Below, one piece after another: positions 1-64,000 of a stretch of DNA of 64,000 bases; within the stretch, counting starts at the first letter, position 1; every line of letters begins with the position of its first letter. The notes beneath the pieces were generated by a model. That model was given only the letters and a program-made list of their open reading frames with translations. It did no database searches and was not told the origin of the DNA. Source of the stretch: Sialis fuliginosa (lineage: Eukaryota > Arthropoda > Insecta > Megaloptera > Sialidae); the NCBI GenBank assembly GCA_961205875.1, contig OY540819.1, positions 3,350,501-3,414,500 of the forward strand, written 5' to 3'. Made by a program: the position numbers and the translations under genes.

Positions 1-254
1 CAAGTTTAACATATTTAAATACTAAAATTCGGAATATTAAATATTTATTGCCACAAAATGTCCTTGTACAATTTTTAATAGATTACATAATAATTTAATC
101 GCACAAATATATATGAATACTATAAACGAAGAGTACTTTTTTATCTAGCAAATGAGTTTATAGGGAAAAATGATTTAAATATTATTATAATCAAAAGGGA
201 GGAGCCTACTAAGTTTGAATGAAAACTGGCCGACCACTTCTGCATGCGACTGTA
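1..254 (+). mobile_element. Family A MITE, cut by the left edge of the window
   Basis: This matches the complete copy at 22371-22762 from its internal start through to the right end, which reads TGCATGCGACTGTA here and TGCAGGTGACTGTA there. A third, reverse copy lies at 37389-37597. The terminal inverted repeat is about TACAGTCGCNTGCA and is flanked by TA, as in Tc1/mariner-type MITEs. It carries no coding sequence. The left terminus is outside the window. The family is clear; the superfamily is inferred from the TA site only. Confidence 0.8.
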
Positions 255-550
255 CATAGTATATATATGTATGCCTGTATCTTCAGCTGCAGGAAGTGTC
301 GATACGTAAGAGTGTATGGTATCGATGCGAGAGATCGTTCCTCCGATAGCCCTGTACAGATTGGTTCGTGGTAAACAAGACTCGATGCAAATCATGCACG
401 ACGACGCTTCTAGAATCGGGACAAGGATTTTTGTGTTCATAAACGCCGCATACCCACACACGCATTTTGTGTTAAATCGTGCTGTTGTTTGTTTGTTTGA
501 GACATTGGCGTGCTTAGGAGGGCAAGTTATGGGAATATTTAACAATTAAT
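255..550. other. Single-copy GC-richer segment with overlapping ORFs on both strands
   Basis: This stretch follows the end of family A and is not repeated elsewhere in the window. It is open on both strands: 77 codons plus (316-549) and up to 134 codons minus (141-545, running into family A). Neither protein shows a motif I recognise, and overlapping frames on both strands suggest chance openness. It could hold a regulatory element or an unrecognised exon. Confidence 0.3.
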
Positions 551-910
551 TCATAAAAAAACAATGCTGTAAAACATTAAAAAAATATTAAATTTAAACT
601 TGTCCTTCTGTCTGTTTGTTATCTTTTCACGGCTAAGCCGCTGAACCGATCTTGATGAAATTTGGTAGGGAGATAGCTTGCATTATGTGGAAGGACATAG
701 GCTACTTTGTATTCTGTAAATTGTATCTCAAAAATATGTGTATGTGACATTTCTATGTGCGATCTGTTTTATCGACTATCATAATAGAAATCTGTATTAC
801 TTAATCTTCTTCTTCACGAGTGACAGCTTCTATCTAACTTAAATTCTATACGAACCAAATATACATGTTATTATATATATGACGCGAACGAAGTTGCGGG
901 TAACAGCTAG
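551..910 (+). mobile_element. Helitron-like non-autonomous element, 3' end
   Basis: The 3' end has a short GC-rich hairpin around GCGAACGAAGTTGC (884-897), then about 9 bases, then CTAG before a T (907-911). This fits the Helitron 3' signature: hairpin, short spacer, CTRR, insertion before T. The body carries the phrase CTGAACCGATCTTGATGAAA that I associate with lepidopteran dispersed repeats. The 5' end is not defined; I place it near the start of the homology-like text at about 600. No coding capacity is seen. Confidence 0.5.
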
Positions 911-951
911 TGTATAATAAAAATATGGGATTTTAAATATGGTATATGTAT

Positions 952-1559
952 CAGGGTGTTTTTTTATTTTTTCTTTCTTTGGATCAAAAGTGAATTGTCC
1001 CAAAATTTCAGACTCATAGATCAAACCTGTGGACTGCGCAAACCGAGTCTTTTTCCCATTTGATTAACATGGTAAAAATTACTTTTTTACTTACGCGTGA
1101 ATATCTCGTTGAAAAAATTTTTTTTTGAAAATTTCTCAGGAGAATATTTTGTAGAGAATTAAGTGCTAAATTCATAAATCTAATAAATTTTAAGAAATAT
1201 TTGTTTAAAAATTATCATGAAAATTGGATTTTACTTTTTATGATAATGTTTAAACGAACATATCTTTAAAAATATTCGATCTATGAATTGAGCACTTGGG
1301 ATCTTTTTTGTAAGAAATTTAATTCTCTATGATATGCTACTGTAAGAAATTAAAATAAAAAAAAATTTCAACTAAATAATCACGCATAAGAAAAAAAGTA
1401 ATTTTTCCCATGTTAATCAAATGAGAAAAAGACTCGGTTTGCGCCGTCCACATGTTTGATCTATGAGTCTGAAATTTTGGGACAATTAACTTTTGATTCA
1501 AAGCTAAAACATAGGCCAGTGAGACCGAAAAAAAAAAACAAAAAAAAAAAAACACCCTA
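952..1559. mobile_element. 608-bp foldback MITE, palindromic along its whole length
   Basis: The ends are AGGGTGTTTTTTT and AAAAAAACACCCT, and the arms pair almost continuously towards a centre near 1230. Both arms carry the block GATCAAAC(C/A)TGTGGAC next to CAAACCGAGTC. Short ORFs on the minus strand (839-1024 and 1337-1555) are by-products of the arms. A target duplication could not be defined because the flanks are AT microsatellite. Confidence 0.8.
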
Positions 1560-2136
1560 TATATATGTACGAGTAATCTTTATTTAGAAGTGTTTCAATA
1601 AGAAATTTTTGTTTTAAATTGTAAAATATTTCGGTATCACCTTTCGCATAAATGAGAATACGCCCCTGGTGTATATGTGTTTTGAAGTAAATGAATGTGT
1701 TGGCAGTACATAATCAAATAATCTGTTGTCAAGTTTGTCATTGATTTATTTTGTTACAAATATCATTGCTACTTATATTTAATTATGGCTAGTGTGTGCA
1801 TATGTTATAAACAACTAGCGTGTTACTAAATTATTTCTTAACTATCGCACTTAAAGATCAATATGCGTTTACTACATACAAAATGTCACATTTCCCTACC
1901 ATATTTTATTCATGTATGTATCTGTTACATATCTATTACACTGTTGATTTTTTTTATACTGTTTTTTGTTTTCAAAAATGGTGTGTATATATATAATAAT
2001 TTCATTTATTACGCAGGAAGGAACTTGGGGGTAACAAGGCATAAGTGTAAAAAATAGTACGTAGTTAATCCGACATTGTCTATAGACGAGTATCTATCTT
2101 AAACATTTTATTAAAAACCTATGTTATTTAAAATAT
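1560..2136. other. AT-rich, no gene or repeat recognised
   Basis: A 64-codon frame at 1863-2057 is rich in Phe, Ile and Tyr, as expected from AT-rich noncoding DNA. It has no recognisable motif. Confidence 0.4.
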
Positions 2137-2193
2137 ATAAACAATATTTTATTGAATTTAAAAAAATTTAATTATAACTAGATGAAAATAAAA

Positions 2194-3230
2194 TATCGGT
2201 ATGGAGAACCATACATGACTTCCATGTTCTTTCTATCTTTTTAAATATACATTTTTTTAAATATTTTATTTATATAACCTACTACTATGAATAATATACA
2301 TATCGTGGCACGATTACGGTATCCGTGGGCACCGCTAGGTTATGATGAATTCCAACAGAGGGAGCTAAAACTTGATATTTGAAGTGTTTTAAGGGTAAAT
2401 ACGGAGAGTCTGGGGGTCCTCTGTCATCTATACAAAAGAACATCAATATTCAATATACTAAAGACAATATAGTACATAACATTACTACATTACTACATTA
2501 CATACATACGTTTTAATTTGATATAATAAAACCCTAATAACCAGCGGTGCCCACGGATATCGTAATCTCCCCCATATCATAATACATTAAAAAAACATAA
2601 ATACTTACAACGGTTACAGCTCTTTTTGCCATTTGTATATAAATATTAGTTTTCTAATGTCAAAAACATAAAACACATTCGTAGAAAAACTAATTTGACA
2701 ATTTGAATTTGAATTTAGTTGCATTTGTTTCCAAGGAAACATGAATTAATGACATATTAGTATTTAAAATTCAAATTTTATGTGTGTTTTTCACCCCTTT
2801 AGTGGCTGTTTAGGCACGTACAAATAATAAATGTCCATTAGATTCAATTGAACTGCAAATGTACCAAATCTTATCAAAATTAGTGAGATAATACTCGCAA
2901 TATTCACTTTTTAGACGAAAAAAAGTTACAAAATTGCGAATATTTCCAAAACCCCTAATCCGATTAGCACCAAAATCAATAGGTCTGGAGTACTCACTGA
3001 GACAAACATTTTCTCCAAAAATAATTCAGATCGGTGCATTTTTACACGTAGTTATCGTGAACGAAAAAAAAATCTACATCCTGACACACAGACACACGCA
3101 CAGCCGCCATGCGGAAATTAACTATTCTTTACGTTTTGAAGTTAGTACAATCAGAATTTGTCATTTTCTCGGACACGATTTTTCGATGGTATTACAATAC
3201 TTCCATTTCTTTCAGAACATGGAAGTAAAA
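2194..3230 (+). mobile_element. Family B element with a nested insertion
   Basis: It starts TATCGGTATGGAGAACCATA and ends CAGAACATGGAAGTAAAA, matching 48104-48556 (minus) and the short copy at 29342-29657. TATGG-AGAA-CCATA at the 5' end can form a hairpin. The extra length over the 48104 copy comes from sequence at about 2230-2810, which includes the inverted-repeat element 2312-2567. The exact 3' boundary is uncertain by a few A residues. There is no coding capacity and the superfamily is not assigned. Confidence 0.75.
2312..2567. mobile_element. 256-bp MITE with 25-bp terminal inverted repeats, nested in family B
   Basis: The left arm GATTACGGTATCCGTGGG (running to 2336) is matched by the reverse complement at 2543-2567 with one mismatch. 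The interior is unrelated AT-rich sequence. It is seen once in the window. Its position inside family B makes it the younger insertion. Confidence 0.75.
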
Positions 3231-3329
3231 ACAATATTGCCTTCATTATAAGTATCGTACTTATCGAAAAACTTTTTGTATCTCCTAATAATTAAATAAT
3301 ATCTGAATAAATAATGGCCATGTGTATAG

Positions 3330-3447
3330 TAAACAATATTTTATTGAATTTAAAAAAAATTAATTATAACTAGATGAAAATAAAAAGCAATATTGCCTTC
3401 ATTATAAGTATCGTACTCATCGAAAAACATTTTGTATCTCCTAATAA
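3330..3447 (+). repeat. Downstream copy of the tandem duplication: empty site
   Basis: It aligns to 2137-2193 joined directly to 3231-3291, with only a few substitutions and no family B sequence. The junction reads GATGAAAATAAAAAGCAATA. It preserves the pre-insertion state beside the filled copy. Confidence 0.85.
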
Positions 3448-3845
3448 CTTCTGAATTACGTATTCTTATAGTAATCTTAAAAAATAAATAATTAGTAATT
3501 TCATATAAATGTATGCACATATAAAATAAAATGAATAATAACGTGTATATATATTATATAAGGTATATACTGAAAACATTAAGTTTATAGAAATATAAAA
3601 ATACCATCGCTGTCATAAAATACCATTAATAATATAATATAAAATTATATGTTTATAGACGTCTTAACGTCTCTTTCATACGTTTATGTACATAATAAAG
3701 AGAAGTTTAATATATATCATGTATTTTACCAGACAATATCGAGGTAAATGTTGATTTACACATACAACCAGCCGTTGTGGTCAGTGACGGCGGAATTATT
3801 AATTTAAAAATACTAATTTTAATTTCTAACGTCATCTTTTATGAA
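3448..3845. other. AT-rich, no feature recognised
   Basis: No repeat shared with the rest of the window, no plausible ORF and no RNA gene seen. A short GC-richer patch lies at about 3765-3795. Confidence 0.4.
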
Positions 3846-3848
3846 ATT

Positions 3849-4890
3849 ATATACACTCACGGAAAAAATTAAAGGACCACTTTTATTTTTCGAAAAAATT
3901 GCTCATTTTCGAAGTAATGCCGATAGGTCAAATATGATCCTTTCTTTACTTATAGAATATGAAAATTGGAGAAAATTTTATCATCTTTTCGAATTTAGAG
4001 GTATTTTTGTGTTATTAAACTTATTTTTGTGACCAAATCGCGGTTTAATAAAAAATAAAAAAATGGATTTTTTTTGTAATTTTGAAAGATACCCACGGGG
4101 ATGTTAAATTTTTTTTCTAAAATTTCAAGATAACCATTTTGTAGAAAATTTTTTCAGCTTTAAAATACTTTTTCAAATTTGTTTTATAATTTTTTGGTGT
4201 TGCGATATTCGAGTTTGAATGAAAAAAGTACTAAAAAGTTTTAAACGACCATAAAGGGCCTAATATTGGTCGCACAAAAAAGAAAAAAAAAGAATATTAA
4301 AGCTTAAATAATCACCTATTGTCTAGTAGCATTTAAAATTTAATTTTAACTTCAAATACGAAAAACAAAACAGTGTTCGAATTTAAATAATCCTGTAAAA
4401 ATAACCTTTTTTTAATCATAGATCTAATGTTTAAAATGTATCCAGAAATTAAGTTCTATCAAAGAATATGAAAATTAGAGTTATTACCTTCTATGTGAAC
4501 AAAGGTTTCAGTAAAAATCTTTTAATTTGGCTGAGAAATTGCATTTTGAATTTTTTGTATACGTTTAGGACTTGACCGTACTTTTTATAACAAGTTTTTC
4601 TTTGGGATTTTTTTTTCGAAAAACAATCAATTTTTGAGAAAAATTGTAAGAGGGAAAAAGTTTTTCTTTCTTGTTAAAGAATATTCATAATTTTTTTCAG
4701 ATGTTTTATATCAATATTGTAGGATCAAGTTTATTTTTAATAGGGTACTTTTTCATTCAAACTTGAATATCTCGGCATCAAAAAATGTGACAATCATTTA
4801 AAAAAAAAGCGTTTTGAAGCTGAAAAAATTTACTAAATGATGAATATCATGGAATTTTGAAAAAAAACATACATCCCCGTGTGACAATAT
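3849..4890. mobile_element. Decayed palindromic transposon
   Basis: Arms at about 4094-4260 (CACGGGGATG...) and 4720-4882 (...CATCCCCGTG) are inverted copies, sharing the block AGTTTGAATGAAAAA around 4213 and its complement at 4752. The stretch from 3849 begins CACTCACGGAAAAAATTAAA, which resembles mariner-type MITE ends I know from insects; it may be part of the same element or a separate fragment. A 63-codon frame at 3841-4032 is not supported as a gene. Confidence 0.55.
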
Positions 4891-5630
4891 GTGTACATTA
4901 GTAAAGTAGTCAGAAATACAGTTATACCTTGAGTTACGGCTTTACTACTTAAGTTGCTTCGCATACACGTACATACATTTTTAGTTATTATATTTCTTCA
5001 AAATTGTGCTGCTTGCTTCAGAGATGTCTCTATATATATGTAGCAGCAGGATAGCTTCCATCATATAAAATAATAGTGCTGGCTCCGAAGGTGATGGAAA
5101 TGAATTCAATAATAAACACAAGAAATACATTGGAATATATTTTGCTTGTGAGCGACACTGGATTAAATTCTTTATTAAAAAGGGTAATGCCCTTTGAAAT
5201 GTTACAATTGGCTCATGTTACAACTGACTTTTGTTTCCCTTTACGTTGTGTGCAATATTTCAAATTGTACTTGGTTTTTATGTACTTATTTTATAAGATT
5301 AGGAATTATTTATTTGTTTTTGTCTACGAGTCTAGGTCGTAGGGGATTTCAACAACGTTCCGCTGTCTAGGAACGAGTCAGTTGTTTACAAGATGGAAAG
5401 AATCTAAGTGATATGCATATATTATAACATAATGTCTAAATTGTTTATTTATTTTTTTGCATAAAATATCACCAAACTGAAACGTAAACATAAGGAAAGT
5501 TAGAATTAATTATTTTTTTACTATGCCTTGCATATAATTAAAACAAATACTGTCTGCTTAGATCATTAGATAACCCTGCCTTAAAAACGAGCTATTTTAG
5601 TATTGTAACATCTATATAATTTTTTTTAAT
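4891..5630. other. Unassigned sequence with one 88-codon frame
   Basis: The plus-strand frame 5076-5342 has no motif that I recognise, and upstream AT-rich sequence shows no convincing gene structure. Nothing else here is repeated in the window. Confidence 0.3.
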
Positions 5631-5819
5631 AATAACAGCTTAATTGTGTATATAGACATCAGAAATTTATTAAAGAAAAAGTAATAGCAAGCTTTCGAAT
5701 CACAGATTCATCCTAAGGCTTTTAGAAAATAAAATAAATTGAGACAGATGTTGTAATCTCATAAATATTCATAAATAATATTAATAAATTTCTGACGTCT
5801 ACACAATTAAGCTGTTATT
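5631..5819. mobile_element. 189-bp MITE
   Basis: The ends are AATAACAGCTTAATTGTGTA and its reverse complement, followed inward by a second matching block (CAGAAATTTATTAA). The left arm has a few extra bases. It is too short to encode anything and is single copy here. Confidence 0.8.
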
Positions 5820-5893
5820 TATATTTTGAACGTCACTATTATTATATTATTATCTGTAATATTAATATCTATAAAGGTAGAATAGTATACGAC

Positions 5894-5918
5894 TATACTT
5901 AACTTTTAGTTAAGTATA
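5894..5918. repeat. Small perfect hairpin
   Basis: TATACTTAAC, a five-base loop TTTTA, then GTTAAGTATA. It lies just before a short tandem repeat. Confidence 0.7.
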
Positions 5919-5920
5919 CT

Positions 5921-5966
5921 TATATATAACATATATAACATTATATATAACATTATATATAACATT
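5921..5966 (+). repeat. Microsatellite-like 12-bp tandem repeat
   Basis: About four units of ATTATATATAAC with one shortened unit. Confidence 0.8.
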
Positions 5967-6858
5967 TTTATGTTAGTTCATTGTACGGTTTTATTGTTAA
6001 AGATAAAAATTGCTAATAACTAAAAATTCATTGTAAAACAAATGATATAATAATGTACATATATTATTTTTTTTATCGCTATGCGGTACCTTTTTGTCAG
6101 TTGAGAAAATCATAAATAACTAAGTAATTTTCGTTATATGAGATAAGAAACAAGTAGGTATACAAATATCATAAGAACGTACGTATATTTTAATAGATAA
6201 AAACGTTTTTCTTAAACAAACTGAAAAGATATTAAATATAGGAAAATAAATAAAATATTGAAAATTTCCTTAAACACACAAAAACTAGATAATTATCATA
6301 AAAAAATGTGTAGGTACCTACGTCACTGGTAAATGTGTCCAAAGCTATAAAATAACAACTTATACGTCTGGATCTTTATTGACGTTGACTTCTGGTTCTT
6401 TGAAGTGAGCTTAGATTATTTTTTATTTTATCTTTTGTGTAAACTTATTTACGATGAAAGTTATAATAGGCCGACATTAAATACTGGTCATTTTTTAGAA
6501 TTAACGTCCAGTCTCATGGACGGTCTTGTTTTGTAATAAATAAAATTAACAGATTCAAACGTGTTTATGGCACTGGATAGAATTTCAAAATTATCATCAT
6601 TGCGAAAATAAAATGTGCCTGTTTATATGTGAATGTGAATATTTATTTATTTATGTAAAGTGATAAAATTTTTGTTGCTTTTGAAATTATACATTCAACG
6701 TATAGGTTTTTGTTTAACTTTGTAATGTTTATTGTTTTAACAACTGTTTTAAACAATTTAACAAAAGGTTAGTTTGTGTAATTTTATTTTCATTTTTTTT
6801 AAACAGTTCTTCTATATTCTGTTTATCAGGCAGGTATTGAGATCCTGCGGTATTTGTA
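5967..6858. other. AT-rich, no feature recognised
   Basis: No shared repeat, plausible ORF or RNA gene seen. A short GC-richer patch lies at about 6360-6410. Confidence 0.4.
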
Positions 6859-7116
6859 TATAAGGTACTGGCACCAGTCTTGGTCGCTTTAAAAGCAAGG
6901 TATACTGAATTGGGATTTATAATTCTGATGAACTCATTTTATTAATATAACAAGTACCTGTTTATTAAATCAATTTGATTACCAAATTCCACAAATTTGT
7001 TTTTCTCCAGTAATGTACTATTGTTAATGATTAAAAATGATAAGTACTACGATACATAAGTTATAAAATAAAGAATTGTAAAATTAGAAACTAAAAGCAG
7101 ATGCTAAGATCATATA
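6859..7116 (-). mobile_element. Family C MITE, truncated copy in reverse orientation
   Basis: It begins TAAGGTACTGGCACCAGTCT and follows the reverse complement of the right half of the 9866-10358 copy, including AAAGCAGATGCTA, where homology stops. The other half is missing. Confidence 0.75.
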
Positions 7117-7184
7117 TAAAATTCTGAAAACTATCAGAAGACAAAAATGGTTTTAATATGTACCATTCTATCCTTTAAATATAG

Positions 7185-7362
7185 ACAAACCTAGAACATA
7201 TATTTATACAGTGTCCCATATATGCTCGACAAAGGAAAATGCTCTCTGACCAACTAGCCAAGAAAAACAAAACGATCACAACCTTACATGATTTACTCTC
7301 AAATACTACTACATATCATGAAATTATGACATACATAGAAGAAACAAAAATGACAATATAGA
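7185..7362 (+). pseudogene. LINE-type reverse transcriptase, C-terminal remnant
   Basis: One plus frame reads NLEHIFIQCPIYARQRKML and continues DQLAKKNKTITTLHDLL, then ITYIEET-like residues before a stop at about 7362. LEHIF.QCP.Y..QR is the Cys-containing tail pattern that follows the reverse transcriptase domain in insect non-LTR elements of the Jockey/R1 kind. An in-frame stop lies directly upstream (about 7182) and no polymerase motif is present. Only the last 55-60 codons survive. The assignment is by eye, not by search. Confidence 0.5.
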
Positions 7363-7539
7363 AAATAATAAAAATCGAAAAAAATAAATAAAGTAATGAT
7401 TAGATACATAATATATCCTTAATTAAACCCTCACTGATTCTACCTTTTACTCCATAAACATGCCCCTCTAGCTCGTTTAACCTGCAATGATCGGCCCATA
7501 TGCAACATCCTTATCCATCTGATTATCTTTTAATAATAA

Positions 7540-7760
7540 ATAAATAAAAAAATAAAAAAATACACACACCAAATCAAGAACTTCACGAAGAAGCTGTCGG
7601 TAGAGGACAACATCCAGTCGACATTTAAAGCTATAACCATACCAAATATAGACTCTAATATACAAAACGTGAATTTTTTTAAATATTCATTATCATATAC
7701 ATCCTTGAGTGTTCTAAAAATAGTCGAGCCCCGAAAAGTATTCTATTTTCTACGCCACTG
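7540..7760 (+). other. Coding-like open stretch without a start codon
   Basis: A plus frame stays open for roughly 70 codons and includes IKNFTKKLSVEDNIQSTFKA, from 7573, in a patch less AT-rich than its surroundings. It has no ATG and no domain that I recognise. It could be another part of the decayed LINE upstream or chance. An overlapping minus ORF (7477-7665) looks like a shadow. Confidence 0.25.
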
Positions 7761-8246
7761 ATATACAGCTGACAAAAATAAATCAACAAATATTTACAAA
7801 CTTACTATTAGTAGGTAAACCTATTAGCTTAGCAGCTAGCAAAATATATTTATATCTATAGTCACCAGAAATACCTCTACTCGAACCAAATGCTTTGACT
7901 TAATTAACGAATACTTTAACACTACGTACATCAAATTTCTTTTATATAGTTTATTAATTTTGATTGCGTGTCAAAACAGTTTCAAAGAAAACTAAACCCT
8001 TGACATCAAACTGACATTAAACGACATTAAATTCAGCGTTAAAATATTATTTGACATTGTCAACAAGCTTGGCTATATGTAATTTGCTTCAAAACCGAAG
8101 ACATTTAGAAAATAAAAAATGCAGCGATAGAAATAGATACTTGGCAAATGGAGGAGTTGTAGTAAACAAAAACATCAGGGGAAAATAAAAGATCTAGTGA
8201 TAGACAGTGGTGTCCACTGTAAAAAAGGTAAGGGCTTAAGCTATCC
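7761..8246. other. AT-rich, no feature recognised
   Basis: No repeat, gene or RNA feature is supported here. Confidence 0.35.
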
Positions 8247-8912
8247 TTTTCACTCAAAGCCAAATAGCTCGTAAACTATATAAGCTAGAAACTTGAAATT
8301 TTTACTGAACATGTAAAATGACACCCTCTAGTAAAATATGTACAAATTTATTGAATAAATAATTTTTCAGGGGGGATAATAAGGAGCTAAAGCTAGGTAA
8401 AAAAATATTTTTTTTTATACCAAGGCATGTGGCACGTTAAAATGTATAACCAAACAAGCGGAATTTGACTCTTTTTCAATATTTTTTCTAAATCAAAAAT
8501 GGTGCCTGTAGGGGGCCTTAAAGCAAATCCAAAAAAACAAAAAAATTGTATACCAAGTCAAAATGTACATCTCAATTAGTAGAATTTGACCATATTTTTT
8601 ATTTTTTTTCTAACTCTGAAATGGCGCCTGTAGGGGGCTAAAAGCAGTATTTTATTCTGCCCCCCCCCCCTCTAGCTCTGTAACAACCGGCTCAAAAAAT
8701 CTGAAAAAAATTTGGTAACGAGGCTTGATAGGGGTGTCATAGAATTTTTTATTTTGATATCTAGACATGTGGTATGTCTCAATTAGTAGAACTTGACATT
8801 TTTTATATTTTAACTTTAACTTAAAAATGCACCTGTAAGTGGTTCCAAACATTTCACCTAGTTCGTACTTCGGAACCCTTATGGCATACCCTCGTGTATG
8901 TCTTGCCCGAAT
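8247..8912 (+). mobile_element. Family D element, 5'-truncated copy
   Basis: It aligns along its length with 50497-51260. It starts within TTTTCACTCAAAGCCAAA and ends at the shared CGGAACCCTTATGGCATAC and CTCGTGTATG block. The TAGGGTTCCGAAG start and (CCGT)n tract seen at 50438 are missing. Internally the phrase TGGCGCCTGTAGGGGGC recurs about twice in degenerate form. There are homopolymer C tracts and no coding sequence. Confidence 0.8.
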
Positions 8913-9865
8913 TTTTTTTAACATAAACTATTTTTTCATGTGACATATATTATCTCAATTTTAACAACTGGAGCTTATATGTCTAATTTTTATCAAATGA
9001 ATGTCAAAAGACACATCCTTAAAAATATTTTTGATTTTGGGTTTTCGCCTTTAGTTTTGATTAACAATTTAATTTTCAATCAACATTTTGCAATATTTAT
9101 AGTTTTTCACTTTTGAAAATGGCCTCGATACGTTGTCAAAATTATTTTTATAAATTAATTTACTTTTAATATTTTAATTTTAATTTTCAGTGTGGGGCAA
9201 TAATAATTCCCAAATGAATAAATTATAATATTTTGTAAAAGTTAATATCAATTAAAAAATTTGTAAATAGAAAATAGTAAATCTTTCAACAAGAAAATAT
9301 CAGGGGCTCATTGATTTTAACGAAATATATGACCCTATTTATGCATGCAAAAGACGCCAGTGGTGATAATGTTACGACGTATAGAGCTTATCCTCTCCAC
9401 ACATCTGACACGTCACTCCTAGAATGTATTTACGTTAATCAACTAAAAAACCGAAAGCGTCATTTAGAGTACTGTAACTAATCACAAGCTAGAAATGTGT
9501 AATTTGTCACATCGGAACACATCTGTTTAGATAAACAGTGGCGTGCGTGCTTTTGGAATATAGTTTTATTCTTATTTTGTTATACTGTCATTCGTTTGAA
9601 TTAATCCTTGTGACAAATATTTTAAACTAGTTCATCGACAATTTCTTTCACTCAAACTTGTTAATTATTACCATTATTATCTTTTATCTTGTTTTCATTG
9701 TTTTAAAATTAAATTATAATTTATCATTCTTAAACATACTTACATATATTTTTATAGTCTTTTAATTTTGTACTTGTTCTGTACCGAATATCTTAAAATA
9801 TATCTAATATTGCAAGAATATTTGCATTCACTCTGCTATAAATAATAATATAAAATATAATAATA
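8913..9865. other. AT-rich interval with a less AT-rich patch
   Basis: 9340-9560 is less AT-rich and single copy in the window; it has no ORF above 60 codons. The rest is AT-rich with nothing recognised. Confidence 0.35.
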
Positions 9866-10358
9866 TAAGGTACTGGCTCCAGTCTTGGATCAAATTAGAA
9901 ATATTTGTTGATATTTGATTACTGTCAATACTGAATGATAATTTAACTCTAAAAATAGCTCAATTTGATGACAATTGGACAATGGATGTCAAAATGATGG
10001 ACATTTAAACTAATTATTAGTGTAATTTATTTATTAATTATTATATTTTCATAGCATCTGCTTTACATTGTTTCAAATTTTACGATTCCTTATTTTTTAA
10101 TATTTGTGTCGTTGTATTATACTTATCACTTTGCAATCATTAACATGTGTTGCCTATTACTGATTTTACTTTATCCATTACTGTAGAAAAAATATAAAAT
10201 ACTATATTTGCGAACTTTGGTAATTAAATTGATTGAGTAAAGAGGTATTTGTTTTATAAGTAACATGAATTCATAAGAATTACAAAAAAGTAAGTTTATC
10301 AATCCCAAAAAATAGTATACCTACTCTAAAAGAGGCCAAGACTGGTGCCAGTACCTTA
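9866..10358 (+). mobile_element. Family C MITE, complete copy
   Basis: The 493-bp element has inverted ends TAAGGTACTGGCTCCAGTCT and CCAAGACTGGTGCCAGTACC-TTA, flanked by TA on both sides. Its interior is shared with 30376-30909 and 42415-42953 (for example GGTAATTAAATTGATT). Inside each terminal repeat ACTGGCNCCAGT is itself a palindrome. There is no transposase, so it would depend on a partner element. Confidence 0.85.
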
Positions 10359-10599
10359 TATTCAATTAATTATAATTTACAATTGGAGATAGTGCAGTTT
10401 CAACTAATGATCGAAATATTTCTTAAAAAGATTAATTTCTTCATAAATATTATACACATAAATAACCACGAAAGCCTCATTATATCTTACATAAACATCA
10501 ATTTACCCAGCTTTACACGAAAGCACTAACTAATGAGTCCATTCAGAATCGTTCAGGAGATAATCTATTTTATATTTTAATTTATAAAAGCACTACATA
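10359..10599. other. AT-rich, no feature recognised
   Basis: Nothing repeated or coding-like is seen. Confidence 0.35.
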
Positions 10600-10810
10600 T
10601 CCTACCGTTTAATTTTTCACCGAACGACAGAAGGGGAGAACGGCCCCTCCTTCTGCTTTCTAATTACCGACAACAAATCTTAGCAGCGACACCTGTCACG
10701 ATCTAACAAGAGAAGAAATGTGAATCGTAAATTGGATTTTTTTCCTCTTTCCTCGCTTCCTTTGCAGGGAAACACGTAACGAAAAAAACGGCTTCAGGGG
10801 CTTTCTTTAA
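10600..10810 (+). other. Single-copy GC-richer segment with a splice-acceptor-like tract
   Basis: The sequence TCCTCTTTCCTCGCTTCC followed by TTTGCAG/GG at about 10742-10769 has the pyrimidine tract and AG of a good acceptor. The frame that follows closes after roughly 13 codons, so any exon would be terminal or noncoding. An inverted motif AAGGGGAGAAC...CCCCTCCTT lies upstream. It may be a host regulatory or exon sequence. Confidence 0.25.
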
Positions 10811-10914
10811 ATAAATATTATAAAATATATTCAGAAATCAATGTGATTAATTTTTTTTATTGTATTATATGTCCATATAAATATATATTTAATAAAAATG
10901 TATCTTTATCTTAT

Positions 10915-11370
10915 TTTTATTATTTTCATCATGATTTCTAGACACTGTAATTCAAAAACGACAGAACATTAAAATTTATATTTAGGATCTATATGAACCT
11001 TGGATGATAACTAGAGATTGGAAAAATAGTTTTTCAACTATTGCGTAGAAATGCATTTATTGTAATTTTTATTACATATCTCCACCGTTTTCAGAAAAGT
11101 GGTTTGATTGAACACAATTTGAAATAAACTATTTGCAACTACCTTTCCAACTATTTGTGACACTTTTTACTGCTTCGTTTGCACTAATTATTATTAAATC
11201 GTAAAAAAAAAACTATTTACCAACTATTTTCCGAAAAAGAATTCAACTAGTAACTATTTTATTGAAAATAACAACTATTTTTCCAAACTCTAATGATAAC
11301 GGATGTTTATTCTTATTGATTTTTGAATTATTAGAATTATTTTGGAAACGGCGCCTCATAGAAATTTTTT
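10915..11370 (+). mobile_element. Family N repeat, split by a hAT-type MITE
   Basis: The flanks of the insertion resemble 40345-40910 and, more weakly, 35195-35560: a CTGTAACTCAAA-like block, CGGATGTTTA, and GAATTATTTTGGAAACGG near the end. It is disrupted at 11004 by the 281-bp element described next. Confidence 0.55.
11012..11292. mobile_element. hAT-type MITE with an 8-bp target duplication
   Basis: The ends are TAGAGATTGGAAAAATAGTT and AACTATTTTTCCAAACTCTA. ATGATAAC occurs directly on both sides (11004-11011 and 11293-11300). The 8-bp duplication and TAGAG...CTCTA ends fit the hAT superfamily. The interior has several AACTATTT motifs in both orientations, possibly subterminal transposase-binding repeats. 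It is inserted in family N. Confidence 0.85.
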
Positions 11371-12107
11371 TTTAAATAAACGTTGCAATATACATATATG
11401 TAGTTTACATGCTTTATCAATTTTACCAGTTTTCAAGAATATTTATAATAAAGAAGTCATGTGGTGGCCAAAACAGTGTCTTAATTTTATATAAAAGTAT
11501 TTTCTGTCAGTAAAAGAGCAATAAATATGAACAGTATAAGAAAGTTCTGTGCCATCCATAAATTTACTTACTTATTGAATAGAGTCATGGTATTTTGCAG
11601 ACCAAATTTTCGCATACATTATACCAGGGAACCCCAACCTGTTTGTACCTTAGAGCACATTCTAAAATATCAGTCGGGCGGCGGGCACCATTTATTTTTT
11701 CAAGGTTCCCGCATCAAAATCCCATATAAGACTTATACAATAATTATATTATCATCTTGAATATTTTTTAAATGTATTGACTCGTTAACCTTAAGCCGAC
11801 CCTGCGTAGTAAAGTAGTAAAGAAAATGACGGTAAACTCTGCAATGATCTGCGTACTATCTCTCCCGCTTCTGCTCGCAATTATTTAACATGAAAGTAAT
11901 GCCTTGTCTAACTTATATCAGATACCAATGATTTATCTCTTTAGGGAGGAATCGGTACACACGTAATGTGTACCAGTACATTGTAAGTTTCATTTATGCT
12001 CTATTGGTTTTTGATTAAGTTACTATCAGATTTAAAAATGGTAATTTTGATTATGTACACGTTTATATGTATTCCTTGTAGAAATTAGTTTATGATTTAT
12101 TAATATA
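11371..12107. other. Mixed interval, partly GC-richer
   Basis: A patch at 11620-11715 has GGGAACC and GGTTCCC about 80 bp apart and may be a small decayed hAT-type element. 11790-11990 is single copy and less AT-rich; it contains GGTACAC and GTGTACC as a 7-bp inverted pair at about 11954. The 77-codon frame at 11527-11760 is not supported as a gene. Confidence 0.3.
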
Positions 12108-12560
12108 CTAGCGAACCTGTACGACTTCGTACGGGAGTTAATTTTGCACCCCCTGTTACGTATGGAGTGTTGTAATTGTTGTTTTAGCTGACCTGGCAAA
12201 CGTTGTTCTGCCCAAAAATAATTTGTTTAAAAATCAAACCATAAATACACATTTTCGTAAATATCTAGACTCCAGCGCGACCTACCAGGTCAAAAAAAGA
12301 TAAACCTAACGGAACACCAAACGAACATATGGTGTGAATATAGCTTCCATACGTCCAGTGGATTAGGCCTGATGAGATCACATACAAAAAAACCAACGTT
12401 TTGATGTATTTTTTATATGGAAAAAATACAATTTTTTGGCGTATCTCGACTAGCGGATCCAAAAAATCTGTAAACTTATTGGAGCACCAAACGAACATAT
12501 GGTGTGAATGTGGTTTTTGATACGTCCAGTGGTTTAGACCTGATGAGAACACATTACTTA
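12108..12560 (-). mobile_element. Helitron-like element, minus strand, with an internal tandem duplication
   Basis: Read on the minus strand, the end has a perfect hairpin GTACGAAGTCGTAC (12119-12132), then AGGTTCG, then CTAG before T (12108-12111). The plus-strand text CTGACCTGGCAAACGTTG just inside is familiar from many insect dispersed repeats. Within it, a unit at 12260-12386 is repeated at 12441-12556, sharing ACCAAACGAACATATGGTGT and TACGTCCAGTGG. Confidence 0.5.
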
Positions 12561-12895
12561 TTTTACTTTTCTGACGATTTTATGTTTCTTGAAATTTTTG
12601 TTACATTTTTTTAAACATTAAAGGAATTATAGTAAAAGTATCGATGCAAATTAAATTGTATTTTTGAATTTTTTTTTATAAATATTGCAGTAGGTATATG
12701 TGTGATAAAAATATAAATCTTTTCAAAAGTCTAATAGCTTAAAATCTTTTATTTAATTTTATTTCAAAATCCCTAGCAGGTGAAAAGCAAAGCAGTGGTA
12801 TTCAAATGGGATCCCATAGATGTGTCAATATGGTTCCATAAAATTTTTAATTTAATATTTTTTATTTACGTAAAAAACTTTTATTCAGTTCAATG
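12561..12895. other. AT-rich, no feature recognised
   Basis: Nothing supported. Confidence 0.35.
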
Positions 12896-13643
12896 TTAAG
12901 GGCGGGGTAAGGTTAATTCGTACAAAAAAAGGCATGTTTTTGTGAATTTTTTGTGACGACACAGTTAAAATCTCTTTATTAAAACCAATGGTATATTAAA
13001 GAATGACATTCGACGAATGTTGTATAAAATTTTCACGAAGAAATATTAAAAAATACGGCAATGGCAGCAATTATTCGGACGTCTCTCGGAAAAAAGTAGA
13101 ATTACGGTGCCCCTCATAACTTTGTGCTGGATCATCCGAAATCAAAAAATCAAAGTTCATTCGTTAGATAATAGTTTTCCCCAGGTAACGCTGGGAGGGT
13201 TTTTCGAAATTTAATTTTTTCACTTTTTTGGAACACTTTGAAGCGAAAAACGCGATTTTTTGCGAAAAAATCGGCTAATTTGTTATTGTAAAATAAAAAT
13301 TAACAATTTTGAAAAAAACTCTCCAGCGTTACCTCGTAAATTATGTACAGAAATAGTGTTCAAAATTTCAAAAGGATCGGAGCAGTAGTTTTGACGTTAT
13401 GAGGGGCACCGACTTTGAAAAAGTGAGTTGTGGGGAAAACGCTTTAAAGTTTTGAACACTAAAAAAAACAATAGCGCGCTCGGGTAGGTATAAAAATCCG
13501 CCAGATATAAAAATACTCATAACATCGTCAATTTTGCTCCAATCGACTTGAAATTTAGACACAATATTCTTGAAATATAATGCATTCAGTTAAAAAAAAA
13601 AAATTCAAAATAAAATTTTTTTAAAACCTTACCCCGCCCTTAA
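12896..13643. mobile_element. piggyBac-like non-autonomous element between TTAA sites
   Basis: The 740-bp element has 15-bp ends GGGCGGGGTAAGGTT and AACCTTACCCCGCCC flanked by TTAA (12896-12899 and 13640-13643). TTAA duplication is the hallmark of piggyBac. The interior shows weaker inverted symmetry, including GGTGCCCCTCATAA near 13108 and its complement near 13393. A minus ORF at 13368-13562 is a by-product. The GGGCGGGG terminus is unlike the CCCT-type ends I know, so the superfamily is inferred. Confidence 0.7.
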
Positions 13644-14190
13644 TGAATCCTAAATAATCCTAACATAAATCTAATAGAATGTTACGAATTAAAAAAAAAA
13701 TAGGTTGTCGTCATGTAAAATGTAAGAGAACCCCTGATGTAAAGGGCTAGTAAATTTAAAGTAATTAAATTAAAATAAGTCACATTATCTTTGAAAATGG
13801 CAGTAAAAGTTTTTAAATTTTCCTATCAATATTGTTTCTATTTTTAATGTAATCTTACATTTTAAAATATGATAAATTAGTAATTTTTTATAAATAAAAA
13901 TAAATTTTTATAAATTATAAATAAATTTTATAAATAAAAATAATGGTTAACTATTTCATTTACTATCTAATAAACAATAAACCTTTTTGTATATTTATTT
14001 TGATATTTATCAAACCATACCTACATTTTCTAAACTGTTGTTGTTTAAAAAAACAAAAAAAAAACTATCTTTTGACAATTGTATATCTTCATACAACCAA
14101 TTTCCAACTTAATCATCTTAAAAAATTAACATTAGCTCCCCATCAAGTACACTTCTTAATCACTCATACCTCAAACAATATTTCTTCCAC
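13644..14190. other. AT-rich, no feature recognised
   Basis: Includes a short TTTATAAATAAAAATAA tandem patch at about 13880-13945. Confidence 0.4.
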
Positions 14191-14446
14191 TTACATGCAC
14201 ATACATCCGTCGTCACGGGAGCTGGCAGCAAGTTGCAACGACGACGGTATAATCATCAACAGATCTCTTCGAGACGCTGTTGTGTCTGTCACAGCCGTCT
14301 TGGCGGGAGTGGATGCATCTGTCAAGTCGAGCCAACTGACGTGTGTATTTTTCGCCACATTTGTAACACACTATGTCTCCTTCTCTTTTTGTGATTCCTT
14401 CATATTATTACCTGTACACAGAGTCGGAGTTTTTTTTTCTTTATGA
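14191..14446 (+). other. Single-copy GC-richer segment, open in one frame
   Basis: It forms the end of a 167-codon frame (13943-14446). The AT-rich first two thirds look noncoding; the last part (residues about 90-140, SSRELAASCNDDGIIINRSL and onward) is in a clearly less AT-rich patch. No domain is recognised. It may be an exon fragment or a regulatory island that happens to be open. Confidence 0.3.
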
Positions 14447-14486
14447 TAAATTATTTGAAATTAAAAATTGTGCCAATTTATTTGTA

Positions 14487-14915
14487 ATTAACGCATTGGA
14501 CCCGGTGTTACCCGGGTTAATATCCATAAAATCATAATGATGTAAAATATTCAATATGCCCACCCAACATGTCCACCCAACACACAGTTCACCACGAATT
14601 TACACAAAAAATCCACAAATTATATATACCTAAACCTAACGTATCCATTAGTGAAAAAACTATGTTTTTATATATCTAAATGACAGTTGTATGCTGTGAC
14701 ATCATGGAAACAAAACACGACTTGATAAAGATTTTTTTTAGTCTTTTGATGTGAAATCTTAGAGGTTTTCATAAAATATTTAGCCACGATACTGAACAGA
14801 AAAATTATCTAATCATTGGTGAAAATCGGATTAAAATCGGTTCAGTAATTCCCGAGTCTATAAGTCTCATTTAAATGAACATTCATGTATTTTTATATGT
14901 AGAGATTAGATTTTT
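14487..14915 (+). mobile_element. Dispersed-repeat-like segment (Helitron or RTE-derived)
   Basis: It opens with ACCCGGTGTTACCCGGGT, which can fold back, and ends with the AATCGGTTCAGTAATTCCCG phrase followed by TATATGTAGAGATTAGA. Such text is typical of the tails of insect dispersed repeats. No second copy lies in this window and the borders are approximate. Confidence 0.4.
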
Positions 14916-15299
14916 TTCTTATTTTACTTCCTCGTCATGTCCAAAATGGCAGGAAAAAGTTATGTGAACATTTCTGAAAGCAAAAAAAAATGTTCTTCAA
15001 TATTAAAATTTGCAGAAAAAAATATGTCAGTTTTTAAATTTTTATAAAAAAATTTATCACAACTTTTGTAAATTCTTCGAAAATAATCTCTTCATTTGAC
15101 AGATTATTAACAATTTTAATTTTAACATATTTCTGAAGAAGATATGTATCGAAATGTTATATATTTTAAAAATCTACAATGGAGTTACAAACGACGAAAA
15201 ATCAAGTGGAAAACGCTAAAAATATATCCACATATAACTTGATACCACCAAAATACCCACGTAGAGACAAAAATAACTACAATAATAGTAAAACCCAGC
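14916..15299. other. AT-rich, no feature recognised
   Basis: Nothing supported. Confidence 0.35.
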
Positions 15300-15500
15300 T
15301 CTGTGTGTGACGGACTGCTAACGAGGGAAATAGCCTGTCAAGTCTGTCGCCCTTAAACACGGCTGACGTGCGCTGTCAAACCAATGTAATGGTTCAGCTA
15401 GTTCTCCTACTTGTTGTGTAGCTGTCGCCGTACCCGGAGGGGGGGGGGGGGAGGCAGTCCAATGACAGAAGTATGTACGTGTGTGTGTGTGTGTTATTTG
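15300..15500. other. Single-copy GC-richer island with a G13 tract and (GT)n
   Basis: Contains a G13 run at 15439-15451, a short (GT)n run at about 15479-15494, a CCAAT box (about 15383), and several TGTCA/TGACA cores (15337, 15377, 15463). An 83-codon minus frame (15318-15569) is low complexity and not supported. It is a candidate regulatory segment, without functional evidence. Confidence 0.3.
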
Positions 15501-15776
15501 CGAGCTATTGTTATGATTTTTATTAACAATAGTTTGTAATGGTTGTTTTGAATAATTTTTATTGTTCATTTTTTAATGGATTTATTATTATTTTTAAAAT
15601 CAAGGATATGAAAATTAACTACATTTATGTTAGGTGCTTGCCCAAGTACTTGAATCATCAGTCTATGTTTCTGAGGTATGATAAAAATGCTCCAGTAATA
15701 GTTAAGACAGCGTGGTCATTTTTGCCAAACCGGCAGTGATGCAATTTATTAATAAATTAATTATTATTTTTATACA

Positions 15777-16264
15777 AGTAAATACACAGTGCTTTCTCGT
15801 ACTAAATTCGCCAAAGGTATTTAATTATTGATCAATTTAAATGAAAACCGATAAAATGTTCTGATAAATGGTTAACCATTTAATTTTTATACAATTTTAA
15901 AACATTAGTTCGAAAATTTTTTTAAGGCGAACCTGACTATTTTTTCGTATATATTTAATTTTTTCACAATTTCAATTTAAATCTAAATTTATGCAAACGT
16001 CAAAATAACATTTACTCAAGCCAGACCCAACTTTCCAACCAAGTTTCATTAATATCTGTTCAGTGGTTCATGGTTATGCATGTGACTTGGATTCAGGGGA
16101 CAGACACACACACAGACAGACAGACAAACACGGAACGAAAAGTGTTTATCTTGACCTGAAACGGAAAGATCAATTTAAAATTTTGAAATCGGAGAACAAT
16201 TTCTTTGTCTCATTTTAAAACGATCACAAAGCTTCTCGTATCTTCGATATTGTGAGGAAGCAAA
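15777..16264 (+). mobile_element. Family E element, internally deleted copy
   Basis: It begins AAGTAAATACACAGTGC and ends TTCGATATTGTGAGGAAGCA, matching 18741-19507 and 39068-39756. Subterminal TGCTTTCTCG and TGAGGAAGCA are an inverted pair. The middle carries GTTCAGTGGTTCATG and a CAGACAGACAGAC tract. It lacks about 280 bp present in the second copy. There is no coding sequence. Confidence 0.8.
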
Positions 16265-16449
16265 TTAAAATTAAACATAATGTGACGTATATATTTAATG
16301 ATATTGATTGATAAAATCATAAAATACGGTTGTGAGTGAGACTTGGCTACTACAATAAATCAGAAAACGATTCGGGTTGTCATAACTCTTACTGAATATC
16401 TATAATGGGCCTCTCAAATTTGGATTACTTAAAATCTCATTTTAAAACG

Positions 16450-16760
16450 TACACTGAAAAAAAAAATATGGTGCTAACTTCGCCGCGAGATTGGCCGTTT
16501 TGTAACTGCTTCAACTGAATTTCAGTTGTTTCAACAATACGATGGTTGAAACAAGGTTTTATGTTTTTTTCAGCCAAAGATAGGGCGGTATTATTATAAA
16601 AAAATATGGATTTAAAATAAAATCAGTATAACTGAGCGAATTATGTGAGAAATTACTATAAAAAAATATTAATTCGAGTCAACATCCAAAAAAATTTTAA
16701 AAGAACTGAAGGTAAAATTCAAATAAGTTCGTCTTTATGGTTAAGTCAAATAAAAAATAA
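16450..16760 (+). mobile_element. Family F element, copy 1
   Basis: It starts TACACTGAAAAAAAAAATAT and runs through GCCGCGAGATTGGCCG and a TTCAACTGAATTTCAGTTG palindrome to AAGTCAAATAAAAAA. The reverse complement at 58824-59132 matches nearly base for base. CACTG at the terminus after TA is shared with the MITE at 31008. Confidence 0.8.
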
Positions 16761-16880
16761 ATTTATGTCAAATTCTTCATCGTCTTCCTCTAACCTATAG
16801 GTATCATTCTTTTTTCTAATTACTAATATTATCATTTTTGAAAGAAACTAAAAGATTTAAAAATTGAGTAATAATATTGC

Positions 16881-16938
16881 TTATTTTTACATCGCAAATG
16901 AATTAATTATTATTAATTCATTTGCGATGTAAAAATAA
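16881..16938. repeat. Perfect 27-bp inverted repeat with a 4-base loop
   Basis: The arms are 16881-16907 and 16912-16938, with loop TATT; the inner part reads ATCGCAAATGAATTAAT. There are no mismatches. It is AT-rich but includes CATCGCAAATG, so it is not a simple repeat. It could be a cruciform-prone site, a MITE remnant or, if transcribed, a tight RNA hairpin. Confidence 0.9.
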
Positions 16939-17469
16939 ATAAATAAAAATAAAATAAAATACAACGGAAATTTACGTAATAATGTATTTTAAATTTTACT
17001 GACATGTAATTAAAACTATAGATAAATAAAAAAGAAATAAAATTTTGTTAAGCAAACAACAAAGAAAATTAACGAATAGATGTAAAAATAAACAGAACTC
17101 CAAGATAATAAAATAATTTTATTATTGGTAAAATAGTATCTGGTTTGAATTCAAAATATTTACATTGTAAGTTTTTCAACTGGTGAAGTCATTGCATGAA
17201 ATATGTTTTCGAATTTAAATAAAATCTCGATAAAACAAATTTATCTCTGATAACATGAATTATGTTTTTACAAAAGGACGGGGTTGCGATATTTTTTGTC
17301 TAGCAGTCATTACTGTAAATCAAATACTTTTTATTCTATTTTTTTAAATCTTCATTATGAATTCATAGTAAGATAAAATATATAAAATTAATGTGTAATA
17401 AGATATTCTTTTTACTAATAAAATACTATTTTCACAACTCACAAAATTACACAGGCCGACATCATTTTT
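16939..17469. other. AT-rich, no feature recognised
   Basis: Nothing supported. Confidence 0.35.
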
Positions 17470-18092
17470 GGTGTCTCTACTTAAATAGGTGATTTCGGAG
17501 GCTTTTAACGTGCTGAACCCGAATCCGTCACCCGAATTGCTCCATCAGGTCAGGTTTTTGATATAACCTAACCTAAAAGTGTCCAAAATGACAATTTTGG
17601 TAATATTTAAGAATTTATTACCAAGTAGGTAATTTTTTTCTAAAGTTTTCGTTCATGGTAAGAAGTAGTACTATCTTTCCTCTTTAAAATAAATTTTTAG
17701 TTTCTACTGTACGATTTTTTTCACCGAAATAAACTAGTTTGAAGTTATTGTTATATTTAATGTATAGTAAAGTCCATTGTGTCACTGTGTCTACTCTATT
17801 AAGAAAAATATAATATATTCAAACTAGTATATTTCGGTGAAAAAAAATCGTACAGTAGAAAGTAAAAATTTATTTTAAAGAGGAAAGATAGTACTTTTTC
17901 TTACCGCGAACGAAAACTTTAGAAAAAAATTACCTACTTGGAAATAAATTCTTAAATATTACCAAAATTGTCATTTTGGACACTTTTAGGTTAGGTTATA
18001 TCAAAAACCTGACCTGATGGAGCAATTCGGGTGACGGATTCGTGTTCAGCACGTCAAAAGCCTCCGAAATCACTTATTGAAGTAGAGACACC
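17470..18092. mobile_element. Long near-perfect inverted repeat (foldback)
   Basis: Arms 17470-17743 and 17818-18092 are reverse complements with about a dozen differences by eye, separated by a 74-bp loop. Shared text includes GGTGTCTCTACTT, CCGAATTGCTCCATCAGG and CTACTGTACGATTTTTT. No ORF is present. The high arm identity suggests recent origin or gene conversion; transcripts would form a long hairpin. Confidence 0.9.
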
Positions 18093-18740
18093 AGTTCAAA
18101 AGTATTTTTTTGTAGGCGTGTGTTGTATTATAAAAAATGTACAGCTATTTAAATATCAAACTGTATAAATATACAGGTTGATATATTAGCCTTTGTTTGT
18201 CCGTCACGTAACGCATGAAGTTAGCTGAAAAACTAAACATAATAAACAATTTAAGTTTAATTATATTATCTGTAAAAAAGAGATTCTTTATTAACCCTTA
18301 ACTGATATCGTAAATTTTACAAACGTAACTGGTATCGTAGGGTATTTGCGGCCCCCACTGAAGATTTGATGACTAGTTAAGAGTTAAATTACAAAAGCAC
18401 TCAAGGGTTTTGACAACTATATGTCGTTTAAAATTTTAAATAACTATGTCATACTTATAACATTAAGTATTATTAGATTATCAATCATTTCAACAATACA
18501 CATAACACTTTTGTTTATTTTGTTATGTTTGTGAGAGATGTTTCAAAGCGAAATCTGAGTGAAAGATATTTCCGTCGATTTAAAAATATACACATGTATA
18601 TCGTAGTTTTGATGTATGCATTTTAAAACAAGTGTTGAAACATTCTGTCAGTAGAAAAAAAATAAAATAATTTAAACATCTTCATTGAACGAAATAAAAC
18701 TGTTTAAAAAATATCATACATAAAATAAAAAACTTCTGCC
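18093..18740. other. AT-rich interval with a short GC-rich shared block
   Basis: GGTATTTGCGGCCCCCACTG at 18342-18361, with its flanks, recurs as the reverse complement at 51779-51806 beside similar AT-rich text. Otherwise nothing is recognised. Confidence 0.45.
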
Positions 18741-19507
18741 AAGTAAATGCACAGTGCTTCCTCGTGCCAAATTCACCACAGGTAATTAATTATTGAACAT
18801 CAATTTAAATAAAAATCGATAAAGTGCTTAGATAAATTGCTTAGCATTGGTTAACCATTTAATTTTTATACAATTTTACTAAGCATTGGTTAACCATTTA
18901 ATTTTTATACAATTTTACTAAAAAATATTAGTTCGAAATTTTTCTTCAGACGCACCTGAATATTTTTTCGTATATTTTTAATTTTTTGACAACTTCAAAT
19001 TTAAATCTAAATATATGCAAACGTCACAATGACATTTAAAACGCCAAAATGACATTTAAAACGTCAAAATGACATTTATGATGTTCAAGGAAATATCAAT
19101 TTAGAAAAACAAAACACGATTTTTTAAAATAAATTGAGATAAATCTTTGTAAGGGAATATTTTACTACAAACGTCGTAGACCATATTATAGGAAATTTAA
19201 TACTCTACAAATAATATTCTATAAAATTTTCACGTAACATGTGTTGTTCTTGAAATATCTTGAAAAAATAAATATTTTGGGATTTCACCCTTCTCCTTTA
19301 CACACGATTTTATAATACACATGATTTTGAGACCCAAATATCCGACCAAATTTCAACAATATCGGTTCAGTGGTTCATGAGTTATGCGTGTGACAAGGAT
19401 TTAAGGGACAGACAGACAGACACGGAACGAACACGGAGAACATTTTTTTTGTCTCAAGCTGAAACGATCACAAAGCTTCTCGTATCTTCGATATTGCGAG
19501 GAAGCAA
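18741..19507 (+). mobile_element. Family E element, longest copy
   Basis: TGCTTCCTCG (18755-18764) and CGAGGAAGCA (19497-19506) are perfect inverted ends. Compared with the other copies it has two private tandem expansions: a 39-bp unit (TAAGCATTGGTTAACC...) duplicated at 18842-18918, and a 21-bp unit (ACGTCAAAATGACATTTAAA) three times at about 19018-19078. A 70-codon frame at 19377-19589 lies in its tail and is not a gene. Confidence 0.85.
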
Positions 19508-19987
19508 AAATAAAATTAACCGCTATAAATTATTTGAAATAAGTACAATTATTTTTAATAAGTTCAAAACAGTTCTATTGTTTTTATAAACCATTTAAGT
19601 GGACATTAATTGAGACATGATAACAACACGGTGTCTGTTGTTGATCTATGCTCTTCCCTATCATCCCGTCTATGAAAGTTTCTGTGAAAATACGGTCGCA
19701 ATATCGTCGCGCCATAGGGAGCAATTACCTGAGTAACTTTCAACGTACAGTGCATTAGATGCAGCGCAGCACTGTGCTTCATTTTTACAATATTATACTG
19801 TATTTGAACATACGTGAACATGTATGTATGTGTTGCAGTAGGTAGTCGTCAACAAGTCTTTGATTGTGAAAATTATTTATGATTTAACAAGACCTTATGA
19901 CGTTAATGCCCAAAATCAGTATGATTGTATTGGCAGCTTAATATTCATCTGTTAAATAGCCAATGGTGGGTTCTGATTGGTCCATTT
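19508..19987. other. Single-copy interval, partly GC-richer
   Basis: 19620-19860 is less AT-rich. The 71-codon minus frame (19606-19821) has no recognised motif. It may hold host sequence. Confidence 0.3.
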
Positions 19988-20820
19988 CAGTGTCCATGGA
20001 AGCAGGGGAAGCAAATTTGTGTTTTCAGTTAATAAATAATTTAAAATATTATTAGAGTATTCGTCTTTATGCGCAACTCAAACATTTTAACCAAAAATCA
20101 AAAATAGTATTTAATATTCATTTACACGCTCAATTATAAAACTACGTCTTATTTTCTTGTATTTTAGTCGATATTTGTATGACGAGTTGAAGTTCACTGC
20201 AGGAAATTTCACTAAAAAAATTAGAATTTTTGATTTCGGCAAAAGTATGTTAATTGTATAAAAAATTGCGTTAAAAGTAGAAATTTTCAAACCGCATGTC
20301 TGTATCTCAAACCGTTCTCGAGAAATAGCCTCTCAAAGTTTTAGTTTTTTCAAAAGTTTGAAGAAAAATGGCTCTAACTTTTGAACGGATTTGAAAAAAT
20401 GTCGATTTTTGGCAAACATTTTTTTGTTGGATTTTAAAGTAATATACATGTCATTATATAGATTTTGACACGCTTATTTTAAATCCGTCAACTAAAATCA
20501 ATTCCGACCACGCGTTCAAAAGTTATGGCCTTTTTTCTCCAAAAAATTGAAACAACTAAAACTTTGACAGTCTATATCTCGAGAACGGTTTGAGATACAG
20601 ACCTGCGGTTTGAAAATTTCTACTTTTCACGTCATTTTCTATATAATAAATATACTTTTAACGAAAACAAAAATTCGAAATTTTTCAGTAAAATTTTCTG
20701 CAGTGAACTTCAACTCGTCATACAAATATCGACTAAAATACAAGAAAATAAGACTTAGAATCATTTAGTTACTAAATGTGCTTCCCTTATTAAAAATTTC
20801 ACGCCTCGTTACTGCTCCAT
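19988..20820. mobile_element. Family I element, palindromic (hAT-like ends)
   Basis: The left end CAGTGTCCATGGAAGCAGGG corresponds to the CAGTGGCGAAGCGTCCATGG end of the second copy at 46659 read on minus. Inside are long inverted arms: GTCGATATTTGTATGACGAG at about 20169 and its complement at about 20715, plus CTCAAACCGTTCTCGAGAAA near 20306 and its complement near 20576. It is a non-autonomous element; CAGTGGCG suggests hAT, but no 8-bp duplication was found. Confidence 0.7.
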
Positions 20821-22370
20821 TTGGATAATTATAAGGTTGAAACTTGAGGTAAGAGACTAAAAAATAAATATTATATCTCATGTGAGATATATTGACAAAA
20901 ATTTTGTTTTTAGTCACATAAATGTATATAATAATTTATAAAAGTTCATACGTACAAACTATTTTAATTTAATCGACGTTTCTTCACAAATTGTAGTGAA
21001 CTTCGTTATTTTATTAAAGTTTAACCAATAAATAAAATATAAATTTTGTATTTATTTTTAAAAAATACAGAAAATCCCATACTTTCTGCACTTAATATTA
21101 TATATACTTATTGTCAGTAAATAAAGAATAAACTAAACACAAATCAGTCAGTTTTATTATTAAAATATGACCCTCGTAAAAAAACCTTAAATCCCTGCCT
21201 TCTTAAAGGAAGACAATTGTGAAATTTTTAGAACCACTGATGTGTATCTATGTAGCGAATATTGCAGCTCAACGTGTTAAATTTATTTTTTATTACTTCA
21301 TCATAAATCTCCTTTTATCTTAATCCTGTACAGTATATTGTTATACATTCAAAGATAAAAGCAATTTAAGAGAAAATTACTCCCTCGTCTAGTTGAAAAC
21401 ATGAAAGACGTAAAGAACACCTTTTAATAAATATCTCGAGCATATTAAAGTGATGTTCTAGTAAAAAACTTGTCGTATCTTATAGTTCAACTATTATGTA
21501 AAACTTTTTATGACTTTTAAATGCTATGAATTCATTGTTGAAATTATATTGTCTTGTCTAGTTTACAAATATAGGAAAATATATGATTTTAATAAATAGT
21601 TCTTGTTATAGAAGTTGAAATTAAACTTTATAAAATGATTTTAAACTAAGCTCTGACGTTTTGTTTCTTTGCAAATATTTCGTTATACATTACAGTGGAC
21701 ATCTTCATGAATTAAAAAAGGTTATACCTAGATTTTTATATTGTTTAAATGGGAGTTATCGATATTTTATTTTAAATTATGTTTTTCCAGATATTATTGA
21801 AAAAAAATTGAATATTTTTTGCTTAGAACTAGTTCAAGAAATTGGATGCATTTCGAAGTTAGGTTTCTTTAAATTCATAAATTAATAAATTTTAACATTT
21901 TGATTAAATTTATTCTTTATCAAGTTTAAATTTCTTTACTGCTTACTAAGTCACCCAATTTTTTTATTAGGAACAGGGATTATTTTACCTTTTTTTTGTT
22001 ACACTTTGTATATTTCTCTCTTACAAAATATAGTGATCTTTTTTGCTCTATACTTACAGTTTTTTATATTTTTCTTTCTACTTGCAATTTTTCAACTACA
22101 CAAATTAGCTTTTACAACTGCAAGTTTTCATTTTTGGAACTACAGAAACTACAACTACACACTAAAATAAGCTCTGATTAGGAATACTTTTTTCCTATAA
22201 TGTAGAATTTAACTTTTTACATATTTGTCTTACATATTGTCTCTTCTTTTCGTAATGTGTCACAATTTGTTCAAATATTTACTGTTTATTAGAGGATGGA
22301 TAAAAAAAGTATCTCATAAAAGGGCATTTATTTTATTTTACTCGATTTCAAAAAAAAAATCATAACTATG
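20821..22370. other. AT-rich interval, no gene recognised
   Basis: Frames at 21661-21885 and 21996-22181 are rich in Phe, Tyr, Ile and Ser with no domain. No repeat shared with the rest of the window was seen. Confidence 0.4.
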
Positions 22371-22762
22371 TACAGTCGCCTGCAGAACTCGTCTGGCACC
22401 CTAAAGGCTAGAATCGCTTACAACAGATTCCAAAAAAGACAAACATCATCGGTTATCTTTTTCTATCAAGTTTAATATATTTAAATACTAAAATTTGGAA
22501 TATCAAATATTTATTGCCAGAAAATATACGCGTATACAATTTTCAATAGATTACATAATAATTTAATTGCACAAATATATATATGAGTACTATAAACGAA
22601 GAGTAGTTCTTTATCTAGCAAATGAATTTCAAAATATCTTTCTTTGTTTGATACATGCAGAAATGATTTAAATATTATAATAATCAAATGGGAGGAGCCT
22701 ACTAAGTTTGTGATAAACGAAAATGAATACAAACTGCAAGACCATTAATGCAGGTGACTGTA
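22371..22762 (+). mobile_element. Family A MITE, complete copy
   Basis: The 392-bp element has ends TACAGTCGCCTGCA and TGCAGGTGACTGTA including TA at each end. Its interior matches 1-254 (plus) and 37389-37597 (minus), for example TATAAACGAAGAGTA and GGGAGGAGCCTACTAAGTTT. The minus ORF 22511-22732 is an internal by-product. Confidence 0.85.
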
Positions 22763-22979
22763 CTTGACCAACCAGATACCCTAACTCACAATTCAGGTTC
22801 TATATAATTGGTCAAATCAATAATTATAGAAAAATTTGAGATAACTATTGCTATCGAAACCGGACATTAAACGTTTTCAGAACTCTCCGAAAAAGGTGCT
22901 TTGTTCCTACGATGATCAAATAATCTCCCTCACCTCATATTACACGTACAACACATATATACACAGAGCAATATTCTAG
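22763..22979. other. Short unassigned interval
   Basis: AT-rich; nothing recognised. Confidence 0.3.
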
Positions 22980-23400
22980 CAGCACATAATAATCTAAATC
23001 AATTACGAAATTAAATACGGGAGACACCGAGCGAGCGAGAGATAGATCCCGCAGGCCATGACGACGTGACAGTAAACGCCGCTCTCTAGATCCGTTTCAG
23101 CAAAGGCGTTGTGTATCGCTAAGCGATGAAATCATTAATTCACACCGCACGTCAGAACTTACAGCTTTCACGCTAATTACTCTCGTGACACCGCGCTGCC
23201 GACGTACGGAGGTGTGGGGGGAGGGTGGGGGGGGGAGGGGCTCATCCCCGAGATGTGTAGCAAGGATGCTGCGATGTCTGCAGAAACCACTATCTCTCTC
23301 TCGGGTGTGTGTTACAGCGGATATAATGAGCCCTAGTGTTCGGAGTAGATTGGAAGTGATCGATTTTGTCTTGGTTTCTGGGTGAAAGCTGATTACTTCT
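22980..23400. promoter_or_regulatory. GC-richest single-copy island; candidate regulatory region or first exon
   Basis: This is the most GC-rich long stretch of the window. It contains GAGCGAGCGAGAGATAG (about 23030), GGCCATGACG (about 23057), two homeodomain-type sites (TCATTAATT at about 23131, CTAATTAC at about 23173) and a strong G-quadruplex motif at 23216-23240. A 66-codon plus frame (23185-23385) starts beside the G tract and has no known motif; the sequence after it (TTTCTGGGTGAAAG) contains a weak donor-like GTGAAAG. That it is regulatory is inference from composition. Confidence 0.4.
23216..23240 (+). other. Putative G-quadruplex
   Basis: The pattern is G6-A-G3-T-G9-A-G4: four G runs with one-base loops, the topology expected to be very stable. 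It sits in the GC-rich island. Confidence 0.7.
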
Positions 23401-23481
23401 GATCGTTAATTTGGTTGCGACGCGAAGTTTCTTGGAAAAATATAATATAATTATTTCAGGATCTAAATTTGACGCTTACCA

Positions 23482-23711
23482 TGGGTTGCATAAAGCAAAA
23501 TTAACCACGATTAGTTAACCAATTGTTTTCAAACCATGATTAATGTTAATTCTAAACTTAATCTCAATTTGTAAATGAACAATTCACTAAATATGATAAT
23601 TTTTTACCTTATACAATTTATCATAACTGTGATTGTTTTTTAGAATTGACGTAATAATGGTCTTAAAACAACCGATTAACTAATCATAATTAATTTTGCT
23701 TTATGCAACCC
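23482..23711. mobile_element. 230-bp palindromic MITE
   Basis: The ends TGGGTTGCATAAAGCAAAAT and its complement are perfect, and symmetry continues inward through GATTAGTTAA. It abuts the next MITE with about five bases between. Confidence 0.85.
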
Positions 23712-23716
23712 AGGGT

Positions 23717-23933
23717 TAGACTTGTAGAATGGACTGAGCAATAGACTCGCAAAATTGACCAATCTCTTGAAAGAGATAAAGCGACTGTTTGGCCAATACC
23801 TGTCTCTTTTCTGTAGGTCAATTAGAATTCTAGAAAGAGACAGGTATTGGCCGAACAGTGTCTCTCTCACACTTTTTAACCAGTATTTACTTTACAGCTG
23901 GATAGGGAATGTTCAATCCATTATATAAGTCTA
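23717..23933. mobile_element. 217-bp MITE with a central near-perfect hairpin
   Basis: The ends are TAGACTTGTAGAATGGACTG and CAATCCATTATATAAGTCTA (imperfect inverted copies). The centre, 23783-23862, holds GACTGTTTGGCCAATACCTG and its complement with one or two mismatches around a 22-base loop. A minus ORF (23676-23870) is a by-product. The 49091-49938 element has related ends (CATAGACATAGAGAATGGAC). Confidence 0.75.
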
Positions 23934-25549
23934 TGAGTAAAAGACAGGCTTTTATTGCCTTTTAGTAATTTTGATGCTATTAGGTTTTTCAGATGATTTT
24001 CTACATACATATTAGTTATAAAATTAATCATTAAGAATGTTATTTCAAAAGAATATTCATTTTTTTATTTTATCGAATATATCAAATTAGTTACTTTTCC
24101 TGAATATAAAAGCAGTAAAATCATTTTTCAACTTAAAAAAATAACTTTTAATAATATTCACAATCATTCCAAGTTCTTATAATTTCGAAAATACAGTTTT
24201 CAAAAATGATCTATTTCGAATAAATAATACAGTAAATTTTTTTTTCATTGCAATTATTCTTCAATCACTTTATAATTATTAAATATCATAAAAATTAATT
24301 TTTCGTTATGTTGTGTCTGTCAACAAAGATCAGTCCACTATTTAAGATTTTGAAATTCTAATATCTTTTATTTTGATTTCATTCAAATGTATCGAAATAA
24401 AACTGAATTTTTATTTTATCTTTTTTACCTCTGACATAAAACTATTTAAATAAAAAAAACAGTGGAAAAAAGCAGTACTTCTGTTTTACAGAGTACAAAA
24501 GCAGTAAACCACATCTTACTGCTTTTAAATTTCCAGAAAAAGACAGTAAGTCACTCAATTTAGACATTTTGATGAATTGTAATCTAAAATTATGTAAGTT
24601 ATCATTGGTCAAAAAACTTCGAGTTCAGTTTTCTTCGTTTTTACTTTTTACAGCCTACTGCCTTTTACTTAAGCACGGCAGTATAGTATTGGGGTAAAAC
24701 ACTTCAATAAAATTATGTTATTTCTATTCCTGGTATTTTTTAATCAATGTTTCATCATAAAATCTAATTTTGATAATTTCACTCTATTACGATTTGTTGC
24801 ATCGTTGGTAATTCTAACGCCTTGTTAACTCGAAACTGCTGTTAGTAAATGTAAGCAGTAATTGCTATGTCGACCTGTGCACATTGGTTTATTACTGTCA
24901 ACGTGGTAATGCACACTGTTTTACTGCTAAACATATCCTCGATGTTATTAGCTCTGCTGAATACTTACCAACTACAAAATTGTCAACACTATATTTTTAC
25001 TTTTATTGGTTATTTATGCTTCATGAAAATATTTTGCATACATCAGATTATATTATAAAATCAATAATCTATGAATATGTAGGCTTTATCTGTATAATTA
25101 AAACATTTAGGATAAAAAAAATCAACCATGTTTTAAATAAAAAAAATAATTATTTTCTAATAAAATTGTATAAGAATTAAACTAGAAATAAAGTCAAATC
25201 AATTTCCTATAACTTATATAAAATAATTATTTTAGTTATGCCCAATATTAATTAAATATATTAAAAATTATTGTAATATAAAATTTTTATTAAAATGATT
25301 TTTGAAGTTGAAAATTTATTAATTTGAACTCATATTATAACTTTCTGATTTCTTCATAATATCTAGTGTATCTTTTTAATTCTTAGGGGGGGGGGATCAT
25401 GACCCCTAGGACCCCCTCTTGTATACGTGCCTGATTATGATTATTAGAAACGAAGGAAGATGGCTAATTTACTAGAACCATGTTAATTCTGCAATTGATT
25501 TTTTATTAGTCAATCTACTCGATTATTGCAATCATCTGTATACCCCTCA
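23934..25549. other. AT-rich interval, no gene recognised
   Basis: Overlapping frames at 24867-25180 have no motif. A homopolymer G tract at about 25386, followed by GACCCCTAGGACCCCCTC, resembles an end of an insect repeat but has no partner in the window. Confidence 0.4.
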
Positions 25550-26578
25550 TTTTAATTCACATTCGCACCTCCACTGCGTTAAATAAAGAGACATATAACA
25601 ACAACTATAAACTGTTTTATATCCTTAAGATATTTAATATTCGCATTGTTGATTCTAACCTATTTTTTATTTATTTTTATTTATCACTCATTTTATATAA
25701 CACATTCGCCTCCACTGTGTTAAATAAAGAGACATATAACAACAACTATAAACTATTTCATATCCTAAAGATATTTAATATTCGCATTGTCGATTCTAAC
25801 CTATATATTTTTTTTTTAATTTATCACTCATTTTATAACACACACTCGCCTCCACTGTGTTAAATAAAGAGACATATAACAACAACTATAAACTATTTCA
25901 TATCTTTAAGATATTTAATATTCGCATTGTCGATTCTAACCTATTTTTTATTTATTTTTATTTATCACTCATTTTTTAACACACACTCGCCTCCACTGTG
26001 TTAAATAAAGAGACATATAACAACAACTATAAACTATTTCATATCCTAAAGATATTTAATATTCGCATTGTCGATTCTAACCTATTTTTTATTTATTTTT
26101 ATTTATCACTCATTTTTTAATACACACTCGCCTCCACTGCGTTAAATAAAGAGACATATAACAACAACTATAAACTATTTTATATCCTAAAGATATTTAA
26201 TATTCGCATTGTCGATTCTAACCTATTTTTAATTTTTTTAAATTTATCACTCATTTTATATCACACACTCGCCTCCACTGCGTTAAATAAAGAGACATAT
26301 AACAACAACTATAAACTATTTCATATCCTAAAGATATTTAATATTCGCATTGTCGATTCTAACCTATTTTTTATTTATTTTTATTTATCACTCATTTTTT
26401 AACACACACTCGCCTCCACTGCGTTAAATAAAGAGACATATAACAACAACTATAAACTATTTTATATCCTTAAGATATTTATTATTCGCATTGTCGATTC
26501 TAACCTATTTTTAATTTTTTTTTAATTTATCACTCATTTTATAACACACACTCGCCTCCACTGTGTTAAATAAAGACA
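25550..26578 (+). repeat. Satellite array of about 141-bp units
   Basis: The box CCTCCACTG starts at 25568, 25709, 25849, 25990, 26131, 26272, 26413 and 26555, giving periods of 140-142. There are seven full units and a partial eighth. Each unit contains TTAAATAAAGAGACATATAA, CAACAACTATAAACTAT and CGCATTGTCGATTCTAACCT, separated by a variable T/A-rich linker. Units are nearly identical by eye. No ORF spans the array. Confidence 0.95.
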
Positions 26579-26994
26579 CACACACATGCTACATAACAAC
26601 AACAACAGTTAAAGATTGTGTTGAACAAATCCTCTCACACAATTGCCGGGCACCGTAATTTTGTGGGCAGCTAAGTGTGATTTTACAAAACAGCACCTTT
26701 GGGAAATAGCAGTGATTTCCTTCTACAGACCTCGACCGATAAAAAACCGGCCAAACTTACTTTCAGCACGGTCCCTCTTGTGTTATTTATTCAATAAAAA
26801 GTTTAAAGTATATTTGTGGTCGGTATGTTCGGGAAACTCGAATCGTTTTCTATATCTTTTTGTAAATAAATAAATAGATATTACTTTTATAGGATCCTGT
26901 GTCCATTTTTACTTCGCTAGATGCTGTAATGCAAACTGTAAAGTATTGCTATTTCGGTCGAAACCTTTATGAATTTTGAGTGTTATTGAATATA
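26579..26994. other. GC-richer segment after the satellite
   Basis: It begins with a short (CA)n run and a few ACAAC repeats, then single-copy sequence with a 76-codon frame (26643-26873). An AATAAA lies at about 26792. I cannot tell whether it is a gene fragment, a solo LTR or spacer; no TG...CA ends with a duplication were found. Confidence 0.3.
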
Positions 26995-27442
26995 CAGTAG
27001 AACATCGATATAATGGAAGCTTCATGCAAAAATGAACTAAAATTTTCATTAATGTTTGTAAAATGAGACCGGGTAAAAATTTTACTTATTTTCCTCAAAG
27101 AGACTGAGTCACGGATAAAAAATTAAATTACTTGTAACTACATGTACAAAATTTCCCTAATCTCGTTTCGCAAACATTTAATAAAGTCGGTCCAGATTTA
27201 TGTGAAGCTCTACTAATAAAACCGAAAGTCTGTTATAAAAATTAATATGTATAGGTTTACTGAACCATATCTCAAAAAATTGATTTTTTTGTAATTATAC
27301 AAGTACATGCCTGGTAAGTTTAATTCATAGAAAATGTTTTATACTATTGACAAGATTTTCAACTTTATACATTCTAAATGAAAAAAAAATCTAAATATTT
27401 ATATAGATTTTTTTCAGCTTTCGTAATATCGCAGTTTTACTG
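26995..27442. mobile_element. Tigger/pogo-like MITE flanked by TA
   Basis: The ends are CAGTAGAACATCGATATAAT and, on the other strand, CAGTAAAACTGCGATATTAC, each next to TA (26993 and 27443). CAGTARAACNTCGATAT is the terminus style of pogo/Tigger elements in the Tc1/mariner superfamily. It is 448 bp with no transposase. Confidence 0.7.
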
Positions 27443-27788
27443 TATTTTGAATATGAGTGTGATATATGAAATCTACAAAATCATATTTTTAAATAATATT
27501 TCTCTGCATTAGTAATTCGTGTAGGTATATTATCAAATCCTCTGAAGATTTTATTACTTTCAAAATTTTCTAAAATATATTTTTACATGTTCGGTTAACC
27601 TACTTTTCTGCATGATTTAATCTAATTTATACATATTCTTATACTGAAACCATATTCTTAATTTTAGACCAATATATTTTAATATTAATTCAATATTTAA
27701 ATTTTAAATTTTTCCATTTTAATATATTCGTTTCCTCCTTAATAAAACTCATTCAAGTCTAAATAAAAATAATTTACGATTTTTTTTA
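27443..27788. other. AT-rich, no feature recognised
   Basis: Nothing supported. Confidence 0.35.
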
Positions 27789-28078
27789 ATAATCGTGTGT
27801 ACTTCGACGGGAAAACTCATGTAAATAACAAGATTTTTTTTTGTTCGTAATGTTGATCCATACAAGTTCTGTTTTCCGCAGTGAAGCACATAACAAAATA
27901 TATGTACTTACCCAGTGTAGCAACGCTAAAGTCACCATTTTGTTTTATATTTCATTAAAAAACATTTTTTTGTATGTTTTGAGACATGTACAATAAACCT
28001 TTCAAATTTCATTTTATTGCTTTTTTTATTATTTAAAAAAAATCCTAAATAAGTCTCATTTATCGAAGTGACGATTAT
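27789..28078 (+). mobile_element. Family J MITE, copy 1
   Basis: Ends AATCGTGTGTACTTCGA and TCGAAGTGACGATT are inverted. It matches 41577-41829, sharing GCAACGCTAAAGTCACCATT and TGTTTTGAGACATGTA. It is noncoding. Confidence 0.75.
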
Positions 28079-28760
28079 ATGTTACCCATTAAATCAGTCA
28101 CGATATGAATCCAACTACAACCAGAATATAGTTAAATATGATAATCAACACAAAACAGACCGTACTTTTCATCTGAAACTAATAATAATTTCATAAACAA
28201 AACATATATTATAATCACATAGTCGGTACAAAAACCTTAGCAAGCAATTTAAGTCGCCTTACCTACGGGCACACTTAAGTACGGTAAAACAAGACTCTAA
28301 AAAACTGCTCCGCAAGCTTTCATAAATTGACATGCGTCCTTCGTAAGTGTACACAGCACTTGCAAACCTATAATCATGAAGTTCTATTCAATTACAGTAC
28401 TTTAACGTCATTTTTTAATGACGGAGAAGAAGAATAAGAAAGGAGGAAGCCTACTAAATCACACAGCGCTGAGGTGCCGTCTCATGCAAATTACAGGTGG
28501 TGGTAGAGCCGGTGTCGAAATTATAGGATGCGAACATGGTCGAGAAAATTGCTGTGATTGTCGCTTTGTTGGTACCACACTAGTGGCGCCTTTGGTCCGA
28601 CGTCTCGGCCCAAATCTATAATGTGCGTTCATCGATTATCGTTACAGGGTTTCTCAAAAATTGTGTTTGCATTTAAAAAAAATTAACTCAATATTTTTCT
28701 GTAGAATTTTTTTTACTTAAAATTCAAACGAAAGAAAAAAAATTATTTCAATTTTTGTCA
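28079..28760. other. Single-copy interval, GC-richer at 28220-28640
   Basis: Includes a 67-codon plus frame (28418-28621) with no recognised motif and an ATGCAAAT octamer at about 28483. It could be host sequence. Confidence 0.3.
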
Positions 28761-29214
28761 GGCATGATACTAGTAACAAAGTATCACTGAAATTATGATT
28801 TTAAATAATGGAATAAGTTAAAAAGATTCTAAAAAATGTATTTATTTTTATATTAAAAGCGAGATTAATATGATTTTTGTTAAAATAAAAACGCAAAATA
28901 CAGTAATCCGTCATGTTTGATAAAACACCAGTCAGAGTGGATGACGTCACGGCTACGTAAACATCATTTTTGTTTCATTAATATCTGCACTATTAATAAA
29001 TTATTTTGTGGTTTTAAATTATCAATTTGCTCAGTTTTGTGTTACCAAAAGTAAAACCGGGAAACATTAGTGATGGAACAAGGATTTATTATAGTTGACA
29101 AGGAGTGTTTACATAGACGTTACGTCAAAAATGCGCCATGACACCTGCGAGCGTTTTGGCGTCAAATTCAAAATTAGTTTTAAAAGGGTCAATTTTTGTG
29201 ATTAAACCTTTATT
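28761..29214 (+). mobile_element. Family K repeat, copy 1
   Basis: It matches the reverse complement of 37604-38016 over its length: GGCATGATACTAGTAACAAA at one end, TCAATTTTTGTGATTAAACC at the other, and ACAAGGAGTGTTTACA between. Terminal inverted repeats are not obvious. It is noncoding. Confidence 0.8.
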
Positions 29215-29341
29215 TTCTGCAGAAATAAACATTCTTTTGGAAATAAGGGACACGTAAGATCATCATAAAATAGTTTTTAAAAATTAGGCATCATGCCTAT
29301 TATGGTAACAGAATTGATTCATATTTTGTAATTTTAAATTT

Positions 29342-29657
29342 AATATCGGTATGGAGAACCATAAATGACTTCCATGTTCTTTAATATCTTTTTAAATAAA
29401 TTTTAATACATGAAAAATTTAAATGGGATTTGTCAGAAATAAAACTCATTTTTATGTTATAAATATTAGTTTTCTAATGTCCTAATATCAAATACGCACA
29501 ACCGCCATATGAAAATCAACTTTTCTTTACGTTTTGAAGGTAGTACAATCAGAATCTGCTCTTATCTCAGGCACGATGACACGATTATTTGACGGTATTA
29601 CAATACTACATTTACAATATTACAATATTACATTTCTTTCAGAACATGGAAGTAAAA
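29342..29657 (+). mobile_element. Family B element, internally deleted copy
   Basis: It keeps both ends (AATATCGGTATGGAGAACCA and CAGAACATGGAAGTAAAA) but lacks most of the middle. It shares ATTAGTTTTCTAATGTC with 2194-3230, showing that this block belongs to the family and not to a later insertion there. A 90-codon frame at 29534-29806 is not supported. Confidence 0.8.
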
Positions 29658-30375
29658 ATTGCTACCAGGTAACGAGGAGGGGGATATTGGTCTTTGTTCC
29701 CCCAGTTCCATACTGTATTAATGATTTATTTATGTGGTTATTAATTATTTATAAAATTTTCTTAGCAAACACATTAAAAATATCTCTTGAAATTATTATA
29801 TTTTAATAATTGAATCTTGTTGAATCCTATATCATTTAAAATATCAATAAGTGTAATAGTTTTACTAGTAAACTGAGCTCACATTGTTCCTTATAGATTC
29901 AGATGTATCTTGAAATTTTCAACATACAACAATTTCAATAAAAAACATTCATATACAAGTATTTGTTATGCAATCGTTTATATTTTATTTTTAAGATACG
30001 GTATCCATTATACCAGCGTCTGATTTTATACGGTTTCAGTTATTACATTTTCATATAAAACGAAATAAAAGTATATTCTTCAACATGTAACATAAATAAA
30101 ATTGAAAAACTTCAAACAAAAAATTCCAAGTAAACAAAATTATTGATATCGCAATATTCTACGAATAAATTATATTATTTGAGTTTTGTATTTAATATTA
30201 ACATGCATATGAATTTAAATGTAGTTCTTACAATAAATCTCAAAATATTTACAGTATATTCAACACAATGCCTTTTTACAAAATCATCGATCGATACTTC
30301 ATTATTTCATAAAAAAGGTCATTGAAATTTTGCTTATTGTTAGTAAAATATTCCCTTGCAAAATACGTGAAGAAA
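29658..30375. other. AT-rich, no feature recognised
   Basis: A 60-codon frame at 30143-30325 has no motif. ATCATCGATCGATAC at about 30282 recurs at about 62104. Confidence 0.4.
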
Positions 30376-30909
30376 TAAGGTATACTGGATATGACCCCAA
30401 TAATGGCTATTTTTAAATTAAATGTACTGAATTAAAAATATTTATTTATATTTGATTAACACCATTTCTGAATATTAATCTATATACATTTAACTGTCTT
30501 ACAGCGGGATTTGATGACAATCGGCCAATTAGTGTCCAAATGGTAGAATATAAACTAATTATTAGTATAATATATTTATTAATTATTATATTATCATAGC
30601 AACTGCTTTACATTGTTTCAAATTTGACGATTCTTTCTTTTATATCTTTTGTGTCGTAGTACTTATCATTTTGTAATCATTAGCAAGTGTCCATCACGCG
30701 TACTCATTACTGGTTTTACTTTATCCGTTACTGTAGAAAAAACATAAACAAAATAAAAGGTTATAATTTAAAAAAACAAACTATATTTGGTGACTTTGGT
30801 AATTAAATTGATTAAATAAAGAGTTACTTGTTTTATTAATTAAAGCCAGTCAATCACAAAAACAGTAAACCTTGCTCTTATAGCGGTCATAACTGGTGCC
30901 AGTACCTTA
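30376..30909 (+). mobile_element. Family C MITE, copy 3
   Basis: It ends ACTGGTGCCAGTACCTTA; the left end TAAGGTATACTGG has a small deletion relative to the family. The interior is close to 42415-42953. Confidence 0.85.
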
Positions 30910-31007
30910 TCTACGTGTCATCACTTGACAAATGTTTATAAAAAATTTTATTAAGTAGAGTTAGTCATTTTGACTTCTGAATGACTCATATAATAAATAT
31001 CACTATA

Positions 31008-31203
31008 CACTGAAAGAAATATCGTTCATTATTATTGAGAAACGCATTCAAAAACCATGAATTCATAGTAATAATGAAGGAATACTTTATAAGTAAAAAA
31101 GTAATGAATTTTTCTTTAATATAAACTATTTCTTCATTATTACTATGAATTCATGGTTGTTGAATGCGTTGCATAATATTAATGAACGATATTTCTTTCA
31201 GTG
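31008..31203. mobile_element. 196-bp palindromic MITE, CACTGAAAG ends, TATA duplicated
   Basis: The arms start CACTGAAAGAAATATCGTTC and mirror each other for about 80 bp, including CCATGAATTCATAGTAATAA. TATA lies on each side (31004-31007 and 31204-31207). The right TATA is also the first four bases of the next element's terminal repeat, so the two elements abut. Confidence 0.85.
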
Positions 31204-31963
31204 TATATGTTACCGGCAATGTATGAAATACGGCATTCTATAGAATTCCTAGGTATTCTATAAAATGCCTAAAATCACCAGGCAATGTATGAAATGAATT
31301 TAATTATATACATTTCCTAGGCATTCTATAGAATACCTAATTGATAACCGGCAATGTATGAAATATAAACATAAATAGGGTGATCTCATTTAATACGTAC
31401 CCGGACAAATATTTGACTGAATTGATTATATAATATTTAAGGTTCCGTAATTGTTTCTGTGAATTTGTTATTTTAACAGTAAGGGCCTTAAATCTTACTT
31501 AATAGACGTCTGGACTAATATGTTATTGAATGTTTAAATAATGTCTAAGGTTTTTATTTTTTATTTTAATAATTTTATATCATACTTAATATGCATCTGA
31601 ACTAATATTTTATTTTATTTATTATAATAAATATCAAATGTTATACTATTATTTATGTGGTTTTGTTATTTTAACAATGAAAGACCTAAATCTTACATAA
31701 TTTGAATTTGGACTTTTTAAAATTAATTAAATAATACCTATCTGCTTTATTAATATCATTTTGTCTTTTATTTCATACATTTCCTAATATTATCTTGGCA
31801 TTCTATAGAATTCCTAGGGATTCTATAGAATGCCTAGGCAAAGTATATAATAAATTTCTATTAAACAAATATTTCATACTTTGCCTGAAATCGTCAGGCA
31901 TTCTATAGAATTCCTAGGAATTCTATAGAATGCCTGAATTACATACATTGCCGGTAACATATA
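31204..31963. mobile_element. Element with terminal clusters of phased palindromes
   Basis: The inverted ends TATATGTTACCGGCAATG-TATG match for 22 bases. Each end carries a cluster of ATTCTATAGAAT dyads: 31235, 31255 (one change) and 31323 on the left; 31800, 31820, 31900 and 31920 on the right. Paired dyads are exactly 20 bp apart around CCTAGG. 31894-31937 is a perfect 44-bp palindrome. GGCAATGTATGAAAT recurs at 31215, 31281 and 31350, with diverged inverted copies on the right. The centre (31385-31750) is AT-rich and noncoding. Confidence 0.9.
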
Positions 31964-32531
31964 TACATATGTAGGTATACCAAGCATAGTCTAAGATGAC
32001 TGAAAAATACTGAAAATAGAACCGTGTTGATTGACGGCGATACGTATAGAGAACATATACTTATGTTGAGGACCACTGTACGTAATTACAGAGTTGTTTT
32101 TTTATATTTCGAAGACAAGGTCTCTTATAAGTATATTATAGACAGTGTGTAATCATCACCAAACCCCGGTAATCATAATAGTTTATATGATTTATTGTTG
32201 TTTTAACGAGATATTAAATTCGATTTGTAAATGGCCAAATTACGGGTTTTAAAATTGCGGCGAGCGAAAGTGTTCTACGGTCGAAGACAAAGGAAATAAT
32301 AATACAACAGCATGATTGTGCAAACTGATTTTAAAAGTACTGATTTTTATTATTAAACGTTCAATATAACGGGATATGTTCAAATAATATTATACAGATC
32401 ATTTTTCGTTAATGAAAAAAGGGTTGTATTTAAAAAGCTGTAACTTTGATAATAATGGTTGTAATTAAATAATTAAAAATGTATTTTATGCTTAAAATAT
32501 ACAGGATGATTCAGGACTAGTCAAACTTATG
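31964..32531. other. Unassigned AT-rich interval
   Basis: A patch at 32230-32290 is less AT-rich. No gene or repeat recognised. Confidence 0.35.
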
Positions 32532-32669
32532 CCGTGTTTAGACCGAAAAAACAAAACAGCAACATCGTGTCTTTTTGACAAAAGTGCAATAAACCCTATG
32601 CATTTTTAAATACGACGTGTTTTCAAACACCGTGTTGCTGTTTTGTTTTCTTTGGTGTAAACACTGCAT
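32532..32669. mobile_element. 138-bp MITE
   Basis: AACAAAACAGCAACA (about 32552) and its complement TGTTGCTGTTTTGTT are the core of imperfect inverted arms that begin GCCGTGTTTAGACC and end GGTGTAAACACTGC. Confidence 0.75.
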
Positions 32670-32824
32670 TAAATGAAGTTATTTTTAACGAAAAGTTTGG
32701 ATGAATGTTTGTTCGGAAGCTTCCTATAGATACTCCAGTAAGAGCTTTGACAGCTTCGCCATTTTTAGCCAAACCGGTGGTAATTAGTAAATTTATTATT
32801 ATATTAACAAGTATAAAAACATTA

Positions 32825-33155
32825 ATGTCCGGTATTATAAAAGACCTAACAAAAGCTAGCTAGCAATTACATTCAAATGGGGTATTAATTCTGTACTAGT
32901 ATCTATGGATTAGTTATGGAATTTAGAGCAGTGACACTTCAACTAATTGTAACACAGTTGGCATCTTTGACCGTACAAAATAATTTTCATAACATCACCA
33001 CTGTTTTAATACCGTTTGTATTTACCTACAACGCGTGCGCGAAACTTGTCAAAGTCATCAACAAACTCCAAAAGAACTGTCATATAAGTTTGATATCTCA
33101 GTTGAAAGTGCTTGCTAGCTAACAAATTTGTTAGGTCTTTTATAATACCGGACAT
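32825..33155 (+). mobile_element. Family L MITE, copy 1
   Basis: The ends ATGTCCGGTATTATAAAAGA and its complement extend into GCTAGCTAGCAA/TTGCTAGCTAAC. The second copy at 60373-60686 is inverted. A 68-codon frame inside (32916-33122) is a by-product. Confidence 0.85.
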
Positions 33156-34179
33156 AAATTAATATTGAACATTAAATCCGTCGATATGTCGTTTCTTTGT
33201 TAAAATTTAATACTTTCCGTTGTTGTATTAGTACTTATAAGGGCAGTTTTTTAAATTTTATGACGAAACGCTCCTACAGATTTTAATAAAAAACTATCAA
33301 ACAGCAAAGGGTTATTATTCTGATGTGTGATAAAAAATTAAAAAAGATTGAACATTTTGTTTTTGAAATACAACTTGTATTTCAAATACAAAATGGTCAA
33401 TCATTTTGTTTATAAAATACATGTTGTATTTCAATATGAAAGTCGATAATGGGTCGATTTCCTATATCAACCAATATTTATTTAGACCAAATCACAAAAT
33501 TTTCTTCAACCTCGACAATTTTTATCACAACTAAGTGAATCTGCAATTTTTTTTAATTAGTATAATCTGTATCTTACAAGTAAAGAATCGTGTATCTATA
33601 GTTCTATGTATATTATATTTCTGTTATATTTGGGATAATAATTAATATTCTATGTATATTCACTGAAGTACAGACATATATTTTAACCAAATCATTCTTC
33701 TAGTTCATCCCGTATAAACGCACTAAACAGCACACATTTTAAATGTGTGTGTTTTATTCGTTTTGAAAACGACATGCTTTATTTCCATAATCTTTATGAC
33801 TCTCCATCACAAATTGTATTTACCAAGAAAACTTTTAATGATTAAAAAATCTGATCGTAAATAGTGTAAAAGCAATAAACGTCAAACAAGCAGTCTTGAT
33901 AACATTGTGATGTATATATGTATTTTACAGTGGCGCTCTCTATGTAAGGAAAAAAGAAATATGTCAAAAATACAACTTACTATAAATATATGAACGTCTA
34001 ATGAAAACCACAAGATTGTTGTAGAAATATTAATTTAATAATTAGATAAATATATATTTAAACTTATAATTTATTTTATACTATCAAGTGTAAGCAGTTT
34101 ATCAACATGAGTATGTATTTTACATTTTTAAGTCGTTTTTCAGTCATTATATTTTTTACAGTTTCTAATTGTTTCAATT
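33156..34179. other. AT-rich interval
   Basis: Contains a 25-bp odd palindrome at 33362-33386 (TTTGAAATACAA, C, TTGTATTTCAAA), partly echoed about 60 bp later. No gene recognised. Confidence 0.4.
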
Positions 34180-34381
34180 TGACACGAAAACCACTCATGC
34201 ATACCGATTTTTATGGTACTTTTACTGTTCGAAAATATAAGACTCTAGAACAAGTAGTGTAGGCTATATATGATAGTTAGGGCAGGCCCATATTAAAAAA
34301 ATATATAATTGCTATTTCTAATAGTATGTACAAGGTTTTGGTTTCGAAATAAACGCGGGCGAAGCCGCAGGGAATAACTAG
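34180..34381 (+). mobile_element. Helitron-like 3' end
   Basis: Hairpin GCGGGCGAAGCCGC (34355-34368), nine bases, then CTAG before T (34378-34382). This is the clearest of three such termini in the window and a text I associate with Lepidoptera. The 5' border is not defined. Confidence 0.6.
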
Positions 34382-35194
34382 TAATTAATAAAATTAATTT
34401 GGTAACTTAATGTAGGTTCCCCATCCTTAAACTAACTGAAAAATAAAATAAATAAATTCCTATCTATGATTATAATAATTTGCATTGTTAAATTATAAGT
34501 ATAGAAAGATGTTTATTTAACTATATGTCGTATTAAACAAAATATACTGAAAAATATCGTGTGCAGAACATGACATATTTGGGAAATTTCTTTTTAATAG
34601 GTCGTAAATAGTTGGTAGTTTAGTGTGGACAAAAAAGTATAAAATAAAATATAAATTCCCTCTTGATGTAATTTATGTAACGCCACTACTAGTACATACA
34701 ATTAGTTTGTTTATATTTCAGAAACATGATATTTTTATATCTGAGACCAATAAATTCTAAATAAACATTATGTACATCTGACATTCGTTGTATATATCAA
34801 ATATCACGTATATACATGTAAATAAATACATTAAATAATAATTTGATTGATCGTTTCCATATCGAAAACATTTATGTTATTGATGCATACACTATCATAT
34901 GTATATAATTTATTACTTTGTTGAACTGATCGAGATAAAAATGATTCATATATGTTCAGCTTGTTCCAATGATAGAGAATCACGTTTGATGTTTTTCTGT
35001 TGAAAATAAGTTTATTATGGTTGCTATAAAATTATAATTATTTATGTCAAATGCTCTATGATATAATAATTTATAATCAAGCATATTGGTACTGATCAAA
35101 AACTTAACAGACTAACTCAACATTTTGTTGATTTTTATTTTCTTTTACTATGGACTGATGGACTATGAGTATAAGAAAGTACCTATAGCAATGC
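34382..35194. other. AT-rich, no feature recognised
   Basis: Nothing supported. Confidence 0.4.
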
Positions 35195-35560
35195 CAAAAA
35201 AAATCTTAGAATTGATACGTCGATGGAAATATTAATTCTGTCTATTTTGACTATGATGAAAATTAAATTTGGAAAAAAACATTCTATTCAGAGAAAAATT
35301 CAATTTTCTCTTGTTAATTTGGAATTTTTCGAATTATTTTTGAAACGGTGCGTATTAAAAAAATGTTTTAACTAAAAATTTTATCTATAATTTATATTCT
35401 ACTCATTTTTTTTATAAAAAAATAAAATTTAACAATTGCTGGGTTCGTTTTTTATAACCATTTATTAAAAAAATACCTTACAAAAATTACTAAACACTTA
35501 ACAATAAAATTAGTTGAAATTAGTTAAAAACTAAAACATAATGTTTTGAATATGATAATT
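35195..35560 (+). mobile_element. Family N repeat, diverged copy
   Basis: Shares GAATTATTTTTGAAACGGTG and ATCTATAATTTATATTCTAC with 40345-40910, allowing substitutions. The family is weakly palindromic. Borders are approximate. Confidence 0.45.
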
Positions 35561-35945
35561 TTATTTACAAAAATATTTTTACTATTGCATAATAAAAACC
35601 GATAAGCATCGTTTTTTAAATTTACTATTTTACATAACTGATTTTTTTCAGTATGTTGATGTTTTCTGAGAACAGAGATATCAAGGTTCAGTTATAATTA
35701 CATGTTCTGCGCATAATTAATTAAGAAATAAAGTTTTAATATGTGAAGTATATTATGATTATATCTAGTATTTTATAGCTTCATTAAATTAAATAACTTA
35801 AAACTTATCGTACATGCATTTTATTTTGCATACAAATATAATTAATTTTTTCATAGTTTTCATACTTCTTTCATTTTAAATTGATTAAAATCAAATGTAG
35901 ATAACCTATTTTGGATTCCTTAACAGAATAAGAATTCACTAGGTA

Positions 35946-36560
35946 TTATCAGGATTGTACTACATGGGCTTAAAAAACTTTTATTCTTCGACATAATCTC
36001 CATCTAGAGTAATGCACTTGTTCCAACGGTCCTCTAACATTTCGATACCGGTCTTATAGTGGTTCGCATCAAGTCCCTCAAAATAGGCGTTTGTTCCAAT
36101 TTGAGAGTAAAATCTTTTGCCAGTGAGCCATATTTTCAATTTCGGAAAATGGTATTAGTCGCTGTGGACAAGGTCAGGAGAATATGGTGGGCGTGGAAAC
36201 AATTCATAGCGCAATTGTTTAAAATCAGTCGTAACGTGAGCCTTGTGAGATGGTGTATTGTCTTACAATTAGTGAAACAGAATTTTTGGTATCCATCGCG
36301 TGCAAAGCTTTTTCATATGTAAACATTTATGAAGGATATGACCAACACGTTCCTTTTAGATGCCTTAATGTTTAATCAAAACACGAAATTCACTTTTTTC
36401 CATGATTACAAAAATAACAAAAGTAGTGTCACTTCGAAAGCTATAACTTGAACAAGAGTACATAAAATGTCATGACATTTTGATAGCATTCTAGTTAAAG
36501 ATGGTACTCTTCAGGAAGCATAAGGATTTTTTGTTTATGTAGCCATCTGTATGTCAGGCC
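35946..36560 (-). pseudogene. Decayed, internally deleted mariner-family transposase
   Basis: On the minus strand, fragments of a mariner (Tc1/mariner) transposase appear in order. Near 36400 is a start with MEKSEFRVLIKH. Then comes HMKKLCTRWIPKIL from the middle of the protein, then DNTPSHKAHVTTDF and PPYSPDLVHSD from the catalytic domain, then a C-terminal NAYFEGLDANHYKTGIEMLE followed by RWNKCITLDGDYVEE and a stop near 35995. In-frame stops interrupt it and two large internal deletions remove most of the catalytic core. The region is nonfunctional. The plus ORF 36059-36322 is its shadow. Confidence 0.85.
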
Positions 36561-37388
36561 AAGGATTTTTCAGCTAATGTAGTAGATATAAAACAATTAG
36601 TTATACAATTTGCATCACATTCATGATGTCCAATTAATCGTTTTCTGAAGGACATTAATACAGTAATATTTTATCAGTGAAATTTATTGCAACTAAAGGG
36701 TTAAATAAAAATAAATACAATGAACCAATAAGTATGGTTTCATTACGAACAATTATTTTAGAATTCGTGATCGAAGTGCAGTAATTAAGTTCATTCGAGT
36801 AAAATAACATTTAAGTTTGCTTAAACAAATTGACTTTATCGGTCACAACAGGCGGGATGTTTATTTAAACAAAACGTGACCAAAACTGATCAACAAAATA
36901 CACAATTAGATTTACGTCTCGACTTTCTGCCGATATATTTGTCAGATTTGATGTATCGCTATTTAAAAGGTTATTTTTTAATACCCATAAAACACTTTGA
37001 TCGGCTGGTTCTTTTGCGTTCAATATTTTAACTTTAACCCTCTCGATGCTAAACGTTTAGTTTAAAAATTATTAGCTTTTTGTCAATTTGACAATAACTA
37101 CATATAAGATATCTGAAAACAAAAAGTATATTGGTCTCTGATTTCAAAATTTTTTACTCTTTGTTCCGGATATGTCCTTTGATAATTCATGAACCACTGG
37201 ACGGAATTTAATGAAACTTGATTTGTTACTTGATTAGATCATCAAAATCATGATATCAAAAAATGAATTTTTTTTTGGAATATATCTCATTTTTGTAAAG
37301 CTTTAGGTACTTATAAATTTTATATGAAAAGATCATTTTGTAGTAAAATTTTCCTTTTCAAAGATATATTTTCGATTATATGAGGAAG
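36561..37388. other. Unassigned interval
   Basis: The stretch at 37170-37430 has a CATGAACCACTGGACGG phrase resembling tails of dispersed insect repeats. No gene recognised. Confidence 0.35.
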
Positions 37389-37597
37389 TACAGTGAAATG
37401 TAGAAGTGGTCATCCAGTTTTCATTCAAATTCGCGTATCACAAACTTAGTAGGTTCGTTCCATTTGATTATTATAATATTTAAATCATTTTTCTATGTAC
37501 CAAACAAATATATTTTGAAATTCATTTGTTAGATAAAGAAATACTCTTCGTTTATAGTATTCATATATATTTGTGCGATTAAATTATTATGTATAAT
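37389..37597 (-). mobile_element. Family A MITE, partial reverse copy
   Basis: It starts TACAGTGAAATGTAGAAGTG, matching the reverse complement of the 1-254 copy, and breaks off at ATTAAATTATTATGTA, next to family K. Confidence 0.8.
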
Positions 37598-37603
37598 ATA
37601 TGT

Positions 37604-38016
37604 AAATAAAGGTTTAATCGCAAAAATTGAACCCTTTTAAAAGTAATTTTGAATTTGACGCCAAAACCCTCGCAGGTGTCATAGTGCATTTGTAAACACT
37701 CCTTGTCAACAATAATAAATCCTTGTTCCATCGCTAACGTTTCTCCGTTTTAGTTTTGGTAACACAAAACTGAGCAAATTGATAATTTAAAACCACAAAA
37801 TAATTTATAAACAGTGCAAATATTAATACTTAAGCGTCATTCGCTCTGATTGGTGTTCCATCTAACATGGCGGATTGCTGTATTTTGTATTTTTATTTTA
37901 TCAAAAATTATATTAATCTCGCTTTTAATATAAAAATAATTTTTTAGAATCTTTTTGACCTATTTCATTTTTTAAAATCGTAATTTCAATGATACTTTGT
38001 TACTGGCATCATGCAT
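37604..38016 (-). mobile_element. Family K repeat, copy 2
   Basis: Reverse complement of 28761-29214 with substitutions and small indels. The adjoining family A fragment suggests one inserted next to or into the other. Confidence 0.8.
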
Positions 38017-38039
38017 ATTTACGAATTTAATTTTTTTAG

Positions 38040-38460
38040 TTCAAAGTTTTAGTGCCACTTATCTAATGTCAACTAGCAATCCTTATCCTTTACAATACTC
38101 AACTCTCCCATGAAGCCCGTCCTAGATCTGCCGCTACCTCTACGTTTAAGTATTCAGAGTGTTTCCTTTTGATGTTTTACAAGTGGTCGGTGTCAGTGCT
38201 TAATGGCCGCCGCTTTATCAGCTGTAATAAATAAGTTTTAATGGCCGTGAAGGCGGCTGGGTATCGCTGACCCCTCCACACGCGGCTTGTGTACCCCATA
38301 TTTTATCTGCAATGTGAAATTTAATGAAGTAACTATGACTGTTGATGTTATTTTATTTTGTCTAGAATACTTTTTGTTTCTGTTTTGTTCAAAGTGAGGA
38401 ATTGTTTTTTTCTGAGTAGGTGCAATAAAATATAAAGTAAGATTTGACACGGTGTCTTAT
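38040..38460. other. Single-copy GC-richer segment
   Basis: Contains TTAATGGCCG twice (about 38201 and 38238), whose complement CGGCCATTAA includes the GCCAT core bound by Pho/YY1-type factors in insects, and a TTTATCAGCTGTAATAAATA stretch between them. A 70-codon minus frame (38238-38450) has no motif. A regulatory role is inference only. Confidence 0.35.
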
Positions 38461-38645
38461 TCAGGGGCGTGCATAATGTTTTGTACTCTGAGACTGAAAC
38501 TTTTCTTGATATAGATTTCGGTTACGTAAACGAGAATAGTATAAATCGCCTCATTTAGTTATTTCTTGTCAAAATTTAAACTTTGATGAGACAATATTTA
38601 TAGAGAACCCCTATGTAAAGAATATTATTTGACTTTTATAATAAT

Positions 38646-38980
38646 CAGAGCCGGTCTTTACAAGTCTGGCGCCCTGGCCGAGATTTATTTTTCCGCCCTC
38701 TCTCCCCCTAAAAAATGTTAAAAAATCACCGAAAATGTCAATTAAAATTAATAAATTAACAAATAAGTTGAATAATTCATATCTCAGCTTGGCGCGATCT
38801 TACAGACTCCAACTTTTTTTTAAATATAGCTTACATCAATAACTTTAAGACTATCAAATGCCCTAAGACCGTCGAGACCTCCTTCTCCTATTATGAACAA
38901 ATGAAAATTTATAAATTAACAAATAAGTTGATTATTATTTGATCGCCCCCCCCCCCCCCCCCCCCCTAAAGCCGGTACTG
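38646..38980. mobile_element. hAT-type MITE with an exact 8-bp target duplication
   Basis: The ends are CAGAGCCGGTCTT and AAAGCCGGTACTG. ATAATAAT is present immediately on both sides (38638-38645 and 38981-38988). The 8-bp duplication and CAGNG terminus define hAT. A C21 tract (38946-38966) lies near the right end. It is 335 bp and noncoding. Confidence 0.9.
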
Positions 38981-39067
38981 ATAATAATACAAATCCTACG
39001 TCTCTATTTCAGTAGTTTTCATGAAAATATCATATAAATGTCTAATTTCAAATAAAAAACATCTGTC

Positions 39068-39756
39068 AAGTAAATGCACAGTGCTTCCTCGTGCTAAATT
39101 TACCAAAAGTAATTAATTTTTGAACAATTTGAATAAAAACCGATAAAATGTTCAGATAAATTGTCTGGCATTGGTTAACCTTTAATTTGTATAATTTCAG
39201 TAAAAAATATTAGTTCGAAATTTTTTTAAATTTTTTCTTAAATTTTTAATTTTTTGACAATTTTGATCTAAATCTAAATTAAAAAAAAAACACCATTTTT
39301 TAAAGCAAATTGAGATAAATCTTTGTAAGGGAATATTTTACAGCAAACGTTGTAAATCTATATTATAGGAAAATTAATGCTCTACAAAAAAGATTCTACT
39401 TATAAAATTTTCACGTAACATGTGTGAGATATCTTGAAAAAATAAATATTTTGGGATGTCACTCCTCCCCCTTACACACGATTTTGATGATTGTAAAATG
39501 GGACTGTCCTCAAGCCAGACCCAACCATCCAACCAAGTTTCATTAATATCGGTTTAGTGGTTCGTGACTTATGCATGTGACAAGGATTCAGGGGACAGAC
39601 AGACTCACACACAGACAGACACGGACCGAAAAGTGTTTGTCTTGACCTGAAACGAAAAAAGATATCAATTTAAAATTTAGAAATCTGAGAACAATTTTTT
39701 TGTCTCATTCTAAAACGATCACAAATCTTCTGGTATCTTCGATATTGCTAGGAAAT
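39068..39756 (+). mobile_element. Family E element, copy 3
   Basis: Begins AAGTAAATGCACAGTGCTTC and ends TTCGATATTGCTAGGAA. It lacks both tandem expansions of the 18741 copy. Noncoding. Confidence 0.8.
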
Positions 39757-40344
39757 AAAATGCAAATTTAAATAAAATATTATAGCATGATCATCTATAA
39801 CTAAAAATAAAATATAAGTAGTTTTGTTCTCCTCAAATAAAAAATAAATTCCACGTCTCTGTTTCAGTAGCTATCATGAAACACTTAAGAATATGTACAA
39901 GCGTCAGTAACAACAACTGGCCATAATTTATCTACAAAGAGATATAATGTTTTATGTAAAAAACCTTCCAGCGTACAAATTGCCAAAAAATACTCTTTTT
40001 TTATTGTGAATAATAAATAAATTAAATCTGTTATCTTCTCTTCGCCGCGGCTTGTCATGTTACGTGTCGGCGTTCACTTAAAATATATAAACTCTTTATA
40101 AATTCAGTGGGAGTGATTATAAGAAAAATATGAATAAAATAAATAAAAGTATTGGCTACCTACGATAAATTTTATTATTTTCAATTATTATTTATATCCA
40201 CGATCTTAGATCTTAACATGAGAACTGTTTAAAAGAGGTTATATCTAATGTACTAACTAAATTTTGACATTTTTACTTTCTTATACCATGTATATGTAAT
40301 ATTGTAATATACATTAGTATAAGTAATTATAGTGAAGCCGAGTT
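39757..40344. other. AT-rich, no feature recognised
   Basis: A short less AT-rich patch at 40040-40075; nothing else. Confidence 0.35.
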
Positions 40345-40910
40345 TTTACGATCTCCGGATTTTGACGGAATTATCTATTTTGACCTTCCCTGAATCCATT
40401 CTGACTATTTTCACCATGATGTCTGTGTGTCCGTCAGTCAGTCTGTCTGTCTGTAGGCGCTGTAACTCAAATACGACAAATCGTAGAAGGGTGATATTTT
40501 ATATTTAAGATTAATTTTTGGCTAGGAAGAAAACGTCCTATTTTTGAAAACGATCTTTCAACCGGATACGCGGGGATGTTTACCTACGTCGATTTTTTAA
40601 TTTTTTGAATTACTCTGAAACAGTGCGAAATAGAGAAAAATGGTCAAGTTAAAAAATGTAGGTAATATCTATATCTATAATTTATGTTCTATTCATTTTT
40701 TTGTAAAAACGAATTTTTGAAAAAAAATTTTATTATAATTCAAATGGTTCATAACAGAGAAAAAAATGTATGGGGAATAAATTATAGTTAATATTATACT
40801 CGACATTTTTTATCTAAAACATTTTTTTCTTATTTCAAAAATAATTCAAAAATCCAAAAATTTACAAGAGTAAACATCCGTTTTCAGTTATTACGTTAAA
40901 AAAAACACTT
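40345..40910 (+). mobile_element. Family N repeat, best-preserved copy
   Basis: Starts near a GTCTGTGTGTCCGTCAGTC tract and contains GGGGATGTTTAC (about 40571) and its partner GTAAACATCC (about 40871) as inverted blocks. It resembles 10915-11370 and 35195-35560. Noncoding. Confidence 0.55.
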
Positions 40911-41006
40911 GTTATATGTATAAATATATAATTATTCATTTTGTTCTTTCTTGTTAGTTTGTTAGAAATGTTTTACTAAACTAAGAATAACGTATACAAT
41001 TCACTG

Positions 41007-41026
41007 TTAGGTTAGGTTAGGTTAGG
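41007..41026 (+). repeat. Interstitial TTAGG tetramer
   Basis: Four perfect tandem TTAGG units, the canonical insect telomere repeat, in otherwise ordinary sequence. Confidence 0.8.
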
Positions 41027-41576
41027 TATAAGAAAGTCCCGTGGTTCCTAAGGCAGATATTTTTTTATTGACTTAATTGATGTATAAACATCATAAAAAT
41101 GATATTCAAAAGAAATTATAAGCGAACATTTTATTTTTTATTTTTAGAGCTCACTTTCCAAAGTGTCTTTGAATGAACGAAACAACCTAGATAGTGAAAG
41201 TGGTGAAAAATGAATGATAAAGAGTATATGGTAATGTAAAGGTCCGTAATTCGGTCTCAAGCCAAAACAGAAGCAAAATAAGCAACCGAAAACCGCCAAA
41301 CCGACATAATCTCGAAAAAAAGTCAAAACTCACTTCGATATTTGCATGTAGTAAAACAGTTTTCAAACTTTAAACTCATTTTTATCGAAACCACGTTTTT
41401 AAAAACTGCGGAAAACGTATCTTGGACGTTTTCCATCCGATCGACATGAAATTTTAATTGTAACGATTGGTTAACAATTACAGTTTTTATAAACGATTAA
41501 GGTCGTTTTTTTTCGTAAAAAACGCGATTTTTTGTTTCAAATGATCCAAAATTTTCAAAAAAGATATTTTTTTAAT
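41027..41576. other. Unassigned interval
   Basis: A 60-codon minus frame (41144-41326) has no motif. 41330-41560 has TTTTCCATCCGATCGACATG text reminiscent of palindromic repeats, but no partner was found. Confidence 0.3.
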
Positions 41577-41829
41577 AATCGTGTGTACTTCGATGAGAAA
41601 ACGTATTTAAATAACAAGATTTTTGTTCTGTTTTCCGTGGAGTACATATTAAAAAAAATGCAACGCTAAAGTCACCATTTTGTTTTATTTTTTATTTTGA
41701 AGATAATACAAATTTTTTTATATGTTTTGAGACATGTATCTACAATAAACTCTCCTTTCATTTGATTGCTTATTTTAATATTCCAAAAAAAAATCCTAAA
41801 AAAAGTATCATTTTCCGAAGTGACGATTT
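41577..41829 (+). mobile_element. Family J MITE, copy 2
   Basis: Inverted ends AATCGTGTGTACTTCGA and CCGAAGTGACGATT; matches 27789-28078. Confidence 0.75.
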
Positions 41830-42414
41830 AATGTAACCTCTTAAGTAATTCAGTACCCAAAAGTTTGATTAGATTTTACTTAAGAACATTTTATATAAAT
41901 ACTGCACATTATAGCCCGTTTCCTGTTGCTCTGTTAAATCCAAATTCAAGCCGTTACATCTCACGTATAAAAAACTACATCATACATGCATTATTATATT
42001 AATTATATATAACCCACATCCTAAATTAAACATAAAAAACCGATACTCACAAACACATCAAGCATTACACAAAAAGGGTAAACACAGACATATACGGGGG
42101 GTCATAAATTAACACTAGTTTTTTCGTACCCCAGAGGAAGTCCCCCTTCACGTATACCTACTACGTGTTGTTTTTTAACTTCCACATACACTTATCTCGA
42201 TGTTTGCGGACACCTTGTGTCATATTTCAAGTGTTGTGACTGTCAAATCCTTGTCACACGGAGATTAATTGAGGTAAAATGACACCTTTCTTTGTTGCTC
42301 CCTTCGTTTCGTTCGCACCCGAATGTAGTGTTGACGGTGAGTGGCATGGAGTAGTATAGTTGGTAATAGAATTCATCCATAATTAAATATAGAATATGGA
42401 ATACTGTAGGTATA
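41830..42414. other. Single-copy interval, GC-richer at 42080-42360
   Basis: Contains a donor-like GACGGTGAGTGG at about 42333. No ORF of 60 codons or more. It may be host sequence. Confidence 0.3.
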
Positions 42415-42953
42415 TAAGATACTGGCGCCAGTCTTAGATATGACTCCAGTAATGGCTATTTTTAAATTAAATGTATTGAATTAGAAATTGACTACTGCCA
42501 TTTCTGAATATTAATCTACATATATACATTTAAATGTCTTACAGTGTGATTTGATGACAATTGCTCAATAGGTATCAAAATGATTGACATTTAAACTAAT
42601 TATTAGTATAATTTATTTATTATTATATTATCATAGAAACTGCTTTACATTGTTTCAATTTTTTTTGTCGTAGTAATTATCATTTTTTACTAATCATTAG
42701 CAAGTGTCCATCACTGCGTGCCCGTTACTGGTTTTATTTTATCCATTACTGGAGAAAAAATATAAACAAAATTAAAGGTTATAATTTAAAAAACAAACTA
42801 TATTTGCGGACTTTGGTAATTAAATTGATTAAATAAAGAGTTACTTATTTTATTAGTAGCATGAGTTCATGAGAATTACAAAAAATAAGCCCGTCAATCA
42901 CAAAAACAGTAAACCTTGCTCTTATAGTGGCCATAACTGGTACCAGTACATTA
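42415..42953 (+). mobile_element. Family C MITE, copy 4
   Basis: Left end TAAGATACTGGCGCCAGTCT, right end ACTGGTACCAGTACATTA. Here the subterminal ACTGGCGCCAGT is a perfect 12-bp palindrome. It aligns along its length to 30376-30909. Confidence 0.85.
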
Positions 42954-43563
42954 TGGTCCAATGCATTTTCTAGACAGACCAACAAATGTAAACAGATAGT
43001 TTTGTTTTGTTGTGTAAAAATTCATTATAATTGAAGATAATTAGTACTTTTTGACTTCTCAATTTTCTTATTCCGACGGCTATAATAAGGTTGGACATTT
43101 CTAGTTTGAAATATCAGAAGTCGAAATCAAACAGCATAAAATCTTAACAGGTCATAGATCTGTACAAATGTTATTTAACATATAGTGCATCTAATTTAAG
43201 TGGTATAAATTAAAAACGGTTAGAAAATAGAGTAATAAATTTTGAGAGCCAATTATTTTATACCTTGTTGTGTCAATGTAGTTACACGTTGTACGTAGAA
43301 CAAATCTACTAACTCGAAATGGAATTTATTATGTTGCCGACTGGATAATTATTTTATTTTACGCTACGCCGCATTCACGAAAATGCCAATTAGTGTGAAT
43401 AACATAGATGCAAAAACACTTTTACGTACAGAGGTGTATTCAGTATGAGATCATTCATAATACTCGTACTATTTTTCATTAGTTTATTTCATTTTAAAAT
43501 TATCTTTTATAACCAAGAAATTATTAGTATCGCTAGCTAGGGCGTTATTCCAGGTTTGGTGTA
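42954..43563. other. Unassigned interval
   Basis: AT-rich, nothing recognised. Confidence 0.35.
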
Positions 43564-44412
43564 AATTTTTCGAAACACAATTTTTCGAAACACAATTTTT
43601 TGAATCACAATTTTTCGAATCACAATTCTTCGAAACACAATTTTTCGAAATACAATTTTTCGAATCACAATTTTTCGAATCACAATTCTTCGAAACACAA
43701 TTTTTCGAAATACAATTTTTCGAATCACACTTTTTCGAATCACAATTCTTCGAATAAAAAATTTTTCGAATGAACAATTTTTCGAAAAATTTAAGTTTTA
43801 TTGTTCAAATTTTATTTAGTAAATAAAAAATTAAGTAAAGTAATATTTGGACATTTTACGATGTACTTAATAAACAAAAAGCCATGTAATTTATTTAGGT
43901 ACATACATGCATATGTTAATACATATACAGTTCGTGAGAGGGCTGGCTAATCCTCTCTTCAATAAATTAATTTTGTTTAATGTTAATAATAACATACGCG
44001 TAAAAAAGAACATTTTTTGGGATTTAAAAAACATAAAAGAAAATCGCTTAAATTGAATTTATTAATAAACCAACTTTCAAAAAACATGCAAATACAACTT
44101 AAATATATGTATTTCGTAAAATGTTCAAATATTACTTTACTTTATATTTTATTACTAAATAAAAGTTTGAACAAAAATTGTTTTGCTTTTTCTTTATTCT
44201 TTCTCATTTCTACCTTTATCAAATTTTGTATAAAACTTAATTTGAAAAACCCAAAACTTAATTTTTTCGAAAAATTGTTCATTCGAAAAATTGTGCATTC
44301 GAAGAATTGTGATTCGAAAAATTGTGTTTCGAAAAATTGTGTTTCGAAAAATTGTGTTTCGAAAAATTGTGTTTCGAAAAACTGTGCTTCGAAAAATTGT
44401 GTTTCGAAAAAC
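43564..44412. mobile_element. Foldback-type element with tandem-repeat inverted ends
   Basis: The left end (43564-43790) is about 15 units of a 15-bp repeat of type CGAATCACAATTTTT. The right end (44262-44412) is about ten units of its complement. The left array shows a 60-bp higher-order unit of four variants. Inverted symmetry continues inward for about 70 bp (AAGTAAAGTAATATTTG near 43834 and its complement near 44130). Because 15 is divisible by three, ORFs on both strands (43484-43777, 43537-43743, 44017-44511, 44142-44636, 44194-44436, 44322-44534) read 5-residue repeats such as SKNCV or FEKLC; these are artefacts. The layout resembles Drosophila FB elements; homology is not implied. Confidence 0.9.
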
Positions 44413-44424
44413 TCGCCGGATACC

Positions 44425-44753
44425 GTTTTGCCACACACCGGCAAAACCGGTGCCGGTTGCAATGTAATCAAATCAGAGCTTTTCCACGTAGGCCGGCTAA
44501 TTTGCCGTTGACCGTCAAATGCTGCCAGCGTTGAACTCAACAATCGGATAAGTACCTTACAGTCAACAGAGGATGTACCTAATAATGCCTTTTTTATATT
44601 TACGAGAAGAAGTAACGCTTGTTGATCATTGCACATATGTTTCTATCACTATAGCTAAAACCCAACTGCACCGGCACTGAGAATGCCGATGTGTGGAAAA
44701 CGAGCCATGGCCGGTGCCGGTAACGTCACCGGTTTGTCGGTGTGTGGAAAAAT
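44425..44753. mobile_element. GC-rich MITE next to the foldback element
   Basis: TTTTGCCACACACCGGCAAA and, on the other strand, TTTTTCCACACACCGACAAA are the ends; ACCGGTGCCGGT blocks follow on both sides. Only 12 bp separate it from the foldback array. Confidence 0.65.
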
Positions 44754-45377
44754 AGCCTTATTGTTTTATAATAAAAAAAATATATTTTAACCATACATAT
44801 ATTTAATGTTTTGGGCTTCTGAGTACAAGTTGAGGTTTCTTGATCTTTATTGTAATAGTTTTATACAAAAATTATTATAATATTGTCATGTTGTAGTTAC
44901 ATGTTGATTAATTTATTTTAGTCAAAATGATAAAAAATATTTCTAAGTAAGATTTTTGTTATGCTGTCAATGTGTATCTTAGGTACTAGATATGAATCTA
45001 GTCTTTTCAGCATGTTTTATTTATTACTGGCGACCACAAGTATACTTCAACGTAATGATTAATTTTAATATTTTACAGAAAATAAAAAATGCCATATCTT
45101 ACTTTTTGCCAAAAATAGGAAATTACTGTATGTTTATAAAACATGGATATGGTTTCGCACGAGATGAAGCTAGTTTTAGGTATATCTCGTCTCTTCTCGA
45201 TTGGCAGTCTAGTTCGGACCTCATTTAGTTAGTCTTGTATCGATCTCATCTCAGCATGAATTCCTAAACATAGATTTTTTCGTTTCAGTTTCTGAACAAC
45301 TATTACCTGACCAAATAAGAAACACACAGTGTTATACATTTTTGATCTGAATATAAGATCAAAATCATTAAATATGA
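44754..45377. other. Unassigned interval
   Basis: A 78-codon plus frame (44992-45228) has no recognised motif; its 3' part lies in a less AT-rich patch (45150-45260). Confidence 0.3.
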
Positions 45378-45612
45378 CAATTCACATCTTAATTATTATC
45401 CATTAAACAAATCCACAATCGAAATAATCTTGTACCACGATAGCCAAAGGCCTTGTTCGTGCCCAAACTGTCCTTTTGAATAAAATCAATCAAAACCACT
45501 GTTGCATCAAAACTGACAACTTACATCTTACTTATAATCCATTAAAGAAATACGCTATCACGATAATTGTACTCCGCAACAGCCCAGGGCCTGTTTCGTG
45601 CCCAAACTGTCC
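45378..45612 (+). repeat. Local tandem duplication of a single-copy, less AT-rich unit
   Basis: Copy 1 at 45378-45474 and copy 2 at 45510-45612 share GTGCCCAAACTGTCCT at their ends plus TACATCTTA-like and TAATCCATTAAA-like blocks in the same order. Differences include stops in every frame I tried, so it does not look coding. Confidence 0.65.
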
Positions 45613-46104
45613 TCCTAAAGACACCACAGGTAACTCAGTCGTTGAGTGACGGCCACTTGTTCCAGGTCAGTGCAAACAGCTGCAGAATTAAACAACATCC
45701 ATCAAAATCAGCACAGAAGTGTTGATCTGATTTGGCAATGCTTGCTTGTTTAATGAGTGAATATGTTGGGTATTTTAATGATGCAACACTGATAGTGTGC
45801 GTCAGCGGCTCTCAAAAGGTTTGCCGCGACAGTAGTCACAAAAAAATCATTAATTAGATATCTTTGACGGTGCAGGTCTGATCCTGATCTAATGTTTTAG
45901 GCCAGATACTGAGTGAGCATTTTAGAAACTTGATGTAACGCACTGAGACCAGTTTTGTGCGCTAGCGTAAATTTATAATCAGTAGGTATATTTCGACACA
46001 GCAGCTACCAAGTGAGTTTTGATCTAAAATTATAGATCTCTAGAAGTAAATATAAAAACATTTAACCAGTTTTAAAGAGTGGTAAATTTAATATTATTAA
46101 AATC
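45613..46104. other. Single-copy GC-richer segment
   Basis: 45613-45990 has no ORF above 60 codons. A phrase CAGCGGCTCTCAAAAGGTTT near 45805 resembles the inner end of hAT-type elements, but no partner was found. Confidence 0.3.
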
Positions 46105-46659
46105 CGACAAAAAATTTTCGTCAAATATCAACATTTTTTTTTTCGAGTTTTAAGGTATTATACATGTCATTATATAGATTTTGACATGCAGATTCCAATT
46201 CCGACCATCCGTTTAAAAGTTAGGGCCATTTTTCTTCAAAAATTTGAAAAAACTAAAACTTTAAGAGGCTATATCTCGAGAACGGTTTGAGATAAAGACC
46301 TGCGGTTTGAAAATTTCAACTTTTCACGTCATTTTCTATACAATAAATATACTTTTAACGAAATCAAAAATTCGAAATTTTTTAGTAAAATTTCTTGCAG
46401 TGAACTTGAACTCGTCATACAAATATCGACTAAATACAAGAAAATAAGGTAGAGGTATTATAATTTTATTATTGTGCGTGTAAATTAATATTAAATGCTA
46501 TTTTTGATTTTTGGATAAAATGTTTGAGTTGCGCATAAAGACGAATATTCTAATAATATTTTTAAATTATTTATTAACTGAAAACACAGATTTGTATTAA
46601 TTTACCCATAAAGTAAGGGAAGCACTGCTTCCCCTGCTTCCATGGACGCTTCGCCACTG
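46105..46659 (-). mobile_element. Family I element, copy 2 with intact CAGTGGCG end
   Basis: On the minus strand it begins CAGTGGCGAAGCGTCCATGG at 46659 and shares GTTTTCAGTTAATAAATAAT with the first copy. It then runs through CGAGTTCAAGTTCACTGCAA (a near match to 20700 read backwards). Its other end is missing or diverged. Noncoding. Confidence 0.7.
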
Positions 46660-48103
46660 GTGAGATATACAAATATTGTTGTTTGATGAATTTGTGTAAT
46701 TTTTTTAAAGTACTTGCTACAATTTAAAAATTAGAAAATTTATTTTTTAGTGCAGATAGTCGCTTTGTCATCTAAATTGCTCGTTTATCTTTTAATAGTT
46801 TGTTAAAAAACAATGAAACTCTGTAACAATTTTGTTCAGAATAAAATTCGTGCCAAATTGTCAAACTCATTATCATTAACCTTGTTGCCACGTGAATTCA
46901 AAAATGAATTTATTTAAAAATAACATTTTAATCACAATTATACGTAAAATATCCTACATTAAACTGGATGGGAAAGTATCACTTGTAATTTTTATAATAA
47001 GTACCTGACCTAATTATTCGATATAAAATGTTGGTTGTATCAACATAATAACTACCTTTTCAATTTTAGATATTTAAAAAAAAATTAATACTGGGTTACC
47101 CACATAGATATTAATACATAATTATTAATTACTTATCATTTTAGAATGAAAATGTGAAAATTTTCATCAAAATCGGTTCAGTTGTTTTCATTTCATTGAT
47201 ATTTTAAAATGTCTCAAATATCATTAAAAATATTCTATATTCATTAATATACTTTAACTACCATATCGTGTCTAATAAAAATTATTCATTTTATACATAA
47301 GTATGTATATACATTTCAATACTTTATTAGGATAATTACCATAATACCATTAAAAACAATTATTGATGTAAGATAATAAATTCAAATTTCAATAACCAAG
47401 GTTGATATTTATAAAAAAATCACCGATAGAAAATTAAATAAAGTGTTAATTTTTTACACCCAGTTCTGCTATATACACATAATAATTACCGATACGTCAA
47501 TTGACGTTTTTTTCGTAAAACTAACCAAGGTCTTCCTTTGAAAAGTATATAATCTTTTATTCATAATATCTAATTAATTATTATTATATTAAAGATCTAT
47601 AAGACCATCATGTGCTTTGTCTTAATAAATAACAATAAAACATGCTTTTATGTGGTAATAACAAAATTTGCAACGACGGAAACCATAAATCATACAATTC
47701 CATAAAATTGCACATTGTAATAAATCTTGTAAACTCATATCTAATTAAATGCTCTGAGTCAGCGGTTTGTAAAATGTTTTAACGAGTTCTCCAATTAATA
47801 TGTCATGTATTATAATTTTCGTTCTTAACTTAATGTATTAATTTAAATTATTTTAAGTTGAGAAGACAAAAAGATTGATTTTCACAAATAGATAATCCAA
47901 ATAAAACTAGATACAGTAAAAGTTATATTGGCCAACCTTGAAGATGGTCACTACAATTTTTTGTAGATATTTTTTTTACTTTTGAGACCTAGAAAATCAA
48001 AATATGGCAATTTTGTTTGTATACATTTTTTTTTTTTTTTTGTTATTACGAACTTTTATGCGCTTTGCTAATTGTGCATGAGACAGTGTTTCTTTTTTGT
48101 ACT
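46660..48103. other. AT-rich interval, no gene recognised
   Basis: Contains a perfect ACGTCAATTGACGT palindrome at 47494-47507 and a possible single pogo-like end (ACAGTAAAAGTTATATTGGC) at about 47915. Nothing else supported. Confidence 0.4.
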
Positions 48104-48556
48104 TTTTACTTCCATGTTCTGAAAGAAATGGAAGTATTGTAATACCATCGAAAAATCGTGTCCGAGAAAATAACAAATTCTGATTGTACTAACTTCAAAA
48201 CGTAAAGAAAAGTTAATTTCCGCATGGCGGCTGTGCGTGTGTCAGGATGTAGATTTTTTTTCGTTCACGATAACTACCGTAAAAATGCACCGATCTGAAT
48301 TATTTTTGGGGAAAATGTTTGTCTCAGTGAGTACTCCAGACCTATTGATTTTGGTGCTAATTGGATTAGGGGTTTTGGAAATATTCAAAATTTTGTAATT
48401 TATTTCGTCTAAAAAGTGAACATTATTCACTTTTTAGACTAATTTTGATAAGATTTGGTACATTTGCAGTTCAATTGAATCTAAGGGACATTTATTATTT
48501 GTATGTGCCCAAACAGCCATTAATGGAAGTCATGTATGGTTCTCCATACCGATATT
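48104..48556 (-). mobile_element. Family B element, compact full-length copy
   Basis: Minus orientation, from TATCGGTATGGAGAACCATA at the right to CATGGAAGTAAAA at the left. It contains a perfect 14-bp hairpin GTCTAAAAAGTGAA (48407-48420) / complement 48426-48439. It shows the family's length without the nested sequence of the 2194 copy. The minus ORF 48242-48430 is a by-product. Confidence 0.85.
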
Positions 48557-49090
48557 TACATTTTAAATTATATTTTTTATTCTTTTCTTTAAGTTTATAG
48601 TGATAATAATTAGATATAAGGTAATAGCACTAATGATTCTGTTTCATCATAATATACTTATTGTAATTTCTTAAGGCACAGCTCACTCAGAATTACCTTG
48701 ACTAACTACTCATTTTAATTTTAATAGACTTTCTTCTTCTTCATAACGTAGAATGTCTGCTGGTTAATAGATTTCATTTATACGAAATAATGAGTACAAT
48801 CAATAGTAAAACATTTGATTTAAATATTCCCTTTTGTAATTTCAATATTTTCGTACTTATAAAGTTATAAGTAACCCTTTATTAGGTTCTCCAAGAGACC
48901 TGCACCTTAACAGGTGTTTTGTCTGTTTGGTGTAAATCCACCATAAAATTTAAAATCAGTACCGCAGGCGTTATTTCAGTGTGCAGTTCTAGCTTGTTAG
49001 TGCAACTCTAAAATTCAAATATGCAGTTTAAAATGTAAGGTGCTATATAAAGTAAATATTTGAATTTTAGATCTGCAAAATAAACTACTC
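48557..49090. other. AT-rich, no feature recognised
   Basis: Nothing supported. Confidence 0.35.
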
Positions 49091-49938
49091 AGATCAGTAT
49101 ATCTCATAGACATAGAGAATGGACAGTGCATTCTGTATTAACTCAATGGTGTAACATCTGTTCAAAAAGGGAGAGAGAGATGCAGTGTAGTTTGGAATAT
49201 ATCTACCTCTTTTTCTAAGAATCTGATTGGTAGCTTACTATAGTTCAGGGTAGTATTTTTGTCAGATATATTTTTGTATATCTATCTTGTGATTTTTGTG
49301 CAATAAGTTTTTTATTAGAAAAGTAAATAATATAAACAATAAACATACTATAATGGTTCATATTTCATCGAGGAAATAAAAAAAAATCAATTGATCTGAT
49401 AGAAATTTGTAAAATTATGAACGGATATTCCGAGAAAATAACATTTGTACTACCAAAAATATTAAATATATATTAATAAAAAATAGTTTTAAATCAATTC
49501 CCATGTGGTTGCTACAAAATTATGAGGTGGATTGCACTTACAAACAGCACATACAAGATTTACTTAACAAAATTTTAAATATTTTTTTTGATATTAGAAC
49601 AAGATATTAAAATTGGTTAAAAAAATTCGAAACTTATATTATTTAGAAATAAATAATTGTTTCTTTTTTGAAATAAATTTTTTTATAACGTTAATTATTT
49701 TAACCTCTTTATATACATATAGTATAATAATATCATACATCAATCAACAGTAGATTAATATATTATGATAATATCTATGAATATTTTTAATGTTCGGGAC
49801 TAAAATGAAATAGTTACACTCCTGTTTAAAAAAAGGACAAGTATAATCCAAACCTGTTTCTATCTCTTTCTTTTGACACGGCTCTGCTCTCGGGTCAGAT
49901 GCCTGGTCCATTCTCTATGTCTATGGTATATCTGGTCA
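49091..49938. mobile_element. 848-bp element with inverted ends
   Basis: CATAGACATAGAGAATGGAC occurs at 49105-49124 and its complement at 49906-49925, within longer imperfect arms (AGATCAGTATATC / GATATACCAGA style). The ends resemble those of the 23717 MITE. The interior is AT-rich and noncoding. Confidence 0.6.
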
Positions 49939-50437
49939 CTTTACCCACGTGTCATTTCATATCAACAGATCAGCTGTTATTAAAAGTTGCATTAAGACAT
50001 GGTGTTCATAACAAAATTTGTAAAAGAAGGAAGTGATAAATCAAGCGATTCCATAAAATTACACTGCACACATATATGTATATAAATCTTGTAGTGTCAT
50101 GTCGGGAACAAAACACGGCACACTAGATCTCATTTCACACGATCATAATACACAAGATGTGCACAGTCATAGGTATAAAGGAAATTGCGTGTAATGCATA
50201 GGTCATTAGTTTACAAGTGAAGTGAGTTGGCGCGCCATAATTCATTCCGTAGATCGACCCCCGCGTGCATTGTTGTACATACTACAGCATCCGAATGGTG
50301 CAGGGATGGACAGTTGTGTGGTCTGCCAGAGGATCGCTGTTTTTTGTTTGTGGAAGAAAGTTTTTGAGTGTGTGTTACAAAAAATAACGTCTTTGTCGGG
50401 ATTCGTGAGGGTCGGCGGTCCCTGCAGACCATGTTTT
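49939..50437. other. Single-copy segment, GC-richer at 50130-50437
   Basis: Overlapping frames on both strands (50222-50440 plus, 50211-50468 minus) carry no recognised motif. A GGCGCGCC palindrome occurs at about 50229. It may be host sequence; family D is inserted directly after it. Confidence 0.3.
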
Positions 50438-51260
50438 TAGGGTTCCGAAGAAACCCTATTAATCTCACTTTGTCGTCCGTCCGTCCGTCCGTCCGCCCTT
50501 TTCACTCAAAGCCAAACAGCTCGTAAACTATATAAGTTAGAAACTTGAAATTTTTACTTAACATGTAAAATGACACCCTCTAGTAAAGTATGTACAAATT
50601 TATTGAATAAATAATTTTTCAGGGGGGGGGGGGGGGCAATAAGGAGCTAAAGCTAGGTCAAAAAAATATTTTTTTTATACCAAGGCATGTGGTACGTTAA
50701 AAAGTATAACCAAACAAGCGGAATTTGACCCTTTTTCTATTTTTTTTTCTAAATCAAAAATGGTGCCTGTAGGGGGCTTTAAAGCAAATCCAAAAAAACA
50801 AAAAAATTGTATACCAAGACGTGTGGCATGTCAAAATGCACATCTCAATTAGTAGAATTTGACCATATTTTTTTTTTTTTTTTAACTCTAAAATGGCGCT
50901 TGTAGGGGGCTAAAAGCAGTATTTTATTCTGTCCCCCCCACCTCTAGCTCTGTATCTACCGGCTCAAAAAATCTGAAAAAAATTGGTAACGAGGCTTTGG
51001 TGGGACTACCAACGACAAATACTAAAGTCAAAAATATAATTTTAAATTTTGGAATTATAGGGAGGGGCGTCATAGAATTTTTTATTTTTATATCTAGGTA
51101 AGTGGGGTGTCAAAATATAGATCTCAATTAGTGGAACTTGACACTTTTTTATATTTTAACTGTAACTTAAAAATGTACCTGTAAGTGGTTCCAAACATTT
51201 CACGTAGTACGTACTTCGGAACCCTTATGGCATACACTCGTGTATGTTTTGCCCGAATTA
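50438..51260 (+). mobile_element. Family D element, complete copy
   Basis: Inverted ends AGGGTTCCGAAG (50439-50450) and CTTCGGAACCCT (51214-51225) are perfect. A (CCGT)n tract follows the left end (50474-50496) and a G16 run occurs at about 50623. It matches 8247-8912 except for about 60 bp extra near 50998-51064. This style of repeat is one I associate with Lepidoptera. Noncoding. Confidence 0.85.
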
Positions 51261-51463
51261 TTATGTTTTTCTAAAAATCTAAGTATCGTGCGCACCCACC
51301 ATTACGTTGATATTCGCAGCGGGTGCTGGTAGTTAGCACCTTCAGAGACGGAGGTACGTGCGTTTTGGGGGCAGGCCGACCTCCATGATACCAGTTGATT
51401 TTTTTAAATTGTTAATTAGAGGCATATAAACATGTTTTTTTCTTAATTAGTTCATATTAAATA
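51261..51463. other. Short single-copy GC-richer interval
   Basis: 51290-51390 is less AT-rich; nothing recognised. Confidence 0.3.
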
Positions 51464-51697
51464 TAGTACAGTAAAATTAGCGTTAAAATTTCCTTAATAA
51501 GAAAAAAATGGAAATATTAGAAATTTCTAGTGAAATGGCTTCAGAAATACTTAATCTTTAAGAAACCGAAGTGCCCTTAGTCGGGACTGGAGAGTTTTAG
51601 CCGGTATATTGATTTAAAGTGGGGCGCGCCAAATAAACGAAGAAATTACTAATCTTTCCATTTTTTGCTTATTAAAACCTATAATTTTACTGTACTA
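51464..51697. mobile_element. 234-bp MITE
   Basis: Perfect 16-bp ends TAGTACAGTAAAATTA and complement; CTTAATAAG-like and TTTCCATTTTTT blocks mirror further in. A GGCGCGCC lies inside at about 51624. Confidence 0.8.
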
Positions 51698-52344
51698 ATA
51701 AGAAAGAAAAAATATTTACCATTTATAAAGTGTTATCCAGTCTAATTATTGAAACTAGGTTGCCCAAAGCTAATCTTCAGTGGGGGCCGCAAATACCCCA
51801 CGGTACGTTAAGCATTAAAAGTTGAACCCTAATAACTCTAGTGAAACACTTCGTATTTAAAAATGTATTTTTGGGCTAAACATGGCATAGGTGGTAATTC
51901 AGATTAGTCGAACTTTACTGAAATTAGATTGATTTTAGGATATTTCGCCATCCGGAAATAGAACGCAGTCACCAATTTGGTGACCCCTGGTTTATGGGAC
52001 AGTGATGAAGTTTCGGTGCAATTTTGTTGTATGGTCTGGAATAACTTTTTTCTTTATAGTATGGTTTAGTAATATAGTTTAGTAGATGCTATTCCAGAAA
52101 CTGCGATGCAAGTAAAGTTGTTTGGGTGGTATTTTGAGAAGATTCTGCAGGGAGGGGTGGATGGATAGGGTAGAATATAGTGGTTTTTGTTTATATTTTT
52201 TGTTTGTTTGATAATATAATGCTATTTTATTAGGATGGGATCTCTTGAAAAGGGACAACATAGAAAGTAACTGAAACGATGAGCTAAAATATATATATCT
52301 TATATCTATATACATATATTATATCTATATATATTTTTTTGATT
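51698..52344. other. Unassigned interval
   Basis: Contains the reverse complement (51779-51806) of a GC-rich block also at 18342. A 78-codon minus frame (52079-52315) has no motif; a TATATCTATATA microsatellite lies at about 52290-52335. Confidence 0.35.
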
Positions 52345-52440
52345 AACTTTAAAGCCCCCTGCAGGCGCCATTTTTGATTTAGAAAAAAATAAGAAAGGGG
52401 ATCAAATTTTAATGTGCCACAGCCTTGGTATATATATTTT
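52345..52440 (-). mobile_element. Family D fragment
   Basis: The reverse complement of about 8410-8520, including GGCGCCATTTTTGATTTAGA and the GCCTTGGTATA block. Confidence 0.75.
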
Positions 52441-52449
52441 TTTATCTTA

Positions 52450-53030
52450 TATAGTTAACGTGGCTGACTACTGGAATTCATATTTCAACGTCGACGCCAA
52501 TGCTCGGCCTCCCCGACCGACTTCTGGTTTTTTAGTGAATTTTAATAAACCCCAGCAGTCAGCCCTTGTAAAATTATATGGTTAAGGTGGCTGACTAGTG
52601 GGATTAGTGATTCCAGTATTCAGCCATGAAATATTTAATTAATTGCTGCATTGAAAAAGCAAGTAAAATACATATACCTAAATGATTTTTAACGTAAAAA
52701 TAATAAAACTACATGGATCTCATTTTATATGAAAAAAAAATTATAAAATATAAATACTATAGGGTGGCTGAGTACTGGCCATGATAAGGCTGACTATTAG
52801 ATTTTAGAGGCTGAGTGAGTACTGGCAAAAAGTGTTATATTTTGTTTGATATTATTTACAATTTTTCGAAGAAGTTTAGAAACATTGTTAAATTTTCTTA
52901 TAAAAGACATATAAATGACTGTTCATTTCATACTGTTTTAATTTTTTTGATACATTTAACAGCAGAAACATATTTATTTCAATTTGAGATTTTAGTTAAA
53001 AGGCTGACTACTGGAGTCCTTACCCTATTT
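52450..53030. repeat. Cluster of GGCTGACTACTGG motifs in both orientations
   Basis: Plus copies at 52462, 52589, 52766, 52788 (weaker), 52809 (with a 4-bp insertion) and 53002; minus copies at 52552 and 52613. Two of them sit in a longer repeated context GTTAA(C/G)GTGGCTGACTA. The core TGACTA resembles an AP-1/bZIP half-site, but a transposon origin is as likely. The 125-codon frame at 52815-53192 crosses the cluster and is not supported. Confidence 0.75.
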
Positions 53031-53511
53031 TCTAAAAAAAAAATTATCTTTACTTGGAAACTTTCATTTTTCAATATGCTTGAAATTCACAAAAACCTGA
53101 CACCTGTAAAAAATAAAACCATTCAGTATATTCTCCACTTTAAGTTCAATTTTGCATTTACTTTCTGCATATGTGTTTTCATAAAATCGTGAACATTTGT
53201 TATGCATGTCGTTATACCGAAGAAAGTGTGTCAGCGCAAAGGAAGGCGTGTAACTAAAAAATATTGGCGCTCACGTTCGACTTGTAACGTGTACATGCAG
53301 ATTTATTGTGATGCAAAATATTTAATATGCCCTATTGTTCTATGTGACTAGATAGCTTAATGCTACGGCTAAACATCGGGCAGATGAAGGTTGAAATTGC
53401 ATGCATATATAATACCTATGTAAATTTGTGCTGTAATAGTTTGAATTTCAATAATAATTATATTCCTTTATTCGATAAAAAACTAAGAAATTATCCATAC
53501 ATATACAGTGT
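53031..53511. other. AT-rich, no feature recognised
   Basis: Nothing supported. Confidence 0.35.
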
Positions 53512-53898
53512 ATTCCAAGTTGATTAAGAGATAGGAAATTTAACATAGGGGCAATTAGAAATGTTGTAGTAACCTTTGGTCAAATTTAACGATGTGTAAT
53601 TGGTGCATTTTGAAATGCCGCCACAAAATTTAATAAAATTGTAATTAGTATTTTGTTTTTAAATTTATATCTGTCAAAAAATATTATTATAATTTTATCT
53701 AAGATGCGTAAATTAATGAAATTAAAGTTGAGAACAAAATACTGTTGATTAATTTAAAATTTATCAGTTAGTTTCGAGGCGGCATTTCAAAATGCACCAA
53801 TCACACATCGATAAATTTGACCAAAGGTTACTACAACATTTCTAATTGTCCCCATGTTAAATTTTCTATGTCTTAATCAACTTGGAATACACTGTATA
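53512..53898. mobile_element. 387-bp palindromic MITE
   Basis: TATACAGTGTATTCCAAGTT and its complement are perfect ends. Arms match for about 130 bp with few changes, including AACCTTTGGTCAAATTTA and TGCATTTTGAAATGCCGC. Noncoding. Confidence 0.9.
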
Positions 53899-54706
53899 AC
53901 TAAAAGAGTATTTGCACATATGACAATTTAAAAATAATCAATTTGATTGAAAAATTCTAAACCCGTTTGTACAGGATGTTTGGTTCGGCGATACGAATAT
54001 TTTGAAGGAAGGTAGAATGAGTCATTTGAAAGTGATTCAAGTAAATATAACCATATAAAAGTGTAAAAAATTTTTGTATATCAGTCATTTTAGTAAATTT
54101 CTGAAAAAACCCAGATTTATACATGTTCATGGCAAAAGTTCAAAAGATAAAGAGCCAATATTTTTAAACATGATTTTTATATTACTTAAATGATTATGCT
54201 ACACTATCAAATCAAAATAAAATTTATGATTAACAAAAACAAAAAATGGCTGCAGTTTAACAAATTTTAAAAATTATTTTATAAAATCTAGACCACTTAC
54301 AGATGTTCAAATGGTTTTAAAAATTGCTCTATTTTATACCCTTTCGAAAAACCCACCATAATACCTACATAAACTGGTTATTTTTGTAAAAAAAAAACTT
54401 ATATTTATCCCAAAATTTTCACATTTTTCCAGAGTCGATCCTAGTATGCTGTCTAAGACACTGGTAAAATGTAAATATCTTGTCTTTATTCATTACTCGC
54501 GCTGCGTCGGCTATCTTTACAATGTTGTTATTAACTTGGGATGGGTGAAGAGTTATTGAGAAAATTAAAAAAAAATTACCATGTAGCATTTTACAATATT
54601 ACAGAATACTATTATACATAGTAATTTTTAACCTGAAACGAAATTTTTTAATAAATAATATAAAGAAATGGTTCAAAAGTTCATGGACACATGGTGCTTA
54701 GTTTTA
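53899..54706. other. AT-rich interval
   Basis: TACAGGATGTTTGGTTCGGC near 53970 is the kind of end seen on insect DNA transposons, but no partner was identified. Confidence 0.3.
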
Positions 54707-55352
54707 TATAGGTCGGTCATTCCATAAATAACTATACACTTTTTTTGTTGTTGTTATCGATTTTTTTATTTTTTATATATGTTTTAGTATTAGTTAAAAG
54801 AAGATTTTTAACCGTACTTAAAAATCGAAAAAAAAATCCCCCCAAAAATATCGACTTTTGAAAATTTGACTTTTTTTAATAAAAACGAAATATCTCAAAA
54901 ACTATCAAAGATAGCGTAAAAATACAAGGGATCAATTTTGTAGGAAAATGTATATAATTTATTTAAAAAAATATTTTGCTGCACAAAACTTTTGTTTAAA
55001 TATATTTTTTCTATTTATAAAATTTAACTGAAAATTTGGGGCACATGTCAACTCTGAATTTTAAAAATAAAAATATATGTTGTAGCTTAATCATTCCTGA
55101 AAATTTATGATCATATGAAAACTTTATTAAATATTATTTTTTTAGGTAACGACGCGTGAGTCTTAGCGCGCTTGCTTGGACGTATCACTGCAGTAAACGT
55201 TGAACGCTCCGACACAGTCCGGGGAATTTTTTTTTTATTTTTAAGTACCGTTAAAAATCTTCTTTTAACTAATACTAAAACATATATAAAAATTAAAAAA
55301 ATCGGTAACAACAAAAAAAGTGTGCAGTTATTTATGGAATGACCGAGGTATA
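54707..55352. mobile_element. 646-bp MITE with a GC-rich core on one side
   Basis: TATAGGTCGGTCATTCCATA and complement are the ends; arms of about 130 bp mirror (ATGTTTTAGTATTAGTTAAA). Between them, 55150-55230 is unusually GC-rich (GACGCGTGAGTC, GTCCGGGG) with no counterpart on the other side. The 67-codon minus frame (55111-55314) is a by-product. Confidence 0.8.
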
Positions 55353-55439
55353 TGTTATTTTTTTTCGTTAATTTTTAAAAACAAAAAAATAATGATGCAG
55401 ATGTTTAAATCAAAATTAGTTCTAGATTTAAATTACAAA

Positions 55440-55549
55440 TTGTGTGACGTCACAACAGAGAAGGGGGGGTCACACGAATGTGACAACCTGTGACAGCCAA
55501 CATGAAATTTGTATGACGTAATTTATGGATGATCCCTTTTATTTCTTCA
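55440..55549. mobile_element. Repeat-like fragment with TGACGTCA and TTTATGGATGATCCC
   Basis: GTGACGTCACAACAGAG, a G7 run, two GTGACA motifs and GACGTAATTTATGGATGATC form a phrase that I recognise from dispersed transposon remnants in many insects. No partner in the window. Confidence 0.4.
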
Positions 55550-55880
55550 GTTGTCTTTTGTCCTTCAGAAATAATAAATACATACGTAAGTGCCTCCACC
55601 ATTACATTCAAGATCTTATCAAAGCCGATGTTTTTCAAGACCGTTCAAAAATCCTGTGCAAAAAGTACGACGTGCAAGAATTGATTATGAGCCGAGAGTG
55701 TTGTTGGGATCGATGCGGTCATGTAGAAACATGTCAAATTATAACAAATGCGAGGATTGCCTGAGTGCAAACAGCGTCATTTATTACTAGTGTGGTGGAC
55801 GGCCGGCAGATGGTGCTGCCAGTCTCTCTACCATCACACATATTGTCGTGTGGTTAGTGGGAACGCCAATGATGGTATGC
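55550..55880 (+). other. GC-richer single-copy segment with two overlapping plus-strand ORFs
   Basis: Frames 55525-55764 (79 codons) and 55590-55790 (66 codons) overlap in different phases. The second ends with the Cys-containing NYNKCEDCLSANS; the first has ECCWDRCGHVETC. No known domain is recognised. A pyrimidine-rich TTGTCTTTTGTCCTTCAG precedes them, resembling a splice acceptor. It is the least AT-rich ORF pair in this part of the window, so worth testing as an exon. Confidence 0.3.
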
Positions 55881-56094
55881 TTTATAGCAGGTATTATTAT
55901 TTTTGTTATGTGTGCACGGAATGAATTTTGAAATCTAATCTTTCTATAAGGTATTTCCAGTAGGGACGTTTGATTGACAGCTGTTTATAAATTGTACTAT
56001 CTAAAAGTGAGAAATCACTAATTTATAGTGAATATTCACTAATTGAAATAGTTGAAAGTATACCACTACGAATTAGTGATTATTAGTTAACAGT
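55881..56094. other. AT-rich, small inverted motif
   Basis: AATCACTAATT (56013) and AATTAGTGATT (56071) form a short inverted pair. Confidence 0.35.
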
Positions 56095-56830
56095 AGGGCA
56101 TGTAAAAAACCCGTTTTTCAATTAAGGGGGTATTCTGCTCTAGAGGCATGAATTTTAGGTACTTTTTCAAGTGCAATAAGAAAAAGACAAACAATATTTT
56201 TTCTATCCATTATTTTACAAGATATTTATTAATATTTAAAGAAGACATTAAAAAAAAGTGAAAAAATTAAAAATTGAAAAAGATATAGGCTGATGAAGTG
56301 GGGGGTCCCAAAAAAATGGCGCGCGAAGTCTGTTACGATTGTAACCCTCTTAATATTCTGAAATGAAAAAATAAAAAAGATTATTAATCTACAGTAATGC
56401 TGCTATCGTACTAACTATAAATAATTTTTTTTGCTAAATTGCGGCTGCCTGAAAAAATGATAAATTTTTGTACCATTTTTTTGACTTTTCGAATTTTTTA
56501 AAAATAGTAAAAATTGAAAATTGGTGTTAAACTTTAGTTAGTTCGATAGAGAAATGTATAGAGAAGATTCACACCAAATTTCAAGAAAATGGGTTTAGTA
56601 GAACTTGAGAAATCATGACAAGAATTAAAAAAAATAGTTTCGAGAAAAACGCGTTTAAAGTTTCGCGTAAAGTTATGCGCAGTCTAATGCCGTGTCACTA
56701 AAATAGCTATATCTCCGAAAATAATTTTAATTTTGAAAAATCCTCTTAAGAACATATTCTTAAAGGGTTAAGCTTTGAAAATATGAAAAAAATCGATTTT
56801 TTCAAATTTCTAGAGCTTAAGTATAAAAAA
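56095..56830. mobile_element. Probable one-ended transposon fragment
   Basis: AATTAAGGGGGTATTCTGCT at about 56121 reads like a TTAA-adjacent terminus; downstream A/T-rich text with CGAGAAAAACGCG and ATAGCTATATCTCCG resembles palindromic repeats elsewhere in the window. No matching right end was found. Confidence 0.3.
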
Positions 56831-58328
56831 TATTTAAATTAATATTAAAAAAAAAAAACAGTTATTAAACTGAATTCAATTTGATCTCTTATATTCACGA
56901 ATAACACTTAAATTCCATTTACTCCGCTATAATAGGCATTTTTAGATTATACACTCGAATATTTAATGTTTTAAATAAAATAAAAATTAATCAAACCTAT
57001 ATTAAAAAAAAAAATAAAGGAAAATTTAAGTAATTATGCATAAGGTGAATATTTAACCATTTTAAAGGGGGGCCGGGGTATGTAAGTCCCACTAACTGTC
57101 CTTGGTTAGGACAATCTATAGGGACGAAAAATTTTTGGTTAGGTTAAAATATAGAAAATCACAATAAATAGTTACATCAAAAATATGTAATAAATATTCA
57201 TAAAAAAAATTTATAATTCAACAGTAAACCTTCCTCAAGGTAAAATTTTTTGGGTTATTAGTCAAAATACTTTCACCAAAATACATATATTGAAGGTAGA
57301 TATCGATGAAAAGTAAAATTTTGACGAACGTCTATTTAATAATTATTTCTAAACATACAAAAACAATTTAATAAATCAGTTAAACGGAAATTAAGTCTTA
57401 TACTATAATTATGTATAAAAATTAAATTAAAATTTATACTTTTTAAGTCAACCTTGTTAATATAAATAATTCTGCGCGATTTATATATAATTATATAAAA
57501 TTAAGTATAATTTATCAATAAAATTATATACAAAATAACACCTACTGAATTATTAATATCGAAATTTCTTGCATACATTATTTATAATAGTAAATACGAG
57601 TTTTAGGAAACAGTTTTAATTGGATGGTTTCAAATATTTAAATTTAAAAAGTATTACTTTTCTACTTCGTGTAATTATTTATTATCGAATGAATATTTTA
57701 AATCATAAATGCTATGCATGTATAAGAGAAAATTAAATAGAACACAAATTGATTCAATTATTATTATATACAAAGAATATGTAATTATTTTAATTTTTCT
57801 TTCTTCATTTTATAGCTACATAAAGCAATATGAAGTCTATTAATTAATGAAATAATAATACATATAATTGTTTTACTTTTAATATATTTTTTTACAATTG
57901 GTTATTTTTAAAGTTAATTTTTTGGTATTTATTTTATTATTATGCATTGGAATTTTAATGAACAATAGATAAAGCGAGCATACAATTAATGCATGAAAGT
58001 TACCACTGCACCTATTAGGGTAGAATATATCTAACAGTATGGCAGAAGCTACTAGGTGTACTTAATTATTTAAAAAAATACTATGAGTTATTTAATAACA
58101 GAATTGAAAAATAATTTGAAATCTCCCAATATATGGGTCAATCAGAGGCCATAACGACATTTTGAAAAATAGATTTGCTATATTGACATGTATGTACTTT
58201 ACATACAGTTGAATGAGAAGTAAAAAAAATGTTTTTCAATTTATTGGCCAATATATTAAAGATTTGTATGGCTTTCTAAAAAGTACATACTTCATTAATT
58301 AAGTACTATTTACTATGATGTTACCCAT
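56831..58328. other. AT-rich interval, no gene recognised
   Basis: Only short GC patches (57065-57140). No ORF of 60 codons or more, no repeat recognised. Confidence 0.4.
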
Positions 58329-58812
58329 GTAGGAAATGCCAGCTTTGACGATGAGCTCAACCTTGGTCCAATATTGGGTTGCCAGTGTTGCTTTTTCGAT
58401 ATTCGGTAACCTATTCTTTACTTAATCCAATCGTGCCCAGCGTTGCATATATGTAACAAAGCGCTTTTGTTAAGATTTTGCGTTGCTGTAAGATTGTTTT
58501 AATTCGAATGGGTTTGAAATCATACTTGGACTGAATACATCAACAATGCAAATATCAAAATCCCTGAAATTTTAGTATACTTAGATATGTATGCATTGAT
58601 GACAGAAAAATCAGCAATATCGGTAACAAAAAAAACCTTGGTCACGATTGGGTCAACCTTCAGATACCGACCTTCGAGTTACCTAGTTTTTACTCAAGAT
58701 TGGGCCAACTTTGGGCCAGTCTTGGTCGACAAGCCTTGACCGAGTCTTGTATGAAGTTATCATTTGTATCTTGGCCCAGTGTTGGCTAGCATTCTTTGTA
58801 ATTTCCTATATA
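58329..58812. mobile_element. Element with TGGGCCA/TTGG-rich interior
   Basis: TGTAGGAAATGCCAGC at the left and GCTAGC...ATTTCCTATA at the right are imperfect inverted ends. The interior repeats CCTTGGTCNNNATTGGGT at 58361 and 58636, followed by TTGGGCCAACTTTGGGCCAG. The left neighbour is AT-rich; the right neighbour is family F. Confidence 0.5.
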
Positions 58813-58823
58813 GGTATACCTTA

Positions 58824-59132
58824 ATTTTTTATTTGACTTAACCATAAAGACGAACTTATCTGAATTTTACCTTCAGTTCTTTTAAAATTTTTTTGAATGT
58901 TGACTCGAATTAATATTTTTTTATAGTAATTTCTCACATAATTCGCTCAGTTATACTGATTTTATTTTAAATCCATATTTTTTTATAATAATACCGCCCT
59001 ATATTTGGCTGAAAAAAACATAAAACATTATTTCAACCATCGTATTGTTGAAACAACTGAAATTCAGTTGAAGCAGTTACAAAACGGCCAATCTCGCGGC
59101 GAAGTTGGCACCATATTTTTTTTTTCAGTGTA
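58824..59132 (-). mobile_element. Family F element, copy 2
   Basis: Reverse complement of 16450-16760; ends ATATTTTTTTTTTCAGTGTA. The few differences suggest recent activity of the family. Confidence 0.8.
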
Positions 59133-60228
59133 GTCACGTTGGCAACTGAGTGACTCATTTACAAGTCTACTTTATAACTTATTCCCAGTTTTTTAGTTTC
59201 TGCAAGAGTAATTTATAATTGATTTCTTACACGTGACTTAGGTTAATTAAGAAATAATTCAGGTAAGTAATAGCAAACGAAACTAAAATTTTATAATAAT
59301 TATAATTTATTGTACAAAATTTTCAAAGAGGCCACCGCGGAAGACCTTAAGCAATTAAAATTCCTTTACAAATATTGCAATAGTGCCACTGAATTTAGTA
59401 TGTGTATTTTTTGAAAGTAAAAACGATTGAATGTAAGAACTATATAGTAATTGGGATAATATTTTACAAGGTGTGACACGATAATTACACATTTTACAAC
59501 GTAACTAAAGTAATTACACGTAATTGACGGAGCTGAACGTGGCGTGCGAAGTGAATAATTAGTGTCGTTTCACACGGGCACTATATGCAAGATGCAATAA
59601 ACAAACATTAAATAAATTGGTAAATATGGATAGTAAATTATTTTGAATTCACAAGTTGGGAAAGCTGACGAACTTATTAGGGCAATATAATTAATGCATA
59701 ATAATAAAGTTATCTACTATCTCTAAGTTGCTATATTCTTCGTGCTATCACCTTTGGCAACTGCTGTAAAAAATCTAATCTTCATAGGAGCCTGGCTAGG
59801 TAATTTTCTTCTCAATGATACGGTTACAAGAACTTATTATAAGATTGGCGCATGAATAGGTGTAAATGAGAAAAAAATATTGAGTTGAATTTTGTCCTTT
59901 GTACAAATATATTTTTGTTATAATACTTTCAAAACACTGATATTTTTCCAAGTAATGTACTGTTTTTATTTATCATATATATAACAAAAATTTATTGAGA
60001 AAAGTTATTCAGAAATTAGGTAAACCTGTGTACAAAATTTTAGACAACTTGGTATAATTTTTATTAAGTGAAGTTATAAGAAAAAAAATTAATTTGATAT
60101 TAATTAGTTATAAGATAATTCTTAATTTATCTTAAAATAATCAATTTGTAAGTTGTAAGATTTTTATGATATTTTTTATAGTGCTATAATTTTTTATGTA
60201 CTGAATAAGTTTTTTTCAATTATTACAC
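59133..60228. other. AT-rich interval with a less AT-rich patch
   Basis: 59520-59595 is less AT-rich and single copy. No gene recognised. Confidence 0.35.
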
Positions 60229-60765
60229 GGAAAAAAAAACTGTAAGAAATACAGTTTTTCCTGTCTATTCCGGAACTGTAATAATATAATTTTAGGCTGT
60301 GATATTTGCAGTTGATCAATCAATTTATATTGAGTATTACATTGCAGTCGAAAATTATATTATTACAGTTTCATGTCCGGTATTATAAACGAGCTAGCAA
60401 AATTTGCTAGCTTGCAAGCACTTCCAAATGAGGTTTCAAACGTATCTGACAGTTCTCTTTAAGTTTCATGAAATGTTTGACAATTTTCTCGCACTCTTGG
60501 TATGTTAACACCAACGGTATTAAAACAGTGGTGATAATTTGAAAATTATTTTGTACGGTCAAAGTCGCCAACTGTGTTACAATTGAAGTATCACTGCTCT
60601 AAATTCCATAGATACAGAAATAATACCCAATTTGAGAGTACTTGCAAGCTAACAAATTTTGCGAGCTCCTTTATAATACCGGACATCAGACAGTGTTTTC
60701 GCTTACTATACGAGATAAGTCGAGATAGACAGGAAAAACTATAATTCTTACAGTCTATTTTTTTC
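60229..60765. mobile_element. Palindromic MITE split by family L
   Basis: The outer arms GGAAAAAAAAACTGTAAG...TCCTGTCTAT (60229-60268) and complement (60725-60765) enclose family L. A second perfect 20-bp inverted pair AACTGTAATAATATAATTTT lies at 60274-60293 and 60351-60370. Without family L the host element would be about 220 bp. Confidence 0.75.
60373..60686 (-). mobile_element. Family L MITE, copy 2
   Basis: Ends ATGTCCGGTATTATAAA and complement; interior is the reverse complement of 32825-33155 (shared TTTTGTACGGTCAAAG and AACACAGTTGGC-like blocks). Inserted in the MITE 60229-60765. The minus ORF 60591-60797 starts beyond it and is a by-product. Confidence 0.85.
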
Positions 60766-60829
60766 ATTTGTAGATCATAAATAGAAAGGGTACTCAAATT
60801 AAGTTATAGGTAAGTATAGTAGTATTTAT

Positions 60830-61085
60830 TAAACGACCCCATCGCGACAAATGTAGCGTGTGTTTTGTGGAAATCCAGTTTTGCGAAACAACATTGGTGA
60901 GACGCAGTTGTTTGGCGTCGACCACGCCATCTATGTTAAATGGCAGCCGAGCACGCCAAGAGTCAATTGTTTTTGATATATTAGCGATCTCAGCAGTTGC
61001 TTGTCACTTCCCTCCCAACTCCCGATTGTAATTTATTAACATTCAATTGTTATGACGTAATTGTCGTCATTACAGTCGACATTTA
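60830..61085. other. Single-copy GC-richer segment
   Basis: Contains GCCATCTATG and AAATGGCAG (GCCAT cores, about 60928-60946) and TGACGTAATTGTCGTCA at about 61053, a near-palindromic bZIP-type site. No ORF. Candidate regulatory sequence by composition only. Confidence 0.35.
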
Positions 61086-63419
61086 TACAGGATGATCTAC
61101 AAATTAAATACTTACCCATATTAATTGTAAAAAATTCTTATAGAGATTGAAAGTTATTTGGGTCAAAAACGTGAGATTTATTATTTATGTATAGCCATTT
61201 GAAATAGTTATTTAATAAAATATTATTATTGTTTTAAATGGAGTAGGAACTTCATTACACTCAAATGAACATTGGAATACATAAAAATAATTAATTCATT
61301 GTATATGTGTTTATGGATATAATTTAACTGTCAGATAAGGACTCAGTTTCGGCTAAAAATAGTTACTAACCAGTATTGAATAGCACTAATTCAAAAATGT
61401 ATTCAGAAATCGAAGAAAAAGTTGCAATATAGTTCTATTAAAGCCCTAGATCTTTAATTTTAAAATATGTTATTTTATTGTGTTTTTAGAACACAATAAC
61501 CATTTTTGTACTTATAAGAAAATAAATCCTTAACTTGGGTTTTACTATCATAGTTAATTAATTAATTAATTACGCCCATTTAGCCCCAAATTGTAATTTC
61601 TCCTTCAGGGATACTAGATTTTGAAAAATAAAAAAATATAATTTTTAACCACACTGCAAATTTTTGTTATCTAAAACCTTAGATAAGAAAATATAAAAGA
61701 CAAATAACACATTACCTACCTAGCGTTGTTACCATATTGCTCTACGAGTCATTGGCGTATCATTCAGATTTTAAAATAAATATCAATTGTTTTGAATTAT
61801 AAAATAAATTAATAATAAATGTTTTATATTGTCTTTAAAAGTATTTCAGTGATAATTGATTAACAGAGAAATGTCTATTTGGAACTATCATCTCTCATAC
61901 ATACTAAATTCAATTATAATTTAAAGCATATTTTCATATTATGAACTTTCAACTGACGCCTCTGGGATAATATACATGGAAATGACGATTATGACATTTA
62001 AGAAAAGATGTCAGCCGTAAATTTGTTGGTAACACTTTTATATACGGACTAGCATTGGTTATACAGTCTTTCCAAATCTAACAATAAGCCTAAAACAGAA
62101 GAATCATCGATCGATACCCATTATGTATTAAAATCTATTTATAAAAAAATAATAATAATGATAACGTATAGTTAATTATTTTACATTGTGAACAATTAAA
62201 TACCAATTTGAAAAAAAGTTAGAACACATATGAAACATGCTGTACATGTTTATTTGCCGCTATAACGAGCACATTTTACCGGGCTTGCGTTTATAATTTA
62301 TGGCCGAGCTGATGGTTGACTTGTAATTAATAAATATCATTTACATTTGACGTAATAAAAACCATGCAAGTTATTATTATATTTATGTTTTATTTGTTTT
62401 TCATGCAATTCTCCATCGAAATGTAAAACTATGTACACACACACATATTCATGCGTCTGTATTTTAATTAGAATAAATTAATTCGTTACATATCGCATAC
62501 TAATAAGTGTTAATAACTGTTTGTAATACAGTAATATGTAATTAGGAGTGTATTAATTGCAAATAAAATATTTTGCCTGTGGTTACAATCATCATAATAT
62601 GTAACCGGGAAATGTAGTGTTAGATTAAAATGTAATTTTGTGGATTTGCTTTCTATTTTAATATTTTGCAATGATGTAGTAGGATTTTATATTGTTTATA
62701 ATTGTTTTTTTAAACAATATAACAATTAATTAAATATATGTAGTCTGCATTAGTGTTTTTCAACCTGTGGGGAGCAAGTAAAAGTGAAAAAAGATCCAGT
62801 TGTTAAAACAAAAAACTTTATATAACTATTTATTTGAACAAAATATAAAATTAAATTTTTAAAAAGCAATCATAAACACCATAACATTTTTTTATGATTA
62901 GGGGGCGCCACAAATCTAATATTTATGTAAAAATTGAACACGTACTAAAAAATGCACTGGACCACGAAGATTATTATTATATTTTAATTTTAGGTATGTT
63001 AATCTTTAATATGAAATATTTTTTGTTCGAACTCTTATCTATAATTTCAGGAGACAGTTTAAACTAAATAATATTACTTGATAAATTGAACTTACGTTTA
63101 AAAGTTTTTGCAACAATAGGGAAACATTAGCAGAAAGAGCAGATTTTATTGTTGCAAAGCAGTTTTTTCCCAACTTTTAGCACCATGGCTATTTCATTTA
63201 AAAAATGTTGCATAGCAGGTTTTGTACGCACAACGACGATATATGTACATTTCACACAACATTTGGTGTGTGTAGAACATGAATCGATACACAAGTCAAT
63301 TTTTCGAAGAAATCTGTCAAATTTATTGTAGATTCATAATTTAATATTTTTTATAGTAAGGTGTAGTGTATATTTTTTTCTGAACCCCATTTTAAGCAGG
63401 TATTAACAATTCACGAGTC
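61086..63419. other. AT-rich interval, no gene recognised
   Basis: A TTAATTAATTAATTAATTA run lies at about 61555. A 60-codon frame (63149-63331) has no motif. ATCGATCGATAC at about 62107 echoes 30285. No transposon ends identified. Confidence 0.4.
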
Positions 63420-63427
63420 GTCTAGGT

Positions 63428-63677
63428 CATAGATGTCCAACCTTTTGAACCTTCTGGGCCGCATAGCATAAACTCAATTTACTAAGGGCCGCAGGCCAGA
63501 ATATAAAACTGAGGGCTTTTTTTTTGGTCGCGTCAATTTAAATTCCTAATTTTATTGAATAAATAAAGATTAAATAAAATAAAAACTGAAGACCTTTTTT
63601 TTAGTCGTGCTAATTTCAATGCAGGTTTATTATTATTTTTTAAATTATCTTCACGGGCCGCAGGTTTGACAAGCTTG
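63428..63677. mobile_element. hAT-type MITE with an 8-bp target duplication
   Basis: CATAGATGTCCAACC and, on the other strand, CAAGCTTGTCAAACC are the ends, flanked by GTCTAGGT at 63420-63427 and 63678-63685. GGGCCGCA blocks just inside both ends are typical of a widespread hAT MITE style. 250 bp, noncoding. Confidence 0.85.
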
Positions 63678-63685
63678 GTCTAGGT

Positions 63686-64000
63686 AGATGGAAAAACCTA
63701 TAAACGAAGTTATCTGAATACATAAAATAAAGAACACACAATCTCTAGATCTTTGTGATCTAGTCTTGACACTAATTTACTTAGGTTTGTCTATAAATTA
63801 ACATAAAACATTGTACCGCTATCGATACCCATTGCAGTACAATCGTTATAAATGCCATATTAATTGCCGGCGAGATGTATATTTATGTTCGAATTTCCAA
63901 TTTCAACACATAATCATTAAAGCAGTTCCTAAGAGTTATTTTAATCTAACAGCTTGTTTGCTAAGTCGTTTTCCAAATTGTTAAATGTATGCTGGCTATT
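63686..64000. other. End of the window, no feature recognised
   Basis: Contains one TATCGATA (about 63822). Nothing else supported. Confidence 0.35.

Follow-up and report, generated by a model that had tools for sequence, protein, structure and literature searches.

The interval 31204-31963 of the window (the whole 64-kb stretch of Sialis fuliginosa DNA that was analysed) consists exactly of a 752-bp element (31208-31959) and a flanking 4-bp TATA target duplication on each side (Table 1). No open reading frame of 120 aa or more overlaps 31208-31959. The preliminary description had given the interval 22-bp inverted ends; the ends are inverted, but the 22 bp resolve into an 18-bp perfect terminal inverted repeat (TIR) and the TATA duplication, which is itself palindromic. 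Beyond the perfect TIR the symmetry of the ends is weaker, in 64-nt arms that are 84% complementary. A Mariner-type MITE (CACTGAAAGAAATATCG..., TA duplication) at 31008-31203 of the window adjoins the left side of the element, and the TATA target used by the element includes the right TA of this MITE.

Re-reading of the sequence recovered all seven of the 12-bp dyads previously described near the two ends (that at 31255 carrying one change), as well as the perfect 44-bp palindrome. Three pairs of dyads are each spaced exactly 20 bp apart around CCTAGG, as had been stated, and the seventh dyad is single; the other gaps between dyads measure 68 bp on the left and 80 bp on the right. The module GGCAATGTATGAAAT (module A) occurs three times on the left and, in inverted form with one change in each copy, three times on the right, in agreement with the earlier account. 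Allowing up to 2 mismatches, GTTACCGGCAATGTATG gave 3 matches in the 64-kb window compared with 0 in 100 shuffles. The 15-bp module motif was found at 22 places with a score of at least 13, whereas 200 dinucleotide shuffles gave 0.075 on average and 2 at most; with the looser score of 10 it was found at 37 places, and the shuffles gave 18 on average and 29 at most. The motif was drawn from the element itself, making this enrichment test partly circular. By eye, 11 of 15 positions are the same in module A and the dyad half (GGCATTCTATAGAAT), so that the ends look like one 15-bp site present in several copies and orientations.

Table 1 Features of the element and its flanks (window positions; offsets and counts refer to the copies read with both flanks)
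Feature	Position	Strand	Remarks
Left target-site duplication TATA, preceded by G (R TATA)	31204..31207	.	Register from flank covariation, 37 copies
Element TGTTACC...GGTAACA, non-coding	31208..31959	+	752 bp
Left TIR, 18 bp perfect, TGTTACCGGCAATGTATG	31208..31225	+	
Module A1, GGCAATGTATGAAAT	31215..31229	+	Offset 8; 41/41 left ends (up to 2 mismatches)
Left dyad pair, 31235-31246 and 31255-31266, 20 bp apart around CCTAGG	31232..31269	.	Offsets 28, 48; 41/41 left ends
Module A2, GGCAATGTATGAAAT	31281..31295	+	Offset 74; 40/41 left ends
Single left dyad, ATTCTATAGAAT	31323..31334	.	Offset 116; 39/41 left ends
Module A3, GGCAATGTATGAAAT	31350..31364	+	Offset 143; 39/41 left ends
Non-coding middle with diverged direct repeats; differs between subfamilies	31365..31765	+	Alignment of 32 copies
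Inverted module A, one change, GGAAATGTATGAAAT	31770..31784	-	Right offset 176; 37/41
Inner right dyad pair, 31800-31811 and 31820-31831	31797..31834	.	Pattern 29/49/129/149; 37/41 right ends
Inverted module A, one change, GGCAAAGTATGAAAT	31871..31885	-	Right offset 75; 37/41
Perfect 44-bp palindrome with outer right dyad pair, 31900-31911 and 31920-31931	31894..31937	.	Pattern 29/49/129/149; 37/41
Inverted module A, one change, GGCAATGTATGTAAT	31938..31952	-	Right offset 8; 41/41
Right TIR, 18 bp perfect	31942..31959	-	
Right target-site duplication TATA, followed by T (TATA Y)	31960..31963	.	Flank comparison across copies

Insertion boundaries and target site

The register of the target duplication was determined by flank covariation, in which each left-flank base was paired with each right-flank base and identity was compared with permutations. 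With 37 copies, the three strongest position pairs all fell in the 4-bp register (in an earlier run three of the four strongest did so, the other lying in a register 2 bp longer), placing the ends of the element at TGTTACC and GGTAACA with a 4-bp duplication. A 2- or 4-bp AT-repeat duplication read from GTTACC was dropped, as covariation shifted the boundary by one base on each side to give a 4-bp TATA.

Identical 4-bp duplications were present in 39 of the 41 copies read with both flanks. TATA was found on both sides in 36 copies, and TACA, TATG and CATA on both sides in one copy each, which support the 4-bp register; the duplications are mismatched in L006 (TATA/TAAA) and L037 (CATA/CACA). 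RTATA on the left together with TATAY on the right was exact in 34/41 copies, with Y at +5 in all 41 and R at -5 in 39.

Empty sites were sought in the collected sequences, where a paralogue spans four of the insertion points. Around the L026 insertion, the host repeat has a single TATA (ATCTATA^TACATTT) in several of its copies, including window 30386-30809 and L010, and small indels in others. A 52-column paralogue alignment at the L039 insertion point likewise contains a single TATA; at the L036 and L040 insertion points the paralogue has diverged at the junction and TATA is absent. The paralogous empty sites with one TATA indicate that the ends of the element are the insertion boundaries. 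Together with the identical duplications, they bear out the proposal that this is a transposable element whose ends coincide with insertion boundaries in other copies. Three unoccupied copies of the repeat that hosts the L026 insertion lie in the window, at 30386-30809, 42419-42826 and 9893-10230.

Copy number, subfamilies and recent movement

The palindromes are not confined to the window, as a genome-wide check of the kind suggested earlier showed: the dyad pair ATTCTATAGAAT-N8-ATTCTATAGAAT occurs at 264 sites in the 392-Mb, 20-contig genome, with 0 sites for the reversed-pattern control. The end TATATGTTACCGGCAATGTATGNAAT has 288 exact occurrences (146 + 142) in the same 392 Mb, again with 0 for the reversed pattern. 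The window itself lies on contig C11. A genome search with the whole interval, in which 40 of 818 first-look candidates were scored, gave at least 192 matches; at least 20 of these, the window copy included, are at least 680 bp long with 93-100% identity. Of the 20 contigs, at least 14 carry the family. Aligned with 31 further copies, all 32 being 690-900 bp long, the window copy is 95-98% identical to 18; the other 13 are 75-87% identical, with the ends kept and a different middle. At two loci (C3:24604519-24605447 and C4:27714696-27715604) both ends are of the GAAAT type, compared with the usual GAAAT/GTAAT pair.

Longer forms are also present: 3.7 kb in L021 and L059, 4.8 kb in L061 (the 3.7-kb form plus a nested repeat), 3.6 kb with other nested material in L065, and 7.0 kb with a nested transposon in L067. 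L021 (contig C2) and L059 (contig C10) are non-coding copies that are 99.8% identical over 3,711 bp, and each has its own TATA duplication; this identity between copies on different contigs, each with its own duplication, indicates that the family has moved recently. As no transposase gene was seen in the copies read, this movement was presumably in trans.

Several loci carry further insertions or duplicated flanks. Within the 3.7-kb form lie an inverted repeat (CTCCCTCTGTCCCATAATACTTGATAG...; by eye at about 3841-4082 of L021 and 2743-2985 of L061) that we take to be Stowaway-like, and a nested element with CTAGGGTTTGCAATCCCGC ends (by eye at about 617-2045 of L061) that is presumably hAT-like. 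In L010 two left ends lie 103 bp apart (2187-2290), and by eye the inner copy appears to be a case of self-nesting, with the TATATA in the left end of another copy as its insertion site. L015 and L018, both on contig C1, are flanked alike by a larger repeat containing AT-rich units in tandem, and are therefore probably one old insertion that was multiplied with its host repeat and counted twice; L054 is the same locus as L015.

Conservation of the dyad array

Left dyad offsets of 28/48/116 were kept in 39/41 left ends (odd ends in L020 and L039), and right offsets of 29/49/129/149 in 37/41 right ends, the odd right ends reading 29/109/129 in L039 and L043, 49/69/149/169 in L037 and 80/100 in L041. 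Those of L039, L043 and L037 look like the loss or gain of one 20-bp step, and that of L041 does not. Across the 32 aligned copies, majority-base agreement was 0.98-0.99 in the ends and 0.88 in the middle; inside the ends, modules (0.99) were scarcely more conserved than spacers (0.98).

The dyads had previously been proposed as subterminal transposase-binding sites and, judged from the sequence, putative sites of this kind remain their best reading, as the spacing of the dyads is kept in the ends while the middle diverges. Nothing observed here pointed to replication sites, the other role suggested. The fit to repeated protein-binding sites is not proof: given how young the copies are and how little the modules exceed the spacers in conservation, recent common descent alone could account for the fixed array. 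The earlier suggestion that a two-turn spacing puts neighbouring dyads on the same face of the helix holds only approximately, 20 bp being 1.9 turns at 10.5 bp/turn and the other dyad gaps being 68 and 80 bp.

For the dyads only, the alternative is a regulatory or structural function (host-factor sites, cruciforms, promoter or silencing signals), with the array kept by descent and not as transposase sites. The near identity of the ends among aligned copies means that descent alone can maintain the dyads, and the perfect 44-bp palindrome could extrude, forming a hairpin. However, much the same array is carried by both ends and is common to subfamilies with different middles, and three of the four odd right ends (L037, L039 and L043, but not L041) differ by an apparent whole 20-bp step; a function of this kind is considered rather unlikely.

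Probable assignment to the Ginger2/TDD group

The preliminary description could not name the class of the element, which the termini, duplication length and target now allow. For Ginger2, the published description gives TGTNR termini, duplications of 4 bp (5 bp in TDD-4/5) and a preference for RTATAY targets, the target comparison covering 64 elements of Nematostella (PMC2836005, accessible text). Listed members of the Ginger2/TDD group include TDD-4, TDD-5, Ginger2-1_NV and the aphid family Ginger2-1_AP, among others, and Ginger2 is thus already known in an insect (PMC2836005). The window family shares TGTNR...ACA termini (TGTTA...TAACA, with the single-copy exceptions L043, TCTTACC, and L065, GGTTACC), the 4-bp target duplication and the RTATAY preference, and since all three are matched the element at 31208-31959 is probably a Ginger2/TDD-type DNA transposon in non-autonomous, gene-less form, an assignment made from termini, duplication and target.

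The family differs from described Ginger2/TDD elements in three respects. The perfect TIR is 18 bp, with imperfect symmetry further in (the 84% complementary arms), whereas TIRs of about 50-180 bp are reported for Ginger2 (PMC2836005); the copies read, which may all be non-autonomous, are without a transposase; and the ends carry a dense array of spaced dyads and modules, whereas the word "subterminal" is absent from the main text of PMC2836005. Neither this family nor such an end array was found described among openly accessible titles and the starts of abstracts, a scope outside which Repbase and subscription papers lie. Repbase applies a rule of equal duplication length and 11 terminal bases, with one mismatch allowed (PMC4455052).

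Other groups were compared on the same features. Ginger1 shares TGTNR termini and 4-bp duplications but has a CCGG or CCGT target (PMC2836005, accessible text), and was rejected as the targets here are of the TATA type. ISL2EU (PHIS), for which an AT duplication inside AATT and a TIR usually starting with GG are given (PMC4482050, in part), was dropped in view of the 4-bp register and TGT start of the window family. IS481EU and Banshee have TGT...ACA ends, and 4-bp duplications in some families, but also duplications of about 15 and 25 bp, and are reported from parabasalids (PMC10045372, in part); with 4 bp in 39/41 copies here, these mixed duplication lengths make IS481EU a poor fit.

Alternatively, a non-autonomous element from a different superfamily that makes 4-bp duplications, Sola or one not yet described, could have converged on TATA targets. 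Sola has 4-bp duplications, which the duplication length of the window family fits, and very variable termini (PMC10741241, in part), and no Ginger2 transposase was found beside the ends studied here. Against this, the joint occurrence of TGTNR termini, 4-bp duplication and RTATAY is given for Ginger2 alone in the accessible text of PMC2836005, and convergence from another superfamily is considered improbable.

Search for an autonomous partner

An autonomous copy or transposase gene was not seen in the copies read. The lists covered 183 of the 288 exact ends, ends bearing a mutation being outside them, and the longer relative that had been anticipated, with its own transposase between the same ends, was not found among these 183; a longer coding copy may be present among the remaining 105 or among ends with a mutation. 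The long copies read were L021, L058, L059, L060, L061, L065 and L067 (L058 and L060 showing one end only), with cut-offs for listing open frames that varied from 50 to 100 aa. Open frames reached at most 114 aa in L021, L058, L059, L060 and L061 and stayed below 100 aa in L065; a six-frame Pfam scan of L061 and L065 gave one unrelated match below the cut-off. Five of the 10 copies whose second end was missing from the list were also read (L062-L066); in L062, L063, L064 and L066 one end was seen within 4.1 kb, and the sole frame of at least 100 aa was one of 101 aa in L063.

A genome search for the integrase domain rve (PF00665), with 150 of 444 candidates scored, listed none that by eye adjoins a listed end of the element. 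Two of the candidates (L056 and L057), with short frames, were read and look like Polinton/Maverick-type loci, with integrase and polymerase-like frames in L056 and integrase and ATPase-like frames in L057, the domain names being a reading of the translations. An exact 17-mer match in IMG/VR (L055) was taken as chance.

The sole long open frame met in a copy, of 1,551 aa, lies in L067 (G000:C5:27297550-27304650), between family ends that are 7.0 kb apart. Searches with the protein gave nothing in Pfam (E 0.1) or among solved structures (E 1), and one sub-cutoff NCBIfam match, to a PIN family (E 0.004). It is probably AcademX-like, judging by the length, the C-terminal nuclease-like motifs and the tail rich in cysteine. 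This raised the alternative that the window family is of AcademX type, with the 1,551-aa frame as its transposase, and AcademX duplications are indeed 3-4 bp (PMC10045372, in part). However, the frame belongs to a separate, nested 5.9-kb transposon (L067:848-6764), which has a TIR of its own (TAGCCCAGTCATATTAGG), an inverted repeat of 543 nt (99%) around the open frame, a 3-bp TAC duplication at the junctions and an empty site in at least four copies (L014, L020, L023 and L051), whereas the L067 copy outside it matches the window family. The ends of this nested, putatively Academ-like element and its 3-bp duplication differ from those of the window family, and the nuclease-type transposase that AcademX elements carry between their own ends was not seen as part of any family copy read. 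L067 was thus ruled out as an autonomous partner, and an AcademX identity for the window family is extremely improbable.

Proposed model and significance

If the assignment to Ginger2/TDD holds, the TGT...ACA ends would be recognised by an integrase-like Ginger2 transposase supplied from another locus, which would excise the element. The near-invariant GGCAATGTATGAAAT modules and GGCATTCTATAGAAT dyads at both ends would provide a binding platform for a dimeric or multimeric transposase, the subunits of which would occupy the A module beside each tip and the dyads behind it, and the bound subunits would then pair the two ends. Reinsertion by the same transposase, through a cut staggered by 4 bp at RTATAY, would duplicate TATA. 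It is possible, and put forward tentatively, that the fixed geometry of dimer sites (A modules plus dyads spaced by 20 bp, the length variants resembling whole 20-bp steps) forms a higher-order platform on which an integrase-type transposase multimerizes before synapsis, an end architecture not met for Ginger in the accessible text of PMC2836005.

Ginger-type transposons are DNA-transposon relatives of the integrases of Gypsy retrotransposons, and the excision mechanism of Ginger1 was called unknown in 2010 (PMC2836005, accessible text). Short ends, a regular array of sites and recent mobility would make this family a convenient substrate for tests of end recognition, and for annotation the analysis names a repeat family of the Sialis fuliginosa genome.
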